Below, one piece after another: positions 1-22,277 of a DNA stretch of 22,277 bases. Numbering within the stretch: position 1 is the stretch's first letter; each line of letters opens with the position of its first letter. The notes beneath the pieces are model-generated. The model was given only the letters and a program-made list of their open reading frames with translations. It did no database searches and was not told where the DNA came from. The position numbers and the translations under genes are program-made. The stretch is from a virus. The stretch lies in IMG/VR virus record IMGVR_UViG_3300033996_001049, positions 1 to 22,277 of that record; one strand, given 5' to 3'.

Positions 1-1161
1 AGACGCACCCAGCATTTTGGCAACGACGCGTACGAAGTCGCAAGTCATGCTGTCTGCGAGCGCATCGGCGTGATACCGAATGATTCGGGAGAGGGTATCG
101 GCGTGAAGGCTTGCAACGCCTGATCCCAAGCCCGTCGAGCCTGTTTCGGATGAGAGGGATTGTCCAAGGATTGCTTCTTTAATCTTGCCGCTGAACCAGT
201 TCACAAGTTCCATAAAGACTTGTGCGCGTCCTGCGTTTGGTTCCTTGATGTCAATGTCGTACACCTTCTCTGTGCCGCTCTGCGGTAGCAAAACGCTATT
301 GTCGTTGGTCAGGTTGGCAAGCACGTTTTCCATCATCGTGCGTCCTTCATCCTGACCGAGCGGGTAATAGCCGACGCGGATACCCATGGCGTACCGCTCT
401 GCATACGTGATGGCATCTTGCAGGATTTCCTGCTTCGCTAGCCACATGAACCAACAGACATCTCGCGCTCCCACTCCGCGATAGATGCTTTCGGTTGAGT
501 TCGGGTCGTTGAAGTCGGGAGCGTTAATAAACACCCGATGCAGAACGATGGCCTTTCGCTCCATCTCGTTGAAGATGTGTACGCGGCTGTCGAATCCGAT
601 GTTTTGCGAGGATGGCCCGTCCGCGCTGTACTGCGATCCGACGCGGATGGCGAGATTCCCGCGCTGATCGTAGGCGAGCGTGTCGGGGTGGAACGGATAC
701 CACTCCTTCACGGCAACCTTGGTGCTTTCATCACGTCGATAGACGATGTTGCAAGCGGAGTTTCCGTACCACACCGCTTCGTGCATCGAACGCACGAAAT
801 CTGACCGCCGTGGCATTGCATCAAAAATCTTTGAGATTTGTGCTGCTAATTCCTGCCCTGCGGCATCCTGTTCATCGGTGCAAGTGATTGCCCATTCCAG
901 CGATGCAAGCGTGACCTGTAGCGAACGTAAGACACCTTCAATATCTGCGTCCGACCGCATCATCTGCTGATACTGCGGGTTAAGGCGGTACGCGATGCTG
1001 CTGTTCCGCAACATTTTGTCTGCGGTCGTCAAGAACGAACGCTGCACCTCAACCGCCGTTGCAAGCGGTTGCGTGATGCCACGATCAACGGGTGCTTTCA
1101 GCGGCTTGCGTGGTCGTTTTGCAGGTTCAAGACCGTTGGCTAAAGGATTGCTGTTTGCCAT
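1..1161 (-). CDS. Phage portal protein, DUF935 / Mu gp29-like (3' end outside window)
   Basis: The reading frame opens at an ATG at 1161 and stays open to the window edge, giving 387 visible residues of a portal protein cut at its C-terminus. Portals form the dodecameric ring at the capsid vertex through which DNA is packaged and ejected. Family signs are an N-terminal segment 'VEGVLRSLQVTLASLEW'-like (about residues 75-90) and the strongly typical stretch 'ILGQSLSSETGSTGLGSG' near residue 345, which matches the 'LGQTLTT..G..GS' signature of DUF935 Mu-like portals. A single base separates it from the stop of the upstream gene, and an AAGGTAG sequence about 11 bases upstream is a weak ribosome binding site. 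The order terminase, then three other genes, then portal is unusual. Family assignment is by remembered motif, not by search. Confidence 0.86.
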   Translation of the reverse strand, partial: MANSNPLANGLEPAKRPRKPLKAPVDRGITQPLATAVEVQRSFLTTADKMLRNSSIAYRLNPQYQQMMRSDADIEGVLRSLQVTLASLEWAITCTDEQDAAGQELAAQISKIFDAMPRRSDFVRSMHEAVWYGNSACNIVYRRDESTKVAVKEWYPFHPDTLAYDQRGNLAIRVGSQYSADGPSSQNIGFDSRVHIFNEMERKAIVLHRVFINAPDFNDPNSTESIYRGVGARDVCWFMWLAKQEILQDAITYAERYAMGIRVGYYPLGQDEGRTMMENVLANLTNDNSVLLPQSGTEKVYDIDIKEPNAGRAQVFMELVNWFSGKIKEAILGQSLSSETGSTGLGSGVASLHADTLSRIIRYHADALADSMTCDFVRVVAKMLGAS

Positions 1162-1162
1162 T

Positions 1163-1948
1163 TTAAACAACTACCTTCTGCGCGATGACTTGCCACTGCA
1201 TTGTTTCACCCGCAACGCCTGTAACCTCAAGTTCCACGGCATTATTATTAAACGCAATGTTTGCGTTCAAAGAGGCATTCGTTTCGCCAACTACAACCTT
1301 TTCAGAATTGACAAGGGCATAGAATACGCCTTGTCCAACAAAGTAAGACCTGTAAGCCGTTGTAAAGCGATACGCACCTGTTGTTGTACCTGCGCTATTT
1401 GACCCAATTACAAGAAGTGACATACACGCCGATTGCCCACCGGAGATCGGCAAATTTGGTACTAAGGTTTCAAGATTGACAGCAACTGTACTTGCGCCGT
1501 TAGTTTGGATAGGCGTTTGCAATCTTAAATTTTGCAATGCGATGGGAAGGTAATCATATGCCCCTACGCGCTGCGCCCAAAAAATCTCTCCGTACTCTGC
1601 ATTCTCTGATGCAACAAAAAACGCTCGTTCCAACTCATTTGGGTTGATCGGACGTACTAAGCCACCTGCGTCAAAAGTGACAAGTTGCCCAGCAACAATT
1701 TGGTACGAACCCGCACACTTTAATTGCACGAATTGGCCGTTTTGAAGAACAACGGGTTCTCCTGTTTCTGCGTGAGCAGTTTTGTTAAAGCCGCGAACTG
1801 ATCCATCAGCAACTCCTACAAACGCATTTGTCTTGGCATCACCAGCATTAGTAACTTCGACCTCGAACGAACTGCTCATTCTCACACACGCAAACGGAGA
1901 AATATTTTCTGCGGCAATGAAATTAGGGGTGTTTCCTGCGGTGCTCAT
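1163..1948 (-). CDS. Putative head decoration / head-fibre protein (DUF2190-like N-terminus)
   Basis: This 261-residue protein starts at the ATG at 1948, which has a good ribosome binding site (AGGAG, 7 bases upstream). An in-frame start at 2026 would overlap the gene before it and lacks such a site. The first ~120 residues are beta-rich and small-residue-rich, with 'NAFVGVADGS', 'GEPVVLQNGQFVQLKCAGS' and 'AGQLVTFDAGGLVRPI', the pattern of DUF2190-type capsid decoration proteins. The last ~100 residues (from 'NLPISGGQSACMSLLVIGS' on) look like a separate beta-sandwich ending in 'MQWQVIAQKVVV', of the kind found at the tips of phage fibre or surface proteins. A two-part head-fibre protein is my inference. 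It sits directly before the portal gene. Virion surface role likely, exact role uncertain. Confidence 0.5.
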   Translation of the reverse strand: MSTAGNTPNFIAAENISPFACVRMSSSFEVEVTNAGDAKTNAFVGVADGSVRGFNKTAHAETGEPVVLQNGQFVQLKCAGSYQIVAGQLVTFDAGGLVRPINPNELERAFFVASENAEYGEIFWAQRVGAYDYLPIALQNLRLQTPIQTNGASTVAVNLETLVPNLPISGGQSACMSLLVIGSNSAGTTTGAYRFTTAYRSYFVGQGVFYALVNSEKVVVGETNASLNANIAFNNNAVELEVTGVAGETMQWQVIAQKVVV

Positions 1949-1980
1949 AGTTTGCTCCTGATCAACTTGTAATGTTTGAT

Positions 1981-2388
1981 CTAATGATTTTCTAGTCTCG
2001 TTCGCAAGCGTTGCAACTCTCGACACAACACGACGCTGGTCAATCCTAATTCAGTCGCGACCTGTTTGCGCGTCCATCCGCGTAGGAGCAGCGTTACGAT
2101 TTGTGTCTGCGTTTCATTTTCACACGCATCCAAAATCCAATTCGCAGACGGCCAATCCTCTGAAAAGCGCGTAGGCGGCTTTCGCCGCCTACGCTTGTCT
2201 TCGCTCGTTTCCGCTCGTAGCGCATCGACGATACGAAACTTGATTTCTCGATGCTCGTACCCGCTGCTTCGCAGTAGGCAATCCATCGCAATGTCATGCG
2301 GTTCGCAAGCGTCAATTTGACGGCGGCCCCATCTGCGGAATTGTCTCGCAGTAGTCGCAAGCAGTGATTGATACGCTTCCCAATCCAC
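1981..2388 (-). CDS. Small sigma-factor-like / HTH protein within the head genes
   Basis: A 135-residue protein starting at a GTG at 2388, six bases after the stop of the upstream gene, with no clear ribosome binding site, so translational coupling is likely. The N-terminal half (residues 12-60, 'ARQFRRWGRRQIDACEPHDIA' region followed by 'REIKFRIVDALRAE') resembles region 2 of ECF-type sigma factors. A basic linker (KRRRRK) follows. The last ~40 residues ('QIVTLLLRGWTRKQVATELGL...LQRLRTRL') form a helix-turn-helix like sigma region 4. A full ECF sigma factor is usually 160-200 residues, so this is short. It could be a true minimal sigma factor, a sigma-derived DNA-binding regulator, or another HTH protein. 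A regulator buried between packaging and head genes is unusual. Confidence 0.55.
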   Translation of the reverse strand: MDWEAYQSLLATTARQFRRWGRRQIDACEPHDIAMDCLLRSSGYEHREIKFRIVDALRAETSEDKRRRRKPPTRFSEDWPSANWILDACENETQTQIVTLLLRGWTRKQVATELGLTSVVLCRELQRLRTRLENH

Positions 2389-2394
2389 ATTGCA

Positions 2395-4248
2395 TCAACG
2401 AATGATTTTGTCGCCTACGTAGAACAACCAATGTTGCAAACTACGGATAACCTCAACTGCTTTTTCAGTGTTTCCGTTGCGTAGGTCGCTCAATGCACTA
2501 TTCAACGCATCATTCCACCGCGACGTTTCTGCGTTCCAAGCAAACTCTGACTTGCCGCTTTCGCGTGAATTCGTAGTCTTGCCTTCAGCCCAACGTGCGA
2601 ACAGGTTGACGGTGTGTTCCTTGCCAACCTTGGTTGCAAGTTCCATCAGCCGCTCGTCGTTCTGCGGGTTGCTTTCACGGGAATCCGCGCCGATGGCAAA
2701 CGCTTCCGCTTCGCCAACGCGGGAGAAGGAAGAGCGAACACGTTGGAGATTGCTCAATTCAATCGTCGCATCTGAAAGTGCGTTCGTGTCCTTCTTCACC
2801 TTTGCAACTGCCAACTTGCTTTCAATGCCTGGAATGTCTTGAATTGCGCCTTGAATTTGGCGAACTTTGTCGTAACAACTTTCCTTGAAATCATGCACTT
2901 CTTGAAGTCGTTGCGAGAGTTCTTGATCCTTGTAATTCGTCCAACCAAGTGACTGATTGAACGCGGACTTGCTGCTTGTGCTTCTTGCAAATGACCTACG
3001 GATGTTGTCTGCATTTGCTAGAACTTGTCGCGCTTTAAGGAAATCACCTTTGTTTTGGTTACGAATTGCTTGCTTCATGATGTCAATCCATCGAGGCAGA
3101 GTGCGCACCTCCATGTCATAGATTTCATGCCGCTTCTGTTCGCATTTCTTGATGAGTTCTTCGGCATCACGGATGTACTGATTTGCTTCACGCTCATACT
3201 CAGCATCCCATTGTGCGTTGAAACTGGCCTTTGACTTTTCAAAGCGGGCCTTCGCGCCTGTAAGGGAAAACTGTGAGTTGGAACTTGATTGCGAACCCAT
3301 AATGATGTCCTCAATCATTTGCATTTTCCCTTGAGTCGTATACGGAGGAGCGTTATCTACAGTTAGGTGCGTGTCACCCCTGCTTCGCATCGTGTTAAGC
3401 CAAGTTTGCACTAACTGCTGCCGCGTAGTTTTCATTAGTTGCCTGTAATCTTCACCCTTCAAGTGAAGAGGGATGGCGAATCGCTCTTTCGCGCTTGTGC
3501 GAGAAGCAGCGAATGCCGCTTCGACTTCGCGACGGTTGTATTCGGCGTTAATAATGTCGGACGCCATCGAATCCTTATCCATCTCGCTCATATTCCCGCC
3601 TACTTCAACCCGACCACGCTGCATCTTCCGCTGCCATAGCGCAAACAACTCGGACTTCGGCATCTTCTTCAAAGCCGTGTACCGAGCGCGGATCTCATTA
3701 AGTCTGTCAAACGCCGACTTACCACCGTTCTCCGCGATCCAATCTTCCGCTTCATGTTTGCTTTCAAACTCTTCAATAGAAATGTTTGATGGTCGTCGAG
3801 CGTCGTGAACTTCCCAGTATCGCCCTAGCCCACGCTCTTGAACTTCCCATATTGAGAATGGCCCATACGAAGCGACTTTATGTCGATCGAACTTATGCTT
3901 TTTTGCGTGCTTCGCATTCTGTGAGGACTTCGAAAACGCTTTCGCTTCCTTTAACTTGACTTGAATCGCTTGCATTTCTTTGTTGAGGCGATCAATAGCG
4001 CGAAGTTGCTCATTCTTTTTGTACTCATCGGTAATTCTCGGCAACGCGGCTTCCATGGCGTTTACTGCGACGCGATACCGATACAGCCTGTCACGTAATT
4101 CGGGGATTTGCTTGCGCAACTTTTCCTGTTCGAATGACGGACTTCCCTTGCGGATAGGTAATTCGTCAGGATGAGCAAACTGACTAATTACGTCGGGTGA
4201 TTTGCAAATGCTTTCCACGCGTATGCCCCTTGAAATGAGGTAATGCAA
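2395..4248 (-). CDS. Large coiled-coil protein of unknown function (phage, between terminase and portal)
   Basis: A 617-residue protein that I do not recognise. The first possible start is a TTG at 4248. A GTG at 4218 (residue 11) has a better ribosome binding site (AAGGGG, 7 bases upstream) and may be the real start. Residues ~40-110 and long later stretches (~345-400, ~420-500) are charged and predicted by eye to be helical coiled coil. Between them, residues ~125-180 form a compact aromatic module ('PFSIWEVQERGLGRYWEVHD', then 'FESKHEAEDWIAENGGK') that looks like a small alpha/beta domain of the sort found in phage polyvalent proteins. That resemblance is an impression. The gene follows the large terminase after a 26-base gap and precedes the sigma-like gene. 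Packaging, scaffold or injected-protein roles are all possible. Confidence 0.6.
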   Translation of the reverse strand: MHYLISRGIRVESICKSPDVISQFAHPDELPIRKGSPSFEQEKLRKQIPELRDRLYRYRVAVNAMEAALPRITDEYKKNEQLRAIDRLNKEMQAIQVKLKEAKAFSKSSQNAKHAKKHKFDRHKVASYGPFSIWEVQERGLGRYWEVHDARRPSNISIEEFESKHEAEDWIAENGGKSAFDRLNEIRARYTALKKMPKSELFALWQRKMQRGRVEVGGNMSEMDKDSMASDIINAEYNRREVEAAFAASRTSAKERFAIPLHLKGEDYRQLMKTTRQQLVQTWLNTMRSRGDTHLTVDNAPPYTTQGKMQMIEDIIMGSQSSSNSQFSLTGAKARFEKSKASFNAQWDAEYEREANQYIRDAEELIKKCEQKRHEIYDMEVRTLPRWIDIMKQAIRNQNKGDFLKARQVLANADNIRRSFARSTSSKSAFNQSLGWTNYKDQELSQRLQEVHDFKESCYDKVRQIQGAIQDIPGIESKLAVAKVKKDTNALSDATIELSNLQRVRSSFSRVGEAEAFAIGADSRESNPQNDERLMELATKVGKEHTVNLFARWAEGKTTNSRESGKSEFAWNAETSRWNDALNSALSDLRNGNTEKAVEVIRSLQHWLFYVGDKIIR

Positions 4249-4274
4249 TGCCTGAAATAGATTTACAAATGATA

Positions 4275-5726
4275 TCAGGCGAAAAATGGACGGCTAACGG
4301 TTTTCGCTCCAAACATCCGAGCCACGGCATCTGATTTATTAAATCGCGGGATTTGGCAATCAACGCGGCTTAAAGAACCTCGGACGGCTTCGCTGCACAG
4401 ATCGGATATAACGTCTACTGTGTCATCGTGTGCTGCGGCGGGGAATGACACCATCTCTTCGATAACGGGCTGAAATGCCGACAAAACTCGGCCATCATTG
4501 TCCATAGGGAACTTCAATTTCCCATCCTGAACAAACGGCTGTACTGCTGCGGCTCGGATGTGTTTGTCTTTAGTTCGCTCGACAGACATCATTGGGAAGT
4601 TGGTAATGGTCTGAAATTGGTCATAAATGCCTCTTTGCGGCCCATTACCCTCGGCCAATACAACCGATACCCCACGCCGTTCTAAAAGGTCTTTTGCCAT
4701 ACGTGCGAACGCAGGGAAAGTCTCGCGCACTCGTAGGCAATCGGTGATGTACAAATCCTTCTTGTTATCGACTTCCCCAACGATACATACGCTGTAATCA
4801 GGCTGCGTACCTGATTGCTGTTGTTTCCCGTATCCCCAATCGATTGCGGCGATTTTTCGTGTGACCTTTGGTAGTTCGTCTGACCTGTAGTATTGGAACC
4901 ATTCGGGTCGGAAGATAAGGAGATCGCTTGAGAGCGGTACGAGTTCGTATGCACGACCGTACGCCATAGCCCCCATCTTGCGGTATTGCTCTGACAATTC
5001 CTCATGTCGGAATACTTCTGACCACGGGCTAACTCTCAACCCGTTGTCAACGAAGCATGGCAATCGAAGTATGGTTCCCGATTCGAAATGAACCCGTCGC
5101 AACTCCGCCGTAATGTCATCGGTGTGATATGGGGTAGCGGTATTCCAAACTCGCGGTTTGAATGGCCCTCTTGACGCGATATCTCGCATCGGCATCCAGT
5201 TGCTGTAGTAAGCCTCTTTGACTTTGGCGCGTTCGGCTGGGATAAGAACCGCATTGCGGAGGTCGGAGATATCATCCGTCCATAGGATGTCAAAACGACC
5301 TCCTGCTCGTCCCATAATTCCTAATGCTTCAACTGTGGGGTCGCGGTTTCCGCGAGTTGCCAATGTCAATCGCCAGTTTGCTTTGGATGTATCGCCCTTA
5401 CGGATTTGAATGTGCGGGAAAACCGCTTTGTATCTATCCGACTCAATGATCTCTCGGATCATCCCAGCGGTTTTGGCTGATTCGGGATCGGTTGACCCAA
5501 CGATTTTGATACGCAGAGTCGGGTAATGCCCGAGCAACCAAGCGATTACGAGTGCGCCTGTGGTAGTTTTCCCATGTCCACGGGGCAGTTCGGCGTAACA
5601 ATCCTTGTTATCGATTAGGTATGAGATGAGTTGAGCGTGCATCGCCCCTATGGGTCGCCCCATAATTAGGGCGTTGAACGCCAACGGGTTCCGCCGAGCC
5701 TCGTTGATCGCTTGTTCGGGGGTCAT
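4275..5726 (-). CDS. terL: Terminase large subunit (packaging ATPase-nuclease)
   Basis: This 483-residue protein drives DNA packaging: an N-terminal ATPase powers translocation into the procapsid through the portal, and a C-terminal RNase H-like nuclease cuts the genome. Seen directly are a Walker A motif 'LPRGHGKTT' (residues 47-55), a Walker B motif 'FDILWTDD' (about 145-152), and nuclease-type acidic motifs 'AAIDWGYG' (about 300) and 'AAAHDDTVD' (about 440). Length is normal for the family. It starts at an ATG at 5726 that overlaps the stop of the upstream gene by four bases (ATGA), the usual small-to-large terminase coupling. The nuclease motifs look intact. Confidence 0.95.
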   Translation of the reverse strand: MTPEQAINEARRNPLAFNALIMGRPIGAMHAQLISYLIDNKDCYAELPRGHGKTTTGALVIAWLLGHYPTLRIKIVGSTDPESAKTAGMIREIIESDRYKAVFPHIQIRKGDTSKANWRLTLATRGNRDPTVEALGIMGRAGGRFDILWTDDISDLRNAVLIPAERAKVKEAYYSNWMPMRDIASRGPFKPRVWNTATPYHTDDITAELRRVHFESGTILRLPCFVDNGLRVSPWSEVFRHEELSEQYRKMGAMAYGRAYELVPLSSDLLIFRPEWFQYYRSDELPKVTRKIAAIDWGYGKQQQSGTQPDYSVCIVGEVDNKKDLYITDCLRVRETFPAFARMAKDLLERRGVSVVLAEGNGPQRGIYDQFQTITNFPMMSVERTKDKHIRAAAVQPFVQDGKLKFPMDNDGRVLSAFQPVIEEMVSFPAAAHDDTVDVISDLCSEAVRGSLSRVDCQIPRFNKSDAVARMFGAKTVSRPFFA

Positions 5727-6190
5727 TTGCAGGATTGTCGGATCGTCTGAACGACTGCGGACAATGCTTCGGGGGTAATTGATGCTACGGAGATGTTTTC
5801 GGTAGCCATGCCGTCATCTAGGCGTTGCACTCGATCAAGATCAACGGATGCCCCGATACCGCTTTCCTGTACTTTAAGTAAGAACTCTCTAGCGCGGGAA
5901 CGAATCCTGTCATCGGGATTCGCTAGGTCTTTGACTGCGGTCATGCAAGCCACCTTCATGGCATCGAACGGGACATCCAACGCAAGAGAAATTGCCCGTT
6001 GCAGCATGACGTACGCGCCGCGACGTCGATGCGGATCTTGAAATGACTCAATAATGGCAGAGCCGCGTGTGGCATCCTGATTTGCGCTGTCGACCTGTTC
6101 AGCGGTTTTCTTATAAGTGCGCTTATGAGTAGCAGGGGTATTTTCCGCTACCTCGTTTGCATTAAGAGAAGTGCGTTTCTTTACTGACAT
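5723..6190 (-). CDS. terS: Probable terminase small subunit
   Basis: A 155-residue basic protein placed directly before the large terminase and overlapping it by four bases. The small subunit recognises the packaging site and loads the large subunit. The first ~35 residues are basic and low in order. The central part (residues ~50-115, 'RGAYVMLQRAISLALDVPFDAMKVACMTAVKDLA' and 'RSRAREFLLKVQESG') is helical and leads to a short acidic C-terminus. I see no classical HTH signature, so the call rests mainly on position and size. The ATG at 6190 lies inside the last codons of the preceding IbrB gene (10-base overlap), so packaging genes are translationally chained to the IbrA/IbrB cassette. Confidence 0.62.
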   Translation of the reverse strand: MSVKKRTSLNANEVAENTPATHKRTYKKTAEQVDSANQDATRGSAIIESFQDPHRRRGAYVMLQRAISLALDVPFDAMKVACMTAVKDLANPDDRIRSRAREFLLKVQESGIGASVDLDRVQRLDDGMATENISVASITPEALSAVVQTIRQSCK

Positions 6191-6837
6191 GGAACACCGT
6201 GTTCTTTATGCAATTTGACTTGATGACGTGTTACCCAAGCGGCCTTGTACGATACGTCAGCAAACAACTTTGAGAACCCTGTAATGTGTTTGAGTCGGAG
6301 GAGTTCTTCGGGTTCCATCCCGAGTTCGTTGCAAATGTCGGCATCCGCCCACCCATTATGCAACATCTCAAATACAAGGTTTGACATCCCTGACACGGAG
6401 TGTTTGCCACGGGCGCGGTTGTGCCTAACGGTAGAAGCCATGCGGTCGTTCATCCCCTTGTTTAGGACAACGATTGGCAAGAGTCCCAAGTTTCGGTCTC
6501 GAATGTCTTTCCGAGTCTTACAGGTGTAATACCTGTGGAACCCGTCAACGATCTCATACATGTCGCGTTCGGCGTTGTAGACGGTAACAACTGGCTGTGT
6601 ATACCCGTCATGCAGAATGCTTGTGTAAAGCAAACTCATTTCATGTTGCGCGACTGAATTTGGGTTGTAGTCGTTGGGGGTGACTTTCTCGACCGGAACC
6701 CATCGAACTAAGTCAATAGGTTGCGATTGCAGCGGTGAAATGTTGTGAAGCGCCTCACGAACATCGCGCAAGAACTGCACCTTGTCCTCTGCTGCGTTAA
6801 AGGCTTCGGTAATCTGTTGGATGATTTGCGTGTTCAT
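6181..6837 (-). CDS. ibrB: IbrB-like ParB/sulfiredoxin-fold protein
   Basis: A 218-residue protein with a ParB/sulfiredoxin-fold domain at about residues 45-145. Visible are 'WVPVEKVTPNDYNPN', the phosphate-binding-type motif 'DGFHR' at 98-102, and 'RHNRARG' at 138-144, followed by a short helical HTH-like part ('WADADICNELGMEPEELLRLK'). The pattern and the direct partnership with an IbrA-like gene match IbrB, first named in E. coli as a regulator of immunoglobulin-binding protein genes and known as an IbrA/IbrB pair on phages and islands. The biochemical role is not established. It overlaps the ibrA stop by four bases (ATGA) and the next gene by ten. ParB-fold proteins can bind or hydrolyse nucleotides or cut DNA, and I cannot tell which applies here. 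Confidence 0.82.
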   Translation of the reverse strand: MNTQIIQQITEAFNAAEDKVQFLRDVREALHNISPLQSQPIDLVRWVPVEKVTPNDYNPNSVAQHEMSLLYTSILHDGYTQPVVTVYNAERDMYEIVDGFHRYYTCKTRKDIRDRNLGLLPIVVLNKGMNDRMASTVRHNRARGKHSVSGMSNLVFEMLHNGWADADICNELGMEPEELLRLKHITGFSKLFADVSYKAAWVTRHQVKLHKEHGVPCQ

Positions 6838-7991
6838 GGCTTTGCCTCAATGACGTATTTGCCGCTGTAAATTTCGTAGTTCGGGTCACTTTTTCTGCGG
6901 CGGTAGAGATGTCTTTGAGGTGATCGTTCCCAGTTTCCGATCTTGGTCATGTAATGATCGTTCGCAAGCACGGCAGAGATTTGCGCTTTGAACATATCGT
7001 TCTGATCGGGGTATTGGTCATACACCTCATCCATTTGCGCGAACTTGCGCTGGAACTTGTTCCTTGCTTCTTCGGTGGCAAGCAAGTTGCAAACCAAGTA
7101 ATCCCTGTACTCCTTCCATGATTCAAACATAGGAGGCAGGTTTTTGACCGTCATAAACGCATCTTCACGTAGTTGAGCAGCCATCTTTACGCCGCCAATG
7201 CGCTTGGTCAGTTTGTTCCACACTCGAGGTTCAAACTCCTGCATAAAGTAGAGAGATCGGACGGCGGTTTCGTGCGTTACGTTGCTAACGCGCATGTTTC
7301 GAATCGGAATGCCGTACTGAAACATGGTGTCGTAAAGGCTGCAATACTCCCATTTGTTCTCATGGATGGCTTTCCATACATCCGAGTAACACCAATCATA
7401 GATTGGGTAAAAGGTGTATTGCTCGTATCGCCTGTCAAGGATTTTCCCATACGAGATGTGCTTGTAGGTCTGATTTGATGTCAACCCGACGTATCGGGTC
7501 ATAGATTCATCCGCTCGCATCCCGCTCAAGTAACACATCTTGGTTTTGGGGAATGTGACCCTTGCGAACGCTGTAAACATTTCGGCAAATCGATCAGTGC
7601 CGTATATGTTTTCTTTGAGAGAGTTTGGTTCCTGCTCTCGTATCCAATCCTTTTGACGGGTTGGGTCCCAACATTTCAGCCATTGTTCTGCAGCGGATGT
7701 GGCATTAAAGATATTGAATGGGACTTGCAACCAGTATGGCTGAATTCGTGGGTCATTCATGACCTCTCGGATGTAATCAATCGCGCTGTCCCACTCGGCT
7801 TCTTGGTCAAGGAACATGACCTTAAGTGGGAGTCTTTTCCTTTCAGTAGCGATTTGAAGTGCTAGGTTAAATACAACCGTTGAATCTTTGCCGCCTGAGA
7901 TGCCAACTACCACTTCTTGAAACTCATCAAAGAGGTAATTGATGCGCTTGATTGCTGCGTCATAAACATTCGTCTTGAGGTAGATCTTCAC
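6834..7991 (-). CDS. ibrA: IbrA-like PAPS-reductase-family protein (PP-loop ATP pyrophosphatase)
   Basis: A 385-residue PAPS-reductase/adenine-nucleotide-alpha-hydrolase family protein. The PP-loop 'SGGKDST' is at residues 32-38, followed by 'KVMFLDQEAEWDSAIDYI', typical of PAPS-reductase-like folds. The middle holds 'YLSGMRADESMTRY' and 'YPIYDWCYSDVWKAI', seen in IbrA/DUF3440 proteins. Length is close to the family norm (about 400). Such enzymes activate sulfur or a substrate by adenylation. DndC, in DNA phosphorothioation, is a relative. The gene starts with a GTG at 7991 that overlaps the methyltransferase stop (GTGA), with AGGAGG 8 bases upstream. Its tight link to IbrB, a methyltransferase and another ParB protein points to one functional cassette. 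The substrate is unknown. Confidence 0.87.
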   Translation of the reverse strand: MKIYLKTNVYDAAIKRINYLFDEFQEVVVGISGGKDSTVVFNLALQIATERKRLPLKVMFLDQEAEWDSAIDYIREVMNDPRIQPYWLQVPFNIFNATSAAEQWLKCWDPTRQKDWIREQEPNSLKENIYGTDRFAEMFTAFARVTFPKTKMCYLSGMRADESMTRYVGLTSNQTYKHISYGKILDRRYEQYTFYPIYDWCYSDVWKAIHENKWEYCSLYDTMFQYGIPIRNMRVSNVTHETAVRSLYFMQEFEPRVWNKLTKRIGGVKMAAQLREDAFMTVKNLPPMFESWKEYRDYLVCNLLATEEARNKFQRKFAQMDEVYDQYPDQNDMFKAQISAVLANDHYMTKIGNWERSPQRHLYRRRKSDPNYEIYSGKYVIEAKP

Positions 7992-8803
7992 TTCCTAATC
8001 CTCCTGACGATGTAATTCCCGAATCGCTCATCGGTTTCTAGCACTTGATGGCTATATGAGTTTGGTCGTTCGGTGTTTGTGCGTAGATATGTCACGGGCG
8101 AGTAATCAGGCGCGTAGAACATCAAGGTTGCGCATCCACCTTCGTTCAGCATCCATGGGATCCGCTTGAGGTGATCTTCATGGATGTATGCAGCCACGCC
8201 AAACAATGCGACTATGCAGTCATATCCCGTTCCATAGAAATCTTCGAATGAAGTTCGAATTACTCGTTCGCTTCGTTCAGGATGTTTCCGCTTGAGTTCT
8301 TCTAGCATTGCCCCTGAAATATCAATGCCTGTATAGGACTCAGGGTTGCAGTAATCTAGTAGTAACCCTGTCCCGCATCCGACATCTAAGACACGGCCGT
8401 ACTTTGGAACTCCGCACATCTCTACCGCTTCTTTTGATTGCGACTCGCTTGCCTTGTCGTTAAACAGCGAGTCGTACACGAATGCGATATCGTCATACGG
8501 GTTTGGGTATTTCTTTTGCGCCCTGTTGATGAGTTCTGTGGCTTCAACGGTTGCGTTGTTATCCCAATGGTGCATACCGTTGATGTCTAGGTATGTGTAA
8601 GTTCGTCCAAAGAAACGGGTGGGGTACCCATTCTGTCGGACGAAACGGACGCAATCAGAGAACTTGCTGTCATCCCAATGCCTACGCAGCGTGTATTCAT
8701 GCGGGATTTTGGGCATGCTGCTTGCGAATTTGTATGGTGCGCTTGTCAGAGCCGCGCACATTTTGACGGCGTGTTCCCATTCAGATTGATTACGGACGAT
8801 CAA
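7988..8803 (-). CDS. SAM-dependent methyltransferase with N-terminal phage-associated domain
   Basis: A class I SAM-dependent methyltransferase. The best start is a TTG at 8803, with GGAGAGG about 9 bases upstream and a 14-base overlap with the ParB gene. The frame is open back to 8935, but that part lies inside the ParB gene and looks non-functional. From the TTG the protein has 271 residues. Residues ~20-85 form a small domain ('MPKIPHEYTLRRHWDD', 'GRTYTYLDINGMHHW', then 'ELINRA') that I recall as recurrent in phage proteins. The SAM-binding motif 'DVGCGTG' is at 140-146, then 'YTGIDISGAML'. No DNA-methylase catalytic motif (NPPY, DPPY or PCQ) is visible, so the target may be a small molecule, RNA, protein or an already modified base. 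Confidence 0.8.
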   Translation of the reverse strand: MIVRNQSEWEHAVKMCAALTSAPYKFASSMPKIPHEYTLRRHWDDSKFSDCVRFVRQNGYPTRFFGRTYTYLDINGMHHWDNNATVEATELINRAQKKYPNPYDDIAFVYDSLFNDKASESQSKEAVEMCGVPKYGRVLDVGCGTGLLLDYCNPESYTGIDISGAMLEELKRKHPERSERVIRTSFEDFYGTGYDCIVALFGVAAYIHEDHLKRIPWMLNEGGCATLMFYAPDYSPVTYLRTNTERPNSYSHQVLETDERFGNYIVRRIRK

Positions 8804-9362
8804 TTTTGAAGTCCTCTCCGCAATTAGGACACACGATGTCAATTTTGACGTTTGCGGAGGATGTGACATTGAATACGGAGTTTGCCCTGTCAATGTCCCG
8901 TTCCGTAATCTTGCTGTCTCCGAATTCAGGCTCAAGGATTGGTTCGTAAAAGTCCGCAGGCACGGAATTGACTACAGAATCGAGCATGGCATCAATTTCT
9001 GCGGCATCCCAGCCTGTAGCGTTTAGCCCTTCAGGACTCATTTCGTTTAAGAGTTGCTTGAGACGAGCATCATCCCAATCAGACAGTTCTGCTGTTCGGT
9101 TATCGGCAATAGCAAAAGCCGTTGCCTTTTCACCCTTGAGTTCAGTACGGACGCATTGCAGAGTTTGCCATCCCAACTTTTGAGCAGCGGCGAGCAGTCC
9201 ATTACCCGCAAGCACTACGTTGTCTTTTGAAATGACGATTGGCTTTTGCTGTCCGAACGCTTCAATACTTGCACAGATAGCGTCGATATTTCGCGCATCG
9301 TGTTTTCTTGCGTTTCGCGGATCAGAAGTCAGCAATGACACTTCAATTTCTTCGACCTTCAT
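8790..9362 (-). CDS. ParB-like nuclease-domain protein with C-terminal zinc-binding-like tail
   Basis: A 190-residue phage ParB-family protein. Residues ~1-90 hold the ParB N-terminal fold: 'DPRNARKHDARNIDAI', 'FGQQKPIVISKDNVVLAGNG' (GNG at 53-55 in place of the GxRR of plasmid ParB), 'AAAQKLGW' and 'AIADNRTAELSDWD'. The tail has a single CPNC pair (178-181) in 'VCPNCGEDFKI', which resembles half of a zinc ribbon and may bind a metal only as a dimer or not at all. In phages this fold is often fused to a DNA methylase. Here it stands alone with a separate methyltransferase gene just downstream. The ATG at 9362 has AAGGGA 7 bases upstream. Confidence 0.85.
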   Translation of the reverse strand: MKVEEIEVSLLTSDPRNARKHDARNIDAICASIEAFGQQKPIVISKDNVVLAGNGLLAAAQKLGWQTLQCVRTELKGEKATAFAIADNRTAELSDWDDARLKQLLNEMSPEGLNATGWDAAEIDAMLDSVVNSVPADFYEPILEPEFGDSKITERDIDRANSVFNVTSSANVKIDIVCPNCGEDFKIDRP

Positions 9363-9472
9363 TTGAGTCCCTTCACATGATTTTTCTTGTCAACTCAAGC
9401 ATCTTGTTTGAGTCGGATGTTTTTTACCTTGCAGGGGTTGCGCGGTATCGGCGGGTTGCGTGTTATTGCTTG

Positions 9473-9733
9473 TCAAGTCCGTGATCTTGGGACGAGAACC
9501 ATGTCGTATCCCGCAAGCCTTGCAATTTCAATGGCTGTAGCGAACTTCGGCATCCTCTTCCCTGTCACAGTCCCGTTCTCTGCAAGAAGGCATTCTGCGG
9601 TGTGCGTCGTGCAAATCTTCTCGTCCGAGATTTGACGTACAAACGCGTAACGGCTGATGTTTTCTTCTTTGAGATGGCGGTGCATGGCCGCCTTCCAATC
9701 TGCTTCAGTTCTGATTCGTATGGCTTTTGGCAT
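9473..9733 (-). CDS. Small putative DNA-binding regulator (HTH-like)
   Basis: An 86-residue protein. The C-terminal half ('TAECLLAENGT...PKFATAIEIARLAGYDMVLVPR') resembles the Xre-type pattern in which a helix-turn-helix ends in 'AIARALGYDLVL', so it may bind DNA. The N-terminal part is basic ('RIRTEADWKAAMHRHLKEENIS'). The ATG at 9733 sits only six bases after a -10-like TACCCT (9745-9740) paired with a perfect TTGACA 17 bases further up, so the message would be leaderless or nearly so. The GGCGTAGGG sequence over the -10 is a half copy of the shared operator motif, so this protein could be the regulator acting there. That link is inference. It is the first gene of the left leftward block. 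Confidence 0.6.
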   Translation of the reverse strand: MPKAIRIRTEADWKAAMHRHLKEENISRYAFVRQISDEKICTTHTAECLLAENGTVTGKRMPKFATAIEIARLAGYDMVLVPRSRT

Positions 9734-9739
9734 TGGCGT

Positions 9740-9768
9740 AGGGTATCTCGGCGTTCTTGCCGTGTCAA
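9740..9768 (-). promoter_or_regulatory. Candidate leftward promoter at the head of the ParB/IbrAB/terminase block
   Basis: On the minus strand a perfect TTGACA (9768-9763) is followed by a 17-base spacer and TACCCT (9745-9740). The -10 is weak (three of six matches). The CCCTACGC overlapping it is half of the operator-like motif seen in the rightward promoters. Transcription would begin at about the A of the ATG at 9733. Confidence 0.45.
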
Positions 9769-9774
9769 GGGTTT

Positions 9775-10195
9775 AGCCGCTTGGTGAGATGCAGGAACAC
9801 CATGACCCCAGTTTTTGAGGTCATGGAAGTGGAAAATAAACTTCCATCTTTGGGAAGTCAGCCGCTTGGAGCCGACGCGAGGTTTCCCATAGGCGCGTCT
9901 TTCACCATTTTGACGGGCAGTCCGCTACCGACGCGCAGGAGCGAGCGGAGGTTTTACTGTCCGCTGCACGGGGTAGGGTCAATCCCCGTGGCTAGGCATT
10001 ATGTTGTAATGCGCCCTAAACTAGAAACGGAGCATCTAGGAATGCTGCAGCGGTTGCCGGCTGACGGCTTGATTTACCCCTAAGCGTGGTATGCTGCTCA
10101 CGCAATGTTGTAATGGCGGTTTCCCCTGGCAGAGTTGCCGCCCCTAACAGAGTACCGCCCCGTCCGCCCAAGGCAAGACGAGGCGGTTCTTTTTG
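9775..10195 (+). ncRNA. Candidate large structured non-coding RNA (about 400 nt)
   Basis: This stretch has no convincing gene but is dense in inverted repeats, counted by hand. CCATGACC (9800-9807) pairs with GGTCATGG (9819-9826). TGGAAGT (9824-9830) pairs with ACTTCCA (9840-9846), or alternatively CTTCC (9841-9845) with GGAAG (9853-9857). A long-range helix GTCAGCCG (9857-9864) / CGGCTGAC (10058-10065) encloses five hairpins: GACGCG 9874/CGCGTC 9894; GGGCAGT plus CCGCT 9915-9926 with AGCGG 9944 and ACTGTCC 9956; CACGGGG 9967/CCCCGTG 9984; GCATTA 9996/TAATGC 10007; CTAGA 10021/TCTAG 10035. Then come GCGTG 10084/CACGC 10099, GGCGG 10115/CCGCC 10138 and a terminator ending near 10194 that sets plus-strand orientation. 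AGCCGCTTGG occurs twice (9775, 9860). The 5' end and promoter are not clear. I do not recognise a known family; the tmRNA and RNase P signatures I know are absent. Confidence 0.6.
10154..10194 (+). terminator. Intrinsic terminator (plus strand) at the 3' end of the candidate RNA
   Basis: ACCGCCCCGTC (10154-10164) pairs with GACGAGGCGGT (10177-10187) over eleven positions with one mismatch, followed by TTCTTTTT. There is no T-run after the hairpin on the minus strand, so it acts on rightward transcription only. No gene on the plus strand lies upstream of it, which implies a non-coding transcript. Confidence 0.75.
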
Positions 10196-10198
10196 AAA

Positions 10199-10327
10199 TC
10201 AAAGGTTGCGCTTTTCGCGTCGTTCCATAATGCGTTGAATTTTGTTCAATCGGTATTCGACCATAACCATCCCTACAAAGATGGCGAACGCCCATACGAA
10301 CATCAAGCACCCCAAAATCTCTGTCAT
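10199..10327 (-). CDS. Small membrane protein (42 aa)
   Basis: A 42-residue protein starting at an ATG at 10327 with an excellent ribosome binding site (AGGAGG, 6 bases upstream). Residues ~4-24 ('ILGCLMFVWAFAIFVGMVMV') form one transmembrane helix, followed by a basic amphipathic tail ('RLNKIQRIMERREKRN'), so the C-terminus is likely cytoplasmic. It overlaps the stop of the preceding 57-residue gene (ATGA). It is the last gene of the small leftward operon. The function is unknown. A lysis, superinfection-exclusion or host-membrane role is possible. Confidence 0.7.
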   Translation of the reverse strand: MTEILGCLMFVWAFAIFVGMVMVEYRLNKIQRIMERREKRNL

Positions 10328-10497
10328 GGTTTCCTCCTGTAGATTTCTAGTTCATCGCGGAGTCGAATGACCTCTGCGTTTGTGTGTTTGATTTGCTCGC
10401 GCAACCTTGCGATTTCCGCATTGAGTTTGGTTACTTGCACGTCGCGTGAGATACTGGCGTTCCACGGGTGCGACTGCTTTGGCTTTACAACGGTCAC
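10324..10497 (-). CDS. Small coiled-coil protein (57 aa)
   Basis: A 57-residue protein starting at a GTG at 10497 that overlaps the preceding stop (GTGA) and has AAGGAG 5 bases upstream. After a short polar head ('KPKQSHPW'), residues ~20-55 form a clear heptad coiled coil ('VTKLNAEIARLREQIKHTNA', 'EVIRLRDELEIYRR'). It may oligomerise with the two coiled-coil proteins encoded just upstream. The function is unknown. The overlaps on both sides and the strong ribosome binding site support it as a real gene. Confidence 0.7.
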   Translation of the reverse strand: MTVVKPKQSHPWNASISRDVQVTKLNAEIARLREQIKHTNAEVIRLRDELEIYRRKP

Positions 10498-10838
10498 TTG
10501 ATCTCCTTGAAGCAGTCCCAGTTAAGGTATTTGGCATAGTCTTCTGCACTGATCACGCCGTGTGCCATGTGCCTGCAACATTCACGCCGCGCCTCGTCGC
10601 GCTCGACCGTAAGCGTTTTGACGCGCTCTTGCAGTTCGGTAATCGTTTTGCGGAACTCATCAGTGTTTTTTTCAAGTTCGTCGCGGTGCGACTCCGCCAT
10701 AATGTTCCCGTCTTGCCACATCTCTAATTGAGTGCGGAGCCGTTCAATCTCGGCAGCGGCTTCTGCGCGTTCCGCGTTCTGCTTGTCGGTCAACGATGTC
10801 CAACTAATGCGTAGGCGATCTACGATGTCAATATTCAT
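10494..10838 (-). CDS. Coiled-coil phage protein with C-terminal 'WDC' motif (paralogue 1)
   Basis: A 114-residue protein of unknown function. Residues ~20-85 are a long coiled coil ('AERAEAAAEIERLRTQLEMW', 'ELEKNTDEFRKTITELQERV'). It ends in 'RRECCRHMAHGVISAEDYAK' followed by 'YLNWDCF'. This C-terminal pattern (AED-x-AK, then WDC) is shared with the gene immediately upstream at 10835-11155, so the two look like products of a tandem duplication. The ATG overlaps the upstream stop by four bases. Confidence 0.72.
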   Translation of the reverse strand: MNIDIVDRLRISWTSLTDKQNAERAEAAAEIERLRTQLEMWQDGNIMAESHRDELEKNTDEFRKTITELQERVKTLTVERDEARRECCRHMAHGVISAEDYAKYLNWDCFKEIK

Positions 10839-11155
10839 TGCTGCGCCTCATAGCAGTCCCAAAGGTTTGATTTGGCGATATCTTCTGCTCGCCTTCCTTC
10901 ATGCCGCATCATCGCCTCGCAAAACAGTTTGCGTGCTCTGTCCCTGTCGGAACGCAGCCGTTCGTTCCACGATCGTAACTGATCCATACCCTGAACTTCC
11001 ATCTGCATGTTTCGAAAGTCACGACGAATCTTTTGCAGTTCATCAATACACACGTTGTAGAGATCTTGCGGGTCGCTTTCCTTTGCATCAATATCTGCAG
11101 CCTGCAATTCTGTTATGAAGTCGATGATTTTCGCGAAACGTTCCGTGGTCGTCAT
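10835..11155 (-). CDS. Coiled-coil phage protein with C-terminal 'WDC' motif (paralogue 2)
   Basis: A 106-residue protein, first gene of the small leftward operon. Residues ~25-85 are helical and charged. The end, 'KLFCEAMMRHEGRRAEDIAK' then 'SNLWDCYEA', parallels the end of the downstream paralogue. The ATG at 11155 has a perfect AGGAGG 5 bases upstream and lies about 35 bases after a strong promoter (TTGCAA, 17 bases, TATATT). The shared C-terminal motif, with a cysteine at a fixed place after an invariant tryptophan, may be a binding surface. The function is unknown. Confidence 0.75.
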   Translation of the reverse strand: MTTTERFAKIIDFITELQAADIDAKESDPQDLYNVCIDELQKIRRDFRNMQMEVQGMDQLRSWNERLRSDRDRARKLFCEAMMRHEGRRAEDIAKSNLWDCYEAQQ

Positions 11156-11190
11156 TGATGCCTCCTAATACGGCAACTCGCCGCAAGAGA

Positions 11191-11219
11191 AATATACCCT
11201 ATTTTGGCGTAGGTTGCAA
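11191..11219 (-). promoter_or_regulatory. Leftward promoter with operator-like spacer
   Basis: On the minus strand: -35 TTGCAA (11219-11214), a 17-base spacer CCTACGCCAAAATAGGG, and -10 TATATT (11196-11191). It drives the four-gene leftward operon. The spacer begins CCT and ends AGGG, as in five other promoters of this window. Confidence 0.8.
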
Positions 11220-11226
11220 GAAACAA

Positions 11227-11255
11227 CTCGCCCCTGTTGAAAGATAGGGTAAAAT
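11227..11255 (+). promoter_or_regulatory. Rightward promoter with operator-like spacer, close to a start codon
   Basis: The -10 TAAAAT (11250-11255) is preceded by the conserved 17-base block CCTGTTGAAAGATAGGG (11233-11249). The -35 position reads CTCGCC, a poor match, so this promoter may need an activator. It is back to back with the leftward promoter at 11219-11191, giving a divergent control region. The ATG at 11261 is five bases after the -10. Confidence 0.6.
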
Positions 11256-11260
11256 TGGGC

Positions 11261-11590
11261 ATGAATTGCATCTCTATTCAGGCTACTGGTCGTACAGAAT
11301 TGCGTGACATCCCCGAAGACCTATGCGTGCTACAAGACGCTGTGGGCGGATATCTTGAATCGCTCCTATTGCGCACCGACCAAGGCAATGCGGTCATGCT
11401 GCTTAACGAAGAAGGCAAACTTTTGAACTTGCCGATAAATGTTGAGGCGAGTTTTTTGGCAGTGCGATTCGCAGGCATCTGTGACAAGACCGATTGGATA
11501 TGCGGAAATGTACTTTTGTTCGGAGAAGCAGATGCCGAAGGGAACTTGACCGAAGCCCCAATGTGGTTACGCAACTTGTTGCGTTTATAA
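11261..11590 (+). CDS. DUF3846 family protein
   Basis: A 109-residue protein of the DUF3846 type, common in phages and mobile elements and without a known function. The family pattern is visible: 'DLCVLQDAVGGYLESLLL' (the 'LQ..VgG.ie' motif), 'LLNEEGKLLNLPIN' (NEEGK then N) and 'GNVLLFGEADAEGNLTEA'. The frame is open back to a TTG at 11237, but that lies upstream of the promoter -10, so the ATG at 11261 is the better start. Transcription would then begin at or within a base or two of the ATG, making the message leaderless or nearly so. There is no ribosome binding site. It is a single-gene unit before the next promoter. Confidence 0.8.
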   Translation: MNCISIQATGRTELRDIPEDLCVLQDAVGGYLESLLLRTDQGNAVMLLNEEGKLLNLPINVEASFLAVRFAGICDKTDWICGNVLLFGEADAEGNLTEAPMWLRNLLRL

Positions 11591-11623
11591 ATGAGAAACT
11601 TTCCCATTTTGCCACGCCGCGTC

Positions 11624-11652
11624 TTGCATCCTACGCAAACATAGGGTATATT
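11624..11652 (+). promoter_or_regulatory. Rightward promoter of the amidoligase operon
   Basis: -35 TTGCAT (11624-11629), a 17-base spacer CCTACGCAAACATAGGG, and -10 TATATT (11647-11652). The spacer differs at only two places (11200-11213 region) from that of the leftward promoter at 11219-11191. A ~40-base leader with AAGGAAGGAA precedes the amidoligase ATG. Confidence 0.85.
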
Positions 11653-11701
11653 TAGGTGTGCAGCGTTTCAAGTTGAAGCGCATCAAAAGGAAGGAATCCA
11701 A

Positions 11702-12589
11702 ATGACCACGCCAACCACCCACTCGCAACTGCAATACGGAATTGAGATCGAATGTGGTATCAACTTCAACGTTGATATCATGGTCGGTCAACGCCGACAC
11801 GGAATTGAGCAACGACAACTTCCAGATTTCCAAGGGAAATTTTGGAAGGCCGAGCAAGATGGCTCGCTTCAATTTCGCGGTAGCCGTGGAGTCGAGTTTG
11901 TCTCTCCGAAGTTGCGCGGAAAAGAAGGTCTTGACAACATCACCGAAACTTGCAAGCGCATTAAGGCGATGGGTGGCAGGACAAACGACACCTGTGGACT
12001 TCATATCCATGTCGAGTTCCCAACGGATTCGATTGATGCGATGCGGCGCTTGACCAAATTGGTCGCCCGATTCGAAGTGGGAATCTTTGCAAGCACGGGT
12101 ACTCCACAACGTGCGCGTAACGGATTCTGCAAGCCCATCAAAGACCTAATGAAAACGCTGAATTGGGCTAGCGCGAGCCATAAGGAACATGTTTCATGGC
12201 ACCGCGGGTTCCGTGACCGATATCAAATGCTCAACTGGACGAACCTGATTGACGGCCGATTTAATGCTGTTGAGTTCCGAGCGTTTAGCGGAACCGTCAA
12301 CCCAAAGAAAATCGCAGCGTGGATCCGCATCTGTCTTACGCTTGTGCAGATGGCCCTTGACGGCGTTGAACCTGATTGGGACATCAACCCAACTACCCTT
12401 CAAAACACCACAGGAACGCTCGGAGAGTCCAATCTCCGATGCCTTTTCTTCTACTGTTGGAAGGGACAGCGCAGCAAGAAGCAGTATGGGGAACTTCACC
12501 ACGAAACTTACACGCTCGCGCAGGACATGAAAACCCTGCGGAACCTTGCTATCCGACATGACATCCGCGCAGGACTGCGCACTCAATAA
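11702..12589 (+). CDS. Amidoligase-family enzyme (glutamine-synthetase-like fold)
   Basis: A 295-residue protein of the Amidoligase_2 type. These enzymes use ATP to join a carboxylate to an amine, making amide bonds on peptides, proteins or small metabolites. Visible family motifs are 'YGIEIE' (12-17), 'DGSL' (53-56), 'GVEFVSP' (63-69), 'CGLHIHV' (98-104, probable metal ligands), a conserved 'RYQMLNW' (173-179) and 'EFRAFSGT' (191-198). Length is typical. The next gene is a class II glutamine amidotransferase, a pairing known for amidoligase operons (described by the Aravind group), in which the amidotransferase could supply ammonia or remove or exchange a glutamine amide. It is the first gene of its operon, with AAGGAAGGAA before the ATG. 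The substrate is unknown. Confidence 0.85.
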   Translation: MTTPTTHSQLQYGIEIECGINFNVDIMVGQRRHGIEQRQLPDFQGKFWKAEQDGSLQFRGSRGVEFVSPKLRGKEGLDNITETCKRIKAMGGRTNDTCGLHIHVEFPTDSIDAMRRLTKLVARFEVGIFASTGTPQRARNGFCKPIKDLMKTLNWASASHKEHVSWHRGFRDRYQMLNWTNLIDGRFNAVEFRAFSGTVNPKKIAAWIRICLTLVQMALDGVEPDWDINPTTLQNTTGTLGESNLRCLFFYCWKGQRSKKQYGELHHETYTLAQDMKTLRNLAIRHDIRAGLRTQ

Positions 12590-12608
12590 ACAATCAAGGA
12601 GATTGCAT

Positions 12609-13346
12609 ATGTGTGGCATTTTCGGACACTTTTCGTTGGAACCACTTCGTCGTAAGCACCTTGTTACGTTGCGAGAAGCGGCGCGTAGTCAGGTGATGCG
12701 CGGTCAAGACGCGTTTGGTATCGCTTGGTGTAGTGCTAGCGGTATTGATTCACACAAGCAACAGGGGTCAATCGCAGATCATTTGCAACACATGAAATTG
12801 GGGATAGGTAGCGTTGCAATGATCGGCCATACCCGCATGGCTACGCATGGCTGCCCATCAGAAAACATGAACAACCATCCGCATCGGTTTGCGATGCAGA
12901 ACAGCCCAGCGTACTTGGTGCATAACGGAGTCATTAGTAACTATGCGGAAATCTGTAGGCTTCGCGGATTGACAATGACTACAGAATGCGACAGCGAAGT
13001 TCTTGCCCGTCACATGGAGGACGGCAGGGGTGGAATCCTTAACAGGGTGAAAGCCGCTGTGCGAGACATTGACCCGTACGCGCCATTTGCCGCAGCAATC
13101 CTCACGCCTAATTACATCATTCTTGCGCGACGTGGAAATCCGCTTTACTGGTCAGAAACCCAATCGCAGCGATGGTTCGCAAGCACCCATCACGGGTTGA
13201 CCGGAAAGCATTGGTTAGTTCCTGACAACACGGCATTCAGCATTTCACTCAACAGTGGCGAGGTCGCAACTATTGAATTGGACAAGCGCATCCCATCAAC
13301 AATGCGTTTTCTCGGGAGCGACCTTTTTACGAGAGGGAACAAATAA
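12609..13346 (+). CDS. Class II glutamine amidotransferase (Ntn hydrolase)
   Basis: A 245-residue protein starting at the ATG at 12609, with AAGGAG upstream. The frame is open to 12546, but only this start puts Cys at position 2, the N-terminal nucleophile exposed after Met removal. It begins 'MCGIFGHFS'. Other motifs are 'GHTRMATHG' (73-81), 'NNHPHRF' (88-94), 'VHNGVISNYAEI' (104-115) and 'CDSEVLARHME' (127-137), all standard for class II amidotransferases such as PurF and AsnB. No synthetase or phosphoribosyl domain follows, so it is a stand-alone glutaminase unit. Released ammonia would go to a partner, most likely the adjacent amidoligase. All visible catalytic motifs are intact. Confidence 0.93.
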   Translation: MCGIFGHFSLEPLRRKHLVTLREAARSQVMRGQDAFGIAWCSASGIDSHKQQGSIADHLQHMKLGIGSVAMIGHTRMATHGCPSENMNNHPHRFAMQNSPAYLVHNGVISNYAEICRLRGLTMTTECDSEVLARHMEDGRGGILNRVKAAVRDIDPYAPFAAAILTPNYIILARRGNPLYWSETQSQRWFASTHHGLTGKHWLVPDNTAFSISLNSGEVATIELDKRIPSTMRFLGSDLFTRGNK

Positions 13347-13348
13347 CA

Positions 13349-13714
13349 ATGCGCTTTATCACACCAAACATCTCCAAATCGTTTATGACGGAACTCGGCC
13401 CTGATTGGCGTCAGTATCACGAGGAATGCCGCAGCAAAACTTCCGAGGAAGGAATTGAGAATGCTGCCATCATTTCTGTACTCATGCCCGAATACCATCG
13501 GTTGCATGATAAGGATTACGGCGTCGATATCCGTTATTGGGGATGCACCGCAATCGTCAGCACATCAACTAGTGATGACAAGGTTTTGGTTATTCGTTCA
13601 GCAGCGCGTTGCAGACCAAATGACACGAATGATTCTGTTGGGGAAGAGTTCAAGTTGTTCTTAACGACTTTCATTGAGGAAGCGTTGGGAGATACGGTGG
13701 TGAACGATGAATGA
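13349..13714 (+). CDS. Hypothetical protein (121 aa) in the amidoligase operon
   Basis: A 121-residue protein that I do not recognise. It is mixed alpha/beta, slightly acidic, without signal peptide, membrane segment or repeats. Noticeable parts are 'PEYHRLHDKDYGVDIRYWGC' (residues ~47-66) and a C-terminal helix ('EEFKLFLTTFIEEALGD'). The ATG is two bases after the amidotransferase stop, preceded by GAGAGGGAA, and its own stop overlaps the next start (ATGAATGA). Co-translation with the amidoligase and amidotransferase suggests it may be a substrate or partner of that pair. That is inference from position only. Confidence 0.7.
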   Translation: MRFITPNISKSFMTELGPDWRQYHEECRSKTSEEGIENAAIISVLMPEYHRLHDKDYGVDIRYWGCTAIVSTSTSDDKVLVIRSAARCRPNDTNDSVGEEFKLFLTTFIEEALGDTVVNDE

Positions 13715-13913
13715 CCCACTTTCATGTATCGCCATGACGGTGCGTACTGACCGAGAAGAACTCATTATTGAAACTCCTCAAGGTCGCATCTTCATCAACC
13801 TCAACCCCGTTAGTCAAAAGCGCATAAAAGCGATTGTCAGGGCTCCACGTAGTATCCCTGTGTATCGCAAGCCACTTCAGGAAAATAACAATGCCGACGT
13901 TCAACAAGGATGA
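13707..13913 (+). CDS. CsrA-like small RNA-binding protein
   Basis: A 68-residue protein resembling the translational regulator CsrA/RsmA, which binds GGA motifs in mRNA leaders as a beta-strand dimer. The match covers 'MTVRTDREELIIET' (from residue 10, like the CsrA start 'MLILTRKVGE') and especially 'RIKAIVRAPRSIPVYRK' (39-55), which fits 'VRLGI.AP..I.V.R.E', including the Arg (54) known to be key for RNA contact in CsrA. The ATG at 13707 overlaps the upstream stop. A second ATG at 13734 (Met10) aligns with the normal CsrA start and could be the true one. It could regulate phage or host mRNAs. The similarity is short and judged by eye. Confidence 0.55.
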   Translation: MNDPLSCIAMTVRTDREELIIETPQGRIFINLNPVSQKRIKAIVRAPRSIPVYRKPLQENNNADVQQG

Positions 13914-14205
13914 GGCGTGCGCGTTAGGCGTACGCGGTATGCAAATTGCATCTGAACACCGATTAGAGGTGCTTCGCATAGCGCAATGGTGCGCGAGGCA
14001 AATTGCTAGAGAAAACGGCGAGGTCACTAGCGATGATGTCGCTATGGAAATGACCAAAATGAACGCGGACTATGACCTGTTACAAAATGCTGCGGGAAGT
14101 GTTTTCCGAGCAGACTTTGAATGGACAGGGAAAGTTATCAAGTCATCTCGCGTTTCTACGCATGGTCGTTGCATCCGCGTTTGGCGATTAAAGGAGGGTT
14201 CGTAA
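13891..14205 (+). CDS. Hypothetical protein with winged-helix-like C-terminus
   Basis: A 104-residue protein starting at the ATG at 13891, which has AGGAAAA upstream. An earlier in-frame start at 13834 lies inside the CsrA-like gene and is less likely. Helical at first ('HRLEVLRIAQWCARQIAREN'), then 'GEVTSDDVAMEM', and a basic C-terminus 'FRADFEWTGKVIKSSRVSTH' followed by 'GRCIRVWRLK'. The last part looks like a winged helix seen in phage replication or regulator proteins, where a beta wing ends in 'VWRLK'. The DNA-binding idea is inference. It overlaps the upstream gene by 23 bases and its stop (TAA) overlaps the next ATG. Confidence 0.68.
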   Translation: MPTFNKDEACALGVRGMQIASEHRLEVLRIAQWCARQIARENGEVTSDDVAMEMTKMNADYDLLQNAAGSVFRADFEWTGKVIKSSRVSTHGRCIRVWRLKEGS

Positions 14206-14432
14206 TGCAAGGAATGGATACTCTCCTCGTAATGCGCGGGATCATTGCGGCTGGGCAAGAAAAATACAAGTTCCGAGGCGGGGTAGGTGATGTCACCATA
14301 CCCCTATCAATCTTGATGCAAGCGGCTGATGAGATATGCGTAGCCCGTGATTGCTCTGCGCGTGCAAAGGGTACTATGATTAGTACTCATGATGACGATA
14401 CGACACAGGAACACACGCATACCACGACATAG
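14205..14432 (+). CDS. Small hypothetical protein (75 aa)
   Basis: A 75-residue protein starting at the ATG at 14205, which shares a base with the preceding stop (TAATG) and has AAGGAGGG at a good distance. The core ('IIAAGQEKYKFRGGVGDVTI', then 'PLSILMQAADEICVAR') looks folded, while the last ~15 residues are a His/Thr/Asp-rich tail ('THDDDTTQEHTHTTT'). It is not a family I recognise. Ribosome binding site and coupling support it as real. Confidence 0.65.
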   Translation: MQGMDTLLVMRGIIAAGQEKYKFRGGVGDVTIPLSILMQAADEICVARDCSARAKGTMISTHDDDTTQEHTHTTT

Positions 14433-14461
14433 GTTCTTGCATATTCGGGAGTGCGCTATCA

Positions 14462-15007
14462 ATGGTTAAACGCAAATCCCGAACTCCCAAACAAGCATCT
14501 GAACCCTCCTGCGAATCTGATGCGTTGCTTGTAACTAACGATCTTGTTACATCAACGCATTTTTTCGTACATGGGACTCCTACTACGCAAGGTAGTAAAT
14601 CCCTAATGCGTGTTCGCGGTCGTGTAATGATGATTGAAACTAGCAAAGGTCTTCACGCGTGGCGATCAGCGGTAGCAACCTCTGCGGTCAAAGCAGGGAT
14701 TAAAATATCCGAAGGCGACGTTGCTATCAAAATTATCGCATATTGGGTTCGTCCTCAATGTCATGTGACATCAGAAGGATTACCGCGCAAATCCTGCCCT
14801 CCACGCCCGAGATATGCAGACTGTGACAAACTAGCCCGTGCGATATGCGACGCATTAGCGGGAATCGCATACCGCAATGACAGGCAAGTTGCTGTACTTA
14901 CCGTAGAGCGGAAATGGTGCGAAGAAAATCAATCTACAGGTGCAATGATTACCGTAGAAAAATTACCCGCATTGCCGCTCGATTGCTTGAAACCTTCATT
15001 GAAGTAG
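14462..15007 (+). CDS. rusA: RusA-like Holliday junction resolvase
   Basis: A 181-residue protein of the RusA family, which resolves four-way junctions formed in phage recombination and replication. Family features seen are 'HGTPTTQGSKSLM' (38-50), 'WVRPQCH' (95-101), the catalytic 'ADCDKLARAICDALAG' (119-134) and 'YRNDRQV' (137-143). Asp120, Asp122 and Asp140 correspond to the three essential aspartates of E. coli RusA. The usual 'PD.DN/DKL' is 'AD.DKL' and the usual 'DD.QV' is 'ND.QV', small changes that leave the catalytic set. The first ~30 residues are a polar extension. CGGGAG lies 10 bases before the ATG. Its 3' end contains the promoter of the ERF operon. Confidence 0.9.
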   Translation: MVKRKSRTPKQASEPSCESDALLVTNDLVTSTHFFVHGTPTTQGSKSLMRVRGRVMMIETSKGLHAWRSAVATSAVKAGIKISEGDVAIKIIAYWVRPQCHVTSEGLPRKSCPPRPRYADCDKLARAICDALAGIAYRNDRQVAVLTVERKWCEENQSTGAMITVEKLPALPLDCLKPSLK

Positions 15008-15015
15008 GGTATCTT
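14987..15015 (+). promoter_or_regulatory. Rightward promoter of the ERF operon, inside the 3' end of rusA
   Basis: -35 TTGAAA (14987-14992), a 17-base spacer CCTTCATTGAAGTAGGG, and -10 TATCTT (15010-15015). The spacer has the shared CCT...AGGG ends and an internal CTTCA/TGAAG inverted repeat. The start site would be about 20 bases before the ERF ATG. Confidence 0.78.
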
Positions 15016-15042
15016 TCCTTTGCCGAAAACGGCGGAGGACAT

Positions 15043-15816
15043 ATGCATCATTCAGAAAGCATTTCAAAACTTGTCACGGCACTTACGTTAGCGCAGTTAA
15101 AAACAAAGAACCCTGCGCTCGATAAAGCGCACCCTCACTTCCGAGGATTTCGGTACGCGTCACTTGGATCTCACATTGACGCTATCCGAGAAGTGTTTGC
15201 AGAGAACGGTCTTGCGATTCTGCAGGGGGTTCAATCGGATGGGCCTACCGTATCTGTCACGACCATGATCTGCCACACATCAGGCGAGTGGATCAAGAGT
15301 ACGGTCGGTATGACCCTAGCGGAGAATGCTACGGCTCAAAACATCGGGTCATGTGTTACATACCTTCGTCGTTATCAACTCGCGGCGATGACCATGCTTA
15401 CAGGAGAGGATGACACTGATGCGGAAGATGATCGCCGCGAAAAGGAGCCTCCAAAGCCGCGCCCTGCTGCGCCGTCCGCGCCTGCCCGTAAGGATGATGT
15501 GTTCTCGCCGCAACCTACGGGCAATGCTGCCAAGCCTAAAGCCGCATCACCACGCAAATGGCCTGACGCGGGTTCGGATGTAATCCGTGTAGAGAAGGTA
15601 GTTGACCGTGGAGATGTCATCGCGTTGCTATGCGCTCACGCGGTGCATTCATCCGCATGGGTAAGCGCACCAAAGTCAATCGCATCTGACGTAAGAGCGG
15701 AACAGACTCTTGAACTTGATTGGGTGTGGAATACCGCAGGGTTTTATGAGGCAAAGTCCATCAAAGAAGCACCGCGGTTCCGAGATTTGATCGCAAAGGG
15801 TGAAATCCCATTCTAA
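15043..15816 (+). CDS. erf: ERF-family single-strand annealing protein with SSB-like C-terminal tip
   Basis: A 257-residue ERF (essential recombination function) annealing protein, which anneals complementary single strands in phage recombination. The ATG at 15043 has GGAGGA upstream and follows its own promoter; the frame is open further back but into rusA. The ERF core is residues ~1-125, with 'RYASLGSHIDAIREVFAENG', 'HTSGEWIKST' and 'IGSCVTYLRRYQLAAM', then 'GEDDTDAED'. A Pro/Ala-rich linker (~133-175) leads to a C-terminal domain (~178-245) that may be OB-fold-like. The protein ends 'GEIPF', close to the 'DDIPF' tip by which bacterial SSB recruits partners, suggesting host SSB-binding proteins are recruited. 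That last point is inference. Confidence 0.9.
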   Translation: MHHSESISKLVTALTLAQLKTKNPALDKAHPHFRGFRYASLGSHIDAIREVFAENGLAILQGVQSDGPTVSVTTMICHTSGEWIKSTVGMTLAENATAQNIGSCVTYLRRYQLAAMTMLTGEDDTDAEDDRREKEPPKPRPAAPSAPARKDDVFSPQPTGNAAKPKAASPRKWPDAGSDVIRVEKVVDRGDVIALLCAHAVHSSAWVSAPKSIASDVRAEQTLELDWVWNTAGFYEAKSIKEAPRFRDLIAKGEIPF

Positions 15817-15821
15817 AAATC

Positions 15822-16148
15822 ATGGAACACTCCAAGAACATCTGCAATATCGCAACTGCGATGATGGAACACGAAGTAATGAGCCGTAAAGACGGAGAGT
15901 TGTTACTCGCAGCAGCAGACGAAATCATCCGCTTACAGGCCGAGGTGGAAACACTTCGTGAATCCAAACGCAAGGAAGCAGAGTATTTAGGTTTGACGCT
16001 AGAGCAAATGGCTGTTCGGTTAGCCGCGATGAATACACGGCTTGAATCCGAGTTGCATGTCGCAAGAATGCAAGCGCACCTTTTGCGTCTTCAAGATAGT
16101 GACAGGAAACTTGACATCGGGCCGAATGCCCTGAAGGGATCAAAATGA
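15822..16148 (+). CDS. Small coiled-coil protein in the ERF operon
   Basis: A 108-residue helical protein. Residues ~25-95 form a near-continuous coiled coil ('LLLAAADEIIRLQAEVETLR', 'MAVRLAAMNTRLESELHVAR'). The ATG is five bases after the ERF stop, so it has little room for its own ribosome binding site and may be coupled. Its stop overlaps the next ATG (ATGA). It resembles the many small coiled-coil proteins of phage early regions. I assign no function. Confidence 0.72.
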   Translation: MEHSKNICNIATAMMEHEVMSRKDGELLLAAADEIIRLQAEVETLRESKRKEAEYLGLTLEQMAVRLAAMNTRLESELHVARMQAHLLRLQDSDRKLDIGPNALKGSK

Positions 16149-16654
16149 GCCTTTATCAAATCACATCCGAGTTGGTTAGCCTAATTGATGCGTTTGACCG
16201 GTTCGGGCATGAATCGCAAGAAGCAGCCGATGCAATCAAAGAACATACTGATGCGATCGTAGAAGCATTCGATGCAAAGGCTGATGATTATGCAGCCCTT
16301 ATTCGGATCGCTGAAACACGAGCAGCGGCACGAAACGAAGAATCCGAGCGCATGCGGAAACTCGCTCAAGATGATGAGGCATTAGCCGCACGATTGCGAA
16401 CCGCGTTGATGGATGCCATGAAGCGCACTAACCGAACCAAGGTTCAAACTGCTAGGTTCAAGTTGTCTGTGCAAAACAATGGCGGAAAAATCCCCGTAAT
16501 TATCAACGATGAGAATGCGTTGCCCGAAGAGTTCCGAGTGCCTAAAGTCACTATCATCATTGATAAAGAAGCACTGCGTGAGAAACTGGAAAGCGGTGTT
16601 GCAGTATCAGGCGCTTCGCTTGGTGAACGCGGTCAACGACTCAACCTAAAGTGA
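16145..16654 (+). CDS. Siphovirus Gp157-family protein
   Basis: A 169-residue protein of the Sipho_Gp157 family (first known from streptococcal phages, where it was linked to phage resistance; the role is unclear). Typical features are a long N-terminal helical part rich in Ala/Glu ('AKADDYAALIRIAETRAAAR', 'EESERMRKLAQ'), a central 'LRTALMDAMKRTNRTKVQTARF' region, then 'KLSVQNNGGKIPVIINDENA' and 'LPEEFRVPKVTIIIDKEALR' with a Gly-rich end. It is commonly found next to ERF or RecT-type recombination genes, as here. It is the last gene of the ERF operon and is followed by a UUCG hairpin and a strong terminator. Confidence 0.9.
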   Translation: MSLYQITSELVSLIDAFDRFGHESQEAADAIKEHTDAIVEAFDAKADDYAALIRIAETRAAARNEESERMRKLAQDDEALAARLRTALMDAMKRTNRTKVQTARFKLSVQNNGGKIPVIINDENALPEEFRVPKVTIIIDKEALREKLESGVAVSGASLGERGQRLNLK

Positions 16655-16662
16655 CTCCTCCA

Positions 16663-16714
16663 CAGGGTTCGCCCTGTCCCACCCTCATTTGCTGCATGGG
16701 GGTGGGTTTTTTTT
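16663..16714 (+). terminator. Double hairpin with strong intrinsic terminator
   Basis: First a CAGGG-TTCG-CCCTG stem with a stable tetraloop (16663-16676), then CCCACCC (16678-16684) pairing with GGGTGGG (16700-16706), followed by eight T residues. It ends the ERF/Gp157 unit just before the next promoter. Confidence 0.93.
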
Positions 16715-16735
16715 GATTAACACCACGCTTGCCTC

Positions 16736-16764
16736 TTGACCCCTTCGCAAGCGAAGGGTAAAGT
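16736..16764 (+). promoter_or_regulatory. Rightward promoter with a perfect-arm palindrome in the spacer
   Basis: -35 TTGACC (16736-16741), a 17-base spacer, and -10 TAAAGT (16759-16764). Positions 16741-16758 read CCCTTCGC-AA-GCGAAGGG, two perfect 8-base arms, filling the space between the boxes. A protein bound there would block or reshape polymerase binding. Confidence 0.87.
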
Positions 16765-16806
16765 ACAAGGATCGGGAACTCCCCCGAACACAGGAAGGAA
16801 CCTGAA

Positions 16807-17190
16807 ATGCCTTTATCTGAAAGGAAACGGATGGCAAAGAAGATCAAGATTACTCAGATGCGATCGGTTCATGGATCTAAAGTTCAATCACGCGATGCAA
16901 TGATGCGACAGGCAATCGCGGATGATGAGCGAAATAACAACGGACTGATGTTCGGTCGATCAGTCAGCGGATTTTTTACGGAAAACGGTGCATACCCCGA
17001 GCATTGGGATTGCATCCAAGTAGGACGGAATAGAGCGTATCTACGCCGCACTCCGACTCATCCGATGCAAACAACCGCGTTCTATTGTTACGAGCCATCA
17101 ACAGAGTTCGGTGGCCGACATACTCAACCGAGATTTGGTTGGGTAAGCGAATCGGAAGTTGGGTGTGAGCCATTGGAGAATTGCGAATGA
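16807..17190 (+). CDS. Hypothetical protein (127 aa)
   Basis: A 127-residue protein of unknown function, first gene after the palindromic promoter. The ATG at 16807 has AGGAAGGA about 8-10 bases upstream. A second ATG at 16831 (residue 9) also has a good site (AAAGGAAA), so the true start is uncertain. The N-terminus is strongly basic ('SERKRMAKKIKITQMRS'). The C-terminal part is aromatic ('GAYPEHWDCIQVGRNRAYLR', 'TTAFYCYEPSTEFG', 'RFGWVSESEVG') and looks like a small beta-rich domain. No catalytic motif is visible. Its stop overlaps the next ATG. Confidence 0.68.
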   Translation: MPLSERKRMAKKIKITQMRSVHGSKVQSRDAMMRQAIADDERNNNGLMFGRSVSGFFTENGAYPEHWDCIQVGRNRAYLRRTPTHPMQTTAFYCYEPSTEFGGRHTQPRFGWVSESEVGCEPLENCE

Positions 17191-17318
17191 TCTTGTGCAA
17201 GTCTTTTGATTCTCTTGCACGCGCTAGAGCACTAAAAAGAGCATTGCGCAATACTGGTGCGAATAACGTGCGGATCTACAAAAACGGTTCTTATTGGATC
17301 GTTGAGTGGAGCGCATAG
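17187..17318 (+). CDS. Very small hypothetical protein (43 aa)
   Basis: A 43-residue protein starting at an ATG at 17187 that overlaps the preceding stop (ATGA). The sequence 'DSLARARALKRALRNTGANN' followed by 'VRIYKNGSYWIVEWS' reads as one helix and a beta hairpin, a sensible small fold. The pattern 'SLARARALKRALR' with 'IYKNGSYWIVEW' suggests a compact RNA- or protein-binding module, but I have no family to name. A terminator follows 20 bases after the stop, which fits a two-gene operon. Confidence 0.6.
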   Translation: MILCKSFDSLARARALKRALRNTGANNVRIYKNGSYWIVEWSA

Positions 17319-17338
17319 AAAAGTCTTTTCTCAAACAT

Positions 17339-17375
17339 GGCTGTGGTGAGCGCAATGCTCATCACGGCCTTTTTT
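17339..17375 (+). terminator. Intrinsic terminator
   Basis: A 13-base stem (17339-17351 with 17357-17369, two G-U pairs) and a GCAAT loop, followed by six T residues. It closes the two-gene unit that starts at the 16736 promoter. Confidence 0.93.
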
Positions 17376-17405
17376 ATTGTTACTGCAAAATCCCGCCCCC
17401 TCCCC

Positions 17406-17434
17406 TTGACCCCTTCGCAAGCGTAGGGTATATT
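17406..17434 (+). promoter_or_regulatory. Rightward promoter with palindromic spacer
   Basis: -35 TTGACC (17406-17411), a 17-base spacer CCTTCGCAAGCGTAGGG, and -10 TATATT (17429-17434). It is nearly identical to the promoter at 16736-16764: the spacers differ at one base. Confidence 0.9.
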
Positions 17435-17479
17435 ACTTATGTCAGGAATGACCCTGACCAAACTGAAGGATTCAGACCT

Positions 17480-17845
17480 ATGCTCGACACGCTTTCATTT
17501 GCAATCATTCACTCGGATTTAGTCAACGCATTGTCTACCTACCAAGATCGCGCTGATGCGTTAGAGGTAGCAATTTCCGTTACTGACCTACCGACATCAC
17601 AAACCTGTAGAGGTTTGTTTGTAAGCATCACCGCTCGAATTGGAGCGGAGCAACGCGCAATCCGATGGAATATGGGATGCCAAATCAAAGGCAACGTCTT
17701 TATGAAGATGCATTTCTTGCCGCTGAACGCCACTATGTCAGATAGTGAAACCCCACTCAAGCACATGGAACATTTCTTGGATGTCAACAACCTTGTGATG
17801 GACATCTGCAAGGAACTTGCAGCAGCAGCAGGAGGTGCAGCGTGA
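17480..17845 (+). CDS. Hypothetical protein (121 aa)
   Basis: A 121-residue protein starting at the ATG at 17480, about 40 bases after its promoter, with GAAGGA upstream. The frame is open to 17306, but that passes through the terminator and promoter and is not used. No family is recognised. It has an alpha/beta look: a first helix ('SDLVNALSTYQDRADALEVA'), strands ('GLFVSITARIG', 'VFMKMHFLPLNATM') and a C-terminal helix ending in an Ala-rich tail. The stop overlaps the next start region. Early-expressed single-promoter unit with two downstream genes. Confidence 0.7.
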   Translation: MLDTLSFAIIHSDLVNALSTYQDRADALEVAISVTDLPTSQTCRGLFVSITARIGAEQRAIRWNMGCQIKGNVFMKMHFLPLNATMSDSETPLKHMEHFLDVNNLVMDICKELAAAAGGAA

Positions 17846-17928
17846 ACGACGAAAGCGACAACGAGTTTTGGTTTGCACTAGGTGTCGGATTCGTCGTAAT
17901 CATCATGTTGATCCTTTTGCCGTGGTAA
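17842..17928 (+). CDS. Tiny single-pass membrane protein (28 aa)
   Basis: A 28-residue peptide from a GTG at 17842 with a strong GGAGG site 7 bases upstream, overlapping the preceding stop (GTGA). After an acidic head (NDESDNE), residues ~9-27 ('FWFALGVGFVVIIMLILLP') form one transmembrane helix ending in Trp. Charge distribution suggests the N-terminus may lie outside. Function unknown. Such peptides in phages include superinfection-exclusion and lysis modulators. Confidence 0.62.
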   Translation: MNDESDNEFWFALGVGFVVIIMLILLPW

Positions 17929-17956
17929 CGCACCTTTTCTGTAGAGTTGAATTAAC

Positions 17957-18358
17957 ATGCAAACATTCCTTCCCTACCCCGACTTTTCAAAATCTGCAGC
18001 GTGTCTTGATCGCTTGCGTCTTGGCAAGCAACGCGTAGAGTGTGTGCAAATCCTCAACGCGTTACGCGGAGCAAGCAGGGGATGGGTCAACCATCCAGCC
18101 ACAAGAATGTGGCGCGGGTACGAACCCGCTCTCTGCAATTACACTCGTATGTGCATTGTTGAGTGGGTTGCGCGTGGTTACAAGAACACGATGCCAATGC
18201 AACCGCTGTTTGAAAACGCGGAAATGCCGCCATGGTTCGGCAACCCCGACTTTCACGCATCGCACCGAAGTAATTTGCTGCGGAAAGATTTTGAGTTCTA
18301 CTCAAAAATGGGGTGGACAGAACCCTCGACCCTCGCGTATATTTGGCCTGTCGCCTAG
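17957..18358 (+). CDS. Pyrimidine-dimer DNA glycosylase-like protein (MSMEG_6728 family)
   Basis: A 133-residue protein of the family related to T4 endonuclease V (Pyr_excise), which removes UV-made pyrimidine dimers. The start 'MQTFLPYPDFSKSAACLDRL' and 'RLGKQRVECVQILNALRG' followed by 'GWVNHPATRMWRGYEPAL' are the hallmark of the MSMEG_6728 group. Whether this group has glycosylase activity is not settled. A repair role for phage or host DNA is plausible. There is no clear ribosome binding site in front of the ATG at 17957; GTAGAG is the nearest match. It is the last gene before a pair of hairpins and a terminator. Confidence 0.85.
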   Translation: MQTFLPYPDFSKSAACLDRLRLGKQRVECVQILNALRGASRGWVNHPATRMWRGYEPALCNYTRMCIVEWVARGYKNTMPMQPLFENAEMPPWFGNPDFHASHRSNLLRKDFEFYSKMGWTEPSTLAYIWPVA

Positions 18359-18364
18359 CGACTC

Positions 18365-18456
18365 TGCGGCGGGGTGAGTTCCGCATTCCTCCCCCGCCGC
18401 AACGATCATCTTTTCCCCCGACTACGCGCTGTGCAGAACGGCGCGTGGTTTTTTTT
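18365..18456 (+). terminator. Strong hairpin plus intrinsic terminator at the convergent junction
   Basis: TGCGGCGGGG (18365-18374) pairs with CCCCGCCGCA (18392-18401). A second stem, CTACGCGC (18422-18429) with GCGCGTGG (18441-18448, one G-T pair), is followed by eight T residues. It ends the rightward genes before the leftward block whose last gene stops at 18502. Confidence 0.92.
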
Positions 18457-18501
18457 GACAATCCCCCGCATCATCCATAACGCAGGGAATTGGGGATTGG
18501 C

Positions 18502-18942
18502 TTACTCGTCAGGGTCGCCTAACAACTCTTGCTTCGGCGGGTCAGGTTGCTTAAACGGCACAAGTTTGTTCAAGGCTTCGCGGCGTTTGCCACACCCGCC
18601 ACAAGGCTTGATACCTACCGCGCTCGTAACGCTCGCAACAACGTCCCCTAAACCCCGCCAGCCGCCTTTGGCGGGTTCGGAGGGGGCTGAGGAGGAGGAA
18701 GGGTTGCTACGCCTTGGTGATGATTCCCCTGCCTTCTGCGAAACGCCGCCGTCTAGCAGGGGCGGGTTGGCAAAGTCGCCGTTTCGCGACAAGCGCGAGG
18801 GGCATTCGGCGCACCCTGCAACATCTAAATCCTGACGGCACATAGGCGAGCCGACTCGAACTGCCCAATGCTGGCAATCGACAACAGGCAGGGAAACACC
18901 GCGAACAGTGATGATGGCATTCGTTAGATGGCTCATCCGCAT
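18502..18942 (-). CDS. Phage protein with C-terminal 'CGGC' zinc-finger-like motif
   Basis: A 146-residue protein. Its first ~50 residues have 'VDCQHWAVRVGSPMCRQDLD' and 'VAGCAECPSRLS', several Cys pairs that could hold metal. The middle (~55-95) is Ser/Pro/Gly-rich linker. The end, 'GLGDVVASVTSAVGIKPCGG' then 'CGKRREALNKLVPF', matches a pattern I recall from many phage proteins ('TGIKPCGGCKKRQEKLN'), of unknown function. ATGs at 18942 and 18936 are both possible; the latter gives the usual ATGA overlap with the upstream gene. Confidence 0.68.
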   Translation of the reverse strand: MRMSHLTNAIITVRGVSLPVVDCQHWAVRVGSPMCRQDLDVAGCAECPSRLSRNGDFANPPLLDGGVSQKAGESSPRRSNPSSSSAPSEPAKGGWRGLGDVVASVTSAVGIKPCGGCGKRREALNKLVPFKQPDPPKQELLGDPDE

Positions 18943-20870
18943 GGATCCAAACGTAGGTCACGCGCTGTAGTTTCGCAGAAGATCGCAGGATTTTGGAACG
19001 CGTCGGAAACGCACGGAACAGGCAATGGATGTTCCAAATCCCACAACGAACAATCGGGATAATCGGGTGGGCAACACGGCGCGACTGAATACAGCAGCGG
19101 GAAGCAGCGGCATTCATAAAGCGAGCCGCTCATCCCATTTGAAAGCGTATAAAACCCTGGAACGGTGTATGGCGGCGCAGGAGGGACGTGAACAATGACA
19201 TCGCTCATCGGGTATCCGCTACGCGCAGGGCATTGTTCCACTAACTGAATTGCACCATTCGGTGCAACGCAAATCTCAATATCTCTTTGCGGTTGCTCCG
19301 TTTCCATAAACGAGTACCGCGAACCGTTTGCGTATTCAGGCATGGACAAGCAATCAATGAACCCAATTTGATCCGCTGAAATTTTGCTAACGGTCGTTTC
19401 AAACTGAACACCAAAAGCCAAACTGTATATGCAGTTTGGAGCAACCGTGTATTGCGGATCGGTGATGACCCCTAAACGCTGTTCAAAGCAAACGTATTTC
19501 TTCTTGCTTACGCCGCTCAATACCACCTGAATCTGTTCAGTAGCAGGAATGTATTGCACAAAGGAAACTTCTAGTTCATCTCCTTCTTGATATTGCGGTC
19601 GCTGATTCGCAACTTCCCAATCGCATTTCTCACAGCCCTGCCGATTCCCGAACCAAAACAGATCAGGCCACGGTGAATTGAGAACCTCAACCTGAACGCT
19701 TGCTCCGATTCGGTTGTTGACCTTCTCCGCAAGTCGCGTTGCGTTACCTGACAACATTCTGACCTGTAGGCCGCAAATGTTCACGTCGTACGTTGACATC
19801 GGCCCCCAGCACGTTGGGTAAGACCCCGCGCCGAACCTCACGAATTGCGTTCGCACCCATGTATCAAGTGCAGCAGAATCGGTTGGGTCAACGCCTTCAG
19901 ACAATGGGATGCACTTGTTGAACCACAGCCGCAACAAATCTTCCTGCTGATACTCCGTACCGACGTTAGTGCAGTTTTGAACCAAATAGCACGTCGTAAC
20001 CTTGTATGACTTGAGGTAATCCAACACGTTGCCATTCTCACACGCTAATGGATCGTCAGCGCATGGATCTGATCCGCCGCAACAATCAAGGGATACGAAT
20101 GCCCAGCAATCAGGGCATTGTGATTTGACAATGAATTCCTGTTCGACCTGATTCGGACAGGAAAACGGTTGTGGGAGACAGTCGTAGCCGCCGCTAGGAT
20201 CGGGAACGGGTACGCCGTTTAGGAACTTGCACGGCTCGCAATAGCCAAGAAAAGTTTCGCAATCCACCGTGACTTTTACAACCCGATCAGGTGGCCCGTG
20301 ATCGCAACGCACATTCGGCGGAACCCCTGGAACGGTCACGCACAACGATAGTTGTGAAGTGATCTTGTTAGGTCTACCTTTGACCGTCCCGTACTGATCG
20401 CAGAGCGTGTAGCAATCCGCAATCAATTCGACGCACGGAAATTCAACGGGATCAGGGTTTACAACGACAGGGCCGCATCCAGGAATGATGACATTCGCCA
20501 TTGTTCCTGGCGGCATCAGCGTTGTGTCATACGGATTTGGCCGACAACATGACCCGCCGTTTCTATCAAACACTGCTACTAGCGTTCCTACGTTCACAGG
20601 CCACGGACTAGAAGGGTTTGGGCATGGGCCAACGTCCGTTCCAACTAGATTGTAGAAACAACACTTGTATGAAAAGATGTAGCACTTATTAAAGTCAGGC
20701 GGTGTAGGAATACCAAGAAACTTTAGGTACGCCTCGCAGAAATCAATTCGATCGGGAGCGTTCTCGCAATCGTTGTAGGGACAGCATTCAGGCATCAAAT
20801 CAGGACACTTGAGCGCGTAGTACCGAATACCGTCATCGCAGCAACACGCCGCAGTCGTAACGCCGCTCAT
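18933..20870 (-). CDS. Cysteine-rich virion-type protein of unknown function (645 aa)
   Basis: A 645-residue protein that I do not recognise. About 51 Cys (near 8 percent by hand count) are spread over the whole length, often as CC, CPxC or CxxC, with many Pro, Asn and Gly. It has no signal peptide or membrane segment, so the Cys are more likely metal ligands or disulfides formed in the virion after release than in a secreted host protein. Parts such as 'GDELEVSFVQYIPATEQIQV' (about residue 425) are beta-rich, as in fibre or spike proteins. Size and the late-gene context (lysis and tail genes just upstream) suggest a virion structural protein. The start overlaps the HTH gene stop (ATGA). Confidence 0.75.
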   Translation of the reverse strand: MSGVTTAACCCDDGIRYYALKCPDLMPECCPYNDCENAPDRIDFCEAYLKFLGIPTPPDFNKCYIFSYKCCFYNLVGTDVGPCPNPSSPWPVNVGTLVAVFDRNGGSCCRPNPYDTTLMPPGTMANVIIPGCGPVVVNPDPVEFPCVELIADCYTLCDQYGTVKGRPNKITSQLSLCVTVPGVPPNVRCDHGPPDRVVKVTVDCETFLGYCEPCKFLNGVPVPDPSGGYDCLPQPFSCPNQVEQEFIVKSQCPDCWAFVSLDCCGGSDPCADDPLACENGNVLDYLKSYKVTTCYLVQNCTNVGTEYQQEDLLRLWFNKCIPLSEGVDPTDSAALDTWVRTQFVRFGAGSYPTCWGPMSTYDVNICGLQVRMLSGNATRLAEKVNNRIGASVQVEVLNSPWPDLFWFGNRQGCEKCDWEVANQRPQYQEGDELEVSFVQYIPATEQIQVVLSGVSKKKYVCFEQRLGVITDPQYTVAPNCIYSLAFGVQFETTVSKISADQIGFIDCLSMPEYANGSRYSFMETEQPQRDIEICVAPNGAIQLVEQCPARSGYPMSDVIVHVPPAPPYTVPGFYTLSNGMSGSLYECRCFPLLYSVAPCCPPDYPDCSLWDLEHPLPVPCVSDAFQNPAIFCETTARDLRLDPCG

Positions 20871-21109
20871 TTGTTCTTGCGTCCTCTTGCACGATTGAAC
20901 CCGTGTGCTTCCTCAAACTCTGCGAGTACGTCCGCGTGAACGCGACGATCCTTTGAATACGGCAAGCGAAACCCGATGAGTTTTCCCGTATCTATCCATT
21001 TCGCCACAAGTCGCGACGAGACACCTAACCGTGTGGCGATTTGGCCTGTCGTTAGCCAATTCGCTCCATCGTACTCGTGTTCAGGACGGAGTTGGTTACG
21101 GGCTTTCAT
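20867..21109 (-). CDS. Small MerR/excisionase-type helix-turn-helix protein
   Basis: An 80-residue protein with an excisionase-type winged HTH (HTH_17): 'WLTTGQIATRLGVSSRLVAK' then 'WIDTGKLIGFRLPYSKDRRV' and 'HADVLAEFEEAHG' (residues ~18-70). This fold binds DNA in excisionases and small regulators. The C-terminus is basic. No integrase is visible in the window, so a regulatory role in late expression or packaging is as likely as excision. It overlaps the lipoprotein gene before it by 14 bases and the Cys-rich gene after it by four. Confidence 0.83.
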   Translation of the reverse strand: MKARNQLRPEHEYDGANWLTTGQIATRLGVSSRLVAKWIDTGKLIGFRLPYSKDRRVHADVLAEFEEAHGFNRARGRKNK

Positions 21110-21410
21110 CGACGTAATCAGGTGGCACGACGTACCAACCTTCAGGAATCATCACTTGGTTTTGTGACAGAACCCACTCCCCGTCTATACGGGTGTATAT
21201 CTGTGCCTGTGTCTTTGGGCCGATTCTGATCGGGCTTCCCTGCGCTACTAGCACTGTCCTTCCGCATCCACTGGCTAATGCGATTGCCAGCGCGGCGAAC
21301 GCCGCTATCGTCGCGGTCAGCGTCAATGGCGACGTGGCCGCGTTTCGCACGTTCCTCAATCCACGTGAGAACCGCAACAAGGAACTGCGTGAGGAAACCC
21401 AGCATGGCAT
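21096..21410 (-). CDS. Putative outer-membrane spanin lipoprotein (Rz1-like), overlapping frame
   Basis: A frame of up to 104 residues that overlaps the gene at 21142-21405 almost entirely in another frame. From an ATG at 21410 (TAATG junction with the holin-like stop) it has a basic segment, a hydrophobic stretch 'LTATIAAFAALAIALASGC' and a Cys at about residue 49 in a lipobox-like ALASGC (the -3 position is Ala rather than Leu, a weaker box). The mature part 'GPKTQAQIYTRIDGEWVLSQ' and 'MIPEGWYVVPPDYV' is small and soluble. A TTG at 21326 is an alternative start. Lipoprotein inside the frame of an inner-membrane partner is the Rz/Rz1 spanin design. Function is inferred from layout. Confidence 0.65.
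   Translation of the reverse strand: MPCWVSSRSSLLRFSRGLRNVRNAATSPLTLTATIAAFAALAIALASGCGRTVLVAQGSPIRIGPKTQAQIYTRIDGEWVLSQNQVMIPEGWYVVPPDYVDESP
21142..21405 (-). CDS. Putative inner-membrane spanin (Rz-like), overlaps lipoprotein gene
   Basis: An 87-residue protein from an ATG at 21405, five bases after the ATG of the overlapping lipoprotein frame. A GTG at 21432 is a further start. It has one N-terminal membrane helix ('MLGFLTQFLVAVLTWI', residues 1-16), then 'EERAKRGHVAIDADRDDSG' and 'VRRAGNRISQWMRKD', a basic soluble part typical of small phage lysis proteins I recall with this 'DADRD...RRAG.RI..WMR' pattern. With the lipoprotein it would span the periplasm and fuse the membranes at the end of lysis. 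It lacks the long coiled coil of lambda Rz, so the role is inference. Confidence 0.62.
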   Translation of the reverse strand: MLGFLTQFLVAVLTWIEERAKRGHVAIDADRDDSGVRRAGNRISQWMRKDSASSAGKPDQNRPKDTGTDIHPYRRGVGSVTKPSDDS

Positions 21411-21607
21411 TACTTCGCACCCGCTGATTCACTGGTCACGCTGTTGTCGCGAGCAGAAAGCAACCCGATGCCAGCAATTACCGCAGCAATGACTGCACCC
21501 CAATCAGGGGTTGTAAGCGCATCGCCGTCGAAATGCGCGGTCATCGCGCTTCCGACAGCAACAAGAATTGCACCGATACCAGCGGCAGAGGTTTTCCAAG
21601 ACTTCAT
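21410..21607 (-). CDS. Small two-helix membrane protein, holin candidate
   Basis: A 65-residue protein with two hydrophobic segments, residues ~7-23 ('SAAGIGAILVAVGSAMTA') and ~36-51 ('WGAVIAAVIAGIGLLSA'), joined by 'HFDGDALTTPD'. A short polar C-terminus follows. Size, two helices and place just before the spanin-like pair fit a class II holin, which makes membrane holes that start lysis. No endolysin gene is visible in the window. ATG start at 21607. Its stop TAA shares bases with the next ATG. Confidence 0.65.
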   Translation of the reverse strand: MKSWKTSAAGIGAILVAVGSAMTAHFDGDALTTPDWGAVIAAVIAGIGLLSARDNSVTSESAGAK

Positions 21608-21608
21608 T

Positions 21609-21872
21609 TCAACGCCTTTCTAGCCGCTCTAGGCGGCTCGTAAGTTCGCGCAAACGCTCTTCGGTTTGCTTGTCGGTCAATGTGAATGCAATCTGCGCCT
21701 TCGCAAGTTCTCCGACAATGCTAGACAACTCGCGCACTTGTTCCGTGGTTGCAGTTAGTTGAGCATCACGCCGACCCATTTGAATCAGCACTGTGCTAAT
21801 ACCAATGCAGAGCGCAACAAACGAAGCCCAAGTGGCGACTAGTTGTTGAGAGTTCTTTGATTGCTCTGTCAT
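21609..21872 (-). CDS. Small membrane protein with C-terminal coiled coil
   Basis: An 87-residue protein with one membrane helix (residues ~12-31, 'VATWASFVALCIGISTVLIQM') and a soluble heptad coiled coil ('EQVRELSSIVGELAKAQIAF', 'KQTEERLRELTSRLERLERR'). This is the shape of small phage lysis or holin-accessory proteins. It is one base from the holin candidate and overlaps the tail-fibre stop by four bases. Which of these small membrane proteins is the holin cannot be told from sequence alone. Confidence 0.68.
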   Translation of the reverse strand: MTEQSKNSQQLVATWASFVALCIGISTVLIQMGRRDAQLTATTEQVRELSSIVGELAKAQIAFTLTDKQTEERLRELTSRLERLERR

Positions 21873-22277
21873 GCGATCCTCACCGCAGAAATTTGTGATG
21901 CTGAACCTACTGCAATTAGGTTGATACTAGTTGCGATTGATCCGCCAGCGTACGCGCTAGCCGCTTGCGCGTGGATGACGGTTGATCCACCCGTAATCAC
22001 AATGATACATGAGCAATCCAAAGATCCCTGTACGCTCGCGGTTGTTGTCCACGCCATCTGCGCTGACGCGTAGGTTGTTGTTGTATTCGTGATTCGCATC
22101 GCGAACGGGTTTGTGCCTGTCAACGCTGCTTTTTGCAAAGTGAGATTGGCCTGTACCAGCCAAGTACCATTGGTTAGGGTTACGGATGGCCCGTTGTACC
22201 ACTGATTTGCATTGGTCATCGTGACAGTTGATGCCAACACGCTGCTCAACTGACTCAAACCAACGCTCAATGAGCCT
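21869..22277 (-). CDS. C-terminal part of a tail-fibre-like protein (5' end outside window)
   Basis: The frame is open to the right edge: the codons before the TTG at 22270 read Gly-Ser with no stop. So it is probably the 3' end of a longer gene. The visible ~135 residues are beta-rich and Ser/Thr/Ala/Asn-rich, with 'TMTNANQWYNGPSVTLTNGT', 'WLVQANLTLQKAALTGTNPF' and 'AMRITNTTTTYASAQMAWTT'. This pattern resembles the jelly-roll tip domain at the end of many phage tail fibres, which binds the host surface. The last residues read 'GSASQISAVRIA'. Confidence 0.7.
   Translation of the reverse strand, partial: GSLSVGLSQLSSVLASTVTMTNANQWYNGPSVTLTNGTWLVQANLTLQKAALTGTNPFAMRITNTTTTYASAQMAWTTTASVQGSLDCSCIIVITGGSTVIHAQAASAYAGGSIATSINLIAVGSASQISAVRIA

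Follow-up and report, generated by a model that had tools for sequence, protein, structure and literature searches.

Phage DNA-cytosine hypermodification by CmoA/CmoX/CmoY, as set out in its report (PMC12783734, Nat Commun 2025), combines SAM-dependent chemistry with an ATP-dependent AMP-forming ligase, CmoY, that attaches an amine or amino acid, and has a ParBc-domain neighbour. The handle that is then elaborated is a carboxymethyl group supplied by a C5-cytosine enzyme. In Dnd and Ssp phosphorothioation, a PP-loop ATPase acts on DNA together with a ParB-superfamily protein, and DndC carries conserved cysteines for a 4Fe-4S cluster and a dyad (PMC10853773). The IbrA/IbrB pair of phages and enterobacteria (phrog_2302/phrog_2159, DUF3440) appears in the excerpts of its literature available as possible regulators or as virulence-linked proteins. 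Exchange of enzyme genes is known from the variable metagenomic islands of cryoconite phages, where some variants of one phage carry an acetyltransferase "in the same region" that holds methyltransferase genes in others (PMC7468147, Nat Commun 2020); neither IbrA nor a modification pathway is brought up in this connection in the sections of that paper at hand.

The window, meaning the whole 22,277-nucleotide stretch of viral DNA that was analysed (IMG/VR record IMGVR_UViG_3300033996_001049), holds direct members of the IbrA/IbrB families, the same genes in the same order, set here with a small domain termed MTn and a slot for tailoring enzymes. A sequence-only reading had described the ParB, methyltransferase, IbrA and IbrB genes as one coupled cassette that runs into the terminase genes, and the reading frames listed below bear this out.

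8790..9362, minus strand: ParB-fold protein of 190 amino acids; ATG start; opens the cassette; phrog_620 (3.1e-41)
7988..8803, minus strand: methyltransferase of 271 amino acids; TTG start with GGAGAGGA just 5'; PF13649 (8.8e-10)
8507..8803, minus strand: MTn, the small N-terminal domain of the methyltransferase, about 95 amino acids; motif PHxY...YWTMG...INR
6834..7991, minus strand: IbrA, PP-loop ATP-pyrophosphatase with DUF3440; GTG start with AGGAGG just 5'
6181..6837, minus strand: IbrB, ParB-fold partner of IbrA; ATG start; phrog_2159 (8.8e-72)
5723..6190, minus strand: small-terminase-like ORF, named by position; outside the putative modification core
4275..5726, minus strand: large terminase subunit TerL; phrog_38 (6.7e-64); one transcription unit with the cassette, judging by overlap

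The co-directional ParB-fold, methyltransferase, IbrA and IbrB genes overlap by 14, 4 and 4 bases, after which IbrB overlaps the small-terminase-like ORF by 10 bases and that ORF overlaps TerL by 4. As in other IbrA/IbrB (DUF3440) pairs, a ParB-fold IbrB lies directly 3' of IbrA. Since the cassette proteins recur at 100% identity and in unchanged order on another IMG/VR contig, and the order is seen again in relatives whose IbrA is 45-65% identical, the cassette is not the product of chance or misassembly. The small-terminase-like ORF found no family match in searches of the window proteins, and a homologue occupies the same place in one related locus (L011). Rfam, tRNA and promoter/terminator scans returned nothing useful.

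IbrA matches PF01507 (1.3e-14; 55 bits against a cut-off of 22.5), DUF3440 (2.1e-10; 41.1 against 25 bits) and phrog_2302 (1.7e-86), a family named phosphoadenosine phosphosulfate reductase. The PF01507 match and the family name are the grounds for the usual annotation, by which IbrA would be a PAPS reductase serving sulfate assimilation as an auxiliary metabolic gene. This is scarcely credible given the constant link with ParB-fold proteins and tailoring enzymes, and the identity itself is contradicted by the failed cut-offs of the CysH models (TIGR00434, 24.7 against 165.1 bits; NF002537, 20.6 against 154 bits), by an ATP PP-loop motif (SGGKDS at residue 32) kept intact in 81/81 relatives, and by the absence from the window IbrA of ECGxH, the catalytic motif of CysH PAPS reductase. 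IbrA had also been called a PP-loop relative of DndC, a description that stands at the level of the superfamily and falls for any closer kinship, given a score of 27.3 bits against the curated DndC cut-off of 290.4 and the lack, across the 81 relatives, of the DndC-type cysteine set (4Fe-4S plus dyad). Cys107, present in 78/81, is the sole cysteine conserved in at least 90% of them; the next are Cys153 (49/81) and Cys217 (39/81). A DndC identity is rejected on cut-off and residues together. Dnd-like phosphorothioation, in which sulfur would enter the DNA backbone, could still draw on the shared superfamily and on DndB being a ParB-superfamily protein, yet it is highly improbable in view of the failed cut-off, the missing cysteine cluster, and the proposed glycosyl, acetyl and methyl caps (see below), which are difficult to reconcile with a phosphorothioate. 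A DndA-type cysteine desulfurase (PF00266) had no match in the 22 kb record, which is possibly incomplete, and the host might supply such an enzyme. By the sequence tests run here, then, both the PAPS-reductase and the Dnd reading of the IbrA/IbrB cassette fail. It would share with CmoA/CmoX/CmoY an ATP-dependent AMP-forming enzyme, SAM-dependent chemistry, a ParBc-domain neighbour and a handle on which later enzymes build, whereas the ligase of that system is asparagine-synthetase-like and IbrA belongs to another PP-loop family; the C5-cytosine methylase fold of CmoX (PF00145) had no match in the same possibly fragmentary 22 kb record.

The claim that two ParB-fold proteins are present was upheld by their family matches (phrog_620 and phrog_2159). 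Both score below the cut-off of the canonical ParB model TIGR00180 (37.3 bits for the ParB-fold protein and 21.7 for IbrB, against 58.45), and a chromosome-partition role is rejected on that result. The ParB-fold protein ends in a CPxC motif (CxxC at 178-181) whose two cysteines are kept in 81/81 relatives. In IbrB, DGFHR, at the place of ParB box II, is found in 84/84 relatives; HNRARG is also invariant, but the members were selected by it.

The methyltransferase was predicted by AlphaFold2 as two domains (pLDDT 94.5), and among solved structures it comes closest to methyltransferases of small molecules, for example CgnL, phosphatidylethanolamine MTase and TylM1. It had been read as a SAM methyltransferase without a DNA-methylase catalytic motif, and so it proved: PF13649 is matched, the amino-methylase motif [DNSE]PP[YFWC] is absent from the protein, and PF01555 has no match in the 22 kb record. 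What did not hold is its place as a fixed part of the cassette. It is a slot enzyme, one among several exchangeable ones, fused here to MTn, a conserved small domain whose sequence profile found no Pfam family and no solved structure of note; by fold it has a solo viral homologue, A0A516LRX9 (TMt 0.82).

A neighbourhood survey, as the sequence-only reading had proposed, found IbrA and IbrB together in 86 viral loci, most of which also have MTn and another ParB-fold protein; the IbrA loci are the best 80 of 555 relatives, a choice that carries a selection bias. IbrB starts within 60 nt of the end of IbrA in 73/86, and MTn occurs in 60/86, as a separate ORF in 44 and fused in 16. The window's own locus (L001) and its near-copies (L002, L008 and L010) were excluded from the comparative sets. 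Slot counts were taken over the 58 loci with more than 2.5 kb of upstream sequence, the other 28 of the 86 being dropped, and one to three enzymes lie beside the core in 55 of these; no slot enzyme was detected in the remaining 3/58. In a second collection, of bacterial genomes, slot enzymes accompany all seven loci whose IbrA is at least 43% identical.

The slot enzymes comprise small glucosyltransferases (phrog_854), DNA-amino-methylase-like proteins, GNAT acetyltransferases, other methyltransferases and a predicted Fe(II)/2-oxoglutarate oxygenase, a range far wider than that of the CmoA/CmoX/CmoY enzymes. The amino-methylase-like family, c7, matches Mod (1.6e-6), DpnA (2.8e-6) and CcrM (1.8e-4) in the PDB. 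Family c14, absent from the window, is the predicted oxygenase of double-stranded beta-helix fold: its model (pLDDT 90.8) is a predicted beta-helix, His85, Asp87 and His131 (HxD...H) are invariant in 11/11 members, AspH is matched at 1.8e-4, and the top fold match is Pro-3-hydroxylase (Z 8.2, rmsd 3.7, 121 aligned), with Z near the level at which a match may reflect a common arrangement. Among oxygenase loci with enough upstream sequence, 53/55 also have a glucosyltransferase. The labels of several slot families rest on weak or motif-level evidence, c14 being one example and c16, whose best Pfam match (E 0.0056) occurs in 2/9 members, another. An amidoligase link was also seen.

Exchange within the slot was followed on an IbrA tree of 45 rows (the 58 loci minus the 3 without a slot enzyme and 10 near-duplicates at 90% IbrA identity or more). 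The observed changes are about as many as those under shuffled labels for glucosyltransferases (15 vs 14.9), c7 (12 vs 12.0) and c16 (8 vs 7.5). Over 44 of these rows, slot content is not predicted by IbrA identity (rho 0.013), and IbrA and IbrB identities are correlated (rho 0.31). The exchange is not fully random, because the MTn-methyltransferase and GNAT families change less often than in most shuffles.

The slot also depends on IbrA, because IbrA is present in 47/48 glucosyltransferase-anchored and 57/57 oxygenase-anchored loci, sets whose queries were themselves drawn from IbrA loci and so carry a selection bias, and because 23/24 terminase-matched loci without IbrA lack slot enzymes. 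Short flanks removed 31/79 loci from the first set, IbrA being present in 27 of those 31, and short downstream sequence removed 3/60 from the second. In the terminase-matched control, 29/80 loci were usable (51/80 lacked 4.5 kb upstream or a profile match), and slot enzymes occur in 5/5 with IbrA against 1/24 without (p 5e-5), the exception being a c7 match (L195). That IbrA is absent from 24 of the 29, and does not adjoin the terminase in the Streptococcus, Flavobacterium and Chlorobiaceae phages examined, weighs against the suggestion that the cassette marks DNA for packaging, which is not favoured. The same dependence bears on whether IbrA and IbrB instead form a regulatory pair that co-activates host or prophage genes and lies beside an unrelated hot-spot for DNA-modifying genes. 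They are annotated "co-activator of prophage gene expression", after E. coli, and chromosomal IbrA-IbrB pairs with no detected slot enzyme occur in Klebsiella, Edwardsiella and Yersinia loci, as such pairs also do in several isolate phages. One study also discusses E. coli ybdNM (annotated PAPS-reductase/DUF3440 plus ParB-like) in a regulatory setting (PMC9068703). A purely regulatory role is nonetheless very unlikely when the glucosyltransferase and oxygenase families are almost confined to IbrA loci, slot enzymes are missing from nearly every terminase-matched phage that has no IbrA, and the PP-loop catalytic motif is invariant.

The best explanation, and one that we consider fairly probable, is hypermodification of phage DNA: an ATP-pyrophosphatase would form the core of the cassette, and tailoring enzymes would plug into it. 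The PP-loop core, and a slot that is nearly always filled and depends on IbrA, support the earlier proposal of chemical change to phage DNA, with DNA the most likely target, and CmoX, CmoY and their ParBc-domain neighbour offer a published precedent. Counting against it are the IbrA-IbrB pairs with no detected slot enzyme, the weakly grounded slot labels and the likeness of the window methyltransferase to small-molecule enzymes. The cassette, its conservation and the slot, with its exchange and its dependence on IbrA, are observed; the DNA target, the adenylation step, what the ParB-fold proteins and MTn do, and the purpose are inferred. IbrA would spend ATP on adenylating a group, carried either by a DNA base itself or by a handle installed beforehand, and AMP would then be displaced by a nucleophile. 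As NTP-driven partners, IbrB and the other ParB-fold protein may recruit IbrA to DNA or load the site, with MTn presenting the site or product to a finishing enzyme. The slot enzyme would cap the new group, by methylation in this phage and, in related phages, by acetylation, amino-methylation or glucosylation, the last often preceded by hydroxylation. Our preferred, though unproven, chemistry is that an amine or amino acid is attached, as by TilS and CmoY, and not that sulfur is inserted, because the caps are typical of those that amines, sugars and amino-acid side chains receive. The likely purpose would be to vary the phage DNA surface against host nucleases; restriction evasion, as first suggested, is plausible.

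The same enzymes might instead act before replication, with IbrA and IbrB making a modified (d)NTP for the phage polymerase and the ParB-fold proteins serving as nucleotide enzymes, like SerK or sulfiredoxin, rather than DNA loaders. ParB-fold proteins can be ATP-binding enzymes (PMC12704722), and the invariant DGFHR of IbrB and the c14 match to a nucleoside-antibiotic hydroxylase (Z 7.8) fit. The idea is unlikely, since the closest matches of c7 are amino-methylases working on DNA as a polymer and no kinase or nucleotide-synthase gene belonging to the cassette was seen in the loci examined. Quite unlikely, too, is that the cassette makes or alters something other than nucleic acid in host or phage, be it a small molecule, a protein, a sugar or a surface glycan. 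Glycosyltransferases, acetyltransferases, TylM1/TylF-like methyltransferases and the nucleotide-sugar epimerase of one locus are enzymes commonly met together in sugar pathways, and the likeness of the window methyltransferase to small-molecule enzymes, with the sugar-type genes in two slots (epimerase and TylF-like; L036 and L004), would also suit a sugar or glycan. Against this, ParB-fold proteins are always alongside, DNA-amino-methylase relatives are among the slot enzymes, the cassette sits beside genes for replication or packaging, and membrane-type segments are absent from the cassette proteins of the window and from all 42 slot glycosyltransferases checked.

Returning to DNA hypermodification, there is perhaps an even chance that IbrA, IbrB, the ParB-fold protein and MTn are the core of a large, unrecognised phage family that installs a new handle, perhaps an amine or amino acid, under plug-in caps that change as fast as a surface antigen. 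If true, a common and mis-named gene pair would gain a function, and many phage "PAPS-reductase auxiliary metabolic genes", as well as the IbrAB pairs now named virulence regulators, would belong to the family, which cautions against reading such genes in viromes as sulfate assimilation. Phage DNA modification would gain new chemistry and a new domain, MTn. A modular design of core plus swappable cap would explain rapid change of phage DNA chemistry, and cap swapping would help phages to hide from bacterial defences.

The idea is directly testable in cultured phages that differ in caps, namely Hendrix, Rasputia and Leaf of Microbacterium and Kamiyu of M. smegmatis. Neither the full-length window methyltransferase nor the solo MTn domain matched cultured phages, and the Microbacterium phage relatives were detected by profile only. 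Hendrix, Rasputia and Leaf have glycosyltransferases, an acetyltransferase, an MTn-methyltransferase and IbrA, and thus contradict, as a general rule, the methyltransferase-acetyltransferase exclusion (0/45) seen in co-occurrence Fisher tests uncorrected for kinship and multiple testing. Further afield, four distant Firmicutes loci (L108, L109, L110 and L112) have IbrA, an IbrB-like gene and a DNA methylase in a row.

On the minus strand of the window, six genes encoding a ParB-fold protein, a methyltransferase, IbrA, IbrB, a small-terminase-like ORF and TerL overlap in that order by 14, 4, 4, 10 and 4 bases, bearing out the proposal of the sequence-only reading that an overlapping cassette is chained to the small terminase. 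The methyltransferase (TTG) and IbrA (GTG) starts are each preceded by a good ribosome-binding sequence. Family assignment is clear for IbrA, IbrB, ParB, the methyltransferase domain and TerL, while the small terminase is labelled by gene position only. The window record, a 22,277-base contig from an uncultivated virus, may be a fragment; the same proteins, 100% identical and in unchanged order, are found in a second IMG/VR contig. A Mu-type portal protein gene at 1-1170 (-) (PF06074, 3.7e-42) is truncated by the contig end.

Judged by its motif, IbrA is an ATP-pyrophosphatase. The sequence-only reading had called it a PAPS-reductase relative of DndC; on the tests applied it is neither a PAPS reductase nor DndC, and the window's IbrA clade scores below the CysH cut-offs. 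The annotation of phage IbrA (phrog_2302 / PF01507) is PAPS reductase, and genes of this kind figure in the literature as sulfur auxiliary metabolic genes, one example being a PAPS-reductase gene in PMC10434257 that may or may not belong to the IbrA family.

A neighbourhood survey of IbrA and IbrB, as the sequence-only reading had proposed, was carried out with an IbrA profile built from five proteins. The best 80 of 555 relatives, together with earlier loci, gave 86 viral loci, with near-copies of the window counted once and close relatives over-represented through sampling by top similarity. IbrB starts at most 60 nt after IbrA in 73/86 loci and farther off in nine; in the remaining four it is not seen. 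A further ParB-fold gene lies nearby in 78/86 and TerL in 56/86, again with many loci short. ParB-fold proteins are the constant partners of IbrA. The SGGKDS motif of IbrA is kept in 81/81 full-length relatives, DGFHR of IbrB in 84/84 and the CxxC cysteines of the first ParB in 81/81; HNRARG is invariant in IbrB by construction, because the 84 proteins were chosen by it. In two loci, L042 and L043, IbrA occupies two reading frames (272 + 146 aa), possibly through decay of the system or a programmed shift, and no slot enzyme was detected in L043.

The slot, a position for variable enzyme genes, lies between MTn (the ~95-residue N-terminal domain of the window methyltransferase) and IbrA, or at times directly after IbrA. 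Clustering gave ten enzyme groups, and 55 of the 58 loci whose upstream sequence exceeds 2.5 kb have one or more of them: one in 13 loci, two in 37 and three in 5. These variable partners are group-transfer enzymes, with one family near DNA amino-methylases.

Enzyme families beside IbrA (working label, type, loci, basis)
c5: glucosyltransferase; 28/86; phrog_854
c18: glucosyltransferase; 11/86; phrog_854
c7: adenine-DNA-methylase-like; 21/86; PDB profile matches to adenine DNA methylases
c11: GNAT; 15/86; Pfam GNAT
c23: GNAT; 6/86; Pfam GNAT
MTn-methyltransferase fusion; 14/86
Lone methyltransferase; 8/86
c14: oxygenase-like; 13/86
c16: methylase-like only; 12/86; weak Pfam matches
c57: second glycosyltransferase-like type; 3/86; named by look alone

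Since c14 has an invariant HxD...H, a beta-rich model (pLDDT 90.8) and matches to hydroxylases (best Z 8.2, rmsd 3.7, 121 aligned), it is predicted, though not proven, to be an Fe(II)/2OG oxygenase. Two loci carry a further gene between glucosyltransferase and oxygenase: a TylF-like sugar O-methyltransferase (L004:3480-4016; PF13578, 1.6e-14) and an NAD-dependent epimerase / GDP-mannose-dehydratase-like gene (L036:1597-2559), the latter hinting at a sugar other than plain glucose.

MTn is a separate domain, forming a small ORF of its own in 44/60 loci and fused to the methyltransferase in 16/60; a Pfam search found no family for it. AlphaFold2 modelled the fusion with high confidence (pLDDT 94.5), and the methyltransferase half of the model has small-molecule methyltransferases as its nearest matches. 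Part of the model is matched by a viral protein of 93 residues (TMt 0.82), whose length points to the MTn half.

Dependence of the slot on IbrA was examined in a control anchored on terminase, using the 29 of 80 loci that combine a terminase match with 4.5 kb of upstream sequence. Slot enzymes were present in 5/5 loci with IbrA versus 1/24 without (Fisher p 5e-5) and MTn in 4/5 versus 0/24; generic ParB was no different (2/5 versus 12/24). Glucosyltransferase-anchored searches found IbrA in 47/48 loci with full flanks, and oxygenase-anchored searches found it in 57/57, with the glucosyltransferase too in 53/55; both queries came from IbrA loci and therefore favour close relatives.

Mapped onto an IbrA tree (45 loci), slot combinations show 29 changes, compared with 31 to 38 under shuffled labels. 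Glycosyltransferases (15 observed, 14.9 shuffled), c7 (12, 12.0), c16 (8, 7.5) and c14 (6, 6.7) switch about as often as shuffled labels, while the MTn-methyltransferase fusion (6, 8.4) and GNAT (8, 10.7) are less mobile. IbrA identity is uncorrelated with slot similarity (rho 0.013, 44 loci) but correlated with IbrB identity (rho 0.31). Slots resemble each other more in the 20 pairs whose IbrA identity exceeds 70% (mean Jaccard 0.5), yet the slots of eight of these pairs have nothing in common. In one case, IbrA proteins 81% identical accompany glucosyltransferase plus oxygenase (L059) and c7 plus c16 (L073).

Bacterial and archaeal genomes yielded 28 loci, with slot enzymes in 7/7 of those whose IbrA is at least 43% identical. 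IbrA, an IbrB-like gene and a DNA-methylase-like gene are consecutive in distant Firmicutes (L108, L109, L110, L112); three Asgard MAG contigs hold IbrA and IbrB with a weak methylase match on the opposite strand; Klebsiella, Edwardsiella and Yersinia loci have the IbrA-IbrB pair only. Among 215 cultured-phage records with an IbrA relative, 11 phages were examined. Microbacterium phages Hendrix, Rasputia and Leaf carry IbrA at the right end of the genome together with glycosyltransferases, an acetyltransferase and an MTn-methyltransferase, and Hendrix has IbrB, two ParB genes and TerL at the left end. Mycobacteriophage Kamiyu has ParB, two small genes, IbrA, an IbrB-like gene and terminase; Arthrobacter phage Shrooms, prophage prophi79-1 and Bacillus phage 031MP004 combine IbrA with at least two ParB-type genes and an annotated methyltransferase. 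Streptococcus and Flavobacterium phages instead have an SNF2-helicase-like gene close to IbrA, which is a second, different IbrA context. Such genes lie upstream of IbrA at L108:3779-5185, L093:5782-7017, L092:4145-5356 and L096:5202-6401 (Firmicutes and Flavobacterium phage types).

In the simplest account, the conserved core around IbrA would make a handle on DNA, which the slot enzymes would then cap. Our guess is TilS-like chemistry joining an amine or an amino acid, which would suit acetyl, methyl, hydroxyl and sugar caps. In base J, DNA is hydroxylated and then glucosylated, and the slot pair of oxygenase and glucosyltransferase resembles this chemistry by analogy. The closest published precedent is CmoX/CmoY (PMC12783734): an AMP-forming ligase encoded by phage builds on a handle at cytosine, and a ParBc protein with no assigned role is often found nearby. 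Another is DpdB, a ParB-fold protein in base modification, which PMC12839542 describes as a ParB-like ATPase acting in dPreQ0 insertion. No description of the core-plus-slot system was found in the open-licence PMC literature; a 2013 survey of DNA-base modification systems, cited in PMC12704722, may already hint at it.

About 2.3 kb from the window's cassette, on the opposite strand, lie two overlapping genes:
11702-12589 (+), putative amidoligase (PF12224, 1.6e-21)
12546-13346 (+), class-II glutamine amidotransferase (GATase_6, 7.2e-12)
Amidoligase_2 (c8, e.g. L067:4689-5639) occurs in 19/86 IbrA loci and a gamma-glutamyl cyclotransferase-like family (c13, e.g. L067:3487-3897) in 14/86, each typed from one member. 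These c8 and c13 genes, mostly found upstream of the cassette at a distance of a few genes, might supply an amide or amino-acid group.

Follow-up and report, generated by a model that had tools for sequence, protein, structure and literature searches.

What occupies the gene-free gap at the border between the packaging and recombination modules of this virus? The window analysed here, meaning the whole stretch, is a virus record of 22,277 bases (IMG/VR IMGVR_UViG_3300033996_001049). Its genes from 1 to 11155 lie mostly on the minus strand and include terL, two ParB-like genes and a PAPS-reductase-like gene, among others, and from 11237 onwards the plus strand carries genes for an amidoligase, a glutamine amidotransferase, RusA, ERF and a Gp157/Gam-like protein. 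The gap lies between a minus-strand gene of 86 amino acids (9473-9733) and a minus-strand frame of 42 codons (10199-10327). A preliminary description had proposed that it encodes an unrecognised structured RNA of ~400 nt that ends in its own terminator, with no plus-strand gene upstream. The 5' neighbour is indeed on the minus strand, and the core of that proposal is supported by the comparisons described below. The RNA gene would run on the plus strand from about 9785 to 10194 (~410 nt), replacing the earlier limits of 9775 and 10195; its 3' end is the terminator, its first helix begins at 9800 and its 5' end is estimated from relatives.

Folding energy is only mildly unusual for this DNA (z of -2.1 for the plus strand and -2.9 for the minus strand). 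Because folding energy is weak evidence, the reality of the RNA has to be decided by homologues. These were gathered through the neighbouring proteins, after BLAST and Rfam had come back empty and the folding signal had proved weak. An alignment of the PAPS reductase led to 72 loci, in one of which, L021, the gap has a DNA homologue over its full length (E = 3e-21). An alignment of the HTH-like product of the 86-codon gene led to L087 (E = 7e-21), and a gapped pattern of three invariant blocks to L089 and L090, which are near-identical to each other (E = 8e-71 and 3e-70). Full-length homologues of the RNA gene were defined by nhmmer and are also matched by a covariance model, R1. A much diverged copy was recovered with a three-sequence profile in L012/L010/L088. 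This is the near relative L008/G001 (77 % in terL), which has no copy of the RNA beside its HTH-like gene, where one would be expected; the diverged copy lies elsewhere in the same virus. The distinct relatives in IMG/VR number five, four of them clear, at 187-218 bits against the core covariance model, and one diverged (27 bits); L007 and the loci overlapping it are the window virus again (100 % identical over the compared stretch). The family as used here is thus six viruses, all uncultured: the window, L021, L087, L089, L090 and the diverged L012. Each record holds one copy, and the homologues have the same order of elements at similar spacing.

The core alignment (A7) comprises five members, from which a structure of 29 pairs was chosen by eye. 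Standard pairs make up 97.9 % of the total and 11 of the 29 show compensatory double changes. The covariation score is 0.372 against 0.167 for shuffled alignments, with none of 500 shuffles reaching the observed value. Sliding the partners by one to three columns lowers pairing to 23-49 %; since the structure was picked by eye from the same sequences, this control is biased towards it, and the double changes are the stronger point. A scan of the columns for further covarying helices recovers P2, P4, P5 and P9, its other matches being mostly rich in G-U pairs or using the U-run. Within the helices there are 12 G-U pairs against 3 A-C mismatches, which marks the plus strand as the one that folds.

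This strand bias also bears on whether the conserved unit could be a DNA element, such as an origin, an operator cluster or a recombination site. Inverted repeats at a divergent control region would suit such an element, as would the two copies of AGCCGCTTGG (at 9775 and at 9860), to which a diverged pair corresponds in relatives. However, the excess of G-U over A-C, the presence of single-stranded loops among the most conserved parts and the retention of the U-tract terminator on one strand only make an action at the DNA level very improbable. A small or decayed protein gene is less credible still. The window has a TTG-started frame of 108 amino acids (9757-10083) and L021 one of 106, but these are without protein similarity and no such frame exists in L087, L089 or L090. 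Most of the insertions and deletions that separate the members have lengths not divisible by three and break the frame, and stops occur in all frames, so that the region is not protein-coding; no reading frame is conserved.

The many hairpins noted in the preliminary description are substantiated as helices P1 to P9, which precede the terminator. P1 (9800-9826) pairs CCAUGACC (9800-9807) with GGUCAUGG (9819-9826), and its 5' strand CCAUGACCCC is invariant in the five core members. P2 (9893-9936) is a helix of 7 bp (9893-9899 with 9930-9936) around the invariant CACCAUUU; it is 100 % paired and four of its seven pairs show double changes, with the versions GCGCGUC:GACGCGC, GCAUCGC:GCGAUGC and GCAUCAC:GUGAUGC. 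P3 (9944-9965; 9944-9949 with 9960-9965) is a variable hairpin. In P4 (9967-9990; 9967-9973 with 9984-9990), which is present in L012 as well, the stem varies, again with double changes at four of seven pairs, while the loop UAGGGUCA stays the same. P5 (9996-10012) is GCAUUA/UAAUGC in the window and another fully paired stem in each of L021, L087 and L089/L090; it was not found in L012. P6 (10031-10046) has double changes at three of six pairs and is joined to P7 by the invariant single-stranded UGCAGCGGU (10046-10054), L089/L090 and L012 differing just outside this block or at its end. The stem of P7 (10056-10068, GCCG-RCWGA-CGGC) is invariant in the five members and so gives no covariation, and P8 (10084-10103, GCGUG-GUAUGCUGCU-CACGC) is invariant over 20 nt in the same five, its stem being GAGCG/CGCUC in L012. 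Because neither varies among the core members, P7 and P8 are backed there by conservation rather than by covariation. P9 (10115-10142) is rebuilt in relatives as GUCGUCGCC/GGCGGCGAC or GUGUGGUAGUYGC/GCGACUACCGCGC.

The plus-strand terminator (10154-10194; 10154-10159 with 10182-10187, then the U-run) is present in all homologues. Its stem, ACCGCC/GGCGGT in the window, differs in sequence between viruses, and all six retain the pairing and the U-run; P5 and P9 likewise differ by lineage with pairing kept. The window, L021, L087, L089 and L090 share P2, P4, P6, P7 and P8 and the invariant UAGGGUCA, UGCAGCGG and GUAUGCUGCU. L012 shares part of this, namely P4 with its loop, UGCAGCGG, the P8 stem and the terminator.

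Two other structural proposals were not upheld. A long-range helix between 9857-9864 and 10058-10065 forms all eight pairs in the window and 5, 4, 4 and 4 of eight in the relatives; the conserved local hairpin P7 shares positions with its 3' arm. A switch between mutually exclusive helices at 9824-9857 is unsupported, since both hairpins lie in an insertion of 21-30 nt (9827-9856 in the window) that is unique to the window virus and absent from L021, L087, L089 and L090. The 10-base direct repeat is real, with copies of AGCCGCTTGG at 9775-9784 and 9860-9869. L021 has a different pair, CAGCCCGTTGGAG and CAGCCCGCCGGAG, and weaker pairs occur in L087 and L089; the two copies apparently change together, and the helices found do not explain the repeat. 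In each of the five core members, the 3' arms of P5 and P9 are also able to pair with each other (GUAAU:GUUGC, GCCGC:GCGGC, GUCGC:GCGAC and AGUCG:CGACU). A swap of partners between P5 and P9 might be read from this; the version in the window, which relies on two G-U pairs, could be accidental.

Some of the invariant blocks are complementary to each other. UGACCC in the P1 strand matches GGGUCA in the P4 loop, and GCAGC in UGCAGCGGU matches GCUGC in the P8 loop. These matches are suggestive of pseudoknots or kissing loops, though shuffled blocks equal them in 228 and 244 of 2000 trials (about 11-12 %, p about 0.1). L012 has another complementarity, of seven bases, between its P8 loop and a stretch upstream (ACAUUCU/AGAAUGU), a single case that would fit a pseudoknot of that loop. 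All six virus sequences contain the complement of UGCAGCGGU, ACCGCTGCA, somewhere outside the RNA (6728-6736 in the window). As a target of UGCAGCGGU it is unconvincing: the sites do not appear homologous, five motifs were tried, and about 0.2 % of 9-mers of equal GC content occur in all six sequences.

The 86-amino-acid HTH-like gene is the divergent 5' neighbour in five of the six viruses, with relatives 31-62 % identical. Its AlphaFold model is helical (pLDDT 76.5) and matches HipB/HigA/CI-type HTH proteins in the PDB weakly, none of the matches being significant. A putative minus-strand promoter for this gene can be read at 9740-9768 (TTGACA-17-TACCCT), and a promoter scan gave TTGAC(C/G)-17-TAnnnT upstream of the HTH-like gene in L021, L087, L089 and L090. 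For the RNA itself, the upstream DNA of the window and of L021 yielded no sigma-70-like promoter. In L087, L089 and L090, promoter-like boxes (TTGAGC-17-GATAGT and CTGACG-16-TATAGT) sit just 5' of the conserved region; because they end 81 nt 5' of the core, alignment puts the RNA start near window position 9785.

The genomic position of the RNA is constant. In all six viruses, with orientation set by the RNA, it lies at the border of the packaging and recombination modules, and the recombination module (RusA, ERF, Gp157-like) is 3' of the RNA and co-oriented with it. In the window, L021, L087, L089 and L090 (in L090 as far as the contig extends) the packaging module is 5' and divergent and begins with the HTH-like gene. 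G001 has all its genes in one orientation, with the RNA preceding the recombination module. Transcription would start at a promoter within the divergent control region that separates the two modules and run for ~410 nt towards the recombination and early genes, stopping at the RNA's own intrinsic terminator. The transcript would fold into the hairpin chain P1-P9 with its invariant loops and joints, among which UAGGGUCA, CACCAUUU, UGCAGCGGU and GUAUGCUGCU are candidate contact sites for a protein, for another RNA or for the rest of the same RNA. Since compensating mutations have preserved the fold in several viruses, the RNA probably does some undescribed job in infection. Our preferred reading, to which we give a probability of roughly two in three, is that it is a stand-alone phage RNA gene, probably expressed early, whose product works in trans during infection, in a structural or a regulatory role.

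The main rival, because the RNA is upstream of and co-oriented with the early genes, is an antitermination or put-like leader. Such a leader would act in cis to control the recombination genes, the nascent RNA modifying RNA polymerase or the terminator being conditionally read through, for which HK022 put RNA and the Q-controlled leader of the lambda late operon are models. In four relatives (L021, L087, L089 and L090) co-oriented genes directly follow the terminator, an arrangement that is leader-like and counts against a stand-alone gene acting in trans. However, the window, alone among the six viruses, has minus-strand genes (10199-11155) between the terminator and the plus-strand operon, whose first gene is at 11237. 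L021 has a separate promoter-like site behind the terminator (TTGACA-18-TATGTT), and every member has the terminator. These features disfavour a simple cis leader, as does size, put RNA being much smaller than ~410 nt; we regard this explanation as unlikely, though it deserves to be kept in mind. The placement at a module border in every member could also be explained by a function in genome replication or packaging, as an RNAII-like primer or a pRNA-like part of the motor. This seems more doubtful again. The RNA is several genes from terL, points away from the packaging genes in five of the six viruses and ends in a terminator; origin-like repeats were not identified, and composition skew in the window shows no clear change at the locus.

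A stand-alone RNA gene would join a known kind of element, the large structured phage RNAs, which are few and mostly without known function. Within that kind it is a new family. As the preliminary description had suspected, none known fits: Rfam 15 (4227 families) gave no match at gathering score in the whole window and none at E<=5 over 9700-10250, and the L021 copy had no meaningful match. The RNA is neither GOLLD nor ROOL, since the Rfam models of both fail to match it and the window lacks a tRNA neighbourhood, with no tRNA gene anywhere within it. Like GOLLD it would be a large, elaborately folded, phage-carried non-coding RNA of unknown function, but it is ~410 nt long and occupies another genome position, whereas lengths above 800 nt and a location near tRNA islands are found in many GOLLD members (PMC12286853). 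ROOL is also a large multi-hairpin RNA of phages and prophages, with pseudoknots and unknown function, is often near tRNA islands and forms nanocages through conserved kissing loops (PMC12286853); the loop contacts here are, in contrast, merely suggestive. The put RNA of HK022 is the phage precedent for a structured, cis-acting antitermination leader at the head of an early transcription unit (PMC9378689), from which the present RNA differs in its own terminator and, in the window, in the convergent genes before the operon. Another structured phage RNA gene is that for phi29 pRNA, which is shorter and serves the packaging motor, and again the present RNA differs in its lack of an Rfam match and its direction away from the packaging genes. 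A bolder and tentative idea is that the family is a novel class among the large phage RNAs, separate from GOLLD and ROOL, whose invariant loops would make long-range or intermolecular contacts, so that it might act in trans early in infection as an RNA machine or as the scaffold of a ribonucleoprotein. Its fixed genomic position, clear limits, own terminator and covarying alignment provide the basis for an Rfam-type model. They also indicate that uncultured phages still hide undescribed RNA families, which protein-centred annotation shows as empty intergenic space.

Among the loci reached the family is small, at six viruses. BLAST of GenBank phages with the window, L021 and L087 copies, and of plasmids with the window copy, gave no matches; the L012 copy gave only matches of ~35 nt, which were read as chance. 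Covariance-model searches of 39 further virus records from the wider PAPS-reductase group, and of 297 and 398 (695) cellular genomes, yielded no credible member; in the cellular genomes few candidates were scored per genome, so that diverged members would be missed. The pattern scan of IMG/VR required exact blocks and would also miss diverged members. A first, strict pattern returned known copies only, and a looser three-block pattern gave L089 and L090 along with chance matches (L091 and all eight genome contigs). Covariance-model matches of 15-26 bits in L004 and L115-L118 are likewise read as chance; they align poorly, and those in L004 and L117 lie inside protein genes.

A PAPS-reductase-like gene, two ParB-like genes and a methyltransferase-like gene lie in series at 6181-9362, and relatives of the first occur in dozens of IMG/VR contigs, most without a visible copy of the RNA. 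The amidoligase (PF12224) and class II glutamine amidotransferase (PF13522) genes are adjacent at 11702-13346, are paired in L021 too, and possibly form a modification pathway. Adjoining the RNA terminator, the minus-strand frame at 10199-10327 has a good ribosome-binding site and encodes a small predicted membrane protein of 42 amino acids (MTEILGCLMFVWAFAIFVGMVMVEY...). A similar small hydrophobic frame occupies the same place in L021 (4983-5093, minus strand); relative to the RNA its orientation is reversed, so that the segment has probably been inverted or replaced in the window.

Follow-up and report, generated by a model that had tools for sequence, protein, structure and literature searches.

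Amidoligases and glutaminases have been described together in several phage cassettes. The available part of a report on Pseudoalteromonas phages presents a seven-gene cassette, found in many podoviruses, with amidoligases, an ATP-grasp enzyme, a cyclotransferase and a glutaminase, and hypothesises, citing Hardies et al. (2013), that it alters peptidoglycan and blocks superinfection (PMC5498523). According to the accessible portions of three further papers, UFV-P2 has an amidoligase, a glutaminase, an ATP-grasp enzyme and a GGCT-like protein (PMC3890496), Arthrobacter phages carry an amidoligase with a cyclotransferase (PMC5513430), and amidoligase- and glutaminase-type enzymes of a planctomycete phage are read as nitrogen helpers (PMC10945688). 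The functions given for phage amidoligase cassettes in the literature found are predictions, and titles and opening lines of abstracts revealed no biochemical test of a phage amidoligase–glutaminase pair.

The locus and its gene run

The window analysed here covers an entire IMG/VR virus record (22,277 bases), possibly a fragment. Loci compared with it carry L numbers. Its relevant features are as follows.

11261..11590 (+): DUF3846 protein, first gene of the run (Pfam DUF3846, 3.2e-12 on 11237–11590)
11702..12589 (+): Amidoligase_2 protein, 295 aa, predicted ATP-dependent amide-bond-forming subunit (Pfam 1.6e-21; PHROG 2443, 4.7e-26)
12609..13346 (+): class II (Ntn) glutamine amidotransferase, 245 aa, single domain, GlmS-like, Cys2 nucleophile (GATase_6, 6e-12)
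13349..13714 (+): 121-aa protein without family match, assigned to one block with the next two genes rather than to the enzymes
13707..13913 (+): 68-aa small beta protein, weak CsrA similarity (CsrA PF02599, 20.1 bits)
13891..14205 (+): 104-aa protein, 3' of the CsrA-like gene in L018, L019, L020, L021 and the window
14205..14432 (+): 75-aa protein, homologue in L018
14462..15007 (+): RusA-like resolvase (Pfam RusA, 1.2e-10)
15043..15816 (+): ERF-family single-strand annealing protein (Pfam ERF, 4.6e-18 on a longer ORF; start set by alignment)
15822..16148 (+): 108-aa protein, homologue in L018
16145..16654 (+): Sipho_Gp157 protein (Pfam, 4.4e-34)
16678..16706 (+): terminator-like hairpin of 11 pairs (7 G-C), then TTTTTTTT; a consensus match only; ends the co-directional run

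The first-pass annotation had proposed an operon of four genes, from the amidoligase to the CsrA-like protein, with gaps of 19 bases or less or overlaps. All four ORFs lie where it had placed them: 19 bases separate the amidoligase from the glutaminase and 2 bases the glutaminase from the 121-aa ORF, and the 121-aa and 68-aa ORFs overlap by 8 bases. The tight plus-strand run is longer, starting with the DUF3846 gene (11261) and extending past 13913 to Gp157 (16654); the genes across from it (up to 11155) point the other way. For the DUF3846 protein, whose homologue in L018/L004 occupies the same position, the ATG at 11261 was preferred to the TTG at 11237 on alignment with L004. The ERF protein shares 75% identity with that of L018 over 260 aa. 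The run 11261–16654 is a recombination and early-type module, presumably expressed early in infection.

Codon usage, as log-odds per codon, scored 0.159 for the 121-aa ORF and 0.137 for the 68-aa ORF, similar to the enzymes at 0.141 and 0.106; three of four antisense control ORFs lay near zero, and the test is weak by itself because the fourth scored 0.106. No known RNA, riboswitches included, was found near the genes, and promoters there were no more frequent than in shuffled sequence. Defence-system models gave no match to the amidoligase, glutaminase, 121-aa or 68-aa proteins.

Conservation of the two enzymes

The identification of an amidoligase followed by a class II amidotransferase with an N-terminal cysteine, made by the first-pass annotation, was borne out by profile comparison. 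The first protein belongs to Pfam Amidoligase_2 (PF12224), scoring 77.8 bits over a cut-off of 22. Its AF2 model, built from a 34-sequence alignment, has a mean pLDDT of 92.5. Foldseek comparison of this model with the PDB returned YbdK-type and glutamine synthetase chains as the best matches, with 20 chains at E <= 0.001; a second PDB comparison gave YbdK at Z 14.1 (243 residues, 4.0 Å), plant glutamate-cysteine ligase at Z 13.7, glutamine synthetase at Z 13.1 and Dop/PafA at about 12. Sequence identity to these fold relatives (glutamine synthetase, YbdK, glutamate-cysteine ligase, PafA/Dop) is only 8–14%, and a sequence search of the PDB gave no convincing relative. The amidoligase is thus modelled with the glutamine synthetase / carboxylate-amine ligase fold and conserved polar residues, and amide-bond formation is its predicted activity.

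The second protein scores 46.2 bits against GATase_6 (cut-off 27). With the start at 12609 it begins MCGIFG, which puts the cysteine at position 2, and it has both the N-terminal Cys nucleophile and the glutamine-binding residues of class II enzymes. Its best NCBIfam matches are GlmS models (4e-26), which align with the glutaminase domain alone, and in the PDB the GlmS glutaminase 1xff was matched at 1.3e-12; EgtC was far weaker in NCBIfam (1.8e-4; 20.9 bits, where the cut-off is 218.65). The synthase half of GlmS, PurF or AsnB is absent from the 245-aa protein: matches reach only the first ~200 model positions, and scores against the whole-enzyme models lie far below their cut-offs.

In related genomes, where co-occurrence had been suggested as a check on the pair, the pairing proved strong. 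A glutaminase profile scan found 49 viral loci, with an amidoligase upstream on the same strand in 45, and an amidoligase profile scan found 42 viral loci, with a glutaminase no more than 1.5 kb downstream in 32, near-identical contigs being included in both counts. Among amidoligase loci with at least 1.7 kb of downstream sequence the glutaminase was present in 24 of 31, and it lay directly downstream in 31 of the 34 closest amidoligase loci. Two of the three close misses are contig ends (L027 and L052); the third, L031, is real, and its close-type amidoligase adjoins a cyclotransferase. The same gene order was also found in Arthrobacter, Alcaligenes and Aeromonas phages. Since the pair recurs across many related phages, it is probably one working unit, as the first reading had supposed. 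The distance matrix of one protein correlates with that of the other (r 0.862), as is expected of any two co-inherited genes.

For residue conservation, 41 non-redundant pairs were assembled (both matches <1e-15, gap −900 to 1500, clustered at 90% identity). In the residue comparison the window took the place of L002, a locus that ends after the glutaminase start; in the search for partner genes near the pairs, L002 represented the window. Excluded were L042 and L054, whose glutaminase match was weak or truncated, L027, L031, L050, L052, L053 and L055–L059, in which no same-strand pair was present, and L095 and L101–L103, which have no amidoligase. Loss of catalytic residues in homologues, which had been named as a sign against the pair, was not seen in these 41 pairs. 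Amidoligase residues E15, E17, D53, E65, H101, N178, E191 and R193 are invariant wherever a letter is present, H103 occurs in 39/40 rows and S55 in 38/39; in the glutaminase, C2, R76, T79, N106, G107 and D128 occur in all 41 pairs and H80 in 37.

Both genes were present in five of five bacterial-assembly loci. The host of the lineage is likely to be Planctomycetota because these loci mostly (four of five) come from that phylum; the statement covers the lineage rather than the window itself. Of 392 genomes sampled from the phylum to which assembly L105 belongs, only 4 matched the amidoligase, which fits a viral gene.

The 121-aa, CsrA-like and 104-aa genes

Gene order in relatives divides the proposed four-gene operon. 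L018/L004 has DUF3846, amidoligase, glutaminase, CsrA-like, 104-aa, 75-aa, RusA, ERF, 108-aa and Gp157 genes, which is the order of the window without the 121-aa gene. In L019 and L020, the CsrA-like and 104-aa genes lie about 5 kb upstream, followed by RusA, ERF, Gp157 and, last, the enzyme pair. L021 starts with the enzyme pair, and at least 1.4 kb further on come a 121-aa homologue, the CsrA-like gene, the 104-aa gene, RusA and ERF; its 121-aa homologue overlaps the CsrA-like gene by 8 bases, the same as in the window. L060 has the pair, and the block of 121-aa, CsrA-like and 104-aa genes is absent within its 8.2 kb.

As relatives carry the block at a distance of kilobases from the pair, upstream in some and downstream in others, the enzyme pair is one unit and the 121-aa, CsrA-like and 104-aa genes are a separate one, against the first reading of four genes as a single unit. 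Their contact in the window reflects position in a shared run, not a common task kept by evolution. The 121-aa protein had also been proposed as a candidate substrate of the enzymes. As a general substrate it was rejected, since its gene belongs to the block with the CsrA-like and 104-aa genes and L018/L004 has no copy next to the pair. The correction has a practical side: the four-gene reading would have directed experiments at the wrong substrate. Besides copies of the window, the only homologue among 121 loci is that of L021/L061 (29% identity, 3.6e-6). The protein had been listed as an unknown, and it matched nothing in Pfam, NCBIfam or a phage database; no match was confirmed in viral contigs.

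The label CsrA-like stands for the 68-aa protein as a weak similarity, and family membership is weakly supported, as its scores are below the cut-offs of both Pfam (27 bits) and NCBIfam (12.5 bits against 73). A CsrA Pfam match at E<=1 was obtained for two of five members of its family. The CsrA fold is a strand-swapped dimer with a C-terminal helix; the protein is modelled as a five-strand monomer with no helix. In a fold search RsmN (4krw) appeared at Z 2.4 amid unrelated rows, and no CsrA chain stood out, an outcome that counts neither for nor against the assignment; a profile match to RsmF/RsmN was weak (E 0.07–0.09), and tblastn against phages gave no match. A firm CsrA identity was thus not reached.

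Possible reaction of the pair and comparison with known systems

Any account of the pair starts from what is directly observed: both genes with their folds and families, conserved active-site residues, a conserved pairing and a place in a run of recombination genes. Glutamine-synthetase-fold ligase families form amides through a phosphorylated carboxylate. We consider it about evenly balanced whether the two proteins are the subunits of one glutamine-dependent amidating enzyme, split over two genes. The glutaminase would release ammonia from host glutamine, the ligase subunit would activate a carboxylate with ATP to an acyl phosphate, and attack by ammonia would yield R-CO-NH2. Both proteins would presumably form a complex in which ammonia is handed on, acting early in infection. 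A first guess for the substrate would be a peptide-type envelope precursor amidated at a carboxylate, a reaction that MurT-GatD performs with other folds, and a second guess a small-molecule or protein glutamate. This amidating reading is favoured because the ligase fold is one of amide-forming enzymes, the glutaminase resembles GlmS more than EgtC, and most members of this lineage lack the remaining cassette enzymes. To our knowledge, characterised class II glutaminases have a PRTase, isomerase, PP-loop or flavin synthase partner, never one of the glutamine synthetase fold. Somewhat more tentatively, a class II (Ntn) glutaminase feeding a stand-alone ligase of this fold may constitute an uncharacterised kind of amidotransferase, here as a minimal two-gene system of tailed phages, probably of Planctomycetota.

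Several observations count against an amidating enzyme of two subunits. The glutaminase records L101–L103 gave no Amidoligase_2 match in a search that found this family in six other records (for L095, the remaining glutaminase locus without an amidoligase, the contig starts at the gene). GATase_6 was absent from nine of ten amidoligase records searched whole (L053, L055–L058 and four complete phages), which makes the absences among distant amidoligases genuine, therefore the ligase fold can do without a glutaminase; in the tenth, that of L031, a GATase match lies on the other strand, nearer to a second amidoligase. Nor was a fused ligase–glutaminase ORF present among the loci examined.

In ergothioneine synthesis, EgtA attaches and EgtC hydrolyses a gamma-glutamyl amide. 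The main rival account transfers this cycle to the phage pair: the amidoligase would couple an amine to the gamma-carboxyl of glutamate, and the resulting gamma-glutamyl amide would later be hydrolysed by the class II domain. This domain would then act as a gamma-glutamyl hydrolase, exchangeable with the gamma-glutamyl cyclotransferase beside other phage amidoligases. Although we regard it as rather unlikely, the nearest ligase folds, YbdK and glutamate-cysteine ligase, agree with it, the conserved glutaminase residues would also hold a gamma-glutamyl group, and a cyclotransferase adjoins an amidoligase without a neighbouring glutaminase in GR1, Bacillus 035JT001 and L031. The available part of the PSA-HP1 paper likewise counts both enzymes as degradation genes (PMC5498523). 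Nevertheless, the class II domain scores far higher as GlmS-type than as EgtC, and the two supposedly interchangeable enzymes are not mutually exclusive: in an amidoligase tree of 58 rows, eight have both glutaminase and cyclotransferase, 36 the glutaminase only and four the cyclotransferase only, labels that must not be taken as frequencies, since the tree was built mostly from loci selected for carrying the pair. Near the 41 non-redundant pairs a gamma-glutamyl cyclotransferase was found in six cases. A GGACT search over 25 whole records gave matches in two, the records of L031 and L056, and none in the window record, which may be a fragment.

Whichever of these mechanisms applies, the pair might serve to modify peptidoglycan and block superinfection, as a reduced form of the seven-gene podovirus cassette. 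The present data favour none of the three product options of the first-pass annotation (protein tag, cell-wall change, modified nucleotide), of which a cell-wall change is the one put forward in the literature on related cassettes; in the accessible text on PSA-HP1 the cassette, which lies among replication genes like that of the window, is hypothesised to change the cell surface (PMC5498523). MurT-GatD, as far as described in partly available sources, is encoded by two genes and uses glutamine to amidate the glutamate of peptidoglycan. The idea is nonetheless doubtful, since an ATP-grasp enzyme and a second COOH-NH2 ligase, required for the proposed linkages, were missing near all 41 non-redundant pairs and from the Pfam matches of the genes that flank the window pair, and no envelope gene was seen in the co-directional run. 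Improbable in our view is a nitrogen-metabolism helper (an auxiliary metabolic gene) adding ammonia to amino acids, as claimed for the planctomycete Phage-ZRK32. That phage, in the available part of its description, has a glutaminase, an amidoligase, a glutathione synthase and a cyclotransferase and reportedly aids growth on nitrate or ammonium, an effect not traced there to these genes (PMC10945688). Close homologues do occur in Planctomycetota assemblies, but a glutaminase consumes assimilated nitrogen. Most improbable is modification of a carboxylate-bearing DNA base or nucleotide: the pair sits in a run of recombination genes, yet no known base-hypermodification enzyme was present among the window proteins scanned (Pfam, 20; PHROGs, 10), in what may be a fragment.

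The EgtA-EgtC pathway joins a GCS-type ligase fold to a class II amidotransferase fold, as in the window pair, with the difference that the window glutaminase is matched by the EgtC model at only 20.9 bits. MurT-GatD, in the sources available in part, shares the logic of a two-gene ligase and glutaminase, and unlike the window pair it combines a Mur-ligase-like protein with a CobB/CobQ-type glutaminase, another class of both enzymes. Among phages, cassettes of the phiEco32, LUZ24, RIO-1 and PA11 type have, like the window, Amidoligase_2 followed by Gn_AT_II on the same strand among replication genes. In contrast to these cassettes, the surroundings of the window pair lack an ATP-grasp enzyme, a COOH-NH2 ligase type 2 and a cyclotransferase. 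The window glutaminase consists of one 245-aa domain, and the window amidoligase belongs to a different branch of the tree: the four cassette rows fall on one side of a branch with support 99, and the window groups with L018, L019, L021 and L060 as a starred set of five. The Arthrobacter phages Ottawa (65–66) and Waltz (95–96) also have an amidoligase and a glutaminase annotated as adjacent, in this order, with 22–31% identity to the window proteins; unlike the window, both have an HMM match for a cyclotransferase, which in Waltz lies upstream. Cassettes with these enzymes are thus already in print, and the window is a minimal form of them without the ATP-grasp enzyme, the second ligase and the cyclotransferase. 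As this lineage keeps just two enzymes, it is the simplest setting for finding the reaction: two small proteins, and one nitrogen donor to label, offer a route to the chemistry of phage amidoligase systems.

Additional genes at the pair

Besides the amidoligase and the class II glutaminase, 7 of the 41 non-redundant pairs include a further unnamed gene, roughly 150 aa long, lying either between the two genes or directly after both. The gene following the glutaminase in 6/41 pairs is presumably ASCH-like. These observations refer to loci L029, L043, L069, L083, L088, L094 and L096. Two amidoligases, separated by a few kilobases or less, are carried by one contig at L105, from a Planctomycetaceae assembly, where a glutaminase accompanies one of them, and likewise in the record of L031, a close amidoligase locus beside a cyclotransferase gene.

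Other genes of the window

5723-9362, - strand: gene cluster beside the terminase gene
17957-18358, + strand: pyrimidine dimer DNA glycosylase, matching Pfam Pyr_excise at 2.6e-24
18933-20870, - strand: protein of 645 aa, 51 of them cysteine

Two ParB-like genes, a PAPS-reductase/DndC-like gene and a methyltransferase gene make up the cluster, most of which is kept in L018, a near relative. So many cysteines in the 645-aa protein are unusual for a cytoplasmic phage protein.

A related glutaminase at L007

At L007 (about 5200-8400), a PAPS-reductase-like gene adjoins a related class II glutaminase gene, and Amidoligase_2 had no match in the searched record. On reading the sequence, a second PP-loop-type gene also appears to lie beside this glutaminase. 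Perhaps the same type of glutaminase as that of the window is served here by a different partner.
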